The notes below the pieces were generated by a model, which had not been told where the DNA came from, searched no databases, and saw nothing but the letters and a program-made list of their open reading frames with translations. From NCBI GenBank assembly GCA_023666705.1, contig JAMPBO010000005.1, positions 124,001-188,000 on the forward strand: DNA of 64,000 bases, written 5' to 3'. A program made the translations under genes and the position numbers. Origin of the DNA: Bacteroides sp. (lineage in GTDB: Bacteria; Bacillota; Clostridia; Lachnospirales; Lachnospiraceae). Shown piece after piece: positions 1 to 64,000 of this stretch (positions are counted from its first letter, which is position 1; each line of letters begins with the position of its first letter).

Positions 1-239
1 ACAACAACGAGCTTGCAGTTGCACTTAAAAATGCCAATGAGGATGTTAAACAGATTATATTTGATAACCTTTCCAGCCGTCTGTCAACGATGATTAAAGA
101 GGATATGGAATTCATGGGTCCTGTCAAGCTTAAGGATGTTGAAGACGCACAGCAGAAGATTGTTAATATTATCAGAAAGCTTGAGGATTCAGGCGAAATC
201 ATTATCTCACGTGGCGGAGGTGACGAGTTAGTTGTCTAA
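1..239 (+). CDS. fliG: Flagellar motor switch protein FliG, C-terminal end (partial)
   Basis: Only the last 78 codons are present; the start lies left of the window. The reading frame begins at base 3 and ends with TAA at 237-239. The visible part contains the conserved FliG C-domain stretch with MEFMGPVKLKDVE followed by the final helix and a short tail ending GGGDELVV. FliG is the C-ring protein that takes torque from MotA and sits on the MS-ring protein FliF. The downstream fliH start overlaps its last codons, so the two are translationally coupled. FliE and FliF are expected just upstream by fla/che operon order, but this cannot be seen here. Confidence 0.93.
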   Translation, partial: NNELAVALKNANEDVKQIIFDNLSSRLSTMIKEDMEFMGPVKLKDVEDAQQKIVNIIRKLEDSGEIIISRGGGDELVV

Positions 240-1023
240 TCTTTTTAAGTCGGGGATTGTAGGACAGGGCAGTCTGGTGTCTGAGCCTTTAGTTCTTGAC
301 GTAAATGCCAGAGCCATGGAGAAAATTAAGGCAAATGCAAGGATTATACGCCCTGTTGAGGAGAAGAAAGAGGCTGCCGGTGAGGAGCAGGAGGAAGCAT
401 CCGAATCGCCTGATATTACACTGGATGAAGCAATGGAAATGGCGAAGTCGATTCGCGAGGAAGCGTCCGAACGGGCAAATGCCATTATACAGTCAGCGAA
501 TGACGAGGCGGATGCCATAAGGGAAAATGCCCGCAAATCAGGTTATGAGACGGGACTCGAGGAAGGAAACCTTGAGGCTGCAAAAAGAGCGGATGTTTAT
601 CTTGCCAATATTCAAAAGGAGCAGGATGAATTTGTAAGCAGGACACAAACAGAGTATGACGAGCGTTTAGGTCAGTCACAGGAAAGCTTAATTGATTTGA
701 GCTGTCAGCTTGTAGCCAAGCTTACGGGAATTTTAGTTGATGAATACCGTCCTGTCATGGTTTACATGATAAATCAGGCACTGAGCGGAAGTGACAACGG
801 AAAAAATATTATCATCAAGGTTCCGGAGGAGAGCTACGCTTATATATCTGATAACAGGGATAGAATCGTTGGTGCGGCAAATCCGAGTATCAACATTGAT
901 ATATTTGCCGATTCCAATCTTACAAAAAGACAGTGCATGATAGAAACCGATAATGGGATAATTGATTTATCCATGGATGTACAAGTAAATAATCTGATAA
1001 CGGCAGTGAAGCTGTTATCGTAG
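232..1023 (+). CDS. fliH: Flagellar assembly protein FliH
   Basis: This 263-residue protein starts at TTG 232, inside the end of fliG (8-bp overlap). No better in-frame ATG precedes the conserved body. It has a charged, Glu-rich N-terminal half (about residues 40-150) predicted as coiled coil, and a C-terminal FliH/V-ATPase E-like region (about 155-263). FliH forms the peripheral stalk that binds and restrains the export ATPase FliI and delivers it to FlhA and the C-ring. Its position between fliG and fliI is the standard order. The sequence alone is weakly conserved, so synteny carries much of the call. Confidence 0.88.
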   Translation: MSNLFKSGIVGQGSLVSEPLVLDVNARAMEKIKANARIIRPVEEKKEAAGEEQEEASESPDITLDEAMEMAKSIREEASERANAIIQSANDEADAIRENARKSGYETGLEEGNLEAAKRADVYLANIQKEQDEFVSRTQTEYDERLGQSQESLIDLSCQLVAKLTGILVDEYRPVMVYMINQALSGSDNGKNIIIKVPEESYAYISDNRDRIVGAANPSINIDIFADSNLTKRQCMIETDNGIIDLSMDVQVNNLITAVKLLS

Positions 1024-1110
1024 CATAAATTTAAAATGGAGCTGTTTTTCCTGTTTTATGGAGAGGCAGCCTCATACTTTATTATCTGATAAAAAGGTAG
1101 CGTGGTATTT

Positions 1111-2421
1111 ATGAGAAGCAGCATAAGTATAGATAAATACAGGCATTTACTGGATATGGATTTTGCCCTCCACTATGGCAAGGTGACCAAGGTGGTTGGT
1201 CTTACCATTGAATCTGTCGGTCCGCCGTGTAAGCTGGGTGATCTTTGCGAGATACGGTCAAAAGACGGAAGCAGTCAGGTGAAGGCAGAGGTGGTAGGCT
1301 TTCGGGACAGCAGTGTGTTACTTATGCCATTTGATTCGGTTGATGGAGTGGGGCTTGGCTCCACGGTGAGAAATACAGGAGAAGTGCTTAAGGTAGCAGT
1401 TGGACCTGAGCTGCTCGGACGGGTTTTGGATGGTATAGGAAGACCAATGGATGAGGGCGAGATAGTTTGTAAAAATGCGTATCCAATTGATGCCATGTCG
1501 CCTGACCCGCTAAAGCGAAAGCTGATATCAGAAATTCTGCCCCTTGGTGTAAAGGCGGTAGACGGGCTTCTCACAGTCGGAAAGGGACAAAGAATTGGAA
1601 TATTTGCAGGAAGTGGCGTGGGAAAAAGCACACTGCTCGGAATGTTTGCAAGAAACACAAAGGCTGATATCAATGTAATTGCCCTGATTGGAGAGCGTGG
1701 CAGGGAGGTCGGTGAATTTATAGAGCGTGATTTGGGCGAGGAAGGACTTGCCCGTTCCGTGCTTGTAATCGCAACATCCGACAAGCCTGCGTTAATCAGA
1801 AATAAGGCGGCGAAAACCGCAACTGCAATTGCCGAATATTTTAGGGACCAGGGAAAGGATGTACTTCTTATGATGGATTCCCTGACCCGTTTTTCCATGG
1901 CACAAAGGGAAATTGGGCTGGCATCAGGGGAACCACCCGTTACGAGGGGATATCCGCCGTCTGTTTATGCCGAACTTCCAAAGCTTTTGGAACGGGCAGG
2001 AAATACATATACAGGCTCCATAACCGGTCTTTATACGGTACTTGTTGACGGTGATGATTTCAATGAACCTATCACGGATACGGCGAGAGGAATTTTGGAT
2101 GGGCACATTGTGCTTTCCCGTAAGCTTGGACACAAAAACCATTATCCTGCCATCGATGTTTTGCAGAGTATATCAAGATGTATGAGCTCAATCACCGACA
2201 AGGAGCATAAAACGGTCGCAGGCAAGCTGAAAAATGTTCTTGCGGTATATGGGGATGCAGAGGATTTGATAAATATAGGAGCTTATAAATCAGGCTCCAA
2301 TCCTGAAATTGATTATGCAATTTCAAAAATCGGAAAAGTAAATGAATTCCTTTTGCAGGATGTTGACTCCAAGTTTTTGTTTGACGATGAGCTGCAAAGC
2401 CTTAAGGAAATATTTGAGTAA
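1111..2421 (+). CDS. fliI: Flagellum-specific ATP synthase (export ATPase) FliI
   Basis: The protein is related to the F1 beta subunit. A Walker A motif GSGVGKST lies near residue 166, and the Walker B segment (LLMMDSLTRF) lies about 80 residues later, followed by the FliI/YscN-type motif ASGEPPVTRGYPPS. It powers and orders export of rod, hook and filament subunits through the type III gate. A GTG at 1102 is in frame and gives three extra residues. ATG 1111 is preferred because of the spacing from AAGG near 1094. With this start it has 436 residues, the usual family length. It sits between fliH and fliJ, its two partners in the ATPase complex. Confidence 0.95.
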   Translation: MRSSISIDKYRHLLDMDFALHYGKVTKVVGLTIESVGPPCKLGDLCEIRSKDGSSQVKAEVVGFRDSSVLLMPFDSVDGVGLGSTVRNTGEVLKVAVGPELLGRVLDGIGRPMDEGEIVCKNAYPIDAMSPDPLKRKLISEILPLGVKAVDGLLTVGKGQRIGIFAGSGVGKSTLLGMFARNTKADINVIALIGERGREVGEFIERDLGEEGLARSVLVIATSDKPALIRNKAAKTATAIAEYFRDQGKDVLLMMDSLTRFSMAQREIGLASGEPPVTRGYPPSVYAELPKLLERAGNTYTGSITGLYTVLVDGDDFNEPITDTARGILDGHIVLSRKLGHKNHYPAIDVLQSISRCMSSITDKEHKTVAGKLKNVLAVYGDAEDLINIGAYKSGSNPEIDYAISKIGKVNEFLLQDVDSKFLFDDELQSLKEIFE

Positions 2422-2448
2422 AGGGTTGTTCGGAAGCGGTGATTGTTT

Positions 2449-2904
2449 ATGGCAAAATTCATTTATAGAATGCAGAATATTCTGGATATAAAGCTTAAGC
2501 TTGAGGATGCGGCAAGGCAGGAGTATGCGGATGCAAGGAATGCCCTTTCCGTGGAGGAGGATAAGCTGGAAAGCCTGAAAAAACGAAGGGAGCTTTACTA
2601 TAAAGAATATCAGGAAGCAATTGCGGGAAGTCTGGACTTCCTGAAAATAGAGGAATGTAATAATGCAATTGACGTAATGAATGATATGATTGCAGACCAG
2701 CTTGAGGTTGTCAGACAAAAAAGCAAGGAGCTTGAAAAGGCGAGACAAAAGCTGGCACAGGTCATGCAGGAGAGAAAAATGCATGAAAAGCTGAAGGAAA
2801 AAAAGTTTGATGAATTTTTAAAGGAGCTTTCCGCAGAGGAAACCAAGGAAATCGATCAGGTTGTAAGCTATCAGTTTAACAGTAAAGGCGATACGGAGGA
2901 TTAA
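2449..2904 (+). CDS. fliJ: Flagellar export chaperone/stalk protein FliJ
   Basis: This small protein of about 151 residues is almost entirely charged alpha helix (two long coiled-coil stretches, about 5-75 and 80-140), typical of FliJ, the central stalk of the FliI hexamer. The N-terminus (MAKFIYRMQNILDIK) fits the family pattern. A TTG at 2443 is in frame two codons upstream, but ATG 2449 matches the family start better. It follows fliI by 27 bases and precedes the motE-like gene by 2 bases, so it is co-translated in the operon. Identity rests on coiled-coil character plus position. Confidence 0.88.
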   Translation: MAKFIYRMQNILDIKLKLEDAARQEYADARNALSVEEDKLESLKKRRELYYKEYQEAIAGSLDFLKIEECNNAIDVMNDMIADQLEVVRQKSKELEKARQKLAQVMQERKMHEKLKEKKFDEFLKELSAEETKEIDQVVSYQFNSKGDTED

Positions 2905-2906
2905 AT

Positions 2907-3644
2907 ATGGCTAAAAAAAATAAAGATGCAAACGGTGCCGGTGCAGGCTCCAAAATTGCAGGTATTATCATTATCATTCTTGCACTCACAACATTTTTGT
3001 CGGTTATGGCACTTCTCATAAAGTGTGACGTGGGAGGCTTTGGCAGCAATGTGCTTCGGCCTATCTTCAAAAATGTTCCTGTAATAAAGGAAATATTGCC
3101 GCCACCATCAGACGAGGAGGTTGCCATCGAGAGTGATTATCCTTATGATACACTGGAAAAGGCATTGAACCAGATTCAGATTTTGGAATCCTCAGTGGGA
3201 AGTAAGGATGCAGAGATAGTTTCTTTAAGTGACAGAGTAAAGGAATTAGAGGCAGAGGTCGTCAGACTTACCCAGTTTGAGACGGACCAAAAAGAGTTTG
3301 AAGAAGAAAAAAAGAAATTTTATGACGAAGTGGTCTATGGAGAATCGGCCCCGGATACCGATACATATATAGAATGGTATAATTCATTGGATGCTGAGTA
3401 TGCCGAAAAGGTATACAGAGAGGTCATCAGTGCCAATGAAGTAGATCAGGCGACCAAGGATGTAGCTGCTGCATACGAGGCAATGGATGCAAAGGATGCG
3501 GCGGAAATTCTGGAAAACATGAAAAATGACCTCGACACGGTAGCACTGATTTTAAACAACATGAGTGCTGAATCGCAAGGAAAAATTCTTGCGGAAATGG
3601 ATCCGGAATTTGCGGCTTTAGTTTCAAAGAAGCTTTTGCCGTAA
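2907..3644 (+). CDS. MotE/YlxF-like protein with MgtE-N-like C-terminal domain
   Basis: The layout is a short basic N-terminus, one membrane segment (about residues 15-38), a coiled coil (about 75-125) and a C-terminal helical region. The last contains the repeated pattern AAEILENMKND and LAEMDPEFAALVSKKLL, characteristic of the MgtE N-terminal fold found in MotE. In alpha-proteobacteria MotE is a periplasmic motor protein; in Bacillus the same slot is ylxF. It probably acts at the outer face of the membrane near the export gate or stator. The slot between fliJ and fliK matches Firmicutes operons. The function in this lineage is inferred. Confidence 0.75.
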   Translation: MAKKNKDANGAGAGSKIAGIIIIILALTTFLSVMALLIKCDVGGFGSNVLRPIFKNVPVIKEILPPPSDEEVAIESDYPYDTLEKALNQIQILESSVGSKDAEIVSLSDRVKELEAEVVRLTQFETDQKEFEEEKKKFYDEVVYGESAPDTDTYIEWYNSLDAEYAEKVYREVISANEVDQATKDVAAAYEAMDAKDAAEILENMKNDLDTVALILNNMSAESQGKILAEMDPEFAALVSKKLLP

Positions 3645-3712
3645 ATATAGAAAAGAACAAAGTATAAGATGCTTATGTTCTAATTTAAAATAAGAAAGGA
3701 GGAAAACATGCA

Positions 3713-5218
3713 ATGATGGCTATATCAACACACGGTATCGGAAGAACAGATGTAGGTACAGGCTCCAAGCCAAAGACAGACAAAAAGCAGGAAAAAGCGG
3801 CTGACGCATTTGCAAGCTTTATGAATTTGGCAGCACCGCAGCAGTCAGGTGATGTGTCCGTAAAGGAAAAGAACGCCGCCGAGACAGTTTCTGGAACGGT
3901 TTCAGGTGTGACAGGCAGTGAAGCGGTGAAGGATAACAAGCCAAAGACAGCAGAAGCAGCACCGGAAAAGACTGAAACGGCAACTGCTAAGGATGCCGAT
4001 GACAAGGTACAGGCTGAAAATCAGGCAGAATCAGTCAAAAAAGATGACAGTGATGTGTCAAACGATGCAGATAAGGCTTTGAAAAATGACAAGGCGAACG
4101 TTTCTGGTGTTGAGGAAGATGCAGAGACAAACACTTACGCAGAGGTTATGGATGCGGCACTTACCGAACTGAAAGAAGCTGTTATGGATTTGCTTGATAT
4201 GGATGAGGAGGCGTTTGATGAACTGCTTGCCAATATGGGATTTTCCGTATATGACCTTATGAAGCTTGACAACTTAAGCAGCTTTGTCCTTGCGGCAGAG
4301 GATGCAACGAGTGTAGACCTGCTTGTAAACGAAACACTCAACAATTTAATGAAAAATGTGGAGCAGATGCTTGATAATTTACTCGATGAGTACGATATAA
4401 CTGATGTGGAAGTATTTATATCGGAAGCAGAGACAGTCTTTGGCGAGACCACGGTTGCAGACACTTTGGACACAGCAGTCCGCCCGGAGGTGGAAGCAGA
4501 AACAGAGTTTGTCAGAGAAACCGATGATGCGTCGGTTAAAATAACAGACTATGAAGCCGATACAAATAATGATGCAGATGTTAAAGTAACGGTCCGTAAT
4601 GAACAGTCAGCAGAAAGTGGACAGTTTGAGGGACATGAAAGCAGCAACTTTAACATGAACGAGGGACATACCGAAGGCGGAACAAACCACGTGATATCTA
4701 ATTTGACGCAGGCATTAAATGATGTTGTAAATGCAGATGCCGTATCAAATGCAGAAGTATTTACGGACGCTGTTCCGGAAGCAGATATTGTCAGACAGAT
4801 CATCGATGAGATTGAGGTTGGCATCACAAGGGAAAGCACTTCACTTGAGCTTCAGCTGAATCCTGAACATCTAGGAAAGGTTCAGATAAACGTATCTACA
4901 AGAAACGGTGTTATGCAGGCACAGATTGTTACGGAATCAGAGGCAGCAAGACATGCGGTTGAGGCAAGTATTGCAACACTGAAGGAAGCTTTCGACAACA
5001 AAGAGCTTAAGGTTGATGCAATTGAGGTTATGGTTGGCACAAGCGATTTCTTTCATGGAAATGCAGACCAACAGGCAGACAAGGAAAACAACCAAAGCAC
5101 AGGAAAAGTAAGTGGCAGCATTCGGGCAGGCTTTATGGATGAGGATGAGGAGTCCGTAGATGAGCTTGAGGCTGAAATGATGCACGTTCAGGGTAACACG
5201 GTAAGCTATATGGCTTAA
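3713..5218 (+). CDS. fliK: Flagellar hook-length control protein FliK
   Basis: The protein has 501 residues. A long low-complexity acidic, Ala/Asp/Glu-rich N-terminal two thirds serves as the molecular ruler. The compact C-terminal Flg_hook domain (about residues 370-460) has the characteristic LQLNPEHLGKVQINV stretch. FliK is exported during hook growth, measures the hook and signals FlhB to switch substrate class. The strong ribosome site AGGAGG at 3698-3703 is followed first by an ATG at 3708 that reads only Met-Gln-stop and overlaps the real start ATG at 3713 (another ATG follows at 3716). flgD and the hook gene follow. Confidence 0.92.
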   Translation: MMAISTHGIGRTDVGTGSKPKTDKKQEKAADAFASFMNLAAPQQSGDVSVKEKNAAETVSGTVSGVTGSEAVKDNKPKTAEAAPEKTETATAKDADDKVQAENQAESVKKDDSDVSNDADKALKNDKANVSGVEEDAETNTYAEVMDAALTELKEAVMDLLDMDEEAFDELLANMGFSVYDLMKLDNLSSFVLAAEDATSVDLLVNETLNNLMKNVEQMLDNLLDEYDITDVEVFISEAETVFGETTVADTLDTAVRPEVEAETEFVRETDDASVKITDYEADTNNDADVKVTVRNEQSAESGQFEGHESSNFNMNEGHTEGGTNHVISNLTQALNDVVNADAVSNAEVFTDAVPEADIVRQIIDEIEVGITRESTSLELQLNPEHLGKVQINVSTRNGVMQAQIVTESEAARHAVEASIATLKEAFDNKELKVDAIEVMVGTSDFFHGNADQQADKENNQSTGKVSGSIRAGFMDEDEESVDELEAEMMHVQGNTVSYMA

Positions 5219-5244
5219 CATAAAAAAAGAAAGGAGATGCAAAT

Positions 5245-5751
5245 ATGGCAGATGCAGCAGTCAGCGGAATTATAAGTAATTCACGTTCTTATATCAAGAG
5301 TGCTCAGAGTGAAACTTCTCAGAATGAGCTTGATAAGGATGCATTTTTACAGCTTCTTGTAACACAGATGCAGTATCAGGATCCGCTTAATCCGGGAGAC
5401 AGTACAGAGTATATGTCACAGCTTGCACAGTATTCATCACTGGAGGCAACGATGAACATAAGCAACACACTTGAGAAGGGAAATGCATTGAACCTTGTTG
5501 GTGAGTATGTGATTATGAATACTACTAACGCATCAGGTAAGACTGTACAGATTAGCGGTTTGGTTGAGTATGCAACAGTTAAGGATGGAGATGTACTGTT
5601 ATCCATCAACGATACATACTATCCGGCCGAGGATTTGGATTCCGTAGTAGATTACGAGTATTACTTGTTCCTTCAGGAGCAGGCAAAGAAAGCAGCAGAG
5701 GAAGCAGGCACAAACACTGAAGGTGGAGACGACGTCAGCAAGACAGAGTAA
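5245..5751 (+). CDS. flgD: Flagellar hook assembly scaffold protein FlgD
   Basis: The N-terminal segment LDKDAFLQLLVTQMQYQDPL (about residues 27-47) is the hallmark of FlgD. At 168 residues it is the short Gram-positive form: the scaffold part is present, and only a brief beta region follows (about 85-145). FlgD caps the growing hook and is required for FlgE polymerisation. AAAGGAG lies 8 bases before ATG 5245. The gene is placed between fliK and the TIGR02530-type gene, as in Bacillus and Clostridium. Confidence 0.94.
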   Translation: MADAAVSGIISNSRSYIKSAQSETSQNELDKDAFLQLLVTQMQYQDPLNPGDSTEYMSQLAQYSSLEATMNISNTLEKGNALNLVGEYVIMNTTNASGKTVQISGLVEYATVKDGDVLLSINDTYYPAEDLDSVVDYEYYLFLQEQAKKAAEEAGTNTEGGDDVSKTE

Positions 5752-5771
5752 CGAAAAGGGAGGGGACTTTT

Positions 5772-6167
5772 ATGAATACATTAGATACAAGGCTCCTTTC
5801 AATTGAACAGGCAACAGGATTATATCTTAATAAAAGCAAGAGCAGCACTGAGTATAATCAGGAGGACAGCAAAGCTTCGTTTCAGGCGATTTTAGACAGG
5901 AAAGCACAGGAGGAAAATGATTTAAAATTTTCCAAGCATGCAAACCGTCGTCTTGAGAGCAGAAACATAACCCTTTCAGATGACCAGCTTGGAAGACTTT
6001 CCGAGGGAGTTGATCAGGCAAGAGGAAAAAGCATCAACGAATCCCTTGTCATGATGGACAATCTGGCATTCATAGTAAACGTGAAAAACAATACGGTTAT
6101 AACGGCTATGGAGCAGGGGGAAGAAGCAAATGTATTTACAAATATTGATGGAGCAGTTATAGTTTAG
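5772..6167 (+). CDS. TIGR02530-type flagellar operon protein
   Basis: This 131-residue soluble protein has a variable N-terminus and a conserved C-terminal half (about 55-131) containing FSKHANRRLESRNI and INESLVMMDNLAFIV. I recognise this as the small 'flg_new'/TIGR02530 family found next to flgD-flgE in Firmicutes. Its biochemical role is not established to my knowledge; it may be an assembly or export factor for hook proteins. The ribosome site GGGAGGGG is close upstream. It is co-transcribed with flgD (20-base gap). Confidence 0.82.
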   Translation: MNTLDTRLLSIEQATGLYLNKSKSSTEYNQEDSKASFQAILDRKAQEENDLKFSKHANRRLESRNITLSDDQLGRLSEGVDQARGKSINESLVMMDNLAFIVNVKNNTVITAMEQGEEANVFTNIDGAVIV

Positions 6168-6248
6168 CAGCTGGACCGAAATGAAAATTAGGAAGCTGCA
6201 ATCCCTGATTGACAGATGGGATTACTGAAAGAATGGAGGTCATTTATT

Positions 6249-7667
6249 ATGATGAGATCACTTTATTCTGGTGTAGCAGGTCTTAGGACACACCAGACAA
6301 AGATGGATGTAATAGGTAACAATATAGCAAACGTTAACACAATCGGTTTTAAATCGTCATCAACACTTTTCAGAGATGTATTATATCAAACAACATCGAA
6401 TGCGACGGGAGCAACAGCGACCACAGGTGGTACAAACGCTTCCCAGATTGGTCTTGGTACAAAGATGTCTTCAATCCAGACAAACATTACCGACCCGGGA
6501 AGTGCACAGAGCACGAACAATCCGTACGACCTTATGTTAAGCGGTTCCAGCTTCTTTGTTGTAAGCAGGGGAGACGGATACTCATTCACAAAGGTAGGTA
6601 ACTTCCAGGTTGACGGAGCAGGATGTCTTGTAACAAGTAACGGATATCAGGTTATGGGATGGCAGGTAGACCCTGAAAATCCTACCAACATTAAAAAGGA
6701 TACGGTTTCAGCACTTTATCCGGAGTCAGTGGAAAATAAGACAGCGGCACCAGAGCAGACATCACAGGCATATGTTTCAGGAAACGTAGACCTTACGGAT
6801 GAGGATCTTACATCTGTAGACGGTGCAGCCATTTCACTTACCATATATGATGCACTTGGTTACAGCTATTCATGTAAGTTTAAGCTGACACAGGATCCGG
6901 GTGAGGTAGATAAGTCACTGTATAACCTCCAGATTATATCCGTCAAGGATTCAAAAAATGTGGAGATACTCGGTACAGATGATACCTCAACACCGAACAT
7001 TCAGGAGGGCGGATATACTGCTACACTCGGTAACGGTGCTGCGGCAACGGATACCATCCAGATTAAATTCAATGCGGATGACGGTTCCTTCTCATATGTA
7101 GGTGCAGCAGGACAGTCAACGGCACTGCTTAGCATAAAACCATCCCAGGCAGGTAAGGCGGATGTATTCAGCTCCATAATCAACAATGAGGCTGTTGAGG
7201 GTATCACCATTGATTTTTCAGAGGTTACGATGTTTGAGTCGGATGGAACATCAACGGCAAAGCTTAACAGAGGCTCCATCAAGTCAGAGGGCGGCGGACG
7301 TTCCGCAGGAAAGCTTAAAGGTGTCACAATTGATGAAGCAGGTATGCTGTTTGGTACATACAGCAATGGTGAGACAAAGCTGCTCGGTCAGATTGCCGTT
7401 GCAAACTTTACAAACCCAATGGCACTGGAAGCAGTCGGTGACAGCCTGTATGTTACAACACAGAACTCAGGTGACTTTGACGGCATCGGCTCTGCCGTAA
7501 ACGAGGACGGCGGCAAAATGTCACAGGGCGTTCTTGAAATGTCGAATGTTGATTTGTCATTGGAGTTTACCGATATGATTACAACCCAGAGAGGTTTCCA
7601 GGCTAACTCACGTATTATAACTACATCTGATACATTGCTGGAAGAGCTTGTAAACCTTAAGAGATAA
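6249..7667 (+). CDS. flgE: Flagellar hook protein FlgE
   Basis: The N-terminus MMRSLYSGVAGLRTHQTKMD and the NIANVNTIGFK motif (about residue 30) are the conserved rod/hook/axial signature. The C-terminus (MSNVDLSLEFTDMITTQRGF, then NSRIITTSD) is the matching FlgE C-helix. The variable D1/D2 hook domains lie between. GGAGGT at 6235-6240 sits 8 bases before ATG 6249, so the longer in-frame start at 6216 is unlikely. The chosen protein has 472 residues. FlgE builds the hook after the rod is complete. The gene ends the first transcriptional block: a strong terminator follows. Confidence 0.95.
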   Translation: MMRSLYSGVAGLRTHQTKMDVIGNNIANVNTIGFKSSSTLFRDVLYQTTSNATGATATTGGTNASQIGLGTKMSSIQTNITDPGSAQSTNNPYDLMLSGSSFFVVSRGDGYSFTKVGNFQVDGAGCLVTSNGYQVMGWQVDPENPTNIKKDTVSALYPESVENKTAAPEQTSQAYVSGNVDLTDEDLTSVDGAAISLTIYDALGYSYSCKFKLTQDPGEVDKSLYNLQIISVKDSKNVEILGTDDTSTPNIQEGGYTATLGNGAAATDTIQIKFNADDGSFSYVGAAGQSTALLSIKPSQAGKADVFSSIINNEAVEGITIDFSEVTMFESDGTSTAKLNRGSIKSEGGGRSAGKLKGVTIDEAGMLFGTYSNGETKLLGQIAVANFTNPMALEAVGDSLYVTTQNSGDFDGIGSAVNEDGGKMSQGVLEMSNVDLSLEFTDMITTQRGFQANSRIITTSDTLLEELVNLKR

Positions 7668-7702
7668 TTGTTATAATACAATATTTCAATGAGATAAAAC
7701 GT

Positions 7703-7745
7703 GGAGACATCTTGAAAAACATTCTCAAGTTGTCTCCATTTTTGT
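7703..7745 (+). terminator. Intrinsic terminator after flgE
   Basis: The 13-base arms 7703-7715 and 7725-7737 pair with a single T-T mismatch around a 9-base loop, followed by a T-rich tail. It lies 35 bases after the flgE stop and just before a new promoter, so it divides the motility cluster into two transcriptional blocks or partly attenuates read-through. Confidence 0.85.
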
Positions 7746-7766
7746 CTCTATTTTTAATATTTTTTA

Positions 7767-7795
7767 TAGACATAAAATTACAAATGTGCTATAAT
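7767..7795 (+). promoter_or_regulatory. Sigma-A type promoter for flbD-motA block
   Basis: TAGACA (7767-7772) and TATAAT (7790-7795) are separated by exactly 17 bases, with an extended -10 TG at 7787-7788. It lies immediately after the flgE terminator and about 85 bases before the flbD start. It probably drives flbD and the long downstream fli/che genes independently of the upstream operon. Confidence 0.75.
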
Positions 7796-7879
7796 TTCAT
7801 CGAACCGTAAATGTACATATATTGCATCGGTATTTTTTTATGATACGGGCGTGTAATCTCGGATAATGAGGTGTTTTTT

Positions 7880-8065
7880 ATGATAGAAGTTACCAGATTA
7901 AAAGGAAAGAAAATTACCGTAAATGCGGAAATGATAGAAACTATTGAAGAAACACCTGATACGGTTATTACACTTGTCAGCGGGAAAAAGCTTATAGTGA
8001 ATGAAACAGCAGAAGAGGTTGCTGGTATGGTCATCAACTATAAGAAGAAAATTTTTACATTATAA
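7880..8065 (+). CDS. flbD: FlbD family flagellar protein
   Basis: This is a very small protein (61 residues) of the FlbD/YlzI family: MIEVTRLKGKKITVNAEMIE, then VSGKKLIVNETAEEV and a basic tail. GAGGTG at 7868-7873 is placed 6 bases before ATG 7880. A GTG at 7871 inside that ribosome site would add three residues and is less likely. The family lies next to flgE and motA in many Firmicutes and spirochaetes, with no firmly known biochemical role. Here it is the first gene behind its own promoter. Confidence 0.88.
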   Translation: MIEVTRLKGKKITVNAEMIETIEETPDTVITLVSGKKLIVNETAEEVAGMVINYKKKIFTL

Positions 8066-8087
8066 TTTATATCAGAGGTGAGATAAA

Positions 8088-8879
8088 GTGGATATAGCTT
8101 CCATAATCGGTCTAATTGCAGCGTTTGCACTTATGGTATTCGGTATAACAAATGATAAGGGAATGGGTGCACTAAAATCATTCCTTGATGCTCCATCGGC
8201 ACTTATTACATTCGGAGGAGCTTTTGGTGCCATGCTTGCTACCAATCCATTAGGCGATTTTTTTGCTGGAATTAAGTCGTTTACACTTATATTTAAGACG
8301 CCAAAACAGAGTGAGGCGGATACGATAAGATCTATCATTGATTTGTCTAATCTTGCGAGAAGAGAAGGTCTTCTTGCTCTTGAGGAGTCTGCAAATTCAC
8401 TGGAAGACGAATTTATGAAAAAAGGGCTTATGCTTATTGTCGATGGTACGGATCCTGAGCTTGTAAGAAGCATACTTGAAGCTGAGCTTGTAAATGTGGA
8501 CGCCAGACATCAGGACAACATCCAGTTCTGGAAGGGACTTGGTGCGATGGGTCCTGCCTGGGGTATGATTGGTACCCTGATCGGTCTTATTAACATGCTG
8601 AAGGACTTGTCTGATCCTGATTCTATCGGACCAAACATGGCTGTGGCACTTGTAACTACACTGTATGGTTCTGTGCTTGCAAACTGGATTTGTTCGCCTG
8701 TTTCAGGAAAACTTTCAAAATTAAATGCCAAGGAAATCAAATTAAAGGAAGTTATGATAGAAGGTATCCTGTCCATACAGGCAGGCGAGAACCCTAGAGT
8801 AATAGAGGAAAAGCTGAAATCATTCCTGTCACCTAAGGAGAGGAAGAGCTTCGGCGAAGAGGAAGGCGGTGCGGCTTAA
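8088..8879 (+). CDS. motA: Flagellar motor stator protein MotA
   Basis: The 263-residue protein has four membrane segments (about 5-22, 33-52, 148-168, 180-200) and the conserved proline-containing pore stretch GAMGPAWGMIGTLIGLINML. The large cytoplasmic loop between segments 2 and 3 carries charged residues that touch FliG. Five MotA surround two MotB to form an ion channel that drives rotation. The start is GTG 8088 after GAGGTGAG. The stop overlaps the motB ATG by one base (TAATG), so translation is coupled. Which ion is used (proton or sodium) cannot be decided confidently from sequence. Confidence 0.94.
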   Translation: MDIASIIGLIAAFALMVFGITNDKGMGALKSFLDAPSALITFGGAFGAMLATNPLGDFFAGIKSFTLIFKTPKQSEADTIRSIIDLSNLARREGLLALEESANSLEDEFMKKGLMLIVDGTDPELVRSILEAELVNVDARHQDNIQFWKGLGAMGPAWGMIGTLIGLINMLKDLSDPDSIGPNMAVALVTTLYGSVLANWICSPVSGKLSKLNAKEIKLKEVMIEGILSIQAGENPRVIEEKLKSFLSPKERKSFGEEEGGAA

Positions 8880-9721
8880 TGGCGAAGAGAAAAGAACCAC
8901 CTGCAGAAGAAGGCTCGCCGGCATGGATGGCGACATTCAGCGACCTCATGAACCTGTTGCTTTGCTTCTTTGTATTGCTGTTTGCCAGTTCCACCATGGA
9001 TGAGGGCAAGATACAGAAGATTGCGGCATCCTTTGACAATATTACCTTTAATGTACTGAATGATGGTACAGTCTCGCTTGTTGACGGCGATATGCTTTCC
9101 GGCGGTGTGACACAGATACCGGATATCAACAGTATATTGACGGAAGCAGGAAAGAACATAGAAGGCGAAACCGGTGACGAGAGTGTATCGTCAAGAAGTG
9201 ATGCGGAGCGGTTGTCGGATGACGAGCTTAAGGAAGAATATCAAAACCGCGGCGAGGAACAGTCCGAGGAAATGTATGAGGAGATTGTTCAAAGTGCTGA
9301 GGCATATAGAATAGATACAGTTATCAATATCGATTATACGGCACAGTATGTAGAGCTTGATTTGAACGGTTCCATTTTGTTTGAATCAGGAAGTGCAAGG
9401 ATAAAGGATGATTCCAAGCTGTTTTTACAGAAAATTGCCAGTATACTTACCAAATACAGATATTGTATAATTGAGATAGAGGGACATACGGACAATGTTC
9501 CGATTTCAACCTCCAGCTTCGAAAACAACAGAGAGCTTTCAGCGGAACGTGCAAGAAGTGTATATGAGTACATTATGGAGCAGGAAAACTTTATAGACTC
9601 AAACATGAAGATTACCGGATACGGTGACAGTAAGCCGGTAGCGTCCAATGCAACGGAGGAAGGAAGAGCGAAAAACCGAAGAGTTTCAATAAAGATTTTT
9701 AATCCGCAGAACTCTGATTAA
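8879..9721 (+). CDS. motB: Flagellar motor stator protein MotB
   Basis: The 280-residue protein has the N-terminal pattern PAWMATFSDLMNLLLCFFVLL. The essential ion-binding Asp is residue 22, and the single membrane helix is at about 23-42. A variable plug/linker follows. The C-terminal OmpA-like peptidoglycan-binding domain (about 150-275) has EIEGHTDNVP and the NNRELSAERARSV segment. It anchors the stator to the cell wall. The start codon overlaps the motA stop. Confidence 0.95.
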   Translation: MAKRKEPPAEEGSPAWMATFSDLMNLLLCFFVLLFASSTMDEGKIQKIAASFDNITFNVLNDGTVSLVDGDMLSGGVTQIPDINSILTEAGKNIEGETGDESVSSRSDAERLSDDELKEEYQNRGEEQSEEMYEEIVQSAEAYRIDTVINIDYTAQYVELDLNGSILFESGSARIKDDSKLFLQKIASILTKYRYCIIEIEGHTDNVPISTSSFENNRELSAERARSVYEYIMEQENFIDSNMKITGYGDSKPVASNATEEGRAKNRRVSIKIFNPQNSD

Positions 9722-9754
9722 ACAGACTATTATTAGATTAAGGAGAAACGATTT

Positions 9755-10273
9755 ATGAGAAAAAATCTTATTACAGTGCTTATTTTAGCAATATGTGTGA
9801 TTAATCTTGTACTTACCATTATTATGTTTTTTGCATTTTTGCCATCGGCATCAAAGACAAATAAGTTGATTGCCGATATCTCTGAGGTGCTTGATATTGA
9901 GCTTGCTTCGCAGAAATCGGAAAATGGAGGAAATGTTAATGTTAGTGACCTTGTACCGTTCCAGCTGGAGCAGGGAAATCCAATCAATCTTGTTTCGGAT
10001 GGTTCAGATAAGTCACATGCACTTCAATATGGTCTTACAATTAACCTTGACAAGACAGCGAAGGATTACAGCCAGACGCAGAAAAATCTTGAGCAGTCAA
10101 CGGCAGCCGTGTATGACATGACCCGTGATCTTGTCGGACAGTATACATTTGAACAGGTTAGGGATGTGGATGTTCAAAGGGAAATAAAGGAAAAGCTTCT
10201 TGCATCCCTTAAGGAATATTATGGAACAGAGTGCATTTATTCTATTAATTTCTATAATTGGGTAGCACAGTAG
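9755..10273 (+). CDS. fliL: Flagellar basal body protein FliL
   Basis: The 172-residue protein has an N-terminal membrane anchor (about 8-30) and an extracytoplasmic domain with the beta-rich FliL pattern, ending in a helix where the KEKLLASLKEYYGTECIYSI stretch matches the family. FliL surrounds the stators and supports motor torque. It lies between motB and fliM, the usual slot. A ribosome site (AAGGAG) precedes ATG 9755. Conservation is modest, so position supports the call. Confidence 0.85.
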   Translation: MRKNLITVLILAICVINLVLTIIMFFAFLPSASKTNKLIADISEVLDIELASQKSENGGNVNVSDLVPFQLEQGNPINLVSDGSDKSHALQYGLTINLDKTAKDYSQTQKNLEQSTAAVYDMTRDLVGQYTFEQVRDVDVQREIKEKLLASLKEYYGTECIYSINFYNWVAQ

Positions 10274-10300
10274 TCACTATGAGCTAAGGGAGATGAGGAT

Positions 10301-11281
10301 ATGTCAGACGTACTCTCACAAAATGAAATAGACAGCCTGTTGAAGCAGCTTAGCTCTGGCGAACTGGATGTTGGAGATATAGAAGATACCAGTAGCGTTA
10401 AGGTTAAGGATTATGATTTTTCAAGACCTGCTAAATTTTCGAAGGAGCATCTTCGGACGCTTGAAATTATCTTTGAGCATTTTGGCAGATTGTTGAGCAG
10501 TAACCTGCCCGCATACTTTAGGAAAAACGTTCAGGTTGAGATAATGAACTCGGAGGCGATTACCTATCAGGAGTTCTCCAATGCCTTATCCAATCCGGTG
10601 TTGCTGGGAGTTGTAAATATGGCTCCGTTAAACGGAAACATAATTTTGGAAATGGCAACCAATATTGGCTATGCAATCATAGACAGGATGCTTGGAGGAA
10701 TGGGAGAACCTCTGGTGAAAACCAGGGAATTTTCTGAGATAGAAATATCTATCCTTGAGAGAGTATTTAACATAATAATTGATTTGTTGCGTGAGCCCTG
10801 GGGCAATGTTGTGGAGATAACGCCGTATTTGGAGCGTATCGAAACCAATTCGCAGTTTGCCCAAATTATTTCACCGACAGAAATGATTGCCATAATTACC
10901 ATTAACATTAACGTAGGCGGTATTGAGGGACTTATGAATGTTTGTCTCCCTTACATTACGCTGGAAGATGTTATGGATAAGCTGAACACCAAATACTGGT
11001 TTGCAACGATGCAGGATCGGGATGAGCAAAATTATTCAGAGCTTATCGAAACTGCAATCAATAAGGCACTGATTCCTGTATCGGCTGAGTTGGGAAAAAG
11101 CACGATTATGGTTATGGATTTTATTAATCTTCAGATTGGAGATATAATTAAATTAGATAAAAAAATTGAAGATGAACTTGATATTTATGTAGGTAATATA
11201 GTAAAATTTAAAGCGTTACCTGGTTCGTCTGAAAGAAATTATGCAGTAAAAGTTACAGAAATAATCAGAGAGGAGGAATAA
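10301..11281 (+). CDS. fliM: Flagellar motor switch protein FliM
   Basis: The 326-residue protein starts with MSDVLSQNEIDSLLKQL, the N-terminal CheY-P binding peptide. A CheC-like middle domain (about 45-230) and a C-terminal SpoA/FliN-like domain (about 245-320) follow. FliM is the main C-ring component that converts CheY binding into a change of rotation sense. The YDFSRPAKFSKEHLRTLEIIFEHF segment is typical. It is followed 5 bases later by fliY. Confidence 0.96.
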   Translation: MSDVLSQNEIDSLLKQLSSGELDVGDIEDTSSVKVKDYDFSRPAKFSKEHLRTLEIIFEHFGRLLSSNLPAYFRKNVQVEIMNSEAITYQEFSNALSNPVLLGVVNMAPLNGNIILEMATNIGYAIIDRMLGGMGEPLVKTREFSEIEISILERVFNIIIDLLREPWGNVVEITPYLERIETNSQFAQIISPTEMIAIITININVGGIEGLMNVCLPYITLEDVMDKLNTKYWFATMQDRDEQNYSELIETAINKALIPVSAELGKSTIMVMDFINLQIGDIIKLDKKIEDELDIYVGNIVKFKALPGSSERNYAVKVTEIIREEE

Positions 11282-11286
11282 AGTAG

Positions 11287-12465
11287 ATGGACGGAATGCT
11301 ATCTCAGGAGGAAATCAATGCTTTGCTTGGCGGCGGATCGGCGGATTCAGCTCCGGCTGATGCAGAAGGTATTACCTTATCTGATGATGAGAAGGATGCA
11401 ATTGGCGAAATATCCAACATCTGTATGGGTACGGCGGCAACAACCCTTTATTCCTTAGTTAATCAAAAGGTTGTTATTACCACACCGGTAGTAAAGATAA
11501 CAAATTGGGAAGAACTGTCAGGAAGTTATGCGAAACCTTGCGTCTTCATAAACATATTCTATAGAGAAGGCATTGATGGAAACAACGTCTTAATCTTAAA
11601 GGAGGACGACGTTAAAATAATTACAGACTTGATGATGGGAGGAGATGGACTGAATCCTGCGGCAGAGCTTTCAGATATTCACTTTAGTGCAATATGTGAG
11701 GCGATGAACCAGATGATGGGTTCCTCGGCAACATCACTTTCATCCATGTTGAAGCGTAAGATTGATATCAGCCCTCCGGAAGCCGATTTGGTAGATATGG
11801 CGGGAGATATTGATGAAGATAAGGTCACACAATTTATGCATGGTGATTTTGTACAGGTAACGTTCAGAATGACCATTGGAGACCTTGTAGATAGTACGAT
11901 TATGCAGCTCTATCCGCTTGATTTTGCGAAGGAGCTTTACAGCATATTCAGTACGGACGATGATGAAGGAAACGAGGAGACAAGTGCACCTGCTGCTGCA
12001 CCGCAGCCATCACCACAACCTGCACCTGCTGCTGCACCGCAAGCCGCACCGCAGCAAAGTCAACCGATGGGCGGACAGCCAATGATGGGTGGACAACCGA
12101 TGATGAATCAACCAATGATGGGTATGCCGATGATGGGTATGCCAATGATGGGCGGACAGGACGTAAATGTCCAAAATGTCCAGTTCCAGGCATTTAATCC
12201 GATTGTTAATCCTGCATTACAGCAGGAGAACATAGATTTAATAATGGATGTTCCTTTGGAGGTTTCTGTTGTATTAGGCAGAACGAGAAAATCGATTAAG
12301 GAAATTCTCGAATTTTCTCCGGGTACAATTATTGAATTGGATAAGCTTGCAGGTGAGCCGATAGATGTAATGGTGAACCAAAAGCTTGTTGCGAAGGGTG
12401 AGGTAGTAGTTATCGAGGAAAGCTTCGGTATACGAATCACGGAAATTATCAAGGAAAAAATGTAA
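11287..12465 (+). CDS. fliY: Flagellar motor switch phosphatase FliY
   Basis: The 392-residue protein has three parts. An N-terminal CheY-binding peptide (MLSQEEINALLGGG) comes first. A CheC-like domain with two intact phosphatase centres follows, GEISNICMG near residue 39 and CEAMNQMMG near 137. After a long Ala/Pro/Gln then Gly/Met/Pro repeat linker (about 235-300) comes a C-terminal FliN domain (about 310-390). It therefore serves both as the FliN part of the C-ring and as a CheY-P phosphatase at the switch, as in Bacillus. The linker is unusually Met-rich (repeats of the type GMPMM). Translation is coupled to fliM. Confidence 0.95.
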   Translation: MDGMLSQEEINALLGGGSADSAPADAEGITLSDDEKDAIGEISNICMGTAATTLYSLVNQKVVITTPVVKITNWEELSGSYAKPCVFINIFYREGIDGNNVLILKEDDVKIITDLMMGGDGLNPAAELSDIHFSAICEAMNQMMGSSATSLSSMLKRKIDISPPEADLVDMAGDIDEDKVTQFMHGDFVQVTFRMTIGDLVDSTIMQLYPLDFAKELYSIFSTDDDEGNEETSAPAAAPQPSPQPAPAAAPQAAPQQSQPMGGQPMMGGQPMMNQPMMGMPMMGMPMMGGQDVNVQNVQFQAFNPIVNPALQQENIDLIMDVPLEVSVVLGRTRKSIKEILEFSPGTIIELDKLAGEPIDVMVNQKLVAKGEVVVIEESFGIRITEIIKEKM

Positions 12466-12481
12466 AAAAGGAGAATAAATT

Positions 12482-12844
12482 ATGGCAAAGAGTATACTTA
12501 TATGCGATGATGCAGCATTTATGAGAATGATGATTAAGGACATTTTGGTAAAAAATGGTTACAACGTCGCTGGTGAGGCGGAAAATGGCGCTAAGGCTGT
12601 TGAAAAATACGCTGAAACTAAGCCGGACCTGGTATTGATGGATATCACCATGCCTGAGATGGATGGTATACAGGCCCTTAAGAAGATTAAGGAAAGCGAC
12701 CCAAATGCGAGCGTAGTTATGTGTTCTGCAATGGGACAGCAGGCTATGGTTATTGAGTCCATTCAGTCAGGAGCAAGAGACTTTATTGTTAAGCCGTTCC
12801 AGCCTGACAGAGTTCTTGAGGCTGTTAAGAAGGCAGTTGGTTAA
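12482..12844 (+). CDS. cheY: Chemotaxis response regulator CheY
   Basis: This is a single receiver domain of 120 residues. The acidic pair is Asp9-Asp10 (ICDDAAF), the phospho-acceptor is Asp54 (VLMDITMPEMDG), and the conserved lysine is in FIVKPF near residue 104. When phosphorylated by CheA it binds the FliM and FliY N-termini and changes motor rotation. Signal removal is likely by FliY and CheC, since no CheZ is seen. It is placed between fliY and fliO as in Bacillus. Confidence 0.95.
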   Translation: MAKSILICDDAAFMRMMIKDILVKNGYNVAGEAENGAKAVEKYAETKPDLVLMDITMPEMDGIQALKKIKESDPNASVVMCSAMGQQAMVIESIQSGARDFIVKPFQPDRVLEAVKKAVG

Positions 12845-12846
12845 AG

Positions 12847-13257
12847 ATGGCAATATTGCTCACGGGTAGTATGAGTAGCCAGACAATTTGGCAGTTTATC
12901 AAGCTTATATTGATATTTGTTGTGATACTGATTTTAGCCTATTATGCAACAAGGTTTGTGGCAAAGTACCACAGTAATTCCCTTGTCGGCAAAACAGGTC
13001 TTAAGATTGTGGAATCGATGAGTGTGGGAAACAACAAGTTTATTGTTATTGCACAAATTAATGGCTCATATTATGCACTTGGGGTAGGAAAAGATGAGAT
13101 AACTTTTATAGATAAATTATCTGATTATACTCCACGCGTCTCTGAAGGTATGACTGTGGATGATGGCTCCAAAAAGAGCTTTAAGGATGTGCTTGCACAG
13201 CTTAGCAGTAAATCAGGACAGAGGAGTGGCGAGGATAATCGGTCTGATGATTCGTGA
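12847..13257 (+). CDS. fliO: Flagellar biosynthetic protein FliO
   Basis: The 136-residue protein has one membrane segment (about 15-36) and a small cytoplasmic domain with GLKIVESMSVGNNKFIVIAQI, the FliO/FliZ signature. The tail is hydrophilic. FliO is a chaperone for assembly of the FliP5-FliR core of the export gate. It starts 2 bases after cheY and directly precedes fliP. Confidence 0.85.
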   Translation: MAILLTGSMSSQTIWQFIKLILIFVVILILAYYATRFVAKYHSNSLVGKTGLKIVESMSVGNNKFIVIAQINGSYYALGVGKDEITFIDKLSDYTPRVSEGMTVDDGSKKSFKDVLAQLSSKSGQRSGEDNRSDDS

Positions 13258-13341
13258 GGGCAGTCTGCAATTTTGGGGATGGTCTGCCCATTGGAATTTA
13301 ATTTAGTGCGTTTATTACGCATGATAAAAGTAGGTTTTAGA

Positions 13342-14163
13342 ATGAAACATAAGAAGCTTTGCAAATTTTTATTATTATTTGTTATTGCTGTCGTTGTTAT
13401 ATTTTCTGGTACAAGTTCATATGCTACGGGTATAACCCCGGAAACTGACCCTGAGGAGGGAATAGAAACGGGCATCGATGACGATGACGGATTTTCTGCC
13501 GGACTTACGTTTAACTCTAATTCCGACGAAACCACTCTTTCCGGAACTCTTCAGCTGTTGTTGGTTATTACGGTGATTTCAATAGCTCCGTCAATATTAG
13601 TTATGGTGACATCCTTTACAAGGATCATTGTTGTTCTTCATTTTTTGAGAACCGCCATAGGCACACAGTCCTCGCCACCAAATAATGTATTGATTGGGCT
13701 CTCGTTGTTTTTAACCATTTTTATTATGGCACCGGTTTTTAATAACGTAAAAACCCAGGCATTGGACCCTTTGGCAGCAAATGAGATAACCCAGTCTGAA
13801 GCGATAAGCAATAGTATAGAGCCGCTTCGGGAATTTATGATGAATCAGGTCAGACAGGATGACCTCAGGCTGTTCATGGATATCGCCAAGATTGACATGG
13901 TAGAGACCTTGGATGACATTCCGATTACCGTTGTGATTCCCGCCTTTATTATAAGTGAGCTTCGGGCGGCATTTATAATCGGATTTTTGATTTATATTCC
14001 TTTTATTGTGATTGATATGGTTGTATCGTCAGTACTGATGGCAATGGGTATGATGATGCTGCCGCCTACGACAATATCCATGCCATTCAAGATATTGTTG
14101 TTTATATTGGCTGACGGATGGAATCTTGTGATTGGTCAGCTTGTTATGTCGTTTAACTTGTGA
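13342..14163 (+). CDS. fliP: Flagellar type III export gate protein FliP
   Basis: The protein has an N-terminal signal peptide (MKHKKLCKFLLLF ... SYA), a short acidic linker, then the FliP domain with four membrane helices. Signature stretches are LVMVTSFTRIIVVLHFLR and the C-terminal MGMMMLPPTTISMPFKI. FliP forms the pentameric core of the export channel with FliQ and FliR. The frame is open further upstream (TTG 13273, ATG 13321), but only ATG 13342 places a normal signal peptide at the start, with GTAGG about 7 bases before it. With that start it has 273 residues. Confidence 0.94.
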   Translation: MKHKKLCKFLLLFVIAVVVIFSGTSSYATGITPETDPEEGIETGIDDDDGFSAGLTFNSNSDETTLSGTLQLLLVITVISIAPSILVMVTSFTRIIVVLHFLRTAIGTQSSPPNNVLIGLSLFLTIFIMAPVFNNVKTQALDPLAANEITQSEAISNSIEPLREFMMNQVRQDDLRLFMDIAKIDMVETLDDIPITVVIPAFIISELRAAFIIGFLIYIPFIVIDMVVSSVLMAMGMMMLPPTTISMPFKILLFILADGWNLVIGQLVMSFNL

Positions 14164-14211
14164 CATATAATACATATTGGTTTTACTCTAAGAACAAAGA
14201 GGTGATTGTCA

Positions 14212-14481
14212 GTGAGTACAGGAGATGTCATAGATGTTGCTGTTCAGGCTATATGGCTTGTCATAAAATGCAGTGCACCAATGCTTTTGGTGTCACTTGT
14301 GATTGGTCTTGTAATTAGTATATTTCAGACTGTAACATCCATACAGGAGCAGACGTTAACATTTGTTCCCAAAATGCTCTCTATTTTTCTTACGCTGATA
14401 ATATGTGGTGACTGGATTATGAGTAACATATCTCAGTTTATTCAGGATCTTTACAGCAGGTTTGGAGATTTTGTGAGGTAG
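14212..14481 (+). CDS. fliQ: Flagellar export gate protein FliQ
   Basis: The protein of about 89 residues has two membrane hairpin helices (about 14-38 and 48-72) and the family motif QTVTSIQEQTLTFVPK between them. FliQ packs around the FliP/FliR channel. GTG 14212 is chosen because GAGGTGA at 14199-14205 lies at proper distance; a TTG at 14206 sits too close to it. The gene is followed by fliR after 4 bases. Confidence 0.93.
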   Translation: MSTGDVIDVAVQAIWLVIKCSAPMLLVSLVIGLVISIFQTVTSIQEQTLTFVPKMLSIFLTLIICGDWIMSNISQFIQDLYSRFGDFVR

Positions 14482-14485
14482 TGCT

Positions 14486-15259
14486 ATGGATTTGACAATA
14501 TCTACCTTAACATTGGAAGCTTTTTTGTTGGTTGTGGTGCGGACAGGCTGTTTCGTTGCAGCTGCACCGTTGTTTAGTCACAGAAGTATTAATGCCAGGT
14601 TAAGGGTTTTGATTGGTATTTGCATATCCTTAACCATTTTTTCTTCCATGAGTATTGGACTTCCGGTGTATGATTCGGTTTTAGGATATACTTTTTTGGT
14701 TTTGAAAGAAGCTGCCGTTGGACTTTCCCTTGGATTTGTGGCAAGACTTGTCATGTCTACGCTTATATTGGCAGGCGAGTTTATCGACAGGGAAATCGGC
14801 TTTACCATGTCTTCGGCTTTTGATCCGAATACGGGTGCCATGGTAACCATAACGGCAGAGTTATATGATAAATTAATTTATTTAATCATTATTATTACAG
14901 GTATGCACCATTATATAATACGTGCAATTGCGGAAACCTTTGAGCTTGTTCCGGTTGGAAGCGTCAGCCTGAATCTGCCCTCGGTATATGCGAGTGTGTT
15001 ATCCTTTATTGTACAGTATTTTACCATTGGCTTTCGGATTGCAATGCCGATTTTTCTGGCTGCGGTTATGCTGAATGTTATTTTAGGTATACTTACCAAG
15101 AGCTCGCCGCAGATGAATATGTTTGCAATCGGTATGCAGCTTAAGGTGCTTGTCGGAATGTTAACCCTGACCATAACGATTATGTTCATTCCGAATATTG
15201 CAAATTACCTTGTAGACAGAATGCAGGATATGTTAAGCTCACTGATAGGTGGATTGTGA
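14486..15259 (+). CDS. fliR: Flagellar export gate protein FliR
   Basis: The 257-residue polytopic protein has about six membrane segments. The conserved GEFIDREIGFTMSSAFDP and the FliR-type C-terminal helices are present. FliR completes the helical export channel with FliP and FliQ and contacts FlhB. It ends with TGA at 15257-15259, one base before the flhB ATG, so translation of the two is coupled. Confidence 0.94.
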   Translation: MDLTISTLTLEAFLLVVVRTGCFVAAAPLFSHRSINARLRVLIGICISLTIFSSMSIGLPVYDSVLGYTFLVLKEAAVGLSLGFVARLVMSTLILAGEFIDREIGFTMSSAFDPNTGAMVTITAELYDKLIYLIIIITGMHHYIIRAIAETFELVPVGSVSLNLPSVYASVLSFIVQYFTIGFRIAMPIFLAAVMLNVILGILTKSSPQMNMFAIGMQLKVLVGMLTLTITIMFIPNIANYLVDRMQDMLSSLIGGL

Positions 15260-15260
15260 C

Positions 15261-16379
15261 ATGGAATTATACTCGGATTCCCGAATAAAATATGACCTCC
15301 AGTTCTTTGCAGAACAGAACGGAGAGAAAACAGAGGAGCCAACCGCCAAGAAAATTGAGGATACCAGAAAAGAAGGACAGGTTGCTAAAAGTAAGGAAAT
15401 TTCAACTGCATTTTCACTTTTGGCTCTTTTTATATCCTTACGGGTATTTATGGGTTTTCTGGGTGAACGGATGGTAAGCGTTTTTCTCAGATTTTGGAGA
15501 GAAATGTCAATCTATCCAAATGATGATTTTAACTCGGTAACGGTATGGCAGATTATGCTCAATGCACTGCTTTATATTTTGATTACCTGTCTGCCATTTT
15601 TGATTATTGCGTTTATTGTGGCATTTGCATCACAGAAAATACAGATTAAATGGATGGTGACTGCAAAGCCGTTAAAGCCGAAAGCAAGCAAATTAAATCC
15701 CATAAGCGGATTTAAGCGGATGTTTTCCAAGCAGGCATTGTTTGAGCTGCTCATGGCAATTTTAAAGATAGCTATATTTTCTGCTGTCTGTTATTCTGTT
15801 GTAAAGGATAACGTGGGCATTGTCGTGACTCTTTACGATTATGATATTAAGGATTGCCTTGTTATTTTGTATAATCTGGTATTTGAGCTTGGAATGAAAA
15901 TATCACTTGTTTATGTTGTCTTAAGCCTTGCGGATTATGCGTTCCAGAGATGGAAGCATAAGAAGGATATAAAGATGACAAAGCAGGAGGTTAAGGATGA
16001 GTATAAAAACCAGGAAGGAGATCCGAAGGTTAAGAGTCAGCAGAGACAGCGTATGCAGCAGGCTTCCAGACGAAGGATGATGCAGAGTATTCCTGAAGCG
16101 GATGTTGTTATTACAAATCCTACTCATTTTGCGGTTGCCTTAAAATACGACAACACGGAAAATATGGCACCGGTTGTCACGGCGAAGGGAGCCGATTATC
16201 TTGCGTTTAAAATCAAGGACATAGCAAGGGAAAATAATGTTGAAATAGTTGAAAATAAACCACTTGCAAGAATGCTTTATGCAAATGTTGAGGTGGGCAG
16301 GGAAATCCCGCCGGAGCTTTATCAGTCAGTGGCAGAAATTCTTGCATATGTATATGGTATAAAAAATAAAGCCGGTTAA
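15261..16379 (+). CDS. flhB: Flagellar export switch protein FlhB
   Basis: The protein has about 372 residues: a basic N-terminus (EKTEEPTAKKIEDTRKEGQVAKS), four membrane segments (about 40-230) and a cytoplasmic domain with the autocleavage motif NPTH at residues 286-289. The FHF/FliK-dependent switch from hook to filament substrates acts through this cleaved domain. ATG 15261 follows the fliR stop by one base with AGGTGG upstream. A GTG at 15249 is in frame but lies inside fliR and too near the ribosome site. Confidence 0.95.
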   Translation: MELYSDSRIKYDLQFFAEQNGEKTEEPTAKKIEDTRKEGQVAKSKEISTAFSLLALFISLRVFMGFLGERMVSVFLRFWREMSIYPNDDFNSVTVWQIMLNALLYILITCLPFLIIAFIVAFASQKIQIKWMVTAKPLKPKASKLNPISGFKRMFSKQALFELLMAILKIAIFSAVCYSVVKDNVGIVVTLYDYDIKDCLVILYNLVFELGMKISLVYVVLSLADYAFQRWKHKKDIKMTKQEVKDEYKNQEGDPKVKSQQRQRMQQASRRRMMQSIPEADVVITNPTHFAVALKYDNTENMAPVVTAKGADYLAFKIKDIARENNVEIVENKPLARMLYANVEVGREIPPELYQSVAEILAYVYGIKNKAG

Positions 16380-16424
16380 GCATGGTTAGCATTGTAACGA
16401 TTAGGAAAGGAGGCTTGTGAAATA

Positions 16425-18467
16425 ATGAGACGAAATGATTTGTTCTTAGGAATATACTTACTTGCAGCAGTTGTATTCTTTATTATTCCTATGCCTCCAC
16501 AGCTGTTGGATGTGTTCATTTTGTTTAATATTTCCATGTCCCTTATCATAGTATTTAACTGTCTGTTTACAAAGGAAACGCTCAATATGTCAGGCTTTCC
16601 AACGCTGCTTTTGTTTACGACAATATTTAGGATATCACTGAATGTTTCCTCCACAAGGCTGATTCTTTCCACTGGTGACCCGGGACAGGTTATCGAGGTT
16701 TTCGGTTCCTTTGTAGGCGGAGGAAGCCTTGTTATCGGTACCATTATCTTTGTTGTACTGATTATTGTCCAAATGGTAGTTATCAATAAAGGTTCTGAGA
16801 GAGTTTCCGAGGTAACGGCAAGATTTACGCTGGATGCCATGCCCGGTAAACAGATGGCGATTGATGCAGACCTGAATACAGGAGCAATCACAGACCAGGA
16901 GGCAATTGCCAGACGTGAAAAGATACAGGCGGAGTCGGCATTCTTCGGAGCCATGGACGGTGCTTCCAAGTACGTTAAGGGAGACGCCACTGCAGGTCTT
17001 ATCATAACGCTTATCAATGTCGTGGGAGGAATTGTCATCGGCATGACCTCCATGGGGCTTACCATTACGGAGGCACTGGATAAATTTGTCATCCTTACAA
17101 TCGGTGACGGACTTGTATCACAGATTCCGTCCATGCTTATCTCTCTTTCCACAGGTATCCTTGTCACAAAGGCATCCAAGGAAGAGAACATAGGCGATAT
17201 CCTGATTGGACAGTTGTTCAGCATACCGAAGGTGCTGCTCATGGTCGGAGCAACCATGATTGGACTGGGATTTTTCACCCCGCTTAATCCTGTATTTTGC
17301 TGTGCATATGGCATACTCTTTATCGTTCTTTCCTTTGCCATTAAAGGCTCCCAGGAGGAGGCTGCCATCAAGGAAGAGGTAGAGGAGGAGGAGATACAGG
17401 CAGATGAAGTCCGCAGACACGAAAATGTTAATTCACTTCTTCAGGTTGACCCTATTGAATTGGAGTTTGGTTATGGTATAATACCTTTAGCGGATGTCAA
17501 TCAGGGCGGTGATCTCCTTGACCGTGTTGTTATGATAAGAAGACAGATTGCTCTGGAGCTTGGTGCAGTTGTGCCGATTATAAGACTCCGAGATAACATA
17601 CAGCTTAATCCGAACCAATACATTATAAAAATAAAAGGCATACAGGTTAGTGAGGGAGAAATCCTGTTTGACCACTATATGGCGATGAATCCGGGATATG
17701 TTGAGGATGAAATCACGGGAATTCCTACCTTTGAGCCTGCCTTCCATCTGGAAGCCATGTGGATTACGGAATCCCAGAGGGAGCGTGCTGAGTCACTTGG
17801 CTATACGGTTGTAGACCCACCGTCCATTATAGCCACACATTTAACGGAGGTTATCAAGGAGCATCTTGACGAGCTTCTCAACAGACAGGATGTTCAAAAT
17901 CTTATCGATAACATTACGGAGACTAACAAGACCCTCGTGGATGAGCTTGTGCCGAAGCTTCTTGGTGTGGGTGACATTCAAAAGGTATTGCAAAATCTCC
18001 TCAAGGAGGGCATTTCAATCAGGGACCTTGTTACCATTTTCGAAACGCTGGCAGATTATGCTGCTACATCAAGGGATACCGATATACTTACGGAATATGT
18101 GCGTCAGGCATTGAAGCGTGCAATATCAAACAAATACTTTGGAGACGAGGAGCTTACTACGGTAATTACCCTTGACCCTAAGGTGGAGCAGATGATTATG
18201 AATTCCGTCAAGCAGACGGAGCAGGGAGCATACATTGCCCTTGACCCGGCAGTTACAAAGGAGATATTAAACTCTACGGAAGTGGAGCTTAAGAAGCTTG
18301 AGAACAAGGGACAGGCACCAATTATAATTACATCTCCGATTGTGAGAATGTACTTTAAGAAGCTTACAAGCGAATATTTTAAGGATTTGATTGTTATTTC
18401 TTACAATGAGATTGACTCTGATATTGAACTCAAGTCCGTGGGAGTGGTGACGGTAAATGATAATTAA
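16425..18467 (+). CDS. flhA: Flagellar export gate protein FlhA
   Basis: The 680-residue protein has an N-terminal membrane domain with eight helices (about 5-305). The conserved FHIPEP segment around residue 140 contains VTARFTLDAMPGKQMAIDADL. A large cytoplasmic domain (about 330-680) docks FliI/FliH/FliJ and export chaperones. AAAGGAGG at 16405-16412 precedes it, and a GTG at 16417 in another frame stops at once. The 3' end overlaps flhF by 11 bases. Confidence 0.96.
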   Translation: MRRNDLFLGIYLLAAVVFFIIPMPPQLLDVFILFNISMSLIIVFNCLFTKETLNMSGFPTLLLFTTIFRISLNVSSTRLILSTGDPGQVIEVFGSFVGGGSLVIGTIIFVVLIIVQMVVINKGSERVSEVTARFTLDAMPGKQMAIDADLNTGAITDQEAIARREKIQAESAFFGAMDGASKYVKGDATAGLIITLINVVGGIVIGMTSMGLTITEALDKFVILTIGDGLVSQIPSMLISLSTGILVTKASKEENIGDILIGQLFSIPKVLLMVGATMIGLGFFTPLNPVFCCAYGILFIVLSFAIKGSQEEAAIKEEVEEEEIQADEVRRHENVNSLLQVDPIELEFGYGIIPLADVNQGGDLLDRVVMIRRQIALELGAVVPIIRLRDNIQLNPNQYIIKIKGIQVSEGEILFDHYMAMNPGYVEDEITGIPTFEPAFHLEAMWITESQRERAESLGYTVVDPPSIIATHLTEVIKEHLDELLNRQDVQNLIDNITETNKTLVDELVPKLLGVGDIQKVLQNLLKEGISIRDLVTIFETLADYAATSRDTDILTEYVRQALKRAISNKYFGDEELTTVITLDPKVEQMIMNSVKQTEQGAYIALDPAVTKEILNSTEVELKKLENKGQAPIIITSPIVRMYFKKLTSEYFKDLIVISYNEIDSDIELKSVGVVTVNDN

Positions 18468-19683
18468 AAAATTTGAGGCACAAACAGAAAAAGAGGCCAC
18501 ATTGATGGCAAGAGAGGAGCTTGGACCGGAGGCTATCGTTATGAACATCAAAACGATTAAGCCGAAGGGCATTTTTAAGCTCTTCAAGAAAAACAGGGTG
18601 GAGCTTACCGCCGCAATTGACGATAATGTTAATGAAAAGAAAAGCATAGCTTCTGAAAGAACGGTAACATCAGATACAAAGAGCGAGTATTATAGATTTG
18701 GAAATGTTTTTGCCAATTCCGACAATGAATTTACGGATGAGGCAAAAAATGCAATCGAAGAAAAGATTAATAATATAGCAAAGCTTTTGGAGCAGCAGGT
18801 TTCTGTAGCTAAGGCTGAGGAGGCCTCCGACACAGACAAAAAGGATGAAAAAGATGCAGAGGCATCGGATGACGCCGCAGAGGAAAAGGAGCAGGGCAAT
18901 AAGGTAGTTGACCTGATCCGCAGTCAGCTGATAGAAAATGAATTGTCCGAAAAGCATGTGGATGCCATTATTGATGAGCTTGAGCTTTCCAATGATGAGC
19001 AGCCGTTAGATAATGTTTTGTCCAAAATTTACCAGAAGATTGTCCTTAAGCTTGGCGAGATTGCCAATTTAAAGGCAGAAGAAAAGAAACCCAAAATCGT
19101 ATTTTTTGTGGGTAGTACGGGTGTTGGAAAAACAACTACAATGGCAAAGCTTGCCTCAAAGTATAAGATTGAGGAAAAGCTTGATATTGCTATGTTTTCT
19201 GTTGATACGTACAGAATTGCAGCCATTGACCAGATAAAAACATACGCAAATATAATCAATACGCCGATGGAGGTAGTCTATACCCCGGAGGAAATGAAAA
19301 ATCTTGTGGAAAAATACAAGGAATGTGACCTTATATTTGTGGACACGGCGGGACGTTCCCATAAAAACAATGAGCAGAAAAATGATTTGGCATCTATTAT
19401 CAATGCCGTGAAGGATTATGAAAAAGAGATTTATCTCGTTGTAAGTGTAACCACAAAATACAGCGACTTACTGAGCATTGCAAAAACATACGAAGAAATG
19501 TTTGATTACAAGCTTATTTTTACAAAGCTTGATGAGACAAGAGGTTTAGGAAATATACTTAATTTGAAGCTTGATATGAACAAACAGCTTTCTTATGTCA
19601 CATGGGGACAAAATGTTCCTGACGACATGGGAAGTCTTAATCCTCAGGTAATAGCGAAAAAACTATTGGGAGGTACTGAATAA
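18457..19683 (+). CDS. flhF: Flagellar biosynthesis SRP-type GTPase FlhF
   Basis: The 408-residue protein has an N-terminal B region ([20 protein letters not shown], then [14 protein letters not shown]), an acidic linker, and an SRP54-type NG domain. That domain shows [16 protein letters not shown] (G1, near residue 218), [11 protein letters not shown] (G2), DTAGRS (G3) and TKLDETR (G4). FlhF sets the place and number of flagella with FlhG. It overlaps flhA upstream, and its stop overlaps the flhG start codon (TAATG). Confidence 0.95.
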
Positions 19684-20561
19684 TGGATCAGGCTTCTAAA
19701 TTAAGACAATTGGTTGACGAGGGAAATGTGATATCCAATGCCCGTGTGATTACCGTTACAAGTGGAAAAGGCGGCGTGGGAAAAACAAGCATTTCCGTCA
19801 ATTTGGCTATGGAGCTCACAAAGCGTGGGAAGAAGGTCATTATTTTTGATGCTGATTTCGGGCTTGCCAATGTGGAGGTTATGCTTGGCATAAGACCAAA
19901 GTACAATCTTCTTGACACCATATATAACAACAAGTCCATGGAGGAGATTATTACTCCGGGACCGGGAAACATAGGCTTTATATCGGGCGGCTCCGGTGTT
20001 TCTGAGCTTGCCACCTTAAGTAACGAAAATATAAAGCTGTTGGTGTCAAAGCTGTCAAAGCTTGATGCCATGTGTGATGTGCTCATTATTGATACAGGTG
20101 CAGGAATAGCGGATTCCGTTATGGAGTTTGTTCTTGTAAGCCCTGAGGTTATACTTGTGGTTACTCCTGAGCCAACGTCAATCACAGACTCATATTCGCT
20201 TCTAAAGGTACTTAGAAGAAAAAATCTGTTTGACCCATTGTGTAAATCTATCAATGTAATTGCGAACAGAGTGACAAATAAGGATGAAGGTATTGAGATA
20301 TACAATAAAATAAATACGGTTTCATCAAAGTTTTTGGGAACCAACCTTAAGTACTTGGGTGCAGTACCGCATGATAAACATGCATCAAATGCGGTAATAG
20401 AACAAAAGCCGATTGTTGAGGCTTATCCTGATTCACCAGTGTCAAAATCTATAGCAGGTATCGCATCAAAACTGTTTGATGATGATAGAAATGATTATGA
20501 CAAAAGACAGGGTATAGCAAGGGTATTTCATAACTTTATTAAATCAAAAAGAAGAAAATAA
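19683..20561 (+). CDS. flhG: MinD/ParA-like flagellar number regulator FlhG (YlxH/FleN)
   Basis: The 292-residue P-loop ATPase has a deviant Walker [10 protein letters not shown] near residue 27, [14 protein letters not shown] (Walker A' and DxxxANV of the FlhG group), and a C-terminal amphipathic, basic helix ending KSKRRK for membrane binding. It stimulates FlhF GTPase and limits flagellar number. In Bacillus it also delivers FliM/FliY complexes. It is translationally coupled to flhF. Confidence 0.94.
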
Positions 20562-20584
20562 TTTAAAAAAAGAAAGGGACGATT

Positions 20585-21298
20585 ATGGGAATTGCTGTCG
20601 GTAATAAAATTGAATTGGTTAAGCTGGAGCAGATAATTAAAAATGATAAGGACAGGAAAGTATATGTAAGCAAGATATGCGATTTTGTCTCATCAGATAC
20701 ACTTCAGATTGCTATGCCGATTTATGATGGAAAAATAGTGCCGTTGCCTGTTGATGAAAAGTTTTCGGCATGTTTTTATACGGATCAGGGATTATTACAG
20801 TGTAATGTTTTAATTACGTCAAGGTACAAGAGTGGAAATTTGTTTTTCCTTGAGGTATTTATGCTGGGAGAGCTGGCAAAGCTGCAAAGGAGAGATTTTT
20901 ACAGGTATAAATGCTCCATGGGAGCACAGATCAGGGTTGTGACGGACAGCGAATATGAGACGGGGGTTCCGGATGACATAACAATTACCGAGGATGACCT
21001 TGAATGGCAGCCTGCAAGATTCATTGATATAAGTGGCGGCGGTGCCAAGATTGTACAAAAGGACCATCTGGAAAAAAATGAGATTGTGAAGATTCGGTTT
21101 GAGTTAGTCATAGTGGATGAAATACTCAAATTCAGTTTATTTGCACGCGTGTTAAGCAGTCTGTTGATGGATGGACGTGATTTATATGAGCAGAGGCTTG
21201 AATTTATGAAGATTGCAAAGGACGACAGGGATAAGATAATCAAGTATATCTTTGAGAGTGAACGTGTTGCAAGGGCAAAAGGAATAGGATATAAGTAA
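20585..21298 (+). CDS. YcgR-like PilZ protein (c-di-GMP flagellar brake)
   Basis: This 237-residue protein has an N-terminal YcgR-N type beta domain (about 1-90) followed by a PilZ domain (about 95-220). The c-di-GMP binding parts are visible: RRDFYRYKC (RxxxR-like) and later DISGGGAKI (D/NxSxxG). In Bacillus, YpfA/DgrA of this family binds MotA and slows motility when c-di-GMP is high. Its place between flhG and cheB ties c-di-GMP sensing directly to the motility operon. The two GGDEF proteins at 34236 and 37479 are possible sources of the ligand. Confidence 0.88.
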   Translation: MGIAVGNKIELVKLEQIIKNDKDRKVYVSKICDFVSSDTLQIAMPIYDGKIVPLPVDEKFSACFYTDQGLLQCNVLITSRYKSGNLFFLEVFMLGELAKLQRRDFYRYKCSMGAQIRVVTDSEYETGVPDDITITEDDLEWQPARFIDISGGGAKIVQKDHLEKNEIVKIRFELVIVDEILKFSLFARVLSSLLMDGRDLYEQRLEFMKIAKDDRDKIIKYIFESERVARAKGIGYK

Positions 21299-21299
21299 A

Positions 21300-22379
21300 A
21301 TGAAAAAAATATTAATCATTGATGACTCTGCACTTATGAGAAGAGTTATGTCTGATATAATAAACAAAACAACCGAATACAGAGTCGTTTACTCAGCGTT
21401 TAATGCAATTGATGCATTGGATTATCTGGCGGTAAAAAATGACATTGATGCAATCATATGTGATTTAAATATGCCAAAGATGTCAGGACTGGAATTCCTC
21501 AAGGAAATGACAAGGCGGAAAAGCACAATTCCAATTATTATTTTCAGCTCCAGCGAAGATACAAGGGAAACGATTACGGCTCTTGAGCTTGGTGCCATTG
21601 AGTTCATTAAGAAGCCGTCAGGCAGGCATGAGAGTGAGGATGAACTCTTTATCAGAAGAATACATAATGCACTCTTTGTGGCGACGGAGCTTAAGCAGAA
21701 AAATGATATTATAAACGTTTTTCCTGAGCAGTTCCAATTGGAGCATGAGAAAAAAGCGGTTGAGGTTAAGAAGGGCAACAAGTCTCTTGACAAGCATACG
21801 GGAAATAAACTTGTTGCACTTGTGTGTTCAACGGGAGGACCAAAGGCACTCCAAAGTGTTTTGCCAAAGCTTCCGCCAAATCTTGATGCACCGATGCTTG
21901 TGGTACAGCATATGCCGGCTGGATTTACAAATTCTTTGTCTGCCAGATTGAATGATTTGAGTAAAATTGAGGTTAAGGAAGCAGAAGAAAACGAGAAGCT
22001 GCAAAAGGGCGTTGTATATATTGCCAAGGGCGGCACACATCTTACGGTCAAGTCCATAAATGACTCGCACAGAATCGTTTTTGATAATACGCCTCCGATT
22101 GGAGGTCTTAAGCCTTGTGGAAACATTATGTACCACAGCTTGTGTGATGTTTCCTTCGACGAAATTATTTGTGTTGTTTTGACAGGTATGGGTGCGGACG
22201 GCACCAACGGAATATCAGAACTATCAAGAAAGAAAAAAATATATGTGATAGCACAGGATGAATATTCAAGTACAGTTTATGGTATGCCAAAGGCCATATA
22301 TGATAAAGGGCTTACAGATTATGTATGCAGCTTGGATGAAATTGCCGACGCTATTACAAAGAAAGTGGGGGTACGTTAA
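21300..22379 (+). CDS. cheB: Protein-glutamate methylesterase CheB
   Basis: The 359-residue protein has an N-terminal receiver (about 1-125; acidic pair IIDDSA, phospho-Asp in AIICDLNMPKMSG, lysine in FIKKPSG) and a C-terminal methylesterase domain (about 165-355). The catalytic residues are Ser in CSTGGPKAL, His in VQHMPAGFT and Asp in GMGADGTNG. It demethylates or deamidates receptors when phosphorylated by CheA. Its partner methyltransferase CheR is not encoded in this window. The stop overlaps the cheA ATG. Confidence 0.95.
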   Translation: MKKILIIDDSALMRRVMSDIINKTTEYRVVYSAFNAIDALDYLAVKNDIDAIICDLNMPKMSGLEFLKEMTRRKSTIPIIIFSSSEDTRETITALELGAIEFIKKPSGRHESEDELFIRRIHNALFVATELKQKNDIINVFPEQFQLEHEKKAVEVKKGNKSLDKHTGNKLVALVCSTGGPKALQSVLPKLPPNLDAPMLVVQHMPAGFTNSLSARLNDLSKIEVKEAEENEKLQKGVVYIAKGGTHLTVKSINDSHRIVFDNTPPIGGLKPCGNIMYHSLCDVSFDEIICVVLTGMGADGTNGISELSRKKKIYVIAQDEYSSTVYGMPKAIYDKGLTDYVCSLDEIADAITKKVGVR

Positions 22380-24454
22380 TGGACTTAAGTCAATACCTGG
22401 AGATATTTATTGACGAGACAAAGGAACATTTACAGACGTTAAATGATCAGGTTCTTATTTTGGAAGCAGAGCCTGAAAACATTGACACCGTAAATGAAAT
22501 ATTCAGAGCTGCACATTCATTAAAGGGTATGGCAGGAACAATGGGCTTTAAGCGGATGCAGAGACTGACACATGACATGGAAAATGTTTTCTCTGAGATA
22601 AGAAACGGAAAGCTCAATGTAAATGCAGATATGGTTGATATTGTATTCAAGTGTCTGGACGCCATTGAGGGTTATTTGACCTGCATAATTGAAACTGCTG
22701 ATGAGGGAACCGAGGATAACGAGGAGCTTATCGGTCTTCTTAATGATGCATTAAATGACACATCAGAAGAAAAGGCACCTGCTGCTGAGACGAAGAAGGA
22801 AGAAAAGGTAGAGGAAAAGACGGATGGCGACAAGAGAAAATTCCTGTCTGTTCCGATTGCTGATTTTGAGAAAAATGCCATGAACGAGGCGAAGGCAAAG
22901 GGTCTTAATGTATATGCGGCTACAGTTTACATCCAGGAATCCTGTCTTCTTAAGGCTGCAAGGGCTTTCCTGGTATTCAAAGGAATTGAAGCCAAGGGTG
23001 AGATTATTAAATCCGTCCCGATTGCACAGGATATAGAGGACGAAAAGTTTGATTTCGATTTTTCAATGTTCATTGTATCGGAGAGTTCCCTCGAGGAAAT
23101 TAAAAAAATTATAGAGAGCGTATCGGAGATAGAGGAAGCTGTTATAGAGGAATTCAAAATTCCGGATGAGGTTCAGGAGACCGCAGCAAAGACAGGTGAG
23201 GTTAAGCAGGCGGATGAACTTAAGAAGGAGACAGCTGAGAAAAAGGAAGAGAAGAAGGCACCTGCCAAGTCAGGCGGTAAGCCGGTTGTCAACCGTTCGG
23301 TCAGAGTTGATATCGATAAGCTGGATGATTTGATGAACCTTGTATCTGAGCTTATCATTGCAAAGAACGGGCTTGTTTCCGTTACAGGTGTTGCTGCAAC
23401 ACAGGACCAGCAGTTTAATGAGCAGATTGAGTATTTGGAGAGAGTGACCACAAATCTTCATGAGTCGGTCATGAAGACAAGAATGGTGCCGATTGAGAGT
23501 GTAGTCAACCGGTTCCCAAGAATGATAAGAGACCTGTCCAAAAAGCTGAACAAGGAAATGGAGCTTGTTATGACTGGTGAGGACACCGAGCTTGACAGAA
23601 CGGTTATTGATGAAATTGGTGACCCGCTTATGCACATGCTCAGAAATGCCGCTGACCACGGTTTGGAATCGACAATCGACAGATTAAAGATTGGCAAGCC
23701 GCAGGTGGGTACAATCAGACTTGATGCATATCAGGATGGAAACAATGTTACCATCGAGGTATCGGATGATGGTGCAGGAATCGATGTAGAAAAAATTAAG
23801 CAAAAGGCAATCGACAAGGGAGCCATAACGGAGGAACAGGCAGAATATATGTCTGAAAAGGATGCGGTAGATTTACTGTTTCAGCCTGCATTCTCCACTG
23901 CTGAGAAGATTTCTGATGTTTCGGGAAGAGGCGTTGGACTTGATGTTGTCAAGAACAAGATTGAAGGTCTTGGCGGTGATGTTGAGGTTGACTCCAAGCT
24001 TGGAGAGGGAACAACCTTCATCGTAAGACTTCCGCTTACCCTTGCCATTATCCAGGCGTTAATGGTTGATGTATGCGGAGAAAAATATGCACTTCCGCTC
24101 AATTCAATTGTGACGATTGAGGAGATACTTCCTGAGGATATCAAGTATGTACATACAAAGGAGGTTATTAACTTAAGAGGAGCGGTTATCCCGCTTGTGA
24201 GACTGAGTGAGGTGCTTGATGTGGAGCCTTTGGAGACGGAGGAGGATGAGACAGGTGATGAGGGGCTTGTAGTTGTCATTGTCAAAAAGGGTGACAAGCA
24301 GGCAGGACTTGTTGTTGACAGGCTTCTCGGACAACAGGAAATCGTAATTAAACCGCTTGGTAAATTTATACATGTTCCAAGATTAATCAGTGGTGCTACA
24401 ATCCTTGGAAATGGTGAGGTTGCACTTATCATTGATTCAAATACATTAGTTTAG
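22379..24454 (+). CDS. cheA: Chemotaxis histidine kinase CheA
   Basis: The 691-residue protein has a P1 Hpt domain with phospho-His46 (AAHSLKGMAGTMGF), an acidic linker, and a P2 CheY/CheB-binding domain (about 165-265). A Lys/Glu/Ala linker, the P3 dimer helices (about 305-370) and the P4 kinase domain follow; P4 has N-box NAADHGLES, DDGAGID and GRGVGLDVV. The P5 CheW-like domain (about 550-690) comes last. It phosphorylates CheY and CheB in response to receptor state. It overlaps the cheB stop and is followed by cheW. Confidence 0.97.
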   Translation: MDLSQYLEIFIDETKEHLQTLNDQVLILEAEPENIDTVNEIFRAAHSLKGMAGTMGFKRMQRLTHDMENVFSEIRNGKLNVNADMVDIVFKCLDAIEGYLTCIIETADEGTEDNEELIGLLNDALNDTSEEKAPAAETKKEEKVEEKTDGDKRKFLSVPIADFEKNAMNEAKAKGLNVYAATVYIQESCLLKAARAFLVFKGIEAKGEIIKSVPIAQDIEDEKFDFDFSMFIVSESSLEEIKKIIESVSEIEEAVIEEFKIPDEVQETAAKTGEVKQADELKKETAEKKEEKKAPAKSGGKPVVNRSVRVDIDKLDDLMNLVSELIIAKNGLVSVTGVAATQDQQFNEQIEYLERVTTNLHESVMKTRMVPIESVVNRFPRMIRDLSKKLNKEMELVMTGEDTELDRTVIDEIGDPLMHMLRNAADHGLESTIDRLKIGKPQVGTIRLDAYQDGNNVTIEVSDDGAGIDVEKIKQKAIDKGAITEEQAEYMSEKDAVDLLFQPAFSTAEKISDVSGRGVGLDVVKNKIEGLGGDVEVDSKLGEGTTFIVRLPLTLAIIQALMVDVCGEKYALPLNSIVTIEEILPEDIKYVHTKEVINLRGAVIPLVRLSEVLDVEPLETEEDETGDEGLVVVIVKKGDKQAGLVVDRLLGQQEIVIKPLGKFIHVPRLISGATILGNGEVALIIDSNTLV

Positions 24455-24464
24455 GAGGAGCTTT

Positions 24465-24914
24465 ATGGATACAAATATTTCAAGTGTCAATACAAAACAG
24501 TACATTATATTAAAATTTGACAGTGAGCAATATGGAATTGACATATCTTACATTGACAATATAGTAAGATTACAGCCAATAACAAGAGTTCCTCATACAC
24601 AGCCATACTTTTTAGGTATTATCAATCTTCGCGGAGAGATTATACCGGTTATGAGTATGCGGAGAAAATTTGAGCTTCCTGATGTGGATAATACAAATTT
24701 GACGCGTATCCTTATTATTAAGGCTGAGGGAAACGCAAAGATTGGAATGCTTGTTGACGAGGTAAGGGAGGTTGTCACCCTCGCAGAGGAGGACATTGAA
24801 AAGCTTACGGCGGATGACTCCAGAGCTTATCTTACGGGAGTTGGAAAGCATAATGAAACACTGATTTCATTACTAAACATTAGTGGCTTAATTTCAGATA
24901 TTGATAATGAATAA
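24465..24914 (+). CDS. cheW: Chemotaxis adaptor CheW
   Basis: The 149-residue single CheW/SH3-like domain has the conserved LRGEIIPVMSMRRKF and GMLVDEVREVV stretches. It couples receptors to CheA P5. An AGGAGG-like site precedes ATG 24465 directly after cheA. The next gene, cheC, starts 13 bases after the stop behind its own strong ribosome site. Confidence 0.95.
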   Translation: MDTNISSVNTKQYIILKFDSEQYGIDISYIDNIVRLQPITRVPHTQPYFLGIINLRGEIIPVMSMRRKFELPDVDNTNLTRILIIKAEGNAKIGMLVDEVREVVTLAEEDIEKLTADDSRAYLTGVGKHNETLISLLNISGLISDIDNE

Positions 24915-24927
24915 AAGGAGGTCGTTT

Positions 24928-25548
24928 ATGGGAGATGGAAAGGAAAAGATTTCAGACAATGCCAGAAATGCGTTATCAGAGCTTGGTAACATAGGTGCTG
25001 GCAATGCAGCAACATCTCTTTCCGTATTATTATCAACAAAATTGGTTATGTCACCACCACATGTTGATATATACGATTTTAATGCATTAGAGAATATTGT
25101 CGGCGGACCGGACGCAACCGTTGTCGGAGTGCTGAGTCTTGTGTCAGGAGATATGGACGCAATGCTTCTATTCATACTTGGCGTTGAAGACGCAAAAAAT
25201 CTTGTCGGTCAGCTGATGGGTGATAGTACAGATTGGAGCTCAGAGATGGGGATGTCTGCTATTAATGAAATAGCAAATATCCTTATAGGGTCATATGTAG
25301 CATCTCTGGAAACACTATCAGGATTAAAAATCCGGTATGGACAGCCGTCTCTTTGTATTGATATGGCAGGATCGATTTTAAGTGTTCCGTGTATCGAATT
25401 TGCTAAGATAAGTGACAAGGCACTTTTAATTAATTCCCAGTTTATAGTAGGAGACAAGGAGATAAATGGATTTATAATGATGGTTTCTGAAATGCATTCA
25501 TATGACGTACTGCTGAATAAGCTCGGAATAGGAGGCATTAATGGCTAA
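24928..25548 (+). CDS. cheC: CheY-P phosphatase CheC
   Basis: The protein of about 206 residues has two CheC phosphatase motifs: SELGNIGAGNAATSL near residue 17 and NEIANILIGSYVASL near 113. Both carry the Glu and Asn needed for activity. CheC dephosphorylates CheY-P and sequesters CheD, giving adaptation feedback. AAAGGAGG at 24914-24921 selects ATG 24928; an upstream in-frame start at 24901 would overlap cheW and ignore this site. The stop overlaps cheD. Confidence 0.95.
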   Translation: MGDGKEKISDNARNALSELGNIGAGNAATSLSVLLSTKLVMSPPHVDIYDFNALENIVGGPDATVVGVLSLVSGDMDAMLLFILGVEDAKNLVGQLMGDSTDWSSEMGMSAINEIANILIGSYVASLETLSGLKIRYGQPSLCIDMAGSILSVPCIEFAKISDKALLINSQFIVGDKEINGFIMMVSEMHSYDVLLNKLGIGGING

Positions 25549-26029
25549 GTCAATAGTCGTTGGAATAGCAGATATGAATGTGTGCAAGGCACCGGATACC
25601 ATTACAACAATTGGTTTGGGTTCTTGTATAGGAATTGTTTTATATAATAGAATTGCAAAGGTTTCAGGGTTAGTACATATAATGCTGCCCGACAGCACCA
25701 AAATAAAACAAAATCAAAATAAATTGAAATTTGCGGATACAGGGATTGAAGAACTGGTAAAGAAGCTTAATTCCATGGGCATTGTAACATCGTTACTCTG
25801 TGCTAAAATAGCGGGGGGAGCGAAGATGTTCAGCTTTGCGTCTTCAACTTCGGATTTAGGATCCATTGGTGATAAAAATATCGCAGCGGTCAAGCAAAAG
25901 CTGGCGTCGCTAGGCATCAGAATTGAAGCGGAGGATGTGGGCTTAAATTACGGTAGAACAATCGTATTCGACCCTGAAACCTGCCAGCTTACGGTTACCA
26001 ATGTTGGCAGGGACAAAAAAATTATATAA
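25541..26029 (+). CDS. cheD: Receptor glutamine deamidase CheD
   Basis: The 162-residue protein has the cysteine-hydrolase signature. The catalytic Cys lies in TTIGLGSCIGIVL (about residue 30), the His in GLVHIMLP, and the Thr-containing KIAGGAKMF follows. CheD deamidates receptor glutamines and is held by CheC. Overlap with cheC (8 bases) fits their partner role, as in Bacillus. Confidence 0.95.
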   Translation: MAKSIVVGIADMNVCKAPDTITTIGLGSCIGIVLYNRIAKVSGLVHIMLPDSTKIKQNQNKLKFADTGIEELVKKLNSMGIVTSLLCAKIAGGAKMFSFASSTSDLGSIGDKNIAAVKQKLASLGIRIEAEDVGLNYGRTIVFDPETCQLTVTNVGRDKKII

Positions 26030-26047
26030 CTAAGGAGTTGCTTTATT

Positions 26048-26320
26048 TTGAATAAAAATGAGAAGTACAAGTATGCAAGGGCATTTATTGTGTTGATGGC
26101 AGCTCTGGTCACACTGCTTTTAAATTTAAAGTATAAAAGAGCACTGCTTGAATCATTAATTATTCTGCTTATTGTTATTGTAATATTTATTATTATCTCA
26201 TCTATCGCACTTGCTCTTATAGATAAGATAGCAAATATGACGGAGACGGTGGTTGTTACGGAAACACCTTCCGATGATGAGGAGACAGAAGAGGAGACTG
26301 ACAACGAAGAAAATCAATAA
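26048..26320 (+). CDS. Small two-helix membrane protein, unknown function
   Basis: This 90-residue protein is not recognised. It starts at TTG 26048, nine bases after AAGGAG. Two hydrophobic segments are visible (about 12-30 and 36-62) joined by a short basic loop, followed by a strongly acidic Thr/Glu-rich tail (about 70-90). It lies tightly between cheD and sigD, so it is co-expressed with motility genes. A membrane-topology guess puts both ends on the same side. I can give no biochemical role; it may be a lineage-specific motility accessory. Confidence 0.7.
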   Translation: MNKNEKYKYARAFIVLMAALVTLLLNLKYKRALLESLIILLIVIVIFIIISSIALALIDKIANMTETVVVTETPSDDEETEEETDNEENQ

Positions 26321-26332
26321 AAGGGGTAGACT

Positions 26333-27100
26333 ATGGCTATATTGGATAACAAGGAGCGGTTGTGGATTGAATACAGTCATTCGAAGGACAGCGCTTTAAG
26401 AGAACAAATTATAATTGAATATGTTCCCCTGGTTAAATTAGTAGCCGGCAGGTTAAGCATTTACCTCGGTTCGAATGTGGAATATGATGATTTGGTGAGC
26501 TATGGAATATTCGGACTGATTGATGCCATAGATAAATTTGATTATGGAAAGGGTATTAAGTTTGAAACCTATGCAAGCCTGAGAATAAGGGGTGCAATTT
26601 TAGACCAGATCAGAAAGCTTGACTGGATACCTCGTTCGGTCAGACAAAAGCAAAAGGCGATTGATGCAGCAATCAAGAAGCTGGAGACAGAAAAGGGTCC
26701 TTCGTATACAGATGAGGATATAGCGAAGGAGCTTGGAATAACTGAGGATGAATATGTAAGCTGGCAGGGTCAGACAAACATATCAAATGTATCTTCGTTG
26801 GAGGACTTTCTGGAACAGGGCAATGAGGTGCGTTCCTCAGGAAACCCTGCATATATGAGAATTGAACCGGAAAATGTCATCATGGAAAAGGAGATGAAAA
26901 AGTCTCTTGTGGAGGCATTGGATTCTCTCACGGAAAAAGAAAGAAATGTGGTATTACTTTATTACTATGAGGAGCTTACTCTTAAGGAGATAAGCAGAGC
27001 AATGTCAGTATCGGAATCAAGGGTTTCACAGCTTCATTCAAAGGCATTGAAGAAAATGAAAACATTCCTTGGTGACAATTTTACTGCGATGATGGGGTAG
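26333..27100 (+). CDS. sigD: Flagellar sigma factor SigD (sigma-28/FliA)
   Basis: The 255-residue sigma-70 family protein contains region 2 (YDDLVSYGIFGLIDAIDKFD and FETYASLRIRGAILDQIRK), region 3 (YTDEDIAKELGITEDEY) and region 4 (LTEKERNVVLLYYYEELTLKEISRAM), typical of FliA/SigD. It directs late class genes such as flagellin, stators in some species, and receptors after hook completion. It lies near the end of the operon as in Bacillus. No anti-sigma FlgM is in the window. Confidence 0.95.
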   Translation: MAILDNKERLWIEYSHSKDSALREQIIIEYVPLVKLVAGRLSIYLGSNVEYDDLVSYGIFGLIDAIDKFDYGKGIKFETYASLRIRGAILDQIRKLDWIPRSVRQKQKAIDAAIKKLETEKGPSYTDEDIAKELGITEDEYVSWQGQTNISNVSSLEDFLEQGNEVRSSGNPAYMRIEPENVIMEKEMKKSLVEALDSLTEKERNVVLLYYYEELTLKEISRAMSVSESRVSQLHSKALKKMKTFLGDNFTAMMG

Positions 27101-27107
27101 GTGATTT

Positions 27108-28712
27108 ATGAAGTACAAAAATTCATTTTTTAAGCTTGACATACGGGATGATGGTACATATATGGTTGTATATCCGCCGATAAGCGACGGAAAAGCACTT
27201 GACGTCAAGGAGGTATTAAGCTTTCTTGAGGATAAGAAGTGTTTTGATTATGAACTGTCTGACATAAAGGCACTGCTGGAGGGACTTTCTGGTGAAAAAG
27301 CCGAAATGAAAGTATCAAATGCTAAGATTGAGCCATTTTCTGAAAGTGCCGTTGTCAGGGTATCGCCTGATAGAATGGTTGCCTACATCAGATTTTACCC
27401 ACCGTCAACGGGTGGAAGTGTGATGGACAAAAGGGAAGTGCTCGGGGAATTGGAGAGAGAAAAGATTACCCATGGTATTTCAAATAAGGTAATTGATGTA
27501 TTTTTGCTTGCAAGGCAATATTGCCTGAACATTCCGATTGCCAAGGGAACAAAGCCTGTTCTGGCAAAGGATGCAAGCATAGAATATTTCTTTAATACAA
27601 GACCGCTTGCAAAGCCTGCAGTACTTGAGGACGGAAGTGTTGATTTTCATTCGCTCAATCTGTTTACCAAGGTGGCGGAAGGAGATTTGCTTGCAAGGCT
27701 GACTCCGCATGTTGCGGGAGTTGCAGGTACGGATGTTTATGGAAAAACGGTTCCGACTAACAAGCCTAAGGTGCTTTATTTAAAGGCAGGAAGAAATATA
27801 AGATACTCTGAAGACAAAACAGAAATATACAGTGAGATTAACGGGGATGTATCACTGACTGACAGTACAGTATTTGTTTCGGATACTTATACGGTTGCTG
27901 CGGATGTGGATACATCGACCGGTGACATAGATTATGATGGCAGTGTTCTCATAAATGGAACGGTCAGAACGGGCTTTTCCGTTAAGGCAAAGGGTAACAT
28001 TCAGGTAAATGGAGTTGTGGAGTCTGCTAAGCTTGTGGCAGGAGGTAACATTGTCATAAAGCGTGGCGTTCAGGGCATGGGCAAGGGTGAAATGGAAGCA
28101 GGCGGAGACATATGTGCCCAGTTCTTCGAGAGTGCAAGTGTAAAAGCAGGCGGTAATGTGATTGCCGGTTCCATACTTCACAGTAATGTTGAGTCAGGCG
28201 GCAAGGTAGTTGTCAGCGGAAAGAAGGGCTTTATTGTGGGCGGTGAGGTTGCCTGCGATAAGTTTGTTGAGGCCCACTCCATTGGAAATAAAATGGAGAC
28301 ACAGACAATGATTAAGGTTGCCGTCAATCCGGGGCTTATGGATGAAATAAAGGAATGTGTAACCCAGATTAATGAGGTCAGTCCTGAGATTGAGGAGCTT
28401 AATTCTTATTTGGGAGTATACAAATCCAAGCTTGCAAAGGGTGCAACGCTTAGTCCCGAAAATATTAAGCAGATTAAAACCTATAAGGCACGTGTTGATG
28501 AGCTGGAAAAAATCAGGGAGGAGAAAAATAATCTTCTTGAAAAGCTGAAAGAAAAGCTTGAGGCGAGCAAGAAGAGCTCCGTAAGAATAACCGGCTCAAT
28601 TTACCGCGGCGTTACAATGTGTATATCAACACAGGTATTTAATGTTAAGGAGAAGGATAACCACTGCATGTATCGTATTGTGGATGGGGATATAGCAGCG
28701 ACGCCTTTCTAA
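27108..28712 (+). CDS. FapA family polymer-forming protein (DUF342)
   Basis: The 534-residue protein has a variable N-terminal half (about 1-170). A beta-helical FapA/DUF342 core (about 170-390) is rich in Gly-spaced repeats such as VLINGTVRTGFSVKAKGNIQV and KLVAGGNIVIKRGVQG. A coiled coil (about 410-490) and a short C-terminal domain follow. Related Bacillus and Vibrio proteins act in cell-surface or flagellar/polarity processes, but a precise function is not agreed. It follows sigD by 7 bases, so it is part of the motility transcript. Confidence 0.85.
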   Translation: MKYKNSFFKLDIRDDGTYMVVYPPISDGKALDVKEVLSFLEDKKCFDYELSDIKALLEGLSGEKAEMKVSNAKIEPFSESAVVRVSPDRMVAYIRFYPPSTGGSVMDKREVLGELEREKITHGISNKVIDVFLLARQYCLNIPIAKGTKPVLAKDASIEYFFNTRPLAKPAVLEDGSVDFHSLNLFTKVAEGDLLARLTPHVAGVAGTDVYGKTVPTNKPKVLYLKAGRNIRYSEDKTEIYSEINGDVSLTDSTVFVSDTYTVAADVDTSTGDIDYDGSVLINGTVRTGFSVKAKGNIQVNGVVESAKLVAGGNIVIKRGVQGMGKGEMEAGGDICAQFFESASVKAGGNVIAGSILHSNVESGGKVVVSGKKGFIVGGEVACDKFVEAHSIGNKMETQTMIKVAVNPGLMDEIKECVTQINEVSPEIEELNSYLGVYKSKLAKGATLSPENIKQIKTYKARVDELEKIREEKNNLLEKLKEKLEASKKSSVRITGSIYRGVTMCISTQVFNVKEKDNHCMYRIVDGDIAATPF

Positions 28713-28754
28713 ATTAACATGAAATTGGCTGATGTTTAAGAAGGAGTGATTTTT

Positions 28755-29066
28755 ATGATATCACCTATAATTGCCATGCAAAGTTCAGCTCCTATTGCTT
28801 CCATTCAACAAAATACGGAAGCACAGAGCACCTTGAATACGGCAAATGCACAGACACAGGTAAAGGAAGAAGCAAGACAGGTTAACCAGACTGTCGTTAA
28901 AAAGGATGAAGCTGTGTTTTATCAGCAGAACCATGATGCCAAGGAAGAAGGAAGAAATAAATACATGAATTTATATTCCAACAAGAAGAAAAAGGATGGC
29001 ACCAAGGTATCTGAGGAAAAATCAGGAGATATGATAAACAGGGTAAATTTTGATTTAAAAATATAA
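28755..29066 (+). CDS. Small hydrophilic protein of the motility operon, unknown
   Basis: This 103-residue protein is not recognised. It has an uncharged Ser/Ala/Gln-rich N-terminus (about 1-35), then a strongly charged Lys/Glu/Asp region (about 35-90) and a short end NRVNFDLKI. No membrane segment is visible. AAGGAG at 28741-28746 favours ATG 28755 over an in-frame GTG at 28746. It is located between fapA and the swrB-like gene with short gaps. It could be an exported flagellar accessory or export cofactor, but nothing in the sequence proves this. Confidence 0.65.
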   Translation: MISPIIAMQSSAPIASIQQNTEAQSTLNTANAQTQVKEEARQVNQTVVKKDEAVFYQQNHDAKEEGRNKYMNLYSNKKKKDGTKVSEEKSGDMINRVNFDLKI

Positions 29067-29088
29067 TAAATTACGTTAGGAGATAAAA

Positions 29089-29745
29089 ATGTCTACACCG
29101 GTTGTTGTTTTAATTATAATAGGTATTATTTTTATATTTGTCAGTTATATATTTTCAGAAACGCTTGAGCAGTCAATGCAGACAGAGGAAGGACCAATAG
29201 AAATTCCTGATGAGTTAAGTGACGAGCAAAAAGAGAAAATATCAAACATGATAAATGATTACATGGCTGCCTCTGTTGATGGAAGATTAAACGAGATAGA
29301 GGAAAAGCTTTCGGAAATCGTAAACCAGAAAACACTTGCGTTAGGTGATTATGCGGTTACCGTAAATGAAGAAATTTCAAGAAATCATAATGAGGTTATG
29401 TTTTTGTACAGCATGTTATCCGACAAGCAGAAGGAAATCATGTCCACGGCAACGGTTGTTGACGAATACAGAAAAGAAGTTGAGGAGTTTGTTTCACGGA
29501 ATAATATTGCGGTTGAGCCAAATAGTAACGAAGCAGGACTTGAGAGTGAAATCAAGGAAGTGGAGGAGGACATACTGGACAATGCGGAGGCAGAGACCAT
29601 TACGCCTGAGGTGGACAGCAGCAAGGATGTTATTTTGGAAATGCACAAGTCAGGGCTTAGTATTCTTGAAATCGCTAAGCATCTTGGGCTTGGAGTAGGT
29701 GAGGTGAAACTCGTGGTAGACTTATATCAAGGAGAAGCAAAATAA
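29089..29745 (+). CDS. SwrB-like (YlxL, DUF6115-type) membrane protein
   Basis: The 218-residue protein has an N-terminal membrane anchor (about 3-22), a long acidic coiled-coil region (about 25-165) and a C-terminal small helix-turn-helix-like motif. That motif, VILEMHKSGLSILEIAKHLGLGVGEVKLVVDLY, matches the DUF6115/YlxL family (described here by position because of length: residues about 182-214). Bacillus SwrB activates the flagellar export gate and lies between sigD and rpsB, exactly this location. The stop overlaps the next start by one base. The call rests on architecture and synteny. Confidence 0.78.
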   Translation: MSTPVVVLIIIGIIFIFVSYIFSETLEQSMQTEEGPIEIPDELSDEQKEKISNMINDYMAASVDGRLNEIEEKLSEIVNQKTLALGDYAVTVNEEISRNHNEVMFLYSMLSDKQKEIMSTATVVDEYRKEVEEFVSRNNIAVEPNSNEAGLESEIKEVEEDILDNAEAETITPEVDSSKDVILEMHKSGLSILEIAKHLGLGVGEVKLVVDLYQGEAK

Positions 29746-30383
29746 TGAAGTTAAAATATTTTATAAGAGGACTTGGTGCAGGAATCATATTTTCCGCTGT
29801 CATTTTATTAGCTGCATATATGACGGGTGGTGCGTATAAAATTTCCGATGAGGAAATAATAAAAAGAGCGGAAAAGCTTGGAATGATACAGGATGATAAG
29901 GATATCATTGCTTCGTCGGGCTCTGCAAGCGGAAAGGAAGAACCGTCTGCCAGTGAAAAAACGACAACAGAGGCACCTACAACGGATAAAATGACATCGG
30001 AAGATACTGCAACGTCTGAAGATACGGAAGAATCTACAACAGAAAATACAACGACAGAGGCTACGACAACAGAGGCACCTACGACAGAAAAACCGACAAC
30101 GGAGGCTACGACAACAGAGGCACCTACGACAACAGAACGGACTACAACGGAAAAGCCGGGAGACGGAGATTATGTGAAGGCTACCATAACCGTACAGGCA
30201 GGTATGGGCTCCTACGAGGTTGCTGTCTTGCTTCAAAATGCAGGAATTATCAAGGATGCAAGTGACTTTGATGTTTATCTGAACAGAAACGGTTATTCTA
30301 CCCAGATACGAATCAAGTCGCAGGAGTTTAACAGCAATATGTCCTATGAGGAAATTGCCAAGCTTCTCGTAAAGGAAAATTAA
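29745..30383 (+). CDS. MltG/YceG N-domain-like protein with Thr-rich stalk
   Basis: The 212-residue protein has one N-terminal membrane segment (about 8-28), then a Thr/Glu/Pro-rich stalk (about 65-140) built of TTTEAPTT-type repeats. The C-terminal domain of about 70 residues contains ITVQAGMGSYEVAVLLQNAG and a closing MSYEEIAKLLV, which resembles the LysM-like N-terminal subdomain of the endolytic transglycosylase MltG. The MltG catalytic domain is absent, so it is probably a wall-binding or regulatory protein rather than an enzyme. Its start overlaps the swrB-like stop, so it is the last gene of the motility unit. Confidence 0.72.
   Translation: MKLKYFIRGLGAGIIFSAVILLAAYMTGGAYKISDEEIIKRAEKLGMIQDDKDIIASSGSASGKEEPSASEKTTTEAPTTDKMTSEDTATSEDTEESTTENTTTEATTTEAPTTEKPTTEATTTEAPTTTERTTTEKPGDGDYVKATITVQAGMGSYEVAVLLQNAGIIKDASDFDVYLNRNGYSTQIRIKSQEFNSNMSYEEIAKLLVKEN
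30057..30131 (+). repeat. In-gene direct repeat encoding Thr-rich stalk
   Basis: Two identical 30-base units at 30057-30086 and 30102-30131 lie 45 bases apart inside a wider tract of degenerate ACAACAGAG-type units. They encode the repeated Thr/Glu/Ala/Pro stalk of the MltG-like protein. Such repeats can change copy number by slippage without frameshift because the period is a multiple of three. Confidence 0.85.
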
Positions 30384-30453
30384 AGGTACATAACGGCTTT
30401 TATGAAGAGTATACAGACAAAAAATTAGTGTTTTTATTTTTTCATTCAAGAAT

Positions 30454-30477
30454 AAAAAGTGCTTGCGGGCACTTTTT
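30454..30477 (+). terminator. Terminator ending the motility cluster
   Basis: The arms AAAAAGTGC (30454-30462) and GCACTTTTT (30469-30477) pair perfectly around the 6-base loop TTGCGG. It lies 70 bases after the last motility gene. Its loop also forms the -35 of the rpsB promoter. Confidence 0.85.
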
Positions 30478-30491
30478 ATTTATGTTATAAT
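30463..30491 (+). promoter_or_regulatory. rpsB-tsf promoter overlapping the terminator
   Basis: TTGCGG (30463-30468, which is the terminator loop) and TATAAT (30486-30491) are separated by 17 bases, with extended -10 TG at 30483-30484. Transcription would start near 30498, about 120 bases before rpsB. The -35 is weak but the extended -10 is strong. Confidence 0.7.
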
Positions 30492-30497
30492 CAGCTT

Positions 30498-30620
30498 CGT
30501 GTGAAAAAACATGTGGGTGGATAAGTAGACTGGTGCCATCATAACGCAGGTGGTCTCTACGAAATAAAACACATTTATATTTTTGAATCCCACAGAAGTG
30601 AAAAACCAAGGAGGTATATT
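30498..30620 (+). promoter_or_regulatory. Structured rpsB 5' leader
   Basis: The leader of about 120 bases can fold into a closing helix TGTGGG (30512-30517) with CCCACA (30589-30594). An inner helix GTAGA (30525-30529) with TCTAC (30556-30560) and an apical helix CCATC (30536-30540) with GGTGG (30549-30553) lie within it. The ribosome site AAGGAGG follows at about 30608-30614. This shape suggests autoregulation by a ribosomal protein such as S2, but I recognise no named leader family. Confidence 0.45.
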
Positions 30621-31376
30621 ATGAGCGTTATTTCAATGAAACAGTTACTGGAGGCAGGTGTTCATTTTGGACATCAGACAAGAAGATGGAATCCTAAGAT
30701 GGCTGAGTATATTTATACTGAGCGTAATGGAATTTACATCATTGACTTACAAAAGTCTGTTGGTAAGGTGGACGAGGCATACAAGGCAGTGCTTGATTGT
30801 GTTTCAGAAGGCGGAAAGATTCTTTTTGTCGGTACAAAGAAGCAGGCACAGGATTCTGTTAAGTCAGAGGCAGAGAGATGTGGCATGTATTATGTTAACC
30901 AAAGATGGTTAGGTGGTATGCTTACAAACTTTAAGACAATTCAGACAAGAATTGAGAAGCTTAGAAAGTATGAGGCTATGGAGGCTGACGGTACATTTGA
31001 CGTTCTTCCTAAGAAGGAAGTAATTGAGATTAAGAAAGAAATGGATAAGCTTCAGAAGAACCTTGGCGGTATCAAGGACATGAAGACAATTCCTGACATG
31101 ATATTTGTAGTTGATCCACGCAAGGAAAAGAACTGCGTGCAGGAGGCTCATGCACTTGGAATTCCGCTTGTTGGCATTGCAGATACAAACTGTGATCCGG
31201 AGGAGCTTGATTATGTAATTCCGGGAAATGATGATGCAATCAGGGCAGTAAAGCTTATCGTATCTAAGATGGCAGATGCTGTTATTGAGGCTAACCAGGG
31301 TGCGGACGCAATGACACCTGAGGAGGCAGAGTCCATGGAGGCTGATGCCGAGGAGGAAGCTGCTGAGGAGGCATAA
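30621..31376 (+). CDS. rpsB: Small ribosomal subunit protein uS2
   Basis: The 251-residue protein matches S2 over its whole length. [20 protein letters not shown] is near the N-terminus, with [31 protein letters not shown], and [14 protein letters not shown] with VIPGNDDA in the second half. The C-terminus is an acidic Glu/Ala tail. S2 joins the 30S subunit late. It is followed by tsf as in almost all bacteria. It has its own promoter and structured leader. Confidence 0.98.
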
Positions 31377-31410
31377 GATACGAACTGCAGCGTCAAAGAC
31401 GCTTTGTTCT
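31377..31410 (+). repeat. Dispersed leader repeat, copy A (before tsf)
   Basis: This 34-base element starts directly after the rpsB stop. It matches copy B (51313-51366) at 28 of 34 bases, including ACTGCAGCGTCAAA and the closing CTTTGTTCT. In this copy GCGTC and GACGC pair around AAA, followed by TTTGTTCT, so it may act as a weak attenuator between rpsB and tsf. Confidence 0.65.
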
Positions 31411-31460
31411 ACAATTCATGATATTGGTTTATATATAATTTAGTTAGGAGGACTATATAG

Positions 31461-32396
31461 ATGGCAGCTATTTCAGCTAGTATGGTTAAAGAGTTAAGAG
31501 AAATGTCAGGTGCCGGAATGATGGACTGTAAGAAGGCTCTTACAGAGTGTGACGGTGATTTTGATAAGGCTATGGAGTTCCTGAGGGAAAAGGGACTTGC
31601 AACTGCACAGAAGAAGGCAGGAAGAATTGCAGCAGAGGGTATTGTTGCAACAACTGTGATTGATGGCGGAAAGACAGCAGCAATCGTTGAGGTAAATGCT
31701 GAGACAGATTTTGTTGCTAAGAATGACGTGTTCCAGGGATATGTAAAAGAGGTGGTTGACCAGCTTGTTACAAGCACTTCTGAGGATGTTGATGCCTTTA
31801 AGGCAGAGAAGTGGGCAAACGACCCATCCATGACGGTAGAGGAAAAGCACGCAGCTATGATTGCCAAGATTGGCGAGAATATGACAATCAGAAGATTTGA
31901 GAGAATCAAATCAGATGGCATTGTTGTATCATACATTCATGCAGGCGGAAAGATTGGTGTTCTTGTTGAGGCTGATACAGATGGTTCAGGGGAGGCAATT
32001 GAGGAGTGCTTAAAGAATGTTGCAATGCAGGTTGCAGCCATGAATCCGAAGTATGTTTCAACTGACGAGGTATCAGAGGAGTACAAGGCACATGAGCTTG
32101 AAATTCTTGTTGCACAGGCTAAAAATGACCCTAAGAATGCGAGCAAGCCTGACAATATCATCGAGAAGATGGTACAGGGACGTCTTAACAAGGAGCTTAA
32201 GGAGGTTTGTCTTCTTGAGCAGGAGTATGTTAAGGCTGAGAACAAGGAAAATGTTGCTGCATATGTAGCATCTGTTGCAAAGGCACAGGGATGCAGGCTT
32301 GCAGTTAAGAAATTTGTCCGTTTTGAGACAGGTGAAGGTCTTGAGAAGAAGAATGAGGACTTTGCAGCAGAGGTTGCAGCCCAGATGGGAATGTAA
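31461..32396 (+). CDS. tsf: Elongation factor Ts
   Basis: The 311-residue protein has the N-terminal UBA-like domain (AISASMVKELREMSGAGMMDCKKAL, about residues 3-40) with the TDFVAKN core motif near residue 80. The paired dimerisation domains and a C-terminal helical part ending AAEVAAQMGM follow. EF-Ts exchanges GDP for GTP on EF-Tu. TTAGGAGG precedes ATG 31461. It is followed by a strong terminator. Confidence 0.97.
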   Translation: MAAISASMVKELREMSGAGMMDCKKALTECDGDFDKAMEFLREKGLATAQKKAGRIAAEGIVATTVIDGGKTAAIVEVNAETDFVAKNDVFQGYVKEVVDQLVTSTSEDVDAFKAEKWANDPSMTVEEKHAAMIAKIGENMTIRRFERIKSDGIVVSYIHAGGKIGVLVEADTDGSGEAIEECLKNVAMQVAAMNPKYVSTDEVSEEYKAHELEILVAQAKNDPKNASKPDNIIEKMVQGRLNKELKEVCLLEQEYVKAENKENVAAYVASVAKAQGCRLAVKKFVRFETGEGLEKKNEDFAAEVAAQMGM

Positions 32397-32433
32397 GCAA
32401 TTCCAAATTATATGAATATTTGTTGTATATAGC

Positions 32434-32467
32434 AAAAAGCCGTTGGATCAGGTTCCAGCGGCTTTTT
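32434..32467 (+). terminator. Intrinsic terminator after tsf
   Basis: AAAAAGCCG (32434-32442) pairs with CGGCTTTTT (32459-32467). The stem continues through a mismatch with TGGA and TCCA. The T-run is part of the descending arm. It closes the rpsB-tsf unit. Confidence 0.88.
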
Positions 32468-32475
32468 GAAGTTAC

Positions 32476-32502
32476 TTGATAAAACCGGACGAATTGTATA
32501 AA
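32476..32502 (+). promoter_or_regulatory. Possible promoter for pepD
   Basis: TTGATA (32476-32481) and TATAAA (32497-32502) lie just after the tsf terminator but with only a 15-base spacer, so the call is weak. About 85 bases of leader would separate it from pepD. Confidence 0.3.
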
Positions 32503-32586
32503 ATAAATAATAGAAAGTTTTATACGATTTGTAGAGCAGGCGGAATAAAAAATTCATAGTATATAGAAAATGTTTGGAGGCGTATC

Positions 32587-34038
32587 ATGTCATTATCTGA
32601 ATTATCACCCAAAGAGGTATTTGATTATTTTCAAAAGCTTGCAGCTATTCCCCACGGTTCGGGAAATACGGACCGTATTGCCGAGTTTTGCATGGAATTT
32701 GCAAAGGAGCACGGACTTAGGGCAAGAAAAGACGAGGCAAATAATGTTGTTATTTTTGCAGATGGTTCACCAGGCTATGAAAAAAGTGAGCCTGTGATTT
32801 TGCAGGGACATCTGGACATGGTCTGTGAAAAAGACGAAGACTGCAGGTTAGATATGGAGCAGGATGGTTTGGAGGTTTGTACGGACGGTGTGAAGGTCTG
32901 GGCGGAAGGAACCACACTTGGCGGCGATGATGGAATTGCAATTGCTTATATTTTGGCAATTCTTGCATCAGATACCATTCCGCACCCACCCATTGAGGCA
33001 TTGCTTACCAGTGATGAGGAAATCGGAATGCTGGGAGCCAATGCATTGGATGTCAGGGACCTCACTGCAAAGCGGCTCATCAACATAGACTCAGAGGAGG
33101 AAGGGGTGCTTTATGTAAGCTGTGCAGGCGGTGTCAGTGCACTCTGCGATATCCCATTTTGCATGGAGCAGACAAATCAGGCGGCAGAATGTGCATACCG
33201 CATCACAGTGAGCGGACTTTTGGGAGGACATTCCGGCACGGAAATTCATAGGAACCGGGGCAATGCAATTAAGCTTCTCGGAGCTGCACTGGCAAGCATG
33301 AGCCGCACATGTACACTTTCGTTAGTCCATGTTTCGGGCGGTGGTAAAGAAAATGCAATTCCAAAGACAGCGGAGGCAACGGTATGTGTTCCTGCAAATC
33401 AGGCACATACACTGGAGCAAGGCATAACGGAATTTTTAAAACTGATAAATCAGGAGCTGTCTGCGGCAGAACCTGGGCTTCTCATCACCGCAACACCTGT
33501 AGATATGCCGAAGCAATGTATGAATCAGGAAAGTACAAGGCGTGTGATTTTTGCATTGCAGCAATTTCCTGACGGTATGCAGAAAATGAGTTCTGAAATT
33601 GAGGGATTGGTACAGACCTCATTAAACTTAGGTATTTTGTTTATGGAGGATGACCACGTTGTGTTTCAGTGTTTAATCCGAAGCAACACTGCTGGTGGAA
33701 AGCAGCTTATCATGGAGAAGGTGACTGCATTTACTGGGTATCTTGGCGGTACGGTGACGATGCAGTCGGATTATCCTGCATGGGAATATCGGGCGGAGTC
33801 AAGACTCCGTGAGATAATGATTCATACCTATGAGGAGGTATATCAAAAGGCACCGCATGTGACTGCAATTCATGCAGGACTGGAGTGCGGTATCCTGGCA
33901 GGGAAAATGCCGGATGTGGACATGATTTCCTTTGGACCGACGTTGGAAAACGTGCATACACCAAGGGAGAGCATGGATGTGGCATCCGTAAAAAGAAGCT
34001 GGTACTATTTATTAAAGGTACTGGAGAATCTTCAATAA
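32587..34038 (+). CDS. pepD: Aminoacyl-histidine dipeptidase (Xaa-His dipeptidase) PepD
   Basis: The 483-residue M20 family metallopeptidase shows metal-binding stretches VILQGHLDMVCEKD (about 77-90), LGGDDGIAIAY (bridging Asp) and TSDEEIGMLGA (catalytic Glu pair). It also has DSEEEGVLYVSCAGG, which is typical of PepD. A lid/dimer domain fills the middle (about 205-390). It hydrolyses Xaa-His dipeptides such as carnosine in the cytoplasm, with zinc. TTGGAGG precedes ATG 32587. It stands alone between the tsf terminator and the promoter of the next gene. Confidence 0.93.
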   Translation: MSLSELSPKEVFDYFQKLAAIPHGSGNTDRIAEFCMEFAKEHGLRARKDEANNVVIFADGSPGYEKSEPVILQGHLDMVCEKDEDCRLDMEQDGLEVCTDGVKVWAEGTTLGGDDGIAIAYILAILASDTIPHPPIEALLTSDEEIGMLGANALDVRDLTAKRLINIDSEEEGVLYVSCAGGVSALCDIPFCMEQTNQAAECAYRITVSGLLGGHSGTEIHRNRGNAIKLLGAALASMSRTCTLSLVHVSGGGKENAIPKTAEATVCVPANQAHTLEQGITEFLKLINQELSAAEPGLLITATPVDMPKQCMNQESTRRVIFALQQFPDGMQKMSSEIEGLVQTSLNLGILFMEDDHVVFQCLIRSNTAGGKQLIMEKVTAFTGYLGGTVTMQSDYPAWEYRAESRLREIMIHTYEEVYQKAPHVTAIHAGLECGILAGKMPDVDMISFGPTLENVHTPRESMDVASVKRSWYYLLKVLENLQ

Positions 34039-34169
34039 AACGAATACGTTTCATGGAACTTTAGGCAAATTCTGGTAGGATTTTAAATTTTGCCAGAGAA
34101 AATTCGGAGTAATTTCTTATAAAGTAAAAAAGTAACTAGGACTGTAAAGCTGCTAATATGATGTTACCC

Positions 34170-34198
34170 TTGAAAATGCCAATGAAATGTGACATAAT
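34170..34198 (+). promoter_or_regulatory. Promoter for the PAS-GGDEF gene
   Basis: TTGAAA (34170-34175) and CATAAT (34193-34198) have a 17-base spacer and an extended -10 TG at 34190-34191. The start codon of the downstream gene is 38 bases further on. Confidence 0.7.
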
Positions 34199-34235
34199 AA
34201 TGGAGTATTTACATTAAACAAAAAAGAGGTACAAT

Positions 34236-35555
34236 ATGAACGCAGAGGAAATATGGGAGCAATATGGAATTTCCGACTATCACCGTTTAAAATATTTGGG
34301 CGATGATGTAAATGAGGTTTTAACCATTTTGTTAAAAAATATTCAGGCAGGTGTTGGTCTGTTTGAGGTAGGAAAAACGATAAGGGCTTTATACTTAAAT
34401 GAGGCATTTTATGATTGTATCGGTTATACGAGAGAGTCATACAGGAAATACGAATCTGATATTTATGGAACGTTGCTTCCTGAGGATAAGGAAGAATTCA
34501 ATAAATGTATTAATGAGCATGCACCTTTAGGCGAGGATATATATTTTACCGTGAGAGGTTACAGGGATGACAAAAGCTTGGGATGGTTTGATGTTAAGGG
34601 TGTGCCGCTTGATAACAAAATCAATGATAATCCTATTTATCTGACGGTTATTTCTGATATATCCTACAAAAAGGAAAAGGAAGATAAAATAAAAGAGCTT
34701 GAGGAAGCTAATGAGAAGCTTTTATTGCAGGAGGAGCGGTACAAAATATTAGAGGGTACTGCACAGGGACTTTTGTTTGAGTATTATCCGAAAAGGGATA
34801 CGATGGTATTTTCATACAATTTTCCCAACAATAAAAAGCGGAGAGAAATTGAAAATTACAGTGAGTACAGTAAAAATTCCCCAATTGTACATAGCAGCTT
34901 TGTGGAGATGTTCCGCAAGGCACTGATTGATGCATGTACACATGAGATTGAGGACAGTATTGAATACCTGTCATCAATATCAGGCGGCGGATACAGATGG
35001 CATAGAACATACTATAAAAGTATTTTGGGTGCAGATGGAAAGGTTTCCAGCGTAATCGGTAGAATTATGGATATCCATGATGAGAAGATGCAACGGGAAA
35101 TGTTGAACTATAAGGCTGATATGGATGGGCTTACAAACCTTTACCGCAAAGAGGTTGCATTTGAAAAAATGCAGGAGTTTATGGATGATACGCCTGAATG
35201 TGAATTTTATTTTTCAATTTTAGATTTAGATAATTTTAAGGAAATCAATGATAAATATGGTCATAAGTATGGTGACGGCGTCTTAAAGCAAATGGCTGAC
35301 GGACTTACAAGGGTTTTTGATGAGAATAGTGTAGTCGGCAGATTTGGCGGGGACGAGTTTATCGTGTTGACAAAGGCGATGCCGTATGATGAGGTGAAAA
35401 GACGTCTTGAGGAAATAAAGGATACGATACATTTTTGTGCGGGTGTTGTGAAATGTAAGACGGGTGAGGACATAAAGGAATGTTTTGACAGGGCGGATAA
35501 GGCGATGTACCATGTGAAGTCCTCAGATAAGAACGGAATTTTCTACGAGGAGTAA
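34236..35555 (+). CDS. PAS-domain diguanylate cyclase (GGDEF)
   Basis: This 439-residue soluble protein has two PAS-like regions (about 25-145 and 165-285) separated by a coiled coil (about 148-175). A C-terminal GGDEF domain (about 290-435) follows, with DMDGLTNLYRKE, LDLDNFKEINDKYGHKYGD and an intact GRFGGDEF. It should make cyclic di-GMP from GTP. The usual product-inhibition site RxxD before the active loop is replaced (DENS), so feedback inhibition is probably absent. No membrane segment is seen, so it likely senses a cytoplasmic signal. Its target may be the PilZ protein of the motility operon. Confidence 0.9.
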   Translation: MNAEEIWEQYGISDYHRLKYLGDDVNEVLTILLKNIQAGVGLFEVGKTIRALYLNEAFYDCIGYTRESYRKYESDIYGTLLPEDKEEFNKCINEHAPLGEDIYFTVRGYRDDKSLGWFDVKGVPLDNKINDNPIYLTVISDISYKKEKEDKIKELEEANEKLLLQEERYKILEGTAQGLLFEYYPKRDTMVFSYNFPNNKKRREIENYSEYSKNSPIVHSSFVEMFRKALIDACTHEIEDSIEYLSSISGGGYRWHRTYYKSILGADGKVSSVIGRIMDIHDEKMQREMLNYKADMDGLTNLYRKEVAFEKMQEFMDDTPECEFYFSILDLDNFKEINDKYGHKYGDGVLKQMADGLTRVFDENSVVGRFGGDEFIVLTKAMPYDEVKRRLEEIKDTIHFCAGVVKCKTGEDIKECFDRADKAMYHVKSSDKNGIFYEE

Positions 35556-35575
35556 TTTAGGCAGGTGAACAACCT

Positions 35576-36262
35576 ATGGAACAGTTTGAGCGTACAGAGA
35601 TGCTTCTCGGTGCAGAAAAAATGGATAGGCTTTCAAAATCAAGGGTTGCAATATTTGGCATTGGCGGTGTCGGCGGTTATGTAACGGAGGCACTCGCCAG
35701 AAGCGGTGTCGGTGCATTTGTTTTGGTTGACAGCGATATGGTTAGTGTATCAAACATTAACCGCCAGATTATTGCAACCCATAAAACGATTGGACAGTAT
35801 AAGGTAGATGTCATGCGAGACAGAATTCTTGAAATTAATCCCAATGCAGATGTAAAAATCAAAAAGTGCTTTTTTCTCCCTGAAAATTCAGATGAATTTG
35901 ACTTTTCAGGGTATTCATATGTTGTGGATGCAGTGGATACGGTGACTGCAAAAATAGAAATTATTATAAAGGCAAAGGCGGCAGGTGTGCCAATTATAAG
36001 CAGTATGGGTGCAGGAAATAAGCTGGAAGCATCCATGTTTCAGGTTGGTGATATTTATGGGACATCCGTGTGCCCACTTGCAAGAGTTATGCGCCGTGAG
36101 TTAAAGAAGAGAGGTATAGAAAGCTTAAAATGTGTGTATTCTACGGAGAAGCAGGTAAAATCCGGGGATTGTTCCGTGCATGAGAGAATTCCGGGAAGCG
36201 TTGCCTTTGTACCTTCCGTGGCGGGGCTTATGATTGCAGGCGAGGTTGTAAAGGATTTATAG
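35576..36262 (+). CDS. tcdA: tRNA threonylcarbamoyladenosine dehydratase TcdA
   Basis: The 228-residue ThiF/E1-like adenylating enzyme begins with FERTEMLLGAEKMDRLSKSRV. It has the nucleotide loop IFGIGGVGGYV and the VDSDMVSVSNINRQI segment of the TcdA (CsdL) subgroup. TcdA converts t6A37 in tRNA to its cyclic form in an ATP-dependent step. The sulfur partner CsdA-like enzyme could be the nifS product at 56536, but that is only a guess. It is about 20 bases downstream of the GGDEF gene, probably in the same transcript. Confidence 0.92.
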   Translation: MEQFERTEMLLGAEKMDRLSKSRVAIFGIGGVGGYVTEALARSGVGAFVLVDSDMVSVSNINRQIIATHKTIGQYKVDVMRDRILEINPNADVKIKKCFFLPENSDEFDFSGYSYVVDAVDTVTAKIEIIIKAKAAGVPIISSMGAGNKLEASMFQVGDIYGTSVCPLARVMRRELKKRGIESLKCVYSTEKQVKSGDCSVHERIPGSVAFVPSVAGLMIAGEVVKDL

Positions 36263-36288
36263 CTGCACACATGTAAGGAGATTTTGAT

Positions 36289-37212
36289 ATGTATGATGTT
36301 GTGATTATCGGAAGTGGTCCTGCAGGACTTTCTGCTGCTGTCTATGCAATGAGGGCAAAGCTTGATATTGTAGTCATTGAAAAGGAAGCGTTTAGCGGAG
36401 GACAGATGATAAGTGCTGACAGGGTAGACAATTATTTGGGACTGCCGCAAAAAAGCGGATATGATTTGGCATATGCGTTCAGGGAGCATACAGATCATCT
36501 TGGAGTATCCTTTGTAAGCGGGGAAGCTTCCTCACTTGAGGATTTTGGAACATATAAAACGGTCACCTTGACAAACGGGGATAAATATGAGACAAAAACC
36601 GTGCTTATCACATCGGGGGCACGCCATAAAAGACTGAATGCAAAGGGGGAGGACAGGCTGATTGGAATGGGTGTTTCCTATTGTGCGACCTGTGACGGAG
36701 CATTTTACAAGGGTAAATCTGTTGCTTGTGTAGGCGGCGGAAATACTGCATGTCACGAAGCATTATATTTGTCCAACCTATGTGATACGGTATATCTGAT
36801 ACACAGACGCAAGGAACTTCGGGCATCCAAGGATATACAGGGCAAGGTTATGAATAAGGCGAACATCAAATTTATGCCTTATTTTGAAGTGAAGGAGATA
36901 TACGGAGAAAATTATGTTGAGGAAATACTTGCTGTCAATAACAGGACAGGGGAATCAGTTAAAATTTCCGTAGCAGGTGTTTTTGTTGCAGTTGGCATGG
37001 AACCGGAAGCAAAGCTTGTGAAAAACCTTGCAGAGGTTGATGATTTTGGATATATTGTTGCAGACGAAAGCTGCAGGACAAGTGCGGATGGCATTTTTGC
37101 CGCAGGTGATGTCAGAACAAAAGCGGTAAGGCAGATTATTACGGCTGTGTCCGATGGGGCAAATGCCGTGTACTCCATTGAGGAATATCTGAATCAGAGG
37201 CTGTCAAATTAA
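36289..37212 (+). CDS. trxB: Thioredoxin reductase (NADPH/FAD)
   Basis: The 307-residue protein has an N-terminal FAD loop VVIIGSGPAGLSAAVYA, the redox pair Cys132-Cys135 (SYCATCDGAFY), and an NADPH loop with VGGGNTACHEALYL and HRRKELRASK. The C-terminal FAD motif is FAAGDVRTKAVRQI. It reduces thioredoxin in the cytoplasm. It follows tcdA by 26 bases. No thioredoxin gene lies next to it. Confidence 0.94.
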   Translation: MYDVVIIGSGPAGLSAAVYAMRAKLDIVVIEKEAFSGGQMISADRVDNYLGLPQKSGYDLAYAFREHTDHLGVSFVSGEASSLEDFGTYKTVTLTNGDKYETKTVLITSGARHKRLNAKGEDRLIGMGVSYCATCDGAFYKGKSVACVGGGNTACHEALYLSNLCDTVYLIHRRKELRASKDIQGKVMNKANIKFMPYFEVKEIYGENYVEEILAVNNRTGESVKISVAGVFVAVGMEPEAKLVKNLAEVDDFGYIVADESCRTSADGIFAAGDVRTKAVRQIITAVSDGANAVYSIEEYLNQRLSN

Positions 37213-37272
37213 AACGATGCTACATTTTTTATGGCAGAAAATAGTATAATTTAGCATGGTAATATGACGTGG

Positions 37273-37307
37273 AAAGCAAAAATAACATCTTGAAAAGCAA
37301 AAATAAC
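37273..37307 (+). repeat. Short 21-base-period direct repeat
   Basis: AAAGCAAAAATAAC occurs at 37273-37286 and again at 37294-37307. ACGTGGA-like words flank both sides. It lies in the 266-base gap between trxB and the membrane GGDEF gene. Function is unknown. Confidence 0.7.
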
Positions 37308-37420
37308 GTGGAGAAAGATAAAAAGTGTGGTATAATATGCAACGGATGCAAAGTCCTGCGTGCAGAATCTTAAAATATGTCTGGCTGATGTGTGGAAAGT
37401 AACACAATCGTGATATATAC

Positions 37421-37448
37421 TTGATTTAATTTGATTATGTGGTAAAAT
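37421..37448 (+). promoter_or_regulatory. Promoter for the Cache-GGDEF gene
   Basis: TTGATT (37421-37426) and TAAAAT (37443-37448) have a 16-base spacer and an extended TG at 37440-37441. Transcription would start about 25 bases before the coding start. Two further -10-like words (around 37244 and at 37331-37336) exist upstream without good -35 boxes. Confidence 0.55.
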
Positions 37449-37478
37449 ATTTATACTGTATTTTATTGGGAGAGATAT

Positions 37479-38756
37479 ATGAAAATATACAAAAGTCTAA
37501 TAGGAAAGTCGTTTCTTGTACTTGCCATAGTTCCGGTTATCATTATTTGTTCTGTGCTTGCTTTTGTTGCGACAAGAGTTGTCTTTGATGTCAAGCTGGA
37601 TGATACCAAGCATTTTCTAAAAAGCACGACAGAGATGCTGGAGCATAATTATGGCTTGGATGATATTGAAGAGGGCACGTTTTATATGGATGCTGACGGA
37701 GATGTCTGGTTAGATGGGGAAAAGATTTCCGGTGATTATACAATTCTGGATAAGACAAAGGAATTATCGTCTGCAGAGGTTACCCTGTTTTACGAAAATG
37801 AAAGAATTCTCACGACAATATTAAATTCAGACGGAAGCAGATATGTACATACAACGTCTGATGAAATATGGGAAGATTATGTTTCTAAGGGTGAGACATT
37901 TTTTAATACGAGTGTTGATATAAACGGAAAGCGTTATTTTGGTTATTATATTCCGATCGTGAATAATGGCGGAATGGTTCAGGGCATGGTATTTGCAGGT
38001 ATGCCAAGTGAGGATATTTACACAACGATTCATGATATGAACAGAAGCACTATATTTCTGGGCATTTTTGCCAGTGCCATAGAGCTTATTTTTGCAGTAT
38101 ACATTACCAAAAAGGTATTGCAGGTTCAGCGGTCATTTATGGACTATCTTTCTGAGATTGATGGAGGTGATTTTGCCCATGTCCTTCCTGAGAATCTGTC
38201 AGACAGAAAGGATGAATTTGGGCAGATGGCAAAAGAGCTGGTTGTCCTGAATAATTCACTGAAAAATTCAATACAGATTGATGCACTCACGGGAATTTAC
38301 AACAGAGGTGTTGCGATGAAGTTTCTTGATGAGTATGCAAGTGCGGCGAGAGAAAACCCTGAAAACGGTTTTAGCTTTTGTATCTGTGATATTGACTGGT
38401 TTAAACGGATTAATGATACCTACGGACACAATTGCGGAGATATCGTTTTAAAGAAGATAGCAGCCACGTTAAAGCAAATTCCTGAGGATGAGGGCTTTGT
38501 TGCAAGATGGGGCGGTGAAGAATTTATCATCGTGTTGAAGGGATCACTGGAGCATGCACTCACGTACATAAACAAAATTTCAGATGACATAAAAAATCTC
38601 AGGGTAGAATATGAAAATAATATAATCAGCGTTACGATGACCTTTGGCGTTGCATATTATGATACGGAGCAAAATATTGATTTATTTATCTCTGTAGCAG
38701 ATAAGCTTTTGTATAAAGGCAAGGAAAACGGAAGAAATCAAATCGTATGTTTATAG
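37479..38756 (+). CDS. Membrane Cache-domain diguanylate cyclase (GGDEF)
   Basis: The 425-residue protein has a membrane segment at about 12-35, an extracellular single-Cache type sensor (about 36-185, with YFGYYIPIVNNGGMVQGMVFAG), and a second membrane segment at about 188-208. A short HAMP-like linker and a C-terminal GGDEF domain (about 265-425) follow, with DALTGIYNRG, CDIDWFKRINDTYGHNCGD and active-site RWGGEEF. It should make c-di-GMP in response to an external ligand. The RxxD inhibition site is absent (EDEG). It is separated from trxB by its own promoter. Confidence 0.9.
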   Translation: MKIYKSLIGKSFLVLAIVPVIIICSVLAFVATRVVFDVKLDDTKHFLKSTTEMLEHNYGLDDIEEGTFYMDADGDVWLDGEKISGDYTILDKTKELSSAEVTLFYENERILTTILNSDGSRYVHTTSDEIWEDYVSKGETFFNTSVDINGKRYFGYYIPIVNNGGMVQGMVFAGMPSEDIYTTIHDMNRSTIFLGIFASAIELIFAVYITKKVLQVQRSFMDYLSEIDGGDFAHVLPENLSDRKDEFGQMAKELVVLNNSLKNSIQIDALTGIYNRGVAMKFLDEYASAARENPENGFSFCICDIDWFKRINDTYGHNCGDIVLKKIAATLKQIPEDEGFVARWGGEEFIIVLKGSLEHALTYINKISDDIKNLRVEYENNIISVTMTFGVAYYDTEQNIDLFISVADKLLYKGKENGRNQIVCL

Positions 38757-38820
38757 AATGATATATAAGAAAAAAGCATATTATTAAATAGGGGTATTTT
38801 CTTGTGATTTTGGAGTGCGT

Positions 38821-40038
38821 ATGTTTTATTTAACAAAAAACAAAAGCTGCAAAAAAAGAATAACAACCTGTTTGTATATGCTTTTTTTTGTGTTTCCGTT
38901 TTTGGCTGGCTATGATGGAAAAAAAGCTGCACAGGCACACGGTAGTGAAGAAATGAGAGCCTGTTGGATTTCCTACATAGATATACAAAGCCTGCTCTGT
39001 GATCTTGATGAAGAAAGCTTTCGGACGAAAGTGTCGGACATGTATGACAGGGTTATATTCAATAACATGAATACGGTGATTGTGCAGGTACGACCCATGG
39101 GGGATGCCATTTATCCATCTGATTATTTTCCCTGGTCTGTCTATATATCAGGTAACCGCAAAAATCCGGGCTATGATCCGCTTTCCGTAATGATAGAGCT
39201 TGCACACAAAAAGGGGCTTCGGTTTGAGGCATGGGTGAATCCGTACAGACTGTCACACAACGATACGACAACAAAAAGCTTTAAGGCAACAAAATATTAT
39301 GAGCTCTTTCAAAGGTATACAATTGAATATGAAAATGCGGCGGGGCATACCTGTCTTTCCCTGGACCCGTCAAAGGAGGAGTCTGTGCAGCTAATCCTAT
39401 GCGGTGTGTGTGAAATTGTAAATAATTATGAGGTTGACGGAATCCATTTTGATGATTATTTTTATGTTCCGGGAATGGCGGACGGTCTTTCCCAAAATGA
39501 AAAAATGGAGCATGTAAATAATCTGATTAGCAAGGTGTATTATAACATAAAATGCATTAACCCCAATGTGAGCTTTGGAATCAGTCCTGCGGGAAACCTT
39601 TCTTACACGAAGTCACAGGGGACGGATATTGAAACATGGCTTAGCAATGAGGGGTATGTGGATTATATTATGCCCCAGATTTACTGGACGGATTTTTATG
39701 TTGCAGGTGATGAATTAGATACCATGTTCAGTAACAGGTGTGAGGAATGGGGCAGGCTGAATAAAATAGGCATACCCATGTATGCGGGACTGGCACTTTA
39801 TCGGGTGGGGGAGGAGTCTGAAGCCGACCTTGGCTGGATGACATATGATAATAACCTTGCAACACAATACGGAAAAGCATTATCATACGGCTATAAAGGA
39901 TATGCCCTTTTCCGCTATATGTGGCTTGAGTATGACGTGGCGGCAGACGAGCTTAAAAATCTGAATATGTATGTAAGACTTGATATTGCTCATTGTGTTG
40001 GTATGCTGGCACCTGTCCCTGCACCTGTCCCTGATTAA
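38821..40038 (+). CDS. Secreted GHL10/UPF0748-type glycoside-hydrolase-like protein
   Basis: The protein of about 405 residues has an N-terminal signal peptide (basic start, hydrophobic CLYMLFFVFPFLAGY) and a TIM-barrel-like GHL10 (DUF187) domain. Typical stretches are RACWISYIDIQ, VIVQVRPMGDAIYPSDYFPWS, FEAWVNPYRLSH and VDGIHFDDYFYVPG with acidic residues at barrel ends. Such proteins act on cell-wall or other glycans outside the membrane; the exact substrate is unknown. The C-terminus ends in a PVPAPVPD duplication. ATG 38821 is chosen over GTG 38815 because TTTTGGAG would be too close to the latter. Confidence 0.85.
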   Translation: MFYLTKNKSCKKRITTCLYMLFFVFPFLAGYDGKKAAQAHGSEEMRACWISYIDIQSLLCDLDEESFRTKVSDMYDRVIFNNMNTVIVQVRPMGDAIYPSDYFPWSVYISGNRKNPGYDPLSVMIELAHKKGLRFEAWVNPYRLSHNDTTTKSFKATKYYELFQRYTIEYENAAGHTCLSLDPSKEESVQLILCGVCEIVNNYEVDGIHFDDYFYVPGMADGLSQNEKMEHVNNLISKVYYNIKCINPNVSFGISPAGNLSYTKSQGTDIETWLSNEGYVDYIMPQIYWTDFYVAGDELDTMFSNRCEEWGRLNKIGIPMYAGLALYRVGEESEADLGWMTYDNNLATQYGKALSYGYKGYALFRYMWLEYDVAADELKNLNMYVRLDIAHCVGMLAPVPAPVPD

Positions 40039-40046
40039 AAAAGTTC

Positions 40047-40074
40047 TTGCATTTTTTTGGTAACATGTTATAAT
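40047..40074 (+). promoter_or_regulatory. Promoter of the rimP-nusA-infB operon
   Basis: TTGCAT (40047-40052) and TATAAT (40069-40074) have a 16-base spacer and an extended -10 TG at 40066-40067. The predicted start near 40081 leaves a leader of about 100 bases before rimP. Confidence 0.72.
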
Positions 40075-40100
40075 TGAGTAGACTTAAATAATGACATTAG

Positions 40101-40134
40101 AGAGTGGGTTCGTTTGAACCCACTCTTTGTTTCC
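40101..40134 (+). terminator. Leader attenuator hairpin before rimP-nusA
   Basis: AGAGTGGGTTC (40101-40111) pairs perfectly with GAACCCACTCT (40116-40126) around GTTT, followed by TTGTTTCC. The stem is strong but the T-run is broken, the type of terminator that depends on NusA in Bacillus. It lies about 20 bases after the predicted start of transcription and before rimP-nusA, so it probably allows NusA to limit its own synthesis. It could also end weak read-through from the preceding gene. Confidence 0.7.
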
Positions 40135-40181
40135 TTTATGGAACTGCAAATGGCTGATGTTCAAATGTGGGAGGAACTTTT

Positions 40182-40655
40182 ATGAAAAAGATAGAAATTG
40201 AACAGCATTGCACAGAACTGGTTACTCCGATTATAAAGGAGGGGAACTATGAGCTTGTGGATGTTGAATATGTAAAGGAGGGGCAGGATTATTATCTGAG
40301 GGTTTATGCTGATAAGGCAGGCGGTATTACCATAGATGACTGCGTTACAATCAGCAGGGCACTTGAGCAACGGTTGGATGAGAAAGACAAAATCAAGGAT
40401 GCTTACATATTGGAGGTAAGCTCTCCGGGGCTCACAAGACCCCTTAAAAAGGAAAAAGATTTTGCAAGGAGTATCGGTAAGCTGGTGGACATCAAGCTTT
40501 ATAAGGCAATTGACGGCACAAAGGAGCTGTCGGGTATTTTGGAGGCTTATGATAATGATGCCATTACCATTATGCGGGATGACAGCGGACACACTGAGCT
40601 TACAATTAACAGGAACGAAATTTCAATGATTCGATTAGCGTTTGTACAACAATAA
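40182..40655 (+). CDS. rimP: Ribosome maturation factor RimP
   Basis: The 157-residue protein has two small domains. The N-terminal part shows GNYELVDVEYVKEGQDYYLRV and the key strand AYILEVSSPGLTRPL, and the C-terminal SH3-like part covers about 95-155. RimP helps 30S assembly around the S12/S5 region. GGGAGG at 40169-40174 selects ATG 40182 over an in-frame GTG at 40167. It is first in the nusA operon, as usual. Confidence 0.94.
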   Translation: MKKIEIEQHCTELVTPIIKEGNYELVDVEYVKEGQDYYLRVYADKAGGITIDDCVTISRALEQRLDEKDKIKDAYILEVSSPGLTRPLKKEKDFARSIGKLVDIKLYKAIDGTKELSGILEAYDNDAITIMRDDSGHTELTINRNEISMIRLAFVQQ

Positions 40656-40674
40656 AAGGTAGGAGGATAAAAAA

Positions 40675-41808
40675 ATGTCAGAGATAATTGACGCTTTAAA
40701 TCAGTTAGAGAAAGAGAAGAACATAAGTAAAGAGGTTATTATGGATGCCATAGAAAAATCCTTAATTTCCGCTTGTGAAAAAGATTTTGGAAAGGATGCA
40801 GTCATTGATGTATCCATGGATAGAGTAACCGGTGATATTTCAGTATTTCAAAAGAAGCTGATTGTTGAGGAGGTCACAAATGATGTATGTGAGATTTCAT
40901 TGACAAAGGCGAAAGCAATGGACAGTAAGGCGGAGCTTGACGGATACGTAAGCATAGAGGTTAAGTCAAAGGAGTTCGGAAGAATTGCCGCACAAAAGGC
41001 AAGGAGTATCATTGTCCAGGCAATTAAAGAGGGCGAAAGGGATGCCGTGTTTGAGCAGTTTGCCTGTAAGGAAAAAGATATTATTACTGGCGTAGTTCAA
41101 AGATATATTGGCAATAATCTCAGTATCAGCTTAGACGAGAGGACCGATACAGTACTCAATGAGAACGAGCAGGTTCCGGGAGAGGTATACCGGGTAGGCG
41201 AGAGGATAAAGCTTTACGTTGTTGAGGTCAAGAAGACAAACAAGGGCTTTCGGATTCTTGTTTCCAGAACCCACCCTGAGCTTGTAAAGAGATTGTTTGA
41301 AAAAGAGGTTGCTGAGGTTGCGGATGGTGTGGTTGAAATAAAGAGCATTGCAAGAGAGGCAGGCTCACGTTCCAAAATCGCCGTCTGGTCAAACGATCCG
41401 AACGTTGACCCTGTGGGAGCATGTGTCGGTCTTAACGGTACAAGAGTAAATACGATTGTTGATGATTTAAAGGGTGAGAAAATAGATATTATCACATGGG
41501 ATGAGGATCCGGAAAAGTTTATTGAAAATTCATTAAGCCCGTCAAAGGTTGTGTCGGTAAACGTTGACATTGAGGCAAAGAGTGCAAGTGTTATCGTGCC
41601 TGATTACCAGCTTTCACTCGCAATTGGAAAAAAGGGGCAGAATGCATGTCTTGCTGCAAGACTTACCGGATATAAGATTGACATCAAGAGTGTAAGTCAG
41701 GCAAGAGAGCTTGGAATGGAATTTGAATACGAAGATGCATTTGAAGGCAATTTTGATGAGGATAACGATGAGGATGATTTTGTAGATTTTAGTGAGTATG
41801 AGGAGTAG
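40675..41808 (+). CDS. nusA: Transcription termination/antitermination factor NusA
   Basis: The 377-residue protein has an N-terminal RNA-polymerase binding domain (about 1-130), an S1 domain (about 133-200) and two KH domains (about 205-345; VGACVGLNGTRVNTIVDDL and LAIGKKGQNACLAARLTGYKI). A short acidic tail follows, with no C-terminal acidic repeats, the Gram-positive form. It modulates pausing and termination. It is followed by rnpM after 5 bases. Confidence 0.96.
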   Translation: MSEIIDALNQLEKEKNISKEVIMDAIEKSLISACEKDFGKDAVIDVSMDRVTGDISVFQKKLIVEEVTNDVCEISLTKAKAMDSKAELDGYVSIEVKSKEFGRIAAQKARSIIVQAIKEGERDAVFEQFACKEKDIITGVVQRYIGNNLSISLDERTDTVLNENEQVPGEVYRVGERIKLYVVEVKKTNKGFRILVSRTHPELVKRLFEKEVAEVADGVVEIKSIAREAGSRSKIAVWSNDPNVDPVGACVGLNGTRVNTIVDDLKGEKIDIITWDEDPEKFIENSLSPSKVVSVNVDIEAKSASVIVPDYQLSLAIGKKGQNACLAARLTGYKIDIKSVSQARELGMEFEYEDAFEGNFDEDNDEDDFVDFSEYEE

Positions 41809-41813
41809 GCTGT

Positions 41814-42071
41814 ATGGCTAAGCAAATACCAAAGCGACAATGTTTAGGGTGCAGGGAAATGAAGGCAAAAAATGAGCTTGTCCGGGTGATACGGACAGTT
41901 GATAACACGGTCTGCCTTGACCTTAAGGGAAAGCAAAACGGAAGAGGAGCATATATCTGCAGGGATATCAAATGCTTTGAGAAAGCAGTAAAGACAAAAG
42001 CACTTGAAAGAGCATTGAAGCTTAGTATACCGGATGAAATCTACCAATCCATAAGCAGGGAGTTGAATTAA
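41814..42071 (+). CDS. rnpM: RNase P modulator RnpM (YlxR)
   Basis: The 85-residue basic protein has the YlxR pattern QIPKRQCLGCREMKAKNELVR and the GRGAYICRDIKCFEKA segment. Bacillus YlxR binds RNase P RNA and modulates its activity. It sits between nusA and ylxQ in the standard order and is co-translated with both. Confidence 0.92.
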   Translation: MAKQIPKRQCLGCREMKAKNELVRVIRTVDNTVCLDLKGKQNGRGAYICRDIKCFEKAVKTKALERALKLSIPDEIYQSISRELN

Positions 42072-42072
42072 C

Positions 42073-42402
42073 TTGAACAAGGATGAGGAAAAGGCTCTCT
42101 CATACCTTTCCCTTGCTGCCAAGGCAGGGAAGCTTGTGAGCGGAGGTTACATGGTGGAGAAGTCAATAATTGAGGGAACATCCTTTCTTGTAATTATTGC
42201 TTCCGATGCATCAGACAATACACGTAAAAAATTTACCAACAAGTGTAAATACTACAATGTTCCATGTGTTTCGTTCAGTGACAGCGATACCTTGGGGCAC
42301 AGGATTGGAAAACAGTCCAGAACTACATTGTCGGTAACGGAACAAGGTCTTGCCATACAGTTGATAAGCAGACTTTGCAGCATTGAAGATATGGAGGTGT
42401 AA
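42073..42402 (+). CDS. ylxQ: L7Ae-family RNA-binding protein YlxQ
   Basis: The 109-residue protein of the L7Ae/L30e/Gadd45 family has LAAKAGKLVSGGYMVEKSI near the start and VIIASDASDNTRKKF in the middle. It is a kink-turn RNA binding protein. It starts at TTG 42073, one base after the rnpM stop, with GGGAG upstream. It is followed 3 bases later by infB. Its role in this operon is probably ribosome-related, but the target is not certain. Confidence 0.88.
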   Translation: MNKDEEKALSYLSLAAKAGKLVSGGYMVEKSIIEGTSFLVIIASDASDNTRKKFTNKCKYYNVPCVSFSDSDTLGHRIGKQSRTTLSVTEQGLAIQLISRLCSIEDMEV

Positions 42403-42405
42403 TCT

Positions 42406-44694
42406 ATGAGAGTACACGAATTAGCAAAACAATTATCAAGTGAATTAAATAAAACAATAGCCAGCAGTGAGCTTTTGGTAAAGCTGGCTAAGAAAAAAGA
42501 GGGGTTAAAGCCGCAGAGCAGTATCAGTGAGGATTTAATCCAATATTTAAGGGATATTTACATGAAGGAGGCTGCAGTACCTGTAAAAAGTGAAAAGGAA
42601 GAAGCAAAGCAGGAAACGGCACCAAAAGCAAAGCCAAAAATGAAAAAGGAGCCAAAGCCGAAGCTAGAGGCAAAGACTCCCGTTGCTGCCCCAAAGGCAC
42701 CAGAAGCAAAAAAGCCAAAGAAGGAGCAGAGTAAGGCGGAGATTGAAAAGCAATCAGGTGCTCCGAAACAGCAGGGTAAGCAACAGCAGAGTAAACCTCA
42801 ACAGGGAAAACAGCAGGGAAACCGTCCACAGCAAAATAAAGGGCAGCAGGGAAACCGCCCGCAGAATAACGGGGTAAAGCAGGGAAAAAATACGAACCAG
42901 CAGCCGCCGCGTCCAAAGAAACAGGAGCCTGTTGAGCCGGTAATAAAATCTCTGGTGCTTCCGGAGTCCCTTACTGTCGGTGAGCTTGCAGATAAGATTA
43001 AGGTACCTGTTGCACAGATGATTAAGAAGCTGTTTATGGCAGGTAAAATGCTGAATGTAAATTCAGAGCTTGACTTTGATTCAGCGGCAGATATTGCTTT
43101 GGAGTATAATTTTATTGCGGAGCTTGAGGAAAAGGTAGATGTAATCGAGGAATTACTCAAGGAGGAGGACGAGGACGAATCACTTATGACACCACGTCCA
43201 CCTGTTGTCTGTGTAATGGGACACGTTGACCATGGTAAGACCTCACTTCTTGATGCAATCAGAAATTCATCCGTTATTTCAGGTGAGGCAGGTGGTATTA
43301 CCCAGCACATCGGTGCATCAGTTGTATCAATAAACGGTGAGAAGATTACATTCCTTGATACACCGGGACATGAGGCATTTACGGCAATGAGAATGAGAGG
43401 TGCCCAGTCTACGGATATTGCAATTCTTGTGGTAGCGGCAGACGACGGTGTTATGCCGCAGACCGTTGAGGCAATCAACCATGCCAAGGCGGCAGGAATC
43501 GAAATTATTGTTGCAATCAACAAAATAGATAAGGAAAGTGCAAATATAGAAAGAGTAAAGCAGGAGCTTATGGAGTATGAGCTTGTTCCTGAGGATTGGG
43601 GCGGTTCCACGATATTCTGTCCTGTTTCTGCACACACAAAGGAGGGTATTGACAACCTCCTTGAAATGATTATCCTTACAGCACAAATACTGGAGCTTAA
43701 GGCAAATAAAAAGCGTAAGGCGAGAGGTATCGTCATTGAGGCACAGCTTGACAAGGGACGTGGTTCCGTTGCAACCGTGCTTGTTCAGAAGGGTACCCTC
43801 CGGGTTGGTGACTGCGTTGCCATGGGAGATGTGCACGGCAAGGTAAGGGCCATGTTTGATGATAAGCACAGAAAGGTTAAGGAGGCATATCCTTCTACCC
43901 CTGTTGAGATACTTGGTCTTAACGGTGTTCCGCAGTCAGGAGAAATATTTATGGCCACCAACTCCGAGAAGGAAGCAAGACAAATCTCAAATGCATTTAT
44001 AGACAGAGGTAAGGAAAGACTGATTGCAGATACGAAGTCAAGAATGTCACTGGATGACCTTTACAATAAGATTCAGGAGGGTAATGTCAAAGACTTAAAC
44101 CTTATCATTAAAGCTGATGTACAAGGCTCTGTTGAGGCAGTGAAGGCGAGTCTCTTAAAGCTTTCCAATGAGGAGGTTGCAGTTAAATGTATCCACTCAG
44201 GTGTAGGAGCCATAAATGAGTCGGACGTTACGCTTGCATCTGCATCAAATGCAATTATTATTGGCTTTAATATCAGACCTGATAATCAGGCAAAGGATGT
44301 TGCTGACAGGGAAAAGGTGGATATCAGACTTTACAGGGTAATTTATAATGCCATAGAGGATATTGAGTCTGCCATGAAGGGAATGTTAGATCCGATATAT
44401 GAGGAAAAGGTTATCGGACACGCCGAGGTAAGACAGACATATAAGGCATCTGGTGTTGGAACCATTGCAGGCTCGTATGTGCTTGACGGAACTATCCAAA
44501 GAAACTGTACGGTCAGAGTTTCACGTGAGGGTGAGCAGATATTTGAGGGACCACTCGCATCACTGAAGCGGTTTAAGGATGATGTGAAAGAGGTTAAAAC
44601 AGGCTTCGAGTGTGGTCTTGTTATAGAGGGCTTTAATGACGTAAAGGAAGCGGACATAATAGAAGCCTACATTATGCAGGAGGTTCCAAGATAA
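42406..44694 (+). CDS. infB: Translation initiation factor IF-2
   Basis: The 762-residue protein has an N-terminal IF2N helix bundle (about 1-50). A long Lys/Gln/Pro-rich linker of low complexity (about 60-175, e.g. [15 protein letters not shown]) and a second IF2N (about 185-235) follow. The G domain has [22 protein letters not shown] and NKID. Domains II, III and IV complete the protein. It places initiator tRNA on the 30S subunit and promotes 70S joining. The linker length is typical for variation among related strains. Confidence 0.97.
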
Positions 44695-44726
44695 TCCTGT
44701 ATAGAAGTTACATGATAGGAGCAGAC

Positions 44727-45119
44727 ATGAAAAAGACAAGTCATAAAAATCAAAGAGTAAATGTTGAAGTTCAAAGAGAGCTTAGCAGAATTATCAGCAT
44801 GGAGATAAAGGATCCGAGAATAAACCCAATGACATCTGTTACGGATGTGATTGTTACCCCGGATTTGAAATACTGTAAGGTTTATGTCAGTGTTTTGGGT
44901 GACGAGCAATCGGTAAATGACACAATTTGTGGATTGAAAAGTGCTTCGGGATATATCAGGCGGGAAATTGCAAAAACGATTAACTTAAGAAATACACCTG
45001 AGCTTACCTTTGTTGCAGATAATTCAATTGAATACGGTATTGAAATGTCAAAAAAGATTGATGAAGTAATTTCTAAGGATGAAAGTGCTTCAAAAGCATT
45101 GGAAGGTATCGATGAATAA
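44727..45119 (+). CDS. rbfA: Ribosome-binding factor A
   Basis: The protein of about 130 residues has the KH-like RbfA fold: NQRVNVEVQRELSRIISMEI, VTDVIVTPDLKYCKVYVSVLG and LRNTPELTFVADNSIEYG. It helps 16S 5' end maturation and cold adaptation. TAGGAG at 44716-44721 lies five bases before ATG 44727; an in-frame ATG at 44712 has no ribosome site. The stop overlaps the start of nrnA. Confidence 0.94.
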   Translation: MKKTSHKNQRVNVEVQRELSRIISMEIKDPRINPMTSVTDVIVTPDLKYCKVYVSVLGDEQSVNDTICGLKSASGYIRREIAKTINLRNTPELTFVADNSIEYGIEMSKKIDEVISKDESASKALEGIDE

Positions 45120-46062
45120 ACAATTATTTTTAAACAAAATTGAAGCTGCACAAAATATTGCCATTTTAGGTCATATCAGACCGGATGGCGATTGTGTAGG
45201 GTCATGTCTTGGAGCATATAATTATATATTGGACAATTACACAGATAAAAATGTTGTGGTGTACCTTGAGGAAATACCCCATAAGTTTCGTTTCCTGAAG
45301 GGGGCTGCACAGATAAGGCATACGGTTGACGGGTCTGTTTACCAGCTTGCAATTTCACTTGATTGTGGTGCAAGGGACAGACATGGCAAATTTGCAGATA
45401 TATTTGGAAATGCAAAGGATACGATATGTCTTGACCACCATAGAAGCAATGAAGGCTTTGGAAATTATTTTTACTGTGAACCTGATGCATCATCGACATG
45501 TGAGATATTGTACGGGCACTTACATCCTGAAAAAATATCAAAGGCATGTGCTGAGGCATTATACCTTGGGCTGGTGCATGATACGGGAGTGTTTAAGTAC
45601 CCATGTACAACTCCAAGGACAATGCAAATTGCAGGAGAAATGATTTCTAAGGGCGTCAGCTCCCAATATATTATTGATGAAACCTTTTATAAGGTTACAT
45701 TCAACCAGAATAAGCTTACAGGAGAAGCACTGATGAACGCCAAACTTCATTTAGACGGCAGGGTGATTTCTACGTGTATTACGCTTGGCATGTTTCAAAA
45801 ATATGATGCAACAAAAGAGGACACGGATGGAATTGTGGATAAGCTTCGTGTTACGGATGGCGTTGAGGTTGCAATTTTTATTTATCAGCTTGCGGAGCAT
45901 GATTACAAATTCAGCCTGCGTTCTATAGAAAAGGTTGATGTGAGTAAAATTTCTGTCTCCTTTGGCGGCGGCGGACACATCAGGGCAGCAGGCTTTGAGG
46001 TGGAAGGAAATGTGGATGATATACTGGAACGGATACTTGAAATGGTGAAGGAGCAGCTTTAA
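45112..46062 (+). CDS. nrnA: DHH-family oligoribonuclease/pAp phosphatase NrnA
   Basis: The 316-residue DHH/DHHA1 protein has the metal motifs IAILGHIRPDGDCVGS, the DHH-type CLDHHRSN near residue 105, the LGLVHDTGVFKY segment, and the DHHA1 substrate motif SFGGGGHIRAAGF at the C-terminus. It degrades nano-RNA and 3',5'-pAp. It starts at ATG 45112 inside the end of rbfA, with GGAAGG upstream. In related genomes truB follows directly; here two acyltransferase genes intervene. Confidence 0.93.
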   Translation: MNKQLFLNKIEAAQNIAILGHIRPDGDCVGSCLGAYNYILDNYTDKNVVVYLEEIPHKFRFLKGAAQIRHTVDGSVYQLAISLDCGARDRHGKFADIFGNAKDTICLDHHRSNEGFGNYFYCEPDASSTCEILYGHLHPEKISKACAEALYLGLVHDTGVFKYPCTTPRTMQIAGEMISKGVSSQYIIDETFYKVTFNQNKLTGEALMNAKLHLDGRVISTCITLGMFQKYDATKEDTDGIVDKLRVTDGVEVAIFIYQLAEHDYKFSLRSIEKVDVSKISVSFGGGGHIRAAGFEVEGNVDDILERILEMVKEQL

Positions 46063-46087
46063 AATTTAGGTGAGAGTGTGAAAATAG

Positions 46088-47176
46088 GTGGAAAGTAGTA
46101 AGGGAAAAATACAATTTAACAATAATGAATCATTAAAAATCAAAGGTGTTGCGATTATTTTAATGGTATTATTGCATGCTGTCTACCATGCACCGAAGGG
46201 TGTGGTGGTCACCTACGCTTTTTTACCCCAAAATATTGTCCTGAATGTTGCGGGAATGGGAAAGATATGTGTTTCCATGTTTGCCTTTGTGTCAGGCTAT
46301 GGATTATGGAAAAGCTATGAGAGAAGGAAAACAAGCTGTAACAAATGGACGATACGACAGCTTTTTAAGCTGTTTAGCAAGTTTTGGTTTGTATGGATTA
46401 TTACGGCGGTTGCCTGTGAGATTGTATCAGGCAGAAGCCGGGAGGTGTATTTTAAGGATGGAATAATAACCGGAATTAAGAATATTATCATTGAAATGCT
46501 GGGCTTGGCAAAGCTTTTTCATACACCGTCCCTTACAAGCGTCTATTGGTATATTGGAGCTGCCGTTTTCTTTGTTTTGTGTATTCCGTTTTTGTACTAT
46601 ATGAAACAAAATCTGGTGGCGGTGGTATTCATCATAATTCTGCTTCCACGAATTTTGGCGGTAGGAGATAACGGTTTTTTGGGAACCATGAATCCAGGCT
46701 CCTTTTTATTTGTATTTATTCTTGGCGTGATGGCATCTGAGCATGAATTGATTGAAAGGTGGACAGGCACGTTTTGTTTTCGGGGAGGAAAAATAATCAA
46801 ATTTATACTTGAGGTAATACTTTTGTTTATTTGTTATAAGATATATTACATTTTACCACTGCAATCCTACTGGGAAATTCATTGGGGCGTTATTCCGTTT
46901 GTTATCATTGTATTTTGCGTTGAGTTTATCAATCAGATACCTGTGATTTGTAATATGTTAAGCTTTTTGGGAAAACATTCCATGAACATATATCTGGTAC
47001 ATTCCATGTTAAAAAATATGTATTTGAAGGAATGGCTTTATTCGCTTCATAACTGGTTTTTGATTTTGATTGCATTGCTGGCGGTATCGATTGTGATATC
47101 CTATGTAATAGAGGGCTTGAAAAAGCTTCTCAAATTTGATAAATTTGTAGATTTTATATTAGAAAAAGTGAAATAA
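46088..47176 (+). CDS. Membrane acyltransferase (acyltransferase-3 type), copy 1
   Basis: This 362-residue polytopic protein has about ten membrane segments and the acyltransferase-3/OafA-like start. The segment LKIKGVAIILMVLLHAVYHAP carries the conserved His near residue 34. FVSGYGLWKSYERRK follows, and SFLGKHSMNIYLVHSML is near the C-terminus. The family O-acetylates cell-surface polysaccharide or peptidoglycan sugars. The start is GTG 46088. It is inserted in the infB operon and is followed by a diverged tandem copy. The last 230 bases of homology are identical in both copies. Confidence 0.85.
   Translation: MESSKGKIQFNNNESLKIKGVAIILMVLLHAVYHAPKGVVVTYAFLPQNIVLNVAGMGKICVSMFAFVSGYGLWKSYERRKTSCNKWTIRQLFKLFSKFWFVWIITAVACEIVSGRSREVYFKDGIITGIKNIIIEMLGLAKLFHTPSLTSVYWYIGAAVFFVLCIPFLYYMKQNLVAVVFIIILLPRILAVGDNGFLGTMNPGSFLFVFILGVMASEHELIERWTGTFCFRGGKIIKFILEVILLFICYKIYYILPLQSYWEIHWGVIPFVIIVFCVEFINQIPVICNMLSFLGKHSMNIYLVHSMLKNMYLKEWLYSLHNWFLILIALLAVSIVISYVIEGLKKLLKFDKFVDFILEKVK
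46920..47149 (+). repeat. 230-bp perfect duplicate, first copy
   Basis: Bases 46920-47149 are identical, base by base, to 48065-48294, while the upstream parts of the two acyltransferase genes differ at many positions. This sharp change from diverged to identical is the mark of recent gene conversion or recombination. Confidence 0.95.
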
Positions 47177-47794
47177 ACAATACTATTTAAAGCTTATGTG
47201 GAAAGGTGAAGAGTGAAAACAGGTGAAGAACGGTAAGGAAACAATACAATTTGATAATAGTGAATCATTAAAGATTAAGGGAATCGCAATTATAATCGTG
47301 GTGTTGGCTCATATAGTTTATTATGCACCAAAGGGTGTCGAAATTACATATGCGTTTCTACCGGAGCATATTGTTTATCATATAGCCGGTATGGGAAAAG
47401 CATGTGTATCCATGTTTGCTTTTGTGTCAGGCTATGGATTATGGAAAAGCTATGAGAAAAAGAAAACAAGCAGCAATAAATGGACGGTAGGACAGCTTTT
47501 TAAGCTGTTAAGTAAATTTTGGTTTGTGTGGATTGTTACGGCAATTACCTGCGAGCTTATATCAGGAAGAAGCTCACATGTGTATTTTCGGGATGGTATT
47601 TTAACAGGAATTAAAAATATCATAATCGAAATGCTGGGGATGGCAGATTTGTTTCATACGCCGTCACTTACAACTGTATATTGGTACATCGGTACAGCTG
47701 TTTTCTTTGTTTTATGCATTCCGTTTTTATATAAAATGAAGCAATATCTGATACACATATCCCTGATGACAATTCTGTTGCCAAGAATTTGTGA

Positions 47795-47803
47795 GGGGGG
47801 GGG
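47795..47803 (+). repeat. Poly-G tract (9 G) inside acyltransferase copy 2
   Basis: Nine consecutive G in an AT-rich gene. Eight G give the open frame, nine (present here) and seven both lead to a stop within a few codons. Copy 1 has no such tract at the aligned place. Confidence 0.95.
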
Positions 47804-48064
47804 TAGAAATCAGTAGTGGATTTTTTGGAAACAGAAATCCGTGCTCCTTTTTATTGATATTTATTCTTGGGACAATGGCATCTGAGTATGAATTGATTGA
47901 CAAGTGGATAGATGCCTTTCACTTTAAGGGAGGAAAAATAATCAAATTTATACTTGAGGGAATCCTTTTGTGTATTTGTTATAAGGTGTATTACATTTTA
48001 CCACTGCAATCCTATTGGGAAGTTCATTGGGGAATTATTCCGTTTGTTATCATAATATTTTGTA

Positions 48065-48294
48065 TTGAGTTTATCAATCAGATACCTGTGATTTGTAATA
48101 TGTTAAGCTTTTTGGGAAAACATTCCATGAACATATATCTGGTACATTCCATGTTAAAAAATATGTATTTGAAGGAATGGCTTTATTCGCTTCATAACTG
48201 GTTTTTGATTTTGATTGCATTGCTGGCGGTATCGATTGTGATATCCTATGTAATAGAGGGCTTGAAAAAGCTTCTCAAATTTGATAAATTTGTA
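48065..48294 (+). repeat. 230-bp perfect duplicate, second copy
   Basis: Identical to 46920-47149; see that entry. It covers the last three membrane helices of acyltransferase copy 2. Confidence 0.95.
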
Positions 48295-48357
48295 AATTGT
48301 ATACTGAAAAAAATAAATTGATTTCTTTAGAATAAGCAATTACGAAATGTCGTATTA

Positions 48358-48517
48358 TTGAAAAGTAGTTGTACAATATAGACAATATCACAAGCAAGGC
48401 ATTGTGGAGCCGTCGGTACTTAGCGAGGTTTCTTCGAGCTTAGTACCGTTACGTGCGACACATAACGAAAGTGTGCCTTGTGGTGATTTGCCTATATTGT
48501 ACAACGGACGTTTTCAA
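48358..48517. repeat. 160-bp imperfect palindromic element (MITE-like)
   Basis: The outer arms TTGAAAA (48358-48364) and TTTTCAA (48511-48517) enclose a perfect 14-base pair, GTTGTACAATATAG (48368-48381) with CTATATTGTACAAC (48492-48505). The stem continues imperfectly (CAAGGCA with TGCCTTG), and a second hairpin lies inside: CGGTACTTAGCGAG (48414-48427) with GAGCTTAGTACCG (48436-48448). No ORF is present. A TTTCTTTAGAA direct repeat lies at 48322-48332 and 48542-48552, outside the arms. It could be a non-autonomous mobile element or a structured RNA between acyltransferase copy 2 and truB. Confidence 0.72.
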
Positions 48518-48572
48518 AAGATAGAGTTTCAAAATCACCTGTTTCTTTAGAAAACAATAAGGAGATAATTAT

Positions 48573-49523
48573 TTGTTTGATGGTATTTTAAATGTATACA
48601 AAGAGCAGGGCTACACTTCATTTGATGTAGTTGCAAAGCTTCGCAGTATATTGAAACAAAAAAAAATAGGTCACACGGGCACCTTAGACCCTATGGCAAC
48701 GGGAGTGTTGGTTGTCTGCCTCGGCAAGGCGACAAAGCTGGTTGATATGCTGATAGAGGGTGATAAAAAGTATAGGGCATCCATGCTTCTTGGATATCAA
48801 ACTGACACAGAGGATGTGACGGGAGTTGTCACAAAAAGCAGCAGTATGAATCCAAGTGATAATGAGATAAGAGATGCAATCAGTGCTTTTGTCGGCGGCT
48901 ATCATCAGGTTCCGCCCATGTATTCCGCCATAAAGGTTGACGGAAAAAAGCTGTATGAGTACGCACGGGAGGGAAAGACCGTAGAGCGGGTGCCGCGGCA
49001 GGTCGAAATATATTCAATTGAAAACGTGAATGTATACAATCTGGACACTCTGGATATGAGCCTGAATGAAAGCTTTGGCAAAACTGGAAAGCAGAGGCAT
49101 ATCTGTGTGGATATGGATGTCCATTGCTCAAAAGGAACATACATAAGAAGTCTGTGCCGTGATATCGGTGGACGTCTTGGATGTTTTGCAACACTGATGG
49201 CACTTGAGAGGATGGAAGCTCACGGAAACCGTGTGGAACATTCGTTTACGCTTGGTGAAATAGAGGCATACTGCAAGGCAGGAACAATCGGAAATTACAT
49301 ACAGCCGTTGGATTCGCTTCTTGGTGCATATGGCAAACTAAAAATAAAGGATGCGTACCAATCATTCCTTTTAAATGGAAATAAGCTGAAGGAAGCGTAT
49401 TTTGAGGAGATTATGCCTGACAGGTCAGGAATGTTCAGGGTTTATTTAGGAAATGAAATGAAAGCATTATACCGCTATGATGAAAGGGAAAAACTATTCC
49501 GGCCTGAAAAGATGTTTTTATAA
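48573..49523 (+). CDS. truB: tRNA pseudouridine-55 synthase TruB
   Basis: The 316-residue protein has GILNVYKEQGYTSFDVVAKLR at the start and the catalytic stretch GHTGTLDPMATGVLVVCLGKATK (Asp near residue 38). YRASMLLGYQTDTEDVTG and PPMYSAIKVDGKKLYEYAR follow. It makes pseudouridine 55 in the T-loop of tRNAs. The start is TTG 48573, eight bases after TAAGGAG. It resumes the conserved operon after the inserted acyltransferases. Confidence 0.95.
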   Translation: MFDGILNVYKEQGYTSFDVVAKLRSILKQKKIGHTGTLDPMATGVLVVCLGKATKLVDMLIEGDKKYRASMLLGYQTDTEDVTGVVTKSSSMNPSDNEIRDAISAFVGGYHQVPPMYSAIKVDGKKLYEYAREGKTVERVPRQVEIYSIENVNVYNLDTLDMSLNESFGKTGKQRHICVDMDVHCSKGTYIRSLCRDIGGRLGCFATLMALERMEAHGNRVEHSFTLGEIEAYCKAGTIGNYIQPLDSLLGAYGKLKIKDAYQSFLLNGNKLKEAYFEEIMPDRSGMFRVYLGNEMKALYRYDEREKLFRPEKMFL

Positions 49524-49542
49524 AGTGCAGAGGTAAAAGGAC

Positions 49543-50427
49543 TTGAAAACAGTATCGTACGAAAAGGTAAAATTACAAAATACCGTAGTTGCATTGGGCA
49601 AATTTGAGGGAATGCATAAGGGACACATGCTTTTATTGGATGAGGTTATTCATATAGCTGCAGAAAAAAAATTGACAAGTGTGGTCTTGACTGTGAATGT
49701 GCCATCTGATAAAGTAATTAATACAGCATCGGAACAGCATGACATACTTAGAAAGCAAAATATTGATATGGTTGTTCCATGTATGTTTACCAAAGCGTTT
49801 GCATCACTTCTTCCTGAAGAATTTGTTAAACAAATACTGGTTGACGGTCTTGGTGCAAAATATGTGGTCGTAGGTGAGGATTTTCATTACGGGCACAAAA
49901 GGCTGGGGAATTGTGATACGCTAAAGCATGACGGTGCAGTGTACGGCTTCCAACTTGTTTCATTTCCGAAGCTTTCCTTAGATGGAAAAGTGGTAAGCTC
50001 ATCCTATATCAGGGAGCTTATCGAAAGGGGGAAAATGGACGAGGTTTACATGTATATGGGAAGATATTACAAGCTTACGGGAACCGTTGTACATGGGAAA
50101 ATGCTGGGACGTACCATAGGCTTTCCGACTGTAAATATTATTCCTGCCACCGAAAAGCTGTTGCCGCCGTCTGGTGTTTACGCGTCAGAGCTTGAATGTT
50201 GTGGGAAATGTTATAAGGCTGTCACAAATATAGGGTCAAATCCTACGGTTACGGAGGATGAGACAGTTAAAATTGAAACCCATATATTGGATTATAATGG
50301 AGATTTGTATGGCAGGGAAGTGCAGGTATCCCTAAAACGTTTTATTCGCCATGAAACAAGGTTCAACAGTATGGAAGAACTGAAAATGCAGCTTGAAAAG
50401 GATAAGCTTTATGTCATGCAGATGTAA
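49543..50427 (+). CDS. ribF: Bifunctional riboflavin kinase/FAD synthetase RibF
   Basis: The 294-residue protein has an N-terminal adenylyltransferase part (VVALGKFEGMHKGHMLLLDEV, then VVGEDFHYGHKRLG; about 1-155) and a C-terminal flavokinase part (about 165-290) with GKMLGRTIGFPTVNI and KAVTNIGSNPTV. The first motif is GKFEGMHKGH, where many homologues have GxFDGxHxGH. It makes FMN and FAD from riboflavin. The start is TTG 49543. It lies 19 bases after truB, the usual pair. Confidence 0.93.
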   Translation: MKTVSYEKVKLQNTVVALGKFEGMHKGHMLLLDEVIHIAAEKKLTSVVLTVNVPSDKVINTASEQHDILRKQNIDMVVPCMFTKAFASLLPEEFVKQILVDGLGAKYVVVGEDFHYGHKRLGNCDTLKHDGAVYGFQLVSFPKLSLDGKVVSSSYIRELIERGKMDEVYMYMGRYYKLTGTVVHGKMLGRTIGFPTVNIIPATEKLLPPSGVYASELECCGKCYKAVTNIGSNPTVTEDETVKIETHILDYNGDLYGREVQVSLKRFIRHETRFNSMEELKMQLEKDKLYVMQM

Positions 50428-50451
50428 AGCAAAAATATAGTAAATAAATTC

Positions 50452-50523
50452 GCATCAGTAGCTCAGTGGATAGAGCAATGGCCTCCGGAGCCATGTGCGG
50501 AGGTTCGATTCCTCTCTGGTGCA
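50452..50523 (+). tRNA. tRNA-Arg (anticodon CCG)
   Basis: The 72-base cloverleaf has acceptor GCATCAG with CTGGTGC (one T-G pair), D-arm GCTC/GAGC, anticodon stem ATGGC/GCCAT with loop CTCCGGA (anticodon CCG), and T-arm GGAGG/CCTCT with loop TTCGATT. The discriminator is A. CCA is not encoded. It lies 24 bases after ribF. Confidence 0.95.
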
Positions 50524-50530
50524 TGCAATG

Positions 50531-50572
50531 TCCTAAGGAGGGACCCAGCGAAGCTGGGAGGATTCCTTAGGA
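50531..50572 (+). repeat. Nested hairpin/REP-like element after tRNA-Arg
   Basis: TCCTAAGGA (50531-50539) pairs perfectly with TCCTTAGGA (50564-50572). Inside, CCCAGC (50544-50549) pairs with GCTGGG (50553-50558) around GAA. A degraded second unit ACCCAACGAAGCAGGAGG follows directly and supplies the ribosome site of the next gene. It may mark the tRNA 3' end or be a repeat-family member. Confidence 0.7.
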
Positions 50573-50602
50573 CCGACCCAACGAAGCAGGAGGGAGGAGC
50601 TT

Positions 50603-51241
50603 ATGAAAAAAACAAAGAAAGACAAAGGAATTGCAGGTCTTATGCTATTTGTTGGCTGGCTTGTTTTCATACTTCTTGCCCTCATATTTTATTTTTATTT
50701 CAGTAAAGGATTTATGGATTTTTTTAATAAAAAATCCAAATCAGGAGCAGATGCACAAAAAATATATGAGGTAAATAAATATCCTGCGGTAAATTCCTTA
50801 ATTGAAAAATATTTCACTGCGATATCCGAGTGTGATGAAAAAACGTTAAAAAGCCTTGTTTCCAATCCTGCGGAATTTGATGATATGACAAATTATGAAA
50901 AAAGGGCAAAGGTGATTACGGGGTATGAAAATATTATATGCTATACAATCCCCGGATATCAGGAGGGTGATTTGCTCGTATATGTGATAGCCAACCTGAC
51001 ATTTTCGGATGTTACGAAAATTAACAGCAAGCCTTTGGATATCAGCTATTTTTACCTGAAGAAAAATTATGACGATTATTTTATCTTAAATGTAATTTCA
51101 GACGAAAATATAAATGAGTACATAGAAGCCAAATACAAAAACGATGACATACAGAACCTGTATAAATCCGTTAAGGAAAATATAGACTCATGTGCAGCTA
51201 CTGATTCGGCATTTGCCGAATTATATAATAAAATATATTAA
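50603..51241 (+). CDS. Membrane-anchored protein with NTF2-like ectodomain, unknown
   Basis: This 212-residue protein has a basic N-terminus (MKKTKKDKGIAG), one strong membrane helix (about 12-34) and an extracytoplasmic region. That region starts with AVNSLIEKYFTAISECDEKTLKSLV and continues with alternating beta strands (about 60-190), which looks like an NTF2-like fold. No catalytic motif is seen and I do not recognise a named family. A very purine-rich site (AGGAGGGAGGAG) precedes ATG 50603. The gene is closed by a terminator. Confidence 0.7.
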   Translation: MKKTKKDKGIAGLMLFVGWLVFILLALIFYFYFSKGFMDFFNKKSKSGADAQKIYEVNKYPAVNSLIEKYFTAISECDEKTLKSLVSNPAEFDDMTNYEKRAKVITGYENIICYTIPGYQEGDLLVYVIANLTFSDVTKINSKPLDISYFYLKKNYDDYFILNVISDENINEYIEAKYKNDDIQNLYKSVKENIDSCAATDSAFAELYNKIY

Positions 51242-51251
51242 CAGGGATTAT

Positions 51252-51286
51252 GGGCTGTAGACTTTACATGACTGCAGCCCTTTTTA
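51252..51286 (+). terminator. Intrinsic terminator
   Basis: GGGCTGTAG (51252-51260) pairs with CTGCAGCCC (51272-51280) with one T-G pair, followed by TTTTTA. It lies 11 bases after the preceding stop. Confidence 0.88.
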
Positions 51287-51312
51287 TTCATTCATAGGAA
51301 TTTTCCTATAGG

Positions 51313-51366
51313 CAGATTAAAAATTTTGTCAGGATGCGGACTGCAGCGTCAAAAGTACTTTGTTCT
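51313..51366 (+). repeat. Dispersed leader repeat, copy B (before rluF-like gene)
   Basis: This 54-base element aligns without gaps to copy C (63813-63866), 38 of 54 bases identical. Its last 34 bases align with copy A (31377-31410), 28 identical. It ends 24 bases before the start codon of the pseudouridine synthase. Confidence 0.75.
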
Positions 51367-51390
51367 TTCAGGATAGGGGTATGGTTTAAC

Positions 51391-52092
51391 ATGGAACAGG
51401 GAATCAGAATAAACAAATATTTAAGTGAAGCGGGAATATGTTCAAGAAGACAGGCGGACAATATAATCGAGGCAGGTGAGGTTACAGTGAATGGGGAACG
51501 GGCTGTCCTTGGAACAAGAGTATTTGCAGACAGTATTGTAAAATATAAGGGAAAAACCGTAATGCCCATAAAAAAGAAGGTTATTTATGCCTACAATAAA
51601 CCCATGGGACTTGTGTGTACGTCGGAGGAGGCAGATAAGGACAGCATATTTAATTATGCTGATTTTCCGGAAAAGGTCAATTATGTGGGGCGGCTTGACA
51701 AGGATTCACAGGGACTGCTGCTGCTCACAAATGACGGTGCACTTGCCAATAGCATCCAAAAATCTGTAAATAACCATGAAAAGGAATATCACGTACGTGT
51801 CAATAAGGACATTACGGATGAATTTATTTCGGACATGGCAAAGGGTGTCCCTATCCTTGACACGGTGACAAAGAAATGTAAAGTGATAAAGACGGGAAAC
51901 CGGACCTTTAAAATCATATTGACACAGGGGTTGAACAGGCAGATCAGACGGATGTGCGAACAGCTCGGCTACAGGGTTGTACATTTAAAACGGGTAAGAA
52001 TCGTGAATGTTGTTTTAGGAAATTTAAGACCGGGAGATTTTAGGAGCCTTAGTGAAGACGAAGAAAAAAGACTTAGAAATTTGTGCAGGTAA
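51391..52092 (+). CDS. Ribosomal/tRNA pseudouridine synthase, RluF/RsuA group
   Basis: The 233-residue protein has an N-terminal S4 domain (IRINKYLSEAGICSRRQADNII, then GEVTVNGERAVLG). The catalytic domain contains YVGRLDKDSQGLLLLTNDG (catalytic Asp) and LTQGLNRQIRRMCEQLGY, followed by LKRVRIVN. This is the RsuA/RluB/RluF family; the GRLDKDSQGL and QGLNRQIRRM forms favour the RluF subgroup (23S position 2604). ATG 51391 is chosen because the S4 domain starts there; upstream bases belong to the repeat. A GGGG ribosome site lies 12 bases upstream. Confidence 0.88.
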   Translation: MEQGIRINKYLSEAGICSRRQADNIIEAGEVTVNGERAVLGTRVFADSIVKYKGKTVMPIKKKVIYAYNKPMGLVCTSEEADKDSIFNYADFPEKVNYVGRLDKDSQGLLLLTNDGALANSIQKSVNNHEKEYHVRVNKDITDEFISDMAKGVPILDTVTKKCKVIKTGNRTFKIILTQGLNRQIRRMCEQLGYRVVHLKRVRIVNVVLGNLRPGDFRSLSEDEEKRLRNLCR

Positions 52093-52148
52093 TATGGGAA
52101 ATATTGCATTTTTATATTACGAAAAATTTTAACGGAGTGAATGTATAT

Positions 52149-54092
52149 ATGAATAAAACAGACAGAATTAAAGAGCTTACCGCCTTACTTGGCGAGGCGT
52201 CAAGGGCATATTATCAGGAAGACCGCGAGATTATGAGCAATTTTGAGTATGACAGGCTTTACGATGAGCTTGTCAGCCTTGAAAATGAGACAGGACTTGT
52301 GTTATCAGGAAGTCCTACAAGGAAGGTTGGATATGAGGTTTTGAGTGAGCTTCCGAAGGAGGCACATTTAGCACCCATGCTTTCCTTGGATAAGACAAAA
52401 AGCGTGGAGGATTTATCGGAGTGGCTTAAGGATAAAAAAGGCGTTTTGTCATGGAAGCTTGACGGACTTACGGTTGTGCTTACCTATGAGGATGGACAGC
52501 TTGTTAAGGCTGTCACCAGGGGAAATGGAGAAATTGGAGAAGTTATCACAAATAATGCAAGGGTATTTGTAAATGTACCATCAAGAATCGCGTACCAGGA
52601 GCCGCTTGTCATAAGAGGGGAGGCGGTTATTTCTTATTCTGAGTTTAATAAAATAAATGCAACGATAACCGATGCAGATGCAAAGTACAAAAATCCGCGA
52701 AATTTGTGCAGCGGGACGGTGAGGCAGCTGAATAATGAAATAACGGCGAACCGGAATGTAAAATTTTATGCCTTTAATATGCTTGATATTCCGAATGAGG
52801 ATATCAATGCATCGATGACAAGGAGGTTTGATTTCCTTGAGGGACTTGGCTTTGACGTAGTGTGGCATATGACTGTTGACCGTGACAGTATATTTGATGC
52901 AGTCAAGCTTTTTGCCGATAAGATAAAGGATAATGATATTCCTTCTGACGGGCTCGTGCTTGCATACGATGATGTCGTATACGGAAAAAGTCTTGGAATT
53001 ACGGCAAAGTTTCCGAGAGATTCCATCGCATTTAAATGGGCGGACGAGCAGGCGGAAACAGAGCTGCTTGAGGTGGAGTGGAGTCCGTCAAGAACAGGGC
53101 TTATCAATCCGATTGCAATATTTAAGCCGGTATTTTTGGAGGGAACGGTCGTTGGACGTGCCAGTATTCATAATGTCAGCATTGCAAAACAGCTTGCACT
53201 TGGTATTGGTGACACCATAAAGGTATATAAGGCAAATATGATTATTCCGCAGATTAGCGAAAATCTTACAAAAAGCGGAACCCTTGAAATACCCCAAATT
53301 TGTCCTGCCTGTGGAAAGAACACGGTAATCAATAATGAAAATGATGTTGAAACGCTTTATTGCCCGAATAAGGATTGCCCTGCAAAGGCAACGAAAATAT
53401 TTACACATTTTGTATCAAGAAATGCGATGAATATAGAGGGGCTTTCCGAGCAGACCATAGATAAGTTTATTGGTAAGGGCTTCATTTCAGATTTTTGTGA
53501 CATATATATGCTGGAACGGTTTCGTGATGAGATTATTGAGATGGACGGTTTTGGTGAAAAGTCATACGAAAATATCATCAAATCAGTTGATGCATCAAGA
53601 ACAACAAATCTTAGCAGGGTTTTATATGGCATCGGTATACTGAATGTAGGAAATGCAACTGCAAAGCTTATATGCAGACATTTTAAAAATGATATAAAAG
53701 AAATTATAAATGCGGATGCGGAGCAGTTTGCGGAAATAGATGGCGTGGGACCTGTGATTGCCGATACGGTTGTTGCATATTTTGCGGATGAGGAAAATTT
53801 GAAAAGTCTGAACAGGCTGCTTACCCAGCTTACGGTTTTGGAGGAAACAAATGACAGTAAACAGGATCTTGCAGGGAAGACATTCGTAATAACAGGGTCG
53901 CTTAATTCGTTTGCAAACAGGGATGAGTTAAAAAAGCTGATTGAGGACAGGGGCGGAAAGGTTGCAGGCAGTGTTTCGTCAAAAACAAGCTACCTGATTA
54001 ACAATGATGTGACGTCAAATTCATCCAAAAATAAAAAAGCCAAATCACTGGATATCCCGATAATTTCAGAGGAGGATTTCTTGAAGTTGTAA
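52149..54092 (+). CDS. ligA: NAD-dependent DNA ligase LigA
   Basis: The 647-residue protein has an Ia domain at about 5-50. The nucleotidyltransferase domain has the active-site Lys103 in SWKLDGL. An OB fold (about 300-370), a Cys4 zinc finger (CPACGK ... CPNKDCPAK), HhH repeats (about 435-560) and a C-terminal BRCT domain (GKTFVITGSLNSF, about 570-645) follow. It seals nicks in replication and repair. ATG 52149 is chosen; the frame is open further upstream and a GTG at 52137 overlaps the GGAG site. Confidence 0.94.
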   Translation: MNKTDRIKELTALLGEASRAYYQEDREIMSNFEYDRLYDELVSLENETGLVLSGSPTRKVGYEVLSELPKEAHLAPMLSLDKTKSVEDLSEWLKDKKGVLSWKLDGLTVVLTYEDGQLVKAVTRGNGEIGEVITNNARVFVNVPSRIAYQEPLVIRGEAVISYSEFNKINATITDADAKYKNPRNLCSGTVRQLNNEITANRNVKFYAFNMLDIPNEDINASMTRRFDFLEGLGFDVVWHMTVDRDSIFDAVKLFADKIKDNDIPSDGLVLAYDDVVYGKSLGITAKFPRDSIAFKWADEQAETELLEVEWSPSRTGLINPIAIFKPVFLEGTVVGRASIHNVSIAKQLALGIGDTIKVYKANMIIPQISENLTKSGTLEIPQICPACGKNTVINNENDVETLYCPNKDCPAKATKIFTHFVSRNAMNIEGLSEQTIDKFIGKGFISDFCDIYMLERFRDEIIEMDGFGEKSYENIIKSVDASRTTNLSRVLYGIGILNVGNATAKLICRHFKNDIKEIINADAEQFAEIDGVGPVIADTVVAYFADEENLKSLNRLLTQLTVLEETNDSKQDLAGKTFVITGSLNSFANRDELKKLIEDRGGKVAGSVSSKTSYLINNDVTSNSSKNKKAKSLDIPIISEEDFLKL

Positions 54093-54147
54093 GGGAAACG
54101 TGATATATATAGTTACAAAGCTTCATTTCGAGGGAGGTCAACATAAG

Positions 54148-55062
54148 ATGCCGATAAGAATTGACAATGATTTACCGGTAAAGAAAATACTGGAGCAGGA
54201 AAACATATTTGTAATGGACGAAAATCGTGCCATGAGCCAGGATATCCGTCCGCTGGATATTCTTATTTTAAATTTGATGCCGCTCAAGGAGGATACGGAG
54301 CTTCAGCTTTTAAGAAGTCTTTCCAACACTCCGCTTCAGGTAAATATTTCATTTATCCGAACGGTGTCATACGAATCAAAAAATGTGTCAGAGTCTCATC
54401 TTGCAAGATTTTACACGGACTTTGACAGTGTGAAGAACAGAAAGTGGGATGGACTTATTATAACAGGAGCACCTGTGGAGCTTATGGAATTTGAGGAGGT
54501 TGAATATTGGGATGAGTTGACCCAAATTATGGACTGGTCAGAAAAAAATGTAACTTCAACCCTGCACATATGCTGGGGTGCACAGGCAGGACTTTATTAC
54601 AGATATGGTATATCAAAGATAAAGCTTGATAAGAAATTCTCAGGTGTGTACAAGCATTATACGTTCCATAAGAGAACACCGCTTGTCCGTGGATTTGATG
54701 ATTCTTTTTTGGTTCCCCAGTCAAGGTATACAGGCGTTGACAAGGCTGCCATTGTAAGTAATCCGCTGCTTGAGATTGTATCTGAGTCTGATGTGACAGG
54801 TCCGTACCTGATTATTGCCGAGGACGGAAAAAATATATTTGTAACAGGACATCCTGAGTATGACACACTTACCTTGGACCAGGAATATAAAAGGGATGTG
54901 AAAAAGGGAATCAATCCTGATATTCCCGTAAATTACTATCCGGATGATAATCCTGAAAATGTACCTGTGAAGTCGTGGAGATGCCATGCCAACACACTTT
55001 ATACAAATTGGCTTAATTATTACGTATATCAGGTGACGCCGTATGACCAGACTGATATATAG
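54148..55062 (+). CDS. metA: Homoserine O-acetyltransferase of the MetA type
   Basis: The 304-residue protein has the standard MetA start (MPIRIDNDLPVKKIL). The catalytic Cys142 lies in LHICWGAQAG, and His235 and Glu237 in TGHPEYD. Residue 111 is Glu (APVELMEF). In studied MetA enzymes Glu at this site gives acetyl-CoA preference and Gly gives succinyl-CoA, so acetylation is predicted even though the family name is often succinyltransferase. It activates homoserine for methionine synthesis. ATG 54148 is preferred from the family N-terminus, with GGGAGG upstream. Confidence 0.94.
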   Translation: MPIRIDNDLPVKKILEQENIFVMDENRAMSQDIRPLDILILNLMPLKEDTELQLLRSLSNTPLQVNISFIRTVSYESKNVSESHLARFYTDFDSVKNRKWDGLIITGAPVELMEFEEVEYWDELTQIMDWSEKNVTSTLHICWGAQAGLYYRYGISKIKLDKKFSGVYKHYTFHKRTPLVRGFDDSFLVPQSRYTGVDKAAIVSNPLLEIVSESDVTGPYLIIAEDGKNIFVTGHPEYDTLTLDQEYKRDVKKGINPDIPVNYYPDDNPENVPVKSWRCHANTLYTNWLNYYVYQVTPYDQTDI

Positions 55063-55068
55063 GAGGCA

Positions 55069-56403
55069 TTAATTTACTTGTCTTAAGCCTTCTTTCTCAT
55101 GGCAAAAGGAAATAGCAACGGCAAGCATACAGATATCGAGGAGGAGATAGCTTAATGCCATGCCGAGAAAATAGGCATTTATGCCATAGGACGGCACAAG
55201 GGTTACGGTAATTAAAATCCGTACAATTAGTCCGGCAACATTTATCATCAGATTTCCGAATGCTTTTCCGATTCCATTTAAAATCGCTGACATCGTTCCT
55301 GATATATATATGAATGGACACAGAAAGCTCACCCGTTGCAGTAAAATGCCTGCATATTCACTTTTGAAGGTCAAAACACATAGTATTTTTCCGGATAGCA
55401 TATAAAAACACCATGCAAGAAGTCCTAGGAATATACAAAATATGAGACTTTTTTTAATTGCTTCCAGTATCAGCTTCCGGTTGCTTTTTGCCCGTGCATA
55501 GGATACGGCAGGAAGAAGCATGGTGGAAAGCGATGTTGTAATGGTTGCCGGAAACAGCAAAAAGGGTATGATAATACCAGTCAGCATACCGTATATTTCC
55601 ATAGATTTATCGCTGCTGGCATAATAATAAAACAGCATGGAAGGAATCAGCAGGGTTTCAAGGCTTGAAAAAAGAGTGAGCATCAGGTTGTTTGTTGTGA
55701 TTGGGACTGCATCCATCAGGTATGGCTTAACAATACCTGATGTGCTTACATTCGTATCCGGTTTCAAAATAATTTTCTTTCTGTTTAACACGTAAAAGGC
55801 GGCAGATAAGACAGTTGCCGTTATTTCACCTGTCACGACGGCAACAACTGCAAGCATTGCGGTAAGCCTTTCGTCTGCCCATTGACTGGCAAGAAACATT
55901 CCTGTGCCAATTCTTACGATTTGTTCAAAAAAATTCGTGATTCCCTGAAAAGCAGGCTTGTCGACTCCGACAAAAAATGCATTGATACCTGCTTTCGCTG
56001 CAACAAAGGGGATAGCAATAATTATGGTTCTAAGCAGAGGAGCACAATCACTGTTTTTTAATATGGATGCACATACAAAATCAGAAAATAAATATAAAAC
56101 CGTACAGGTGACAAGGCTGATGCCAACAGCAAAAAGCATATAATATTTTGTGATGTCCTTCATTGATTTATATTTATTCTGACCAAGGAAGTAAGAGATA
56201 TGTTTCGTCAGTGCAGTGGCAAGCCCTGAGCAGGAGATGGAAAAGGCAAGGATATACATTGGAAAAACTAACTGATAAACACCGATTTCTTTAACACCTA
56301 TGGTTCTGGTTAAGAATATTCTATTATAGAACCCCAAGAACTTTGTGGCTATACCCGCTATTGTTAATATGAGTGTCCCTTTGATGATTGCTTTCTTTGA
56401 CAA
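55069..56403 (-). CDS. SpoVB/MurJ-like lipid-linked polysaccharide flippase
   Basis: The 444-residue protein has 12 or more membrane segments of the MOP/MVF (polysaccharide transporter) superfamily. The N-terminus (KKAIIKGTLILTIAGIATK, then GVYQLVFPMYILAFSIS) is typical of SpoVB/YtgP-type proteins. These move lipid-linked wall precursors across the membrane. The start is TTG at 56401-56403, with AAGG upstream. It ends 6 bases from the metA stop (convergent). The exact substrate is not known. Confidence 0.85.
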   Translation of the reverse strand: MSKKAIIKGTLILTIAGIATKFLGFYNRIFLTRTIGVKEIGVYQLVFPMYILAFSISCSGLATALTKHISYFLGQNKYKSMKDITKYYMLFAVGISLVTCTVLYLFSDFVCASILKNSDCAPLLRTIIIAIPFVAAKAGINAFFVGVDKPAFQGITNFFEQIVRIGTGMFLASQWADERLTAMLAVVAVVTGEITATVLSAAFYVLNRKKIILKPDTNVSTSGIVKPYLMDAVPITTNNLMLTLFSSLETLLIPSMLFYYYASSDKSMEIYGMLTGIIIPFLLFPATITTSLSTMLLPAVSYARAKSNRKLILEAIKKSLIFCIFLGLLAWCFYMLSGKILCVLTFKSEYAGILLQRVSFLCPFIYISGTMSAILNGIGKAFGNLMINVAGLIVRILITVTLVPSYGINAYFLGMALSYLLLDICMLAVAISFCHEKEGLRQVN

Positions 56404-56535
56404 GAGGTTACCTTCTGGTTTTCTTTACTGAAATTATATTAAAAAAGAAAGCATTATATTACAAAATAAGAATATCTGAAATTGAATAGTGTTGCATGGC
56501 CGGATAGTTTGAGATATAAAGGAGCATTTAGTGAA

Positions 56536-57714
56536 ATGGATAAAATAATATATATGGATAATGCGGCAACGACGAGAACCTTGCCTGAGGTTGTCAATGA
56601 AATGCTTCCATATTTTGCGGAAATGTATGGAAATCCGTCCAGCATATACGGCTTTGCTGATAAAAGCAGGAACGCAGTCAACAAGGCAAGGAACATAATT
56701 GCAAAGTCATTAAATACAAGGGCAGAGAATATATATTTTACGGCAGGAGGCACAGAGGCGGACAATTGGGCACTTCTTGAGACTGCACGGGCTTATAAGG
56801 ACAAGGGCAGGCATATCATTACATCGAAAATAGAGCATCATGCCATACTTCACAGTTGTGAATATTTAGAGACCTGTGGATATGAGGTTACTTATGTTAA
56901 TGTGGATGAAAACGGAACAATTAAGCTGGAGGAGCTTACACGTGCAATCAGACCCGATACAATTTTGATTTCTGTCATGTTTGCCAACAATGAAATTGGA
57001 ACCATACAGCCGATACGGGAGATTGGACAGATTGCAAAAAGACAGGGCATATTGTTTCACACGGATGCAGTTCAGGCATATGGACAAATACCCATTGACG
57101 TGGAGCAGTATCACATTGATATGCTTTCAGCAAGCGGACACAAATTAAACGGACCGAAGGGTACGGGTTTTTTATATGTCAGGGACGGTGTGAAAATAAA
57201 CAGCTTTATCCATGGAGGTGCACAGGAAAGTGGAAGAAGGGCAGGAACGGAAAATGTGCCTGGAATTGTGGGACTGGGAAAGGCAGTCCAGCTTGCATTT
57301 TTGTCAATGGATGACAAAATAAAGCACGAGACAGGGCTTCGTGATTACATCATAGAATACGTTACAAAAAATATTCCGTACTGCAGACTGAATGGACATC
57401 TTACAAACCGTCTGCCTAATAATACGAATTTTAGTTTTCAGTTTATAGATGGGGCAACATTAAGAATCATGCTGGACATGAGCGGAATCTGTTCCTCGGG
57501 CGGTTCTGCATGCACGTCAGGCTCTGCTGACCCATCCCATGTGCTAACAGCAATCGGGCTTCCACGGGACATTGCGGGAGGGTCCATCCGTCTTACCATA
57601 AGCCATGAAACGACAATGGAGGAGGTAAAAACAGTTTGTGATACATTGGCAGAGACAGTGGATAAGCTTAGAAGCACATCACCAATTTATGAGGATTTTA
57701 TGAAATACGGATAA
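56536..57714 (+). CDS. nifS: Cysteine desulfurase (NifS/IscS type)
   Basis: The protein of about 392 residues is a PLP enzyme: YMDNAATTRTLPEVV at the start, TAGGTEADNWAL, and the pocket HTDAVQAYGQIPIDVE. The PLP lysine lies in SASGHKLNGPKG, and the catalytic cysteine loop is SSGGSACTSGSADPSHVL. It supplies sulfur for Fe-S clusters or tRNA thiolation. No iscU-type scaffold gene lies beside it. AAAGGAG at 56518-56524 fits ATG 56536; a longer start at 56482 lacks one. The 3' end overlaps the convergent hisJ gene by 17 bases. Confidence 0.92.
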   Translation: MDKIIYMDNAATTRTLPEVVNEMLPYFAEMYGNPSSIYGFADKSRNAVNKARNIIAKSLNTRAENIYFTAGGTEADNWALLETARAYKDKGRHIITSKIEHHAILHSCEYLETCGYEVTYVNVDENGTIKLEELTRAIRPDTILISVMFANNEIGTIQPIREIGQIAKRQGILFHTDAVQAYGQIPIDVEQYHIDMLSASGHKLNGPKGTGFLYVRDGVKINSFIHGGAQESGRRAGTENVPGIVGLGKAVQLAFLSMDDKIKHETGLRDYIIEYVTKNIPYCRLNGHLTNRLPNNTNFSFQFIDGATLRIMLDMSGICSSGGSACTSGSADPSHVLTAIGLPRDIAGGSIRLTISHETTMEEVKTVCDTLAETVDKLRSTSPIYEDFMKYG

Positions 57715-58519
57715 ATTCAGGCTTTTGCTTTGTAAAGGTACAGTAATGTTGAAATCCGTTGTTGAGGAGAAGGGCACGTGCGGCTTCAAAATCATGTCCT
57801 ACGTGTATCAGGTCGTGGGTATCACTTCCCACGGTAACAATTTCACCGCCTGCCTCTTTGTAAAGCTTAAGAATATCGGAGTGTGGGTGCGGATAGGGAA
57901 GTCCGCGGTAAAGGCTGCCCGTGTTAATTTCTATGCCGCATCCGTTGCTCACGATTATTTCAAATATTTCTTTTAAAAGGTCACTGTGCTCCGAAATAGA
58001 AAAGCTCTTGTCCTTATTTCTGCCGTACCGCACGATATAATCGATGTGACCGTAAACATTAAAGTTATGAAAGCCCTTAACGATTTCCAGTATTTCCTCA
58101 AAGTAGCGTCTGTATGCCTGACTGTCGGTTTTATCCTCAAAATATTCAGGGAAATAAGGGTCAAGTCCGTCTACGATATGTGTGCTGCAAATTACAAAAT
58201 CAAGCTCAGGATGATTTTTTACATAATCAGTTGCCTTGTCCGTCACGGATGGCATGACACCAAGCTCAACACCAATTTTAAGGTCAAAGGAAGAGGAGAC
58301 ATCCTGTCTCACCCTTGACATATATTCAAAATATTTGTCCGTGTCCAAATAAAAATCCATTTGCGGGTCTGAAGTCTGGACAGGGAAATCAATGTCATAA
58401 TGGTCCGTTACGCAAAAGGAAGTGATATTTTTTTCCTGTGCACGTTTAATCAGCCCGTAAATGTCGGTATCACAATCTGACGAAAAAGATGTATGTAAAT
58501 GATAGTCAGGGAAAATCAT
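57698..58519 (-). CDS. hisJ: Histidinol-phosphatase HisJ (PHP family)
   Basis: The 273-residue PHP protein has the metal motif DYHLHTSFSSDCD at the start. CVTDHYDIDFP, FVICSTHIVDG, VYGHIDYIVRYG and the C-terminal GSDTHDLIHVG follow, all expected for the trinuclear metal centre. It would remove phosphate from histidinol phosphate in histidine synthesis, although other PHP phosphoesterase roles are possible because no other his genes are near. GGAGG precedes the ATG. It is convergent with nifS. Confidence 0.85.
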   Translation of the reverse strand: MIFPDYHLHTSFSSDCDTDIYGLIKRAQEKNITSFCVTDHYDIDFPVQTSDPQMDFYLDTDKYFEYMSRVRQDVSSSFDLKIGVELGVMPSVTDKATDYVKNHPELDFVICSTHIVDGLDPYFPEYFEDKTDSQAYRRYFEEILEIVKGFHNFNVYGHIDYIVRYGRNKDKSFSISEHSDLLKEIFEIIVSNGCGIEINTGSLYRGLPYPHPHSDILKLYKEAGGEIVTVGSDTHDLIHVGHDFEAARALLLNNGFQHYCTFTKQKPEFIRIS

Positions 58520-58672
58520 GTTTTCTTCCTCCGTGTTTATTATATAAAAAAAAGCAAAAATAATGCCTTAAAAGATACTATTATATGCATGCAGAAAATG
58601 CAATACTTTTTTCGTGGAAATAAGAGAAATACCATCCGTCGAAAAAAGAAGAAAAAATTGGTAATTTAACAC

Positions 58673-58701
58673 TTGAATTTTGCACAAAAAAACTGTATTA
58701 T
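58673..58701 (+). promoter_or_regulatory. Promoter for gap
   Basis: TTGAAT (58673-58678) and TATTAT (58696-58701) have a 17-base spacer. Transcription would start near 58708 and give a 75-base leader with a hairpin. Confidence 0.6.
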
Positions 58702-58727
58702 ATTTTTGTAAATAGCACAAGATAATT

Positions 58728-58746
58728 TACTGCTTGCCAAGCAGTA
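58728..58746 (+). promoter_or_regulatory. Leader hairpin of gap
   Basis: TACTGCTT (58728-58735) and AAGCAGTA (58739-58746) form a perfect 8-bp stem with loop GCC, without a T-run. It lies 20 bases before the ribosome site of gap. It may stabilise the mRNA. Confidence 0.55.
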
Positions 58747-58783
58747 CTTATAAATTTATTTCAAAACTTAGGAGGAATAAAAA

Positions 58784-59806
58784 ATGGCAGTAAAAGTAGC
58801 AATTAACGGTTTTGGACGTATCGGTCGTCTTGCATTCAGACAGATGTTTGATGCAGAGGGTTATGAGGTTGTAGCTATCAATGATTTGACAAAGCCATCC
58901 ATGCTTGCACACTTATTAAAGTATGATTCATCACAGGGTAAGTACGCAAATGCTGATCAGGTTACGGCTGATGATGAGGCAGGCACAATTACAGTATGTG
59001 GTAAGACTTTAAAGATTTATGCAGAGTCAGATGCTAAGAATCTTCCTTGGGGACAGCTTGATGTAGATGTTGTTCTTGAGTGTACAGGCTTCTATGTATC
59101 AAAGGCTAAGTCACAGGCTCACATTGATGCAGGTGCTAAGAAAGTTGTTATTTCAGCTCCAGCAGGAAATGACCTTCCTACTATCGTTTACAGCGTAAAT
59201 GAGAACACACTTACTAAGGATGACACAATTATTTCTGCTGCATCATGTACTACAAACTGCTTAGCTCCTATGGCTAAGGCTCTTAACGATTATGCTCCAA
59301 TCCAGTCAGGTATCATGTCAACAATCCATGCATACACTGGCGACCAGATGGTTCTTGACGGACCACACAGAAAGGGTGATTTAAGAAGAGCACGTGCTGC
59401 AGCCGTAAACATCGTTCCTAACTCAACAGGTGCTGCTAAGGCAATCGGCTTAGTTATCCCTGAGTTAAACGGAAAGTTAATCGGTTCTGCACAGAGAGTT
59501 CCTGTACCAACAGGTTCAACTACAATCTTAACTGCTGTAGTTAAGGGTAAGGATGTTACGAAGGAAGGCATTAACGCTGCTATGAAGGCTGCTGCATCAG
59601 AGTCTTACGGATATAACGAGGATCAGATCGTTTCATCTGATGTTATCGGAATGAGATATGGTTCACTCTTTGATGCAACTCAGACTATGGTAGCTCCTAT
59701 TGCTGATGACCTTTATGAGGTTCAGGTTGTTTCATGGTATGATAACGAGAATTCATACACAAGCCAGATGGTTAGAACAATCAAGTACTTCGCAGAGTTA
59801 GGCTAA
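58784..59806 (+). CDS. gap: Glyceraldehyde-3-phosphate dehydrogenase
   Basis: The 340-residue enzyme has the NAD loop [13 protein letters not shown] and Asp in AINDLTKP (NAD specificity). The catalytic Cys155 lies in [12 protein letters not shown] and the His in HAYTGDQMV. The C-terminal NAD contact is [18 protein letters not shown]. It is glycolytic, using phosphate and NAD. Codon usage is biased (TAC/GTT/GCT-rich), as in highly expressed genes. TTAGGAGG precedes ATG 58784. A strong terminator follows before pgk. Confidence 0.98.
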
Positions 59807-59842
59807 TAATTAAGACTGATAGATTCAGTTTATGCAGACCTA

Positions 59843-59873
59843 AAAAGGTCCGGTCATTTGGACCGGACCTTTT
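59843..59873 (+). terminator. Terminator between gap and pgk
   Basis: AAAAGGTCCGGTC (59843-59855) and GACCGGACCTTTT (59861-59873) pair perfectly over 13 bases. pgk starts only 40 bases later, so pgk-tpiA may depend on partial read-through or on a promoter not clearly seen. Confidence 0.9.
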
Positions 59874-59912
59874 ATTTCTTTTTAAAATATATTTACAGGA
59901 GGACAATATAAA

Positions 59913-61124
59913 ATGTCATTAAACAAAAAATCAGTAGATGATATTAACGTAAAGGGACTTCGTGTTCTTTGCAGATGCGATTTCAACGTACCACTTAAGG
60001 AAGGACAGATTACAGACGAGAACAGACTTGTTGCAGCACTTCCAACCATAAAGAAGCTGATTGCTGACGGAGGAAAAGTTATCCTTTGCTCACATCTTGG
60101 AAAGGTTAAGACGGAGGAGGATAAGGCAACAAAGACGCTTGCTCCTGTTGCAAAACGTCTCTCGGAGCTTCTTGGCAAGGAGGTTAAGTTTGCCGCTGAC
60201 CCTGAGGTTGTAGGACCAAACGCTAAGGCTGCTGTTGAGGCTATGCAGGAGGGCGACGTTATTCTTCTTGAGAATACACGTTTCAGACCAGAGGAGACGA
60301 AAAACGGAGAGGCGTTCGCTAAAGATCTTGCAAGCATTTGTGATGTATTTGTAAATGATGCATTCGGTACTGCCCACAGAGCACACTGCTCAAATGTAGG
60401 TGTTGCAGGTTTGGTTGACACTGCCGTTGTAGGTTACCTTATGCAGAAGGAGATTGATTTCCTTGGAAATGCAGTAGAAAACCCTGTAAGACCTTTTGTT
60501 GCCATTCTCGGTGGTGCAAAGGTTGCGGACAAGCTTAACGTTATTTCAAATCTTCTTGAGAAGTGTGATACACTCATTATCGGCGGTGGTATGGCATACA
60601 CATTCCTCAAGGCGAAGGGATATGAGATTGGCAACTCACTTGTTGATGAAACGAAGCTTGATTACTGTAAGGAAATGATGGATAAGGCAGAAAAGCTTGG
60701 AAAGAAGCTGCTTCTTCCTATCGATTCCGTTATGATAGATGCGTTCCCAAATCCGATAGATGCTCCTGTGGACACTGTTTTATGTGATGCAGACAAGATG
60801 CTTGCAGACAAGGAGGCTTGTGACATCGGACCTAAGACAATCGAGCTTTACTCAGATGCAGTTAAGACAGCGAAGACGGTTGTTTGGAACGGACCTATGG
60901 GTGTATTTGAGAACCCTACGCTTGCAGTCGGAACGAAGGCAGTAGCAGCAGCACTTGCTGAAACTGATGCAACTACAATCATCGGCGGCGGTGATTCTGC
61001 AGCAGCCGTAAATCAGCTTGGATATGGCGATAAGATGAGCCACATTTCAACAGGCGGCGGTGCTTCCCTTGAGTTCCTTGAGGGTAAGGAGCTTCCAGGT
61101 GTTGCAGCAGCAAACGATAAATAA
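59913..61124 (+). CDS. pgk: Phosphoglycerate kinase
   Basis: The 403-residue protein has the substrate site [23 protein letters not shown], and the ENTRFRPEE and [12 protein letters not shown] segments. In the C-terminal half, [12 protein letters not shown] and the nucleotide stretch [11 protein letters not shown] are present. It makes ATP from 1,3-bisphosphoglycerate. It sits between gap and tpiA, the common glycolytic order. ACAGGAGG precedes ATG 59913. Confidence 0.98.
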
Positions 61125-61175
61125 ATGATTGCAGACAGATGCAAAAATGAAGAACGAAAATAAGGAGAATTTCAA

Positions 61176-61922
61176 ATGGCAAGAAAAAAAATTATAGCAG
61201 GAAACTGGAAGATGAACATGACACCTTCACAGGCTGTAAAGCTTACAGAGGAGCTTGCTCCACTTGTAAAAAATGATGCAGTGGATGTTGTTTACTGTGT
61301 ACCTGCAATCGATATCGTACCTGTAGTTGAAGCTGTCAAGGGCTCAAATGTACAGGTGGGTGCCGAGAATATGTACTTTGAGGATAAGGGCGCATACACA
61401 GGTGAGATTTCAGCAGAGATGCTTGTAGATGCTGGCGTTAAGTACGTTATTATCGGACATTCAGAGAGACGTGATTATTTCAAGGAATGTGATTGTTTAC
61501 TTAACAAGAAGGTTAAAAAAGCAATCGAAGCAGGACTTACTCCTATTTTATGTTGTGGTGAGTCGCTTGAGCAGAGAGAGCTTGGTGTAACCATGGATTG
61601 GATCAGACTTCAGATTAAGTCAGATTTAGATGGTGTTGCCGCTGATGATGTTAAGAATCTTGTAATTGCCTATGAGCCAATCTGGGCAATTGGAACAGGT
61701 AAGACAGCTACAACAGAGCAGGCTGAGGAAGTATGTAAAGGAATTCGTGAGTGTATTGCTGAAATTTATGACGATGCAACTGCGGAAGCCGTTCGTATTC
61801 AGTACGGTGGTTCTGTTAATGCAGGTAATGCTGCAGAGCTTTTTGCACAGCCTGACATTGATGGAGGTCTCGTTGGAGGAGCTTCGCTGAAAGCAGATTT
61901 TGGTAATATCGTAAATTACTAA
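61176..61922 (+). CDS. tpiA: Triose-phosphate isomerase
   Basis: The 248-residue TIM barrel has Asn and Lys in AGNWKMNM, His in [12 protein letters not shown], catalytic Glu in [15 protein letters not shown], and [16 protein letters not shown] plus [10 protein letters not shown] for phosphate binding. It interconverts the triose phosphates. It starts 51 bases after pgk with AAGGAG upstream. Confidence 0.98.
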
Positions 61923-61936
61923 TCATAAACAGTCAT

Positions 61937-61983
61937 TACACCCCACGATTTTGTAAGAGTTACAATTTTGTGGGGTGTATTTA
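61937..61983 (+). terminator. Terminator after tpiA
   Basis: TACACCCCAC (61937-61946) pairs with GTGGGGTGTA (61970-61979). Inside, TTGTAA and TTACAA form a second stem around GAG. The T-run is poor, so the efficiency is uncertain. Confidence 0.7.
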
Positions 61984-62068
61984 TATAATGGAAAGCCATG
62001 TTTCTACGGAACCTGTAAAATTCAAACTGAAGTGTCAAAAATACATTCTTTAAACAGATGGAGAAACT

Positions 62069-62878
62069 ATGATAAGATTTTTATTTGTTATAATAATTTC
62101 ATTACCATTTATAATTTATTATCTCGGAGTGGGAAGATATGTAGAGCGACATGCAGACCGATATGACGAGTGGGCAAGATATCAGATTGCCCAAAAGGTA
62201 ATCAGAATACTCAGATATAACGGTGGTGTAATTACGCGAGTGTATGGCAGGGAAAATCTCCCAAATTCAGGTGGTTATATTATGTATTCCAATCATCAGG
62301 GGAAATATGATGCTTTGGGAATTATGTATGGTCATCCTACACCATGTACAATTATGATGGACGAAAAACGCTCCAGACTTCCGATTGTAGATCCATTTAT
62401 GGATTTGATTAAAGGAAGCAGACTGAAAAAGGAGGATATGCGAAGTCAGGTTTTGACAATCAGAAAAATAGTGGAGGAGGTTAAGGCAGGAAGGAAATAC
62501 ATCATTTTTCCTGAGGGTGGTTATGACGATAACCAAAACAATGTGAAGGATTTTCATCCAGGCTCATTTAAATGTGCCGTAAGGGCAAAATGTCCAATTG
62601 TTCCTGTTGCAATCATAAATTCCTATAAGGTATTTGAGAGTATGGCTCCGTCACCTGTAAGAACTAAGGTTATCTATCTGCCGCCGATGTATTATAAGGA
62701 CTATAAGGATATGACAACAGAGCAGATAGCAACAATTGTACGTGCAAGAATTATGGTGACAATCGCCTGGTATACGAGAAAACGGCAGATTCGGAAGCTT
62801 GATGTTACATTAAAGCCAAATGTGACGGATGTTGACGAAGCAAATACATACATAAACAGATTGAAATATATCTTGTGA
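62069..62878 (+). CDS. plsC: 1-acyl-sn-glycerol-3-phosphate acyltransferase (PlsC-like)
   Basis: The 269-residue protein has an N-terminal membrane helix (about 2-20) and the acyltransferase motif NHQGKYD (H-x4-D). The FPEGGYDD motif lies about 75 residues later, and CPIVPVAI follows. It adds the second acyl chain to lysophosphatidic acid in phospholipid synthesis. It follows the tpiA terminator by about 85 bases. The substrate could differ because this family is broad. Confidence 0.85.
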   Translation: MIRFLFVIIISLPFIIYYLGVGRYVERHADRYDEWARYQIAQKVIRILRYNGGVITRVYGRENLPNSGGYIMYSNHQGKYDALGIMYGHPTPCTIMMDEKRSRLPIVDPFMDLIKGSRLKKEDMRSQVLTIRKIVEEVKAGRKYIIFPEGGYDDNQNNVKDFHPGSFKCAVRAKCPIVPVAIINSYKVFESMAPSPVRTKVIYLPPMYYKDYKDMTTEQIATIVRARIMVTIAWYTRKRQIRKLDVTLKPNVTDVDEANTYINRLKYIL

Positions 62879-62893
62879 CGTTAAATTAAAAAC

Positions 62894-62936
62894 TGCCGGT
62901 TTAAGACATTTCAGGTAAGAATATCTTAGACCGGCA
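62894..62936. terminator. Bidirectional terminator between plsC and lexA
   Basis: TGCCGGT (62894-62900) and ACCGGCA (62930-62936) pair, extended by TTAAGA/TCTTA across one mismatch. A-rich and T-rich sequence flanks both sides, so it can serve both convergent genes. Confidence 0.75.
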
Positions 62937-62969
62937 ATTTCATAACGGTTTTTGTTTCTGTTTTCCTGT

Positions 62970-63590
62970 TTAAAAGGTGCGGAAGAGTCCGATTACCTTG
63001 CCCAATATGGATAAATCCCCGGTAACGATAATCGGATCCATATGGTCATTTTCAGGCTGAAGACGGACATGACCGTTTTCCTTGTAGAAGGTTTTTACGG
63101 TTGCAGAGTCCTCAATCAGTGCAACTACAATATCGGAGTTTCTTGCGGTATTTGTTTCTTCCGCCATGACAAGGTCTCCGTCAAATATACCTGCATTTAT
63201 CATACTGTCGCCCTTAACCTTTAGCATAAAGGTATTTTTTGTCGTGTGAAGATATTCAGGAGGGACAGGGAAGTAGCCTTCAATGTTTTCCACTGCAAGA
63301 ATAGGCTCTCCACATGTAACAGTACCTACAATCGGTATGTTGACAAGCTCGCGGCGGGTTAAATTAAATGTATCGTCAAGAATTTCAATTGCTCTTGGTT
63401 TTGTAGGGTCTTTTCGTATATAGCCCTTTTCTTCCAGTGTTGCAAGGTGTGCATGCACGGATGAAGTTGATTTTAAGTGAACTGCCTCGCATATTTCCCT
63501 GACTGCAGGCGGATATCCCTTTTTTAGTATACATTCCTTTAAATATTCCAATATCTGTTCCTGTTTGGCAGATAATGTATCTTTACCCAT
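62970..63590 (-). CDS. lexA: SOS repressor LexA
   Basis: The 206-residue protein has an N-terminal winged helix-turn-helix (about 5-68, SSVHAHLATLEEKGYIRKDP) and a C-terminal S24 peptidase. The catalytic residues are Ser129 (GDSMINAGIFDGD) and Lys166 (SATVKTF). The self-cleavage bond is Cys93-Gly94 (VTCGEPILA), where most LexA have Ala-Gly. It represses DNA-damage genes until RecA triggers cleavage. AAAGGAG precedes the ATG at 63590. Its own promoter carries a LexA box. Confidence 0.95.
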   Translation of the reverse strand: MGKDTLSAKQEQILEYLKECILKKGYPPAVREICEAVHLKSTSSVHAHLATLEEKGYIRKDPTKPRAIEILDDTFNLTRRELVNIPIVGTVTCGEPILAVENIEGYFPVPPEYLHTTKNTFMLKVKGDSMINAGIFDGDLVMAEETNTARNSDIVVALIEDSATVKTFYKENGHVRLQPENDHMDPIIVTGDLSILGKVIGLFRTF

Positions 63591-63631
63591 ATAAAAACTC
63601 CTTTCAAAAAACGAAATACTGATTTATGGTT

Positions 63632-63660
63632 AGTATAACACACATCTTTATAAAATGCAA
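63632..63660 (-). promoter_or_regulatory. lexA promoter
   Basis: On the minus strand TTGCAT (63660-63655) and TATACT (63637-63632) have a 17-base spacer, with an extended -10 TG. It lies 42 bases before the lexA start codon. Confidence 0.75.
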
Positions 63661-63670
63661 ACGAATGTTC
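63659..63670 (-). promoter_or_regulatory. LexA (SOS) box
   Basis: On the minus strand the site reads GAACATTCGTTT, matching the Gram-positive consensus GAAC-N4-GTTC at all but the last base. It abuts and overlaps the lexA -35, so LexA would block its own promoter. Confidence 0.72.
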
Positions 63671-63739
63671 TATATTTGTATTGATAAATTTTACCATCCA
63701 TTTTACAAAATGTGCCTGTGTGGGAAACAACGGGAAATA

Positions 63740-63767
63740 TTGATTTTTCATTGTAATGTGATATAAT
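63740..63767 (+). promoter_or_regulatory. Promoter for the gene at 63951
   Basis: TTGATT (63740-63745) and TATAAT (63762-63767) have a 16-base spacer and an extended -10 TG at 63759-63760. The leader would be about 175 bases. It lies divergent from lexA. Confidence 0.65.
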
Positions 63768-63785
63768 TGACATTAATTATATCAC
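63758..63785. promoter_or_regulatory. Palindrome over the -10 (operator candidate)
   Basis: GTGATATAATT (63758-63768) and AATTATATCAC (63775-63785) are perfect 11-base inverted arms with a 6-base spacer. They span the -10 box and the likely transcription start. This arrangement fits a dimeric repressor site; the regulator is unknown. Confidence 0.55.
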
Positions 63786-63812
63786 AAATTTTTTAGAATG
63801 ATTTTTTACAGA

Positions 63813-63866
63813 CAGAGTTAAAATCCTGCCAGGATGTGAACCTCAATACCCAAAGTGTTTTGTTCT
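63813..63866 (+). repeat. Dispersed leader repeat, copy C
   Basis: Gap-free 54-base match to copy B (38 of 54 identical), with conserved CCAGGATG-like centre and TTTGTTCT end. It lies in the leader of the gene starting at 63951. Confidence 0.7.
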
Positions 63867-63950
63867 AATGATAATGAAGTTATATGGTGTTTTATGAAAC
63901 GGTGCTGTAAAAATACAAAATATATGATACATATGGAAAGGAATGGTTAT

Positions 63951-64000
63951 ATGAATAATAGAAAAAGATTTGCGGCTTGCATCTGTTTATTTACATTGAT
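63951..64000 (+). CDS. Start of a secreted or membrane protein (partial)
   Basis: Only 16 codons are inside the window: a basic start MNNRKRF followed by a hydrophobic stretch (AACICLFTL), which looks like the beginning of a signal peptide. AAAGGAATGG precedes ATG 63951. The function cannot be told. Its regulatory region (63591-63950, about 360 bases) holds the lexA promoter and SOS box, a promoter with palindrome, and repeat copy C. Confidence 0.6.
   Translation, partial: MNNRKRFAACICLFTL

Follow-up and report, generated by a model that had tools for sequence, protein, structure and literature searches.

Gene arrangement at the locus

In the window, that is, the whole stretch of 64,000 nucleotides analysed here, two acyltransferase-3 (PF01757) genes lie in tandem between an nrnA-like gene and a gene which we presume from its sequence to be truB-like, and a run of nine G splits the second of them (Table 1). 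The initial annotation had read this run as breaking the second of two paralogous acyltransferases, and the letters of the run, the frames of the ORFs and the PF01757 matches all agree with it. Copy 1 matches the Acyl_transf_3 profile over positions 7-324; the curated cut-off of this profile, 31 bits, is exceeded by copy 1 and by the first half of copy 2, while the second half of copy 2 falls below it (E 2.4e-6). Both copies carry VSMFAFVSGY, which agrees with the conserved acyltransferase-3 motif V-x-x-F-F-x-(I/V/L)-S-G-(F/W/Y) (PMC9558356) except at its second F.

Table 1. Features of the tandem acyltransferase locus, in positions of the window
Feature	Position	Strand	Basis
nrnA-like gene, upstream neighbour	45079..46062	+	NrnA model, E 1e-34, under the equivalog cut-off
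Copy 1, acyltransferase-3 gene, intact, 362 aa, GTG start	46088..47176	+	PF01757, 78.3 bits
Segment of copy 1 with 100% identity to the 3' part of copy 2	46951..47110	+	Alignment, 40-column blocks
Copy 2, ORF before and across the tract, 197 aa	47223..47816	+	PF01757 positions 7-147, 49.4 bits
Copy 2, ORF past the tract, 176 aa, other frame	47791..48321	+	PF01757 positions 177-324, 27.3 bits
G9 run, then TAGAA	47795..47803	+	Direct reading of the letters
truB-like gene, downstream neighbour	48573..49523	+	ORF list; name presumed from the sequence

The 197-aa ORF of copy 2 terminates 13 nt past the run. Both halves of copy 2 have open frames and share homology with copy 1 but are not in the same frame, so that at this position a change in tract length would alter the product. 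Stop codons are found neither in the 189 codons 5' of the tract nor in the 160 codons analysed 3' of it, which bears out the earlier statement that copy 2 has no other lesion. Homology to copy 1 had also been claimed on both sides of the run; it holds for the two halves, each of which matches PF01757, but a stretch of some 25 nt at the tract aligns poorly with copy 1, and copy 2 is longer by 10 nt there. As for the length that would restore one protein, eight G does fit, but "exactly eight", as first proposed, is too strict because slippage by threes preserves the single frame, that is, every third length keeps it.

Housekeeping genes surround the tandem pair (nusA and the nrnA-like gene by NCBIfam, the others by eye), and no glycan gene was seen beside it. 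A scan of positions 44000-52000 with Rfam found a tRNA alone, whose gene lies at 50452-50523. Between copy 2 and the truB-like gene, a long imperfect palindrome with a fold z-score of -7.8 occupies positions 48340-48540; 67 matches to it are listed in its own genome, 19 of them of at least 150 nt with its own copy included, and this repeat is MITE-like.

Selection and history of the two copies

The first half of copy 2 is clearly under purifying selection. In the codons 5' of the tract, dN/dS is 0.14 between copy 1 and copy 2 and 0.157 between copy 2 and its relative in the genome G036, close to the 0.156 between the intact copy 1 and G036. The second half seems to be under selection too, though somewhat less: over 70 codons after the tract, with the identical stretch excluded, dN/dS to G036 is 0.277 for copy 2 versus 0.226 for copy 1, these codons having a dS of 0.27 between the copies and thus being perhaps partly exchanged themselves, and over 58 codons dN/dS to another relative, G035, is 0.408 versus 0.221. 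The raised values of copy 2 past the tract may reflect mild relaxation. It is to be noted that the two copies are 100% identical in four successive 40-column blocks, following four blocks of 87-95% identity, and that the raised identity begins at about position 46791. This identical 3' stretch points to gene conversion or exchange between the copies in recent times, and the exchanged part says little on selection of copy 2.

How old is the pair? Before the tract, dS between copy 1 and copy 2 is about 1.15, near saturation, versus 0.55 between copy 1 and G036, and because of this difference the copies seem older than the split from G036. Close relatives of the acyltransferase gene are found in three of the 37 genomes of the genus, the present one included. 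G036 has at this locus a single intact copy that bears no G run, and seems to have lost the second copy or never to have had it; the gene of G035 is cut by contig ends, and its available parts hold no run of at least five G. An old pseudogene was considered for copy 2 and rejected, since both halves are open in a gene of such age and the first half is selected. Elsewhere in G035, contig C15 carries at 30365-33806 three tandem acyltransferase-3-like genes (L006, L009, L011), 32-35% identical to copy 1, while at positions 1-130 of L012 (G035:C60) an acyltransferase 3' end begins with unrelated residues near a contig end, behind which a tandem copy or a join made in assembly could lie.

Long G runs in the genome and the genes that hold them

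The G9 tract is longer than composition predicts, and this is not a matter of chance. In the window, each further base makes runs of G and C about 6.5- to 10-fold rarer between lengths 2 and 5, and runs of 7 or 8 are absent from its 64 kb. Across the whole genome (2.86 Mb on 31 contigs) there are ten runs of exactly seven G, seven of exactly eight, five of exactly nine and none longer, whereas extrapolation from the sevens with a ratio of 0.10-0.14 leads one to expect 0.1-0.2 runs of nine. Even with a generous ratio of 0.3, the probability of at least five such runs is 0.002. In a survey of 99 genomes, poly-G tracts of 7 and/or 8 were over-represented in nine (Orsi et al., PMC2831843).

All five G9 runs sit in genes of surface type by family: two acyltransferase-3 genes, one FkbM methyltransferase gene and two genes for BspA-type leucine-rich repeat (LRR) proteins. 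The genome has eight acyltransferase-3 genes (nine matches, two of them from copy 2), and because these make up only about 0.3% of it, their share of two of the five runs is unexpected (P about 1e-4 by share of length, with 1.1 kb assumed per gene). Since the few G runs of this genome that are equally long sit in surface-type genes, the tract of copy 2 is probably an on/off switch. In the second acyltransferase-3 gene with G9 the frame is open, and this gene lies on a contig of 15.4 kb, C21, which reads as a probable glycan cluster: Pfam finds PglD/hexapeptide transferases, the acyltransferase-3 and a LytTR regulator there, the other ORFs being judged by eye. This poly-G acyltransferase gene, unlike copy 2, lies among probable glycan genes. 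Three runs are seen within the 15.4 kb of C21 (L074, reverse strand), namely G8 at the end of a PglD-like gene, G9 in the open acyltransferase-3 gene and G8 in the broken LytTR gene. In the FkbM methyltransferase gene the run is C9 on the coding strand and the frame is open. In the two genes for secreted BspA-type proteins, G9 follows the signal peptide (assigned by eye) and the mature part lies in another frame; these paralogues, with G9 at about 2286 of L031 and about 773 of L032, are both out of frame, with different offsets. Among the seven G8 runs, one breaks the LytTR regulator, one is in frame within a gene for a PglD-like acetyltransferase and one ends a PglD-like gene, and the remaining four have no clear gene there. 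Apart from these runs, one more acyltransferase-3 ORF, of 258 aa and on the reverse strand of G000:C22 (L112, at 1405-1487 of this locus), ends early, its end lying some 70 nt beyond six consecutive G. It is overlapped by an open ORF of 124 aa that is read in a different frame; Pfam does not match this second ORF, nor does it resemble copy 1 convincingly. L112 is possibly a case of frame loss close to a short run.

Long G runs in the genus

Runs of at least nine G number 42 in 20 of the 37 genomes of the genus, 37 of them in relatives of the present genome. For each of these 37 outside runs the overlapping or next sense ORF was taken, and 30 were scanned with Pfam; the other seven are one beside Ns (L035), one at a contig end (L041), three with short or doubtful ORFs (L037, L056, L067) and two without an ORF (L052, L069). 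Matches at E 0.001 were obtained for 21 of the 30 scanned genes, and Pfam gave none for the other nine. Two acyltransferase-3 genes (L050, L062) have open frames, an MBOAT gene (L063) is broken at its run, and a hexapeptide transferase (L061) is also found near a run. Six genes encode surface-repeat proteins, namely an RHS protein barely above its cut-off (L034), two LRR proteins (L046, L055), and L064, L068 and L070. Seven are signalling genes, with GGDEF/EAL (L040, L054, L066), LytTR (L053), histidine kinase (L058), chemoreceptor (L060) and FIST (L042) matches, and four are others: GNAT (L057), FapA (L059), and two matches below their cut-offs (L036, L044). As the scan covered run-associated genes, this tally is a description and not a tested enrichment. 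Several of the runs sit upstream of their gene and not inside it.

One pair of orthologous tracts differs in length. The LytTR gene of the present genome has G8 and a broken frame, whereas its counterpart in the sister species G036 has G9 and an open frame, with 77% identity between the two before the tract and 76% after it; the LytTR domain is matched over positions 3-43 of 98 in the former and 3-97 in the latter. Pfam gives no receiver-domain match for the G036 gene, so that its open frame is no proof of a working gene, and it may be damaged elsewhere. In three loci of the genus (L039, L042, L065), the same upstream sequence is followed by 10, 10 and 9 G. A palindrome, TTTCCA..TGGAAA, stands just upstream of 9- or 10-G runs at these three loci and at L070, between as well as within genomes, and is perhaps the site of a regulator.

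Absence of MutS was tried as a cause of the long runs and rejected: the MutS-family domain MutS_V is found in all 37 genomes, strongly (E below 1e-80) in 34 including the present one, and the three genomes with weaker matches alone are 80-87% complete. Thus, the long runs persist despite MutS.

The TA that follows long G runs

The tract of copy 2 is followed by TA, and so are many others. Among the loci of the family examined, TA follows 49 of 70 distinct runs of at least nine G, a set that is not random as the genomes G085, G126, G200 and G105 were picked for their many runs, versus 81 of 736 (11%) runs of 4-6. In the genus itself (41 runs, L041 left out), the flank on the G strand consists of T as the next base (73%) and then A (76%), with A enriched 7-9 bases upstream (51-63% versus about 33%). 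In other genera of the family, TA follows at least 72 runs among the 146 listed outside the own genus. Outside the family it follows 27 of 146 readable runs among the matches listed, two more being unreadable. The bias is thus strongest near the present genome and weak outside the family; within this genome, TA follows two of the seven G8 runs and three of the five G9 runs.

What might the TA be? By a rule of ORF length, 21 runs lie inside sense ORFs, and 13 of these have TA next; 44 runs are upstream, intergenic or at a 5' end, and 32 of these do. At four of the 32 upstream tracts followed by TA (L034, L082, L084, L094), a perfect TTGACA stands 18-19 nt before the TA, and from this arrangement the four are likely phase-variable promoters in which the G run would form the spacer between -35 and -10. 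A T occupies box position 6 in 14 of the 32. Across all 32, however, the mean -35 match is 3.22 versus 3.17 for shuffled flanks, and 117 of 300 shuffles reach 3.22, so that a promoter spacer was rejected as the general cause of TA: promoters account for some tracts and not for all. Selection for a stop codon (TAA or TAG) was likewise rejected as the whole cause, because TA also follows antisense runs in the FkbM gene and a LysR gene. Two further candidates for antisense tracts were dropped, L078 since Pfam matches neither of its strands, and L102 since it is close to where an AraC-type regulator ends, with a gene for a solute-binding protein running the opposite way, and was taken as intergenic. 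The flank is accordingly seen inside genes, in promoters and in two genes on the opposite strand. A bolder reading is that the Lachnospiraceae have evolved a poly-G phasome with a shared flank at the level of DNA, which would be tuned for, or would mark, runs that are hypermutable despite MutS; we regard this as a doubtful idea, to be held only tentatively.

Copy 2 as a probable contingency locus

With fair confidence, we take the G9 tract of copy 2 as a likely poly-G contingency (phase-variation) locus, and the genome as the likely carrier of a small poly-G phasome. Slippage of the run as a means of phase variation had been suggested in the initial annotation, and the excess of long runs, the classes of genes that hold them, the open and selected halves of copy 2 and the difference in length of the LytTR tracts support it indirectly; the name "surface acyltransferase" stands only at the level of the PF01757 family. 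According to this scheme, slipped-strand mispairing at replication would alter the number of G in the tract. In the OFF state, which would be that of the assembly, translation of copy 2 would halt just past the tract and leave half a membrane domain, while in the ON state it would continue through the whole membrane acyltransferase. An ON cell would then have two paralogous acyltransferases acting and an OFF cell copy 1 alone, if the switch is reversible and the OFF product is inactive, as we infer. A population would be a mixture of cells that differ in the acyl (probably O-acetyl) modification of a surface polymer, and may draw some benefit from it; with the product assigned by its family, both O-acetylation and a glycan substrate are presumptive for copy 2. 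The tract would be one in a small set of such switches in the genome.

An alternative is that copy 2, a redundant duplicate, suffered a recent one-off frameshift and is starting to decay, the run being a mutation-prone site and not a kept switch. The tandem redundancy with copy 1, the somewhat raised dN/dS past the tract together with the 3' exchange, and the two relatives without a tract in the gene speak for it, as does the early end of L112 past just six G, for which reason acyltransferase-3 genes of this genome can perhaps lose their frame without a long run. Against it stand the excess of long runs and the presence of all five runs of nine in surface-type genes; copy 2 has been under long purifying selection before the tract and bears no second lesion, and acyltransferase-3 genes of the genus keep open frames with such runs (L050, L062). 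We therefore judge it unlikely. It is still less probable that the run length is an error of sequencing or assembly and that the true copy 2 is open. The length of a homopolymer is hard to read, and tract lengths obtained by deep sequencing can differ from those annotated (Penno et al., 2022, PMC9187656), but even with its exact length misread the run would be a long one, and other 9-G runs of the same assembly, in the C21 acyltransferase and FkbM genes, lie in open frames. Least probable is that a single DNA sequence gives both a short and a full product through programmed ribosomal frameshifting or slippage of RNA polymerase at the run. Transcripts can slip at long homopolymers, as is mentioned for the poly-A tracts of Buchnera (Orsi et al., PMC2831843), yet the orthologous LytTR tracts differ in the DNA itself, and frameshifting would be meaningless for the many tracts situated upstream of genes. 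A contingency locus thus remains the reading that we prefer for copy 2.

Relation to known systems and significance

Slippage switches are textbook knowledge for Gram-negative pathogens. In the phasomes of Campylobacter, Helicobacter and Neisseria, surface genes are among the tract genes, and the variation has been measured in part. The repeat of the Haemophilus influenzae gene oafA is not known to be poly-G, and Bifidobacterium breve belongs to a phylum other than that of the Lachnospiraceae, a family of common gut Clostridia.

The closest parallel from the gut is B. breve UCC2003, whose sortase-pilus genes carry poly-G tracts (Penno et al., 2022, PMC9187656). Just as in copy 2, a gut commensal has there a G tract in a coding gene that is split into two ORFs, and the length of the tract decides whether they are read as one; the difference is that slippage was measured in B. 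breve and concerns a pilus gene (PMC9187656), while here it is inferred and would concern a membrane acyltransferase. In terms of the protein, the parallels are oafA of H. influenzae and oafB of Salmonella, phase-variable acyltransferase-3 genes of the same family as copy 2 through which the acylation of surface sugars is switched (PMC9558356). The switch of Salmonella oafB is epigenetic, unlike the poly-G of copy 2 (PMC9558356), and the hosts of both genes are Gram-negative pathogens, unlike the Lachnospiraceae host of copy 2. The homopolymer phasomes of Campylobacter, Helicobacter and Neisseria comprise, as here, sets of tracts in many genes of a genome (PMC6321876, PMC2823697, PMC5953494); what sets the present lineage apart from them is that it has MutS and that TA often comes after its long G runs. 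A 2025 review of phase variation (PMC11868660) covers Clostridioides with its invertible promoters, and those of its passages that match our search terms hold nothing on poly-G in Lachnospiraceae; our search of the literature, too, found no report of poly-G phasomes in this family. Thus, the tract of copy 2 would add to a known type of phase variation, and a poly-G phasome in Lachnospiraceae would be without a precedent that we could find.

The TA flank is a feature of sequence that can be tested for its effect on the rate of slippage. If poly-G runs in these bacteria do act as switches for surface acylation and for LRR surface and signalling proteins, the variation of their surface at the level of strains would be directly measurable from sequencing reads.
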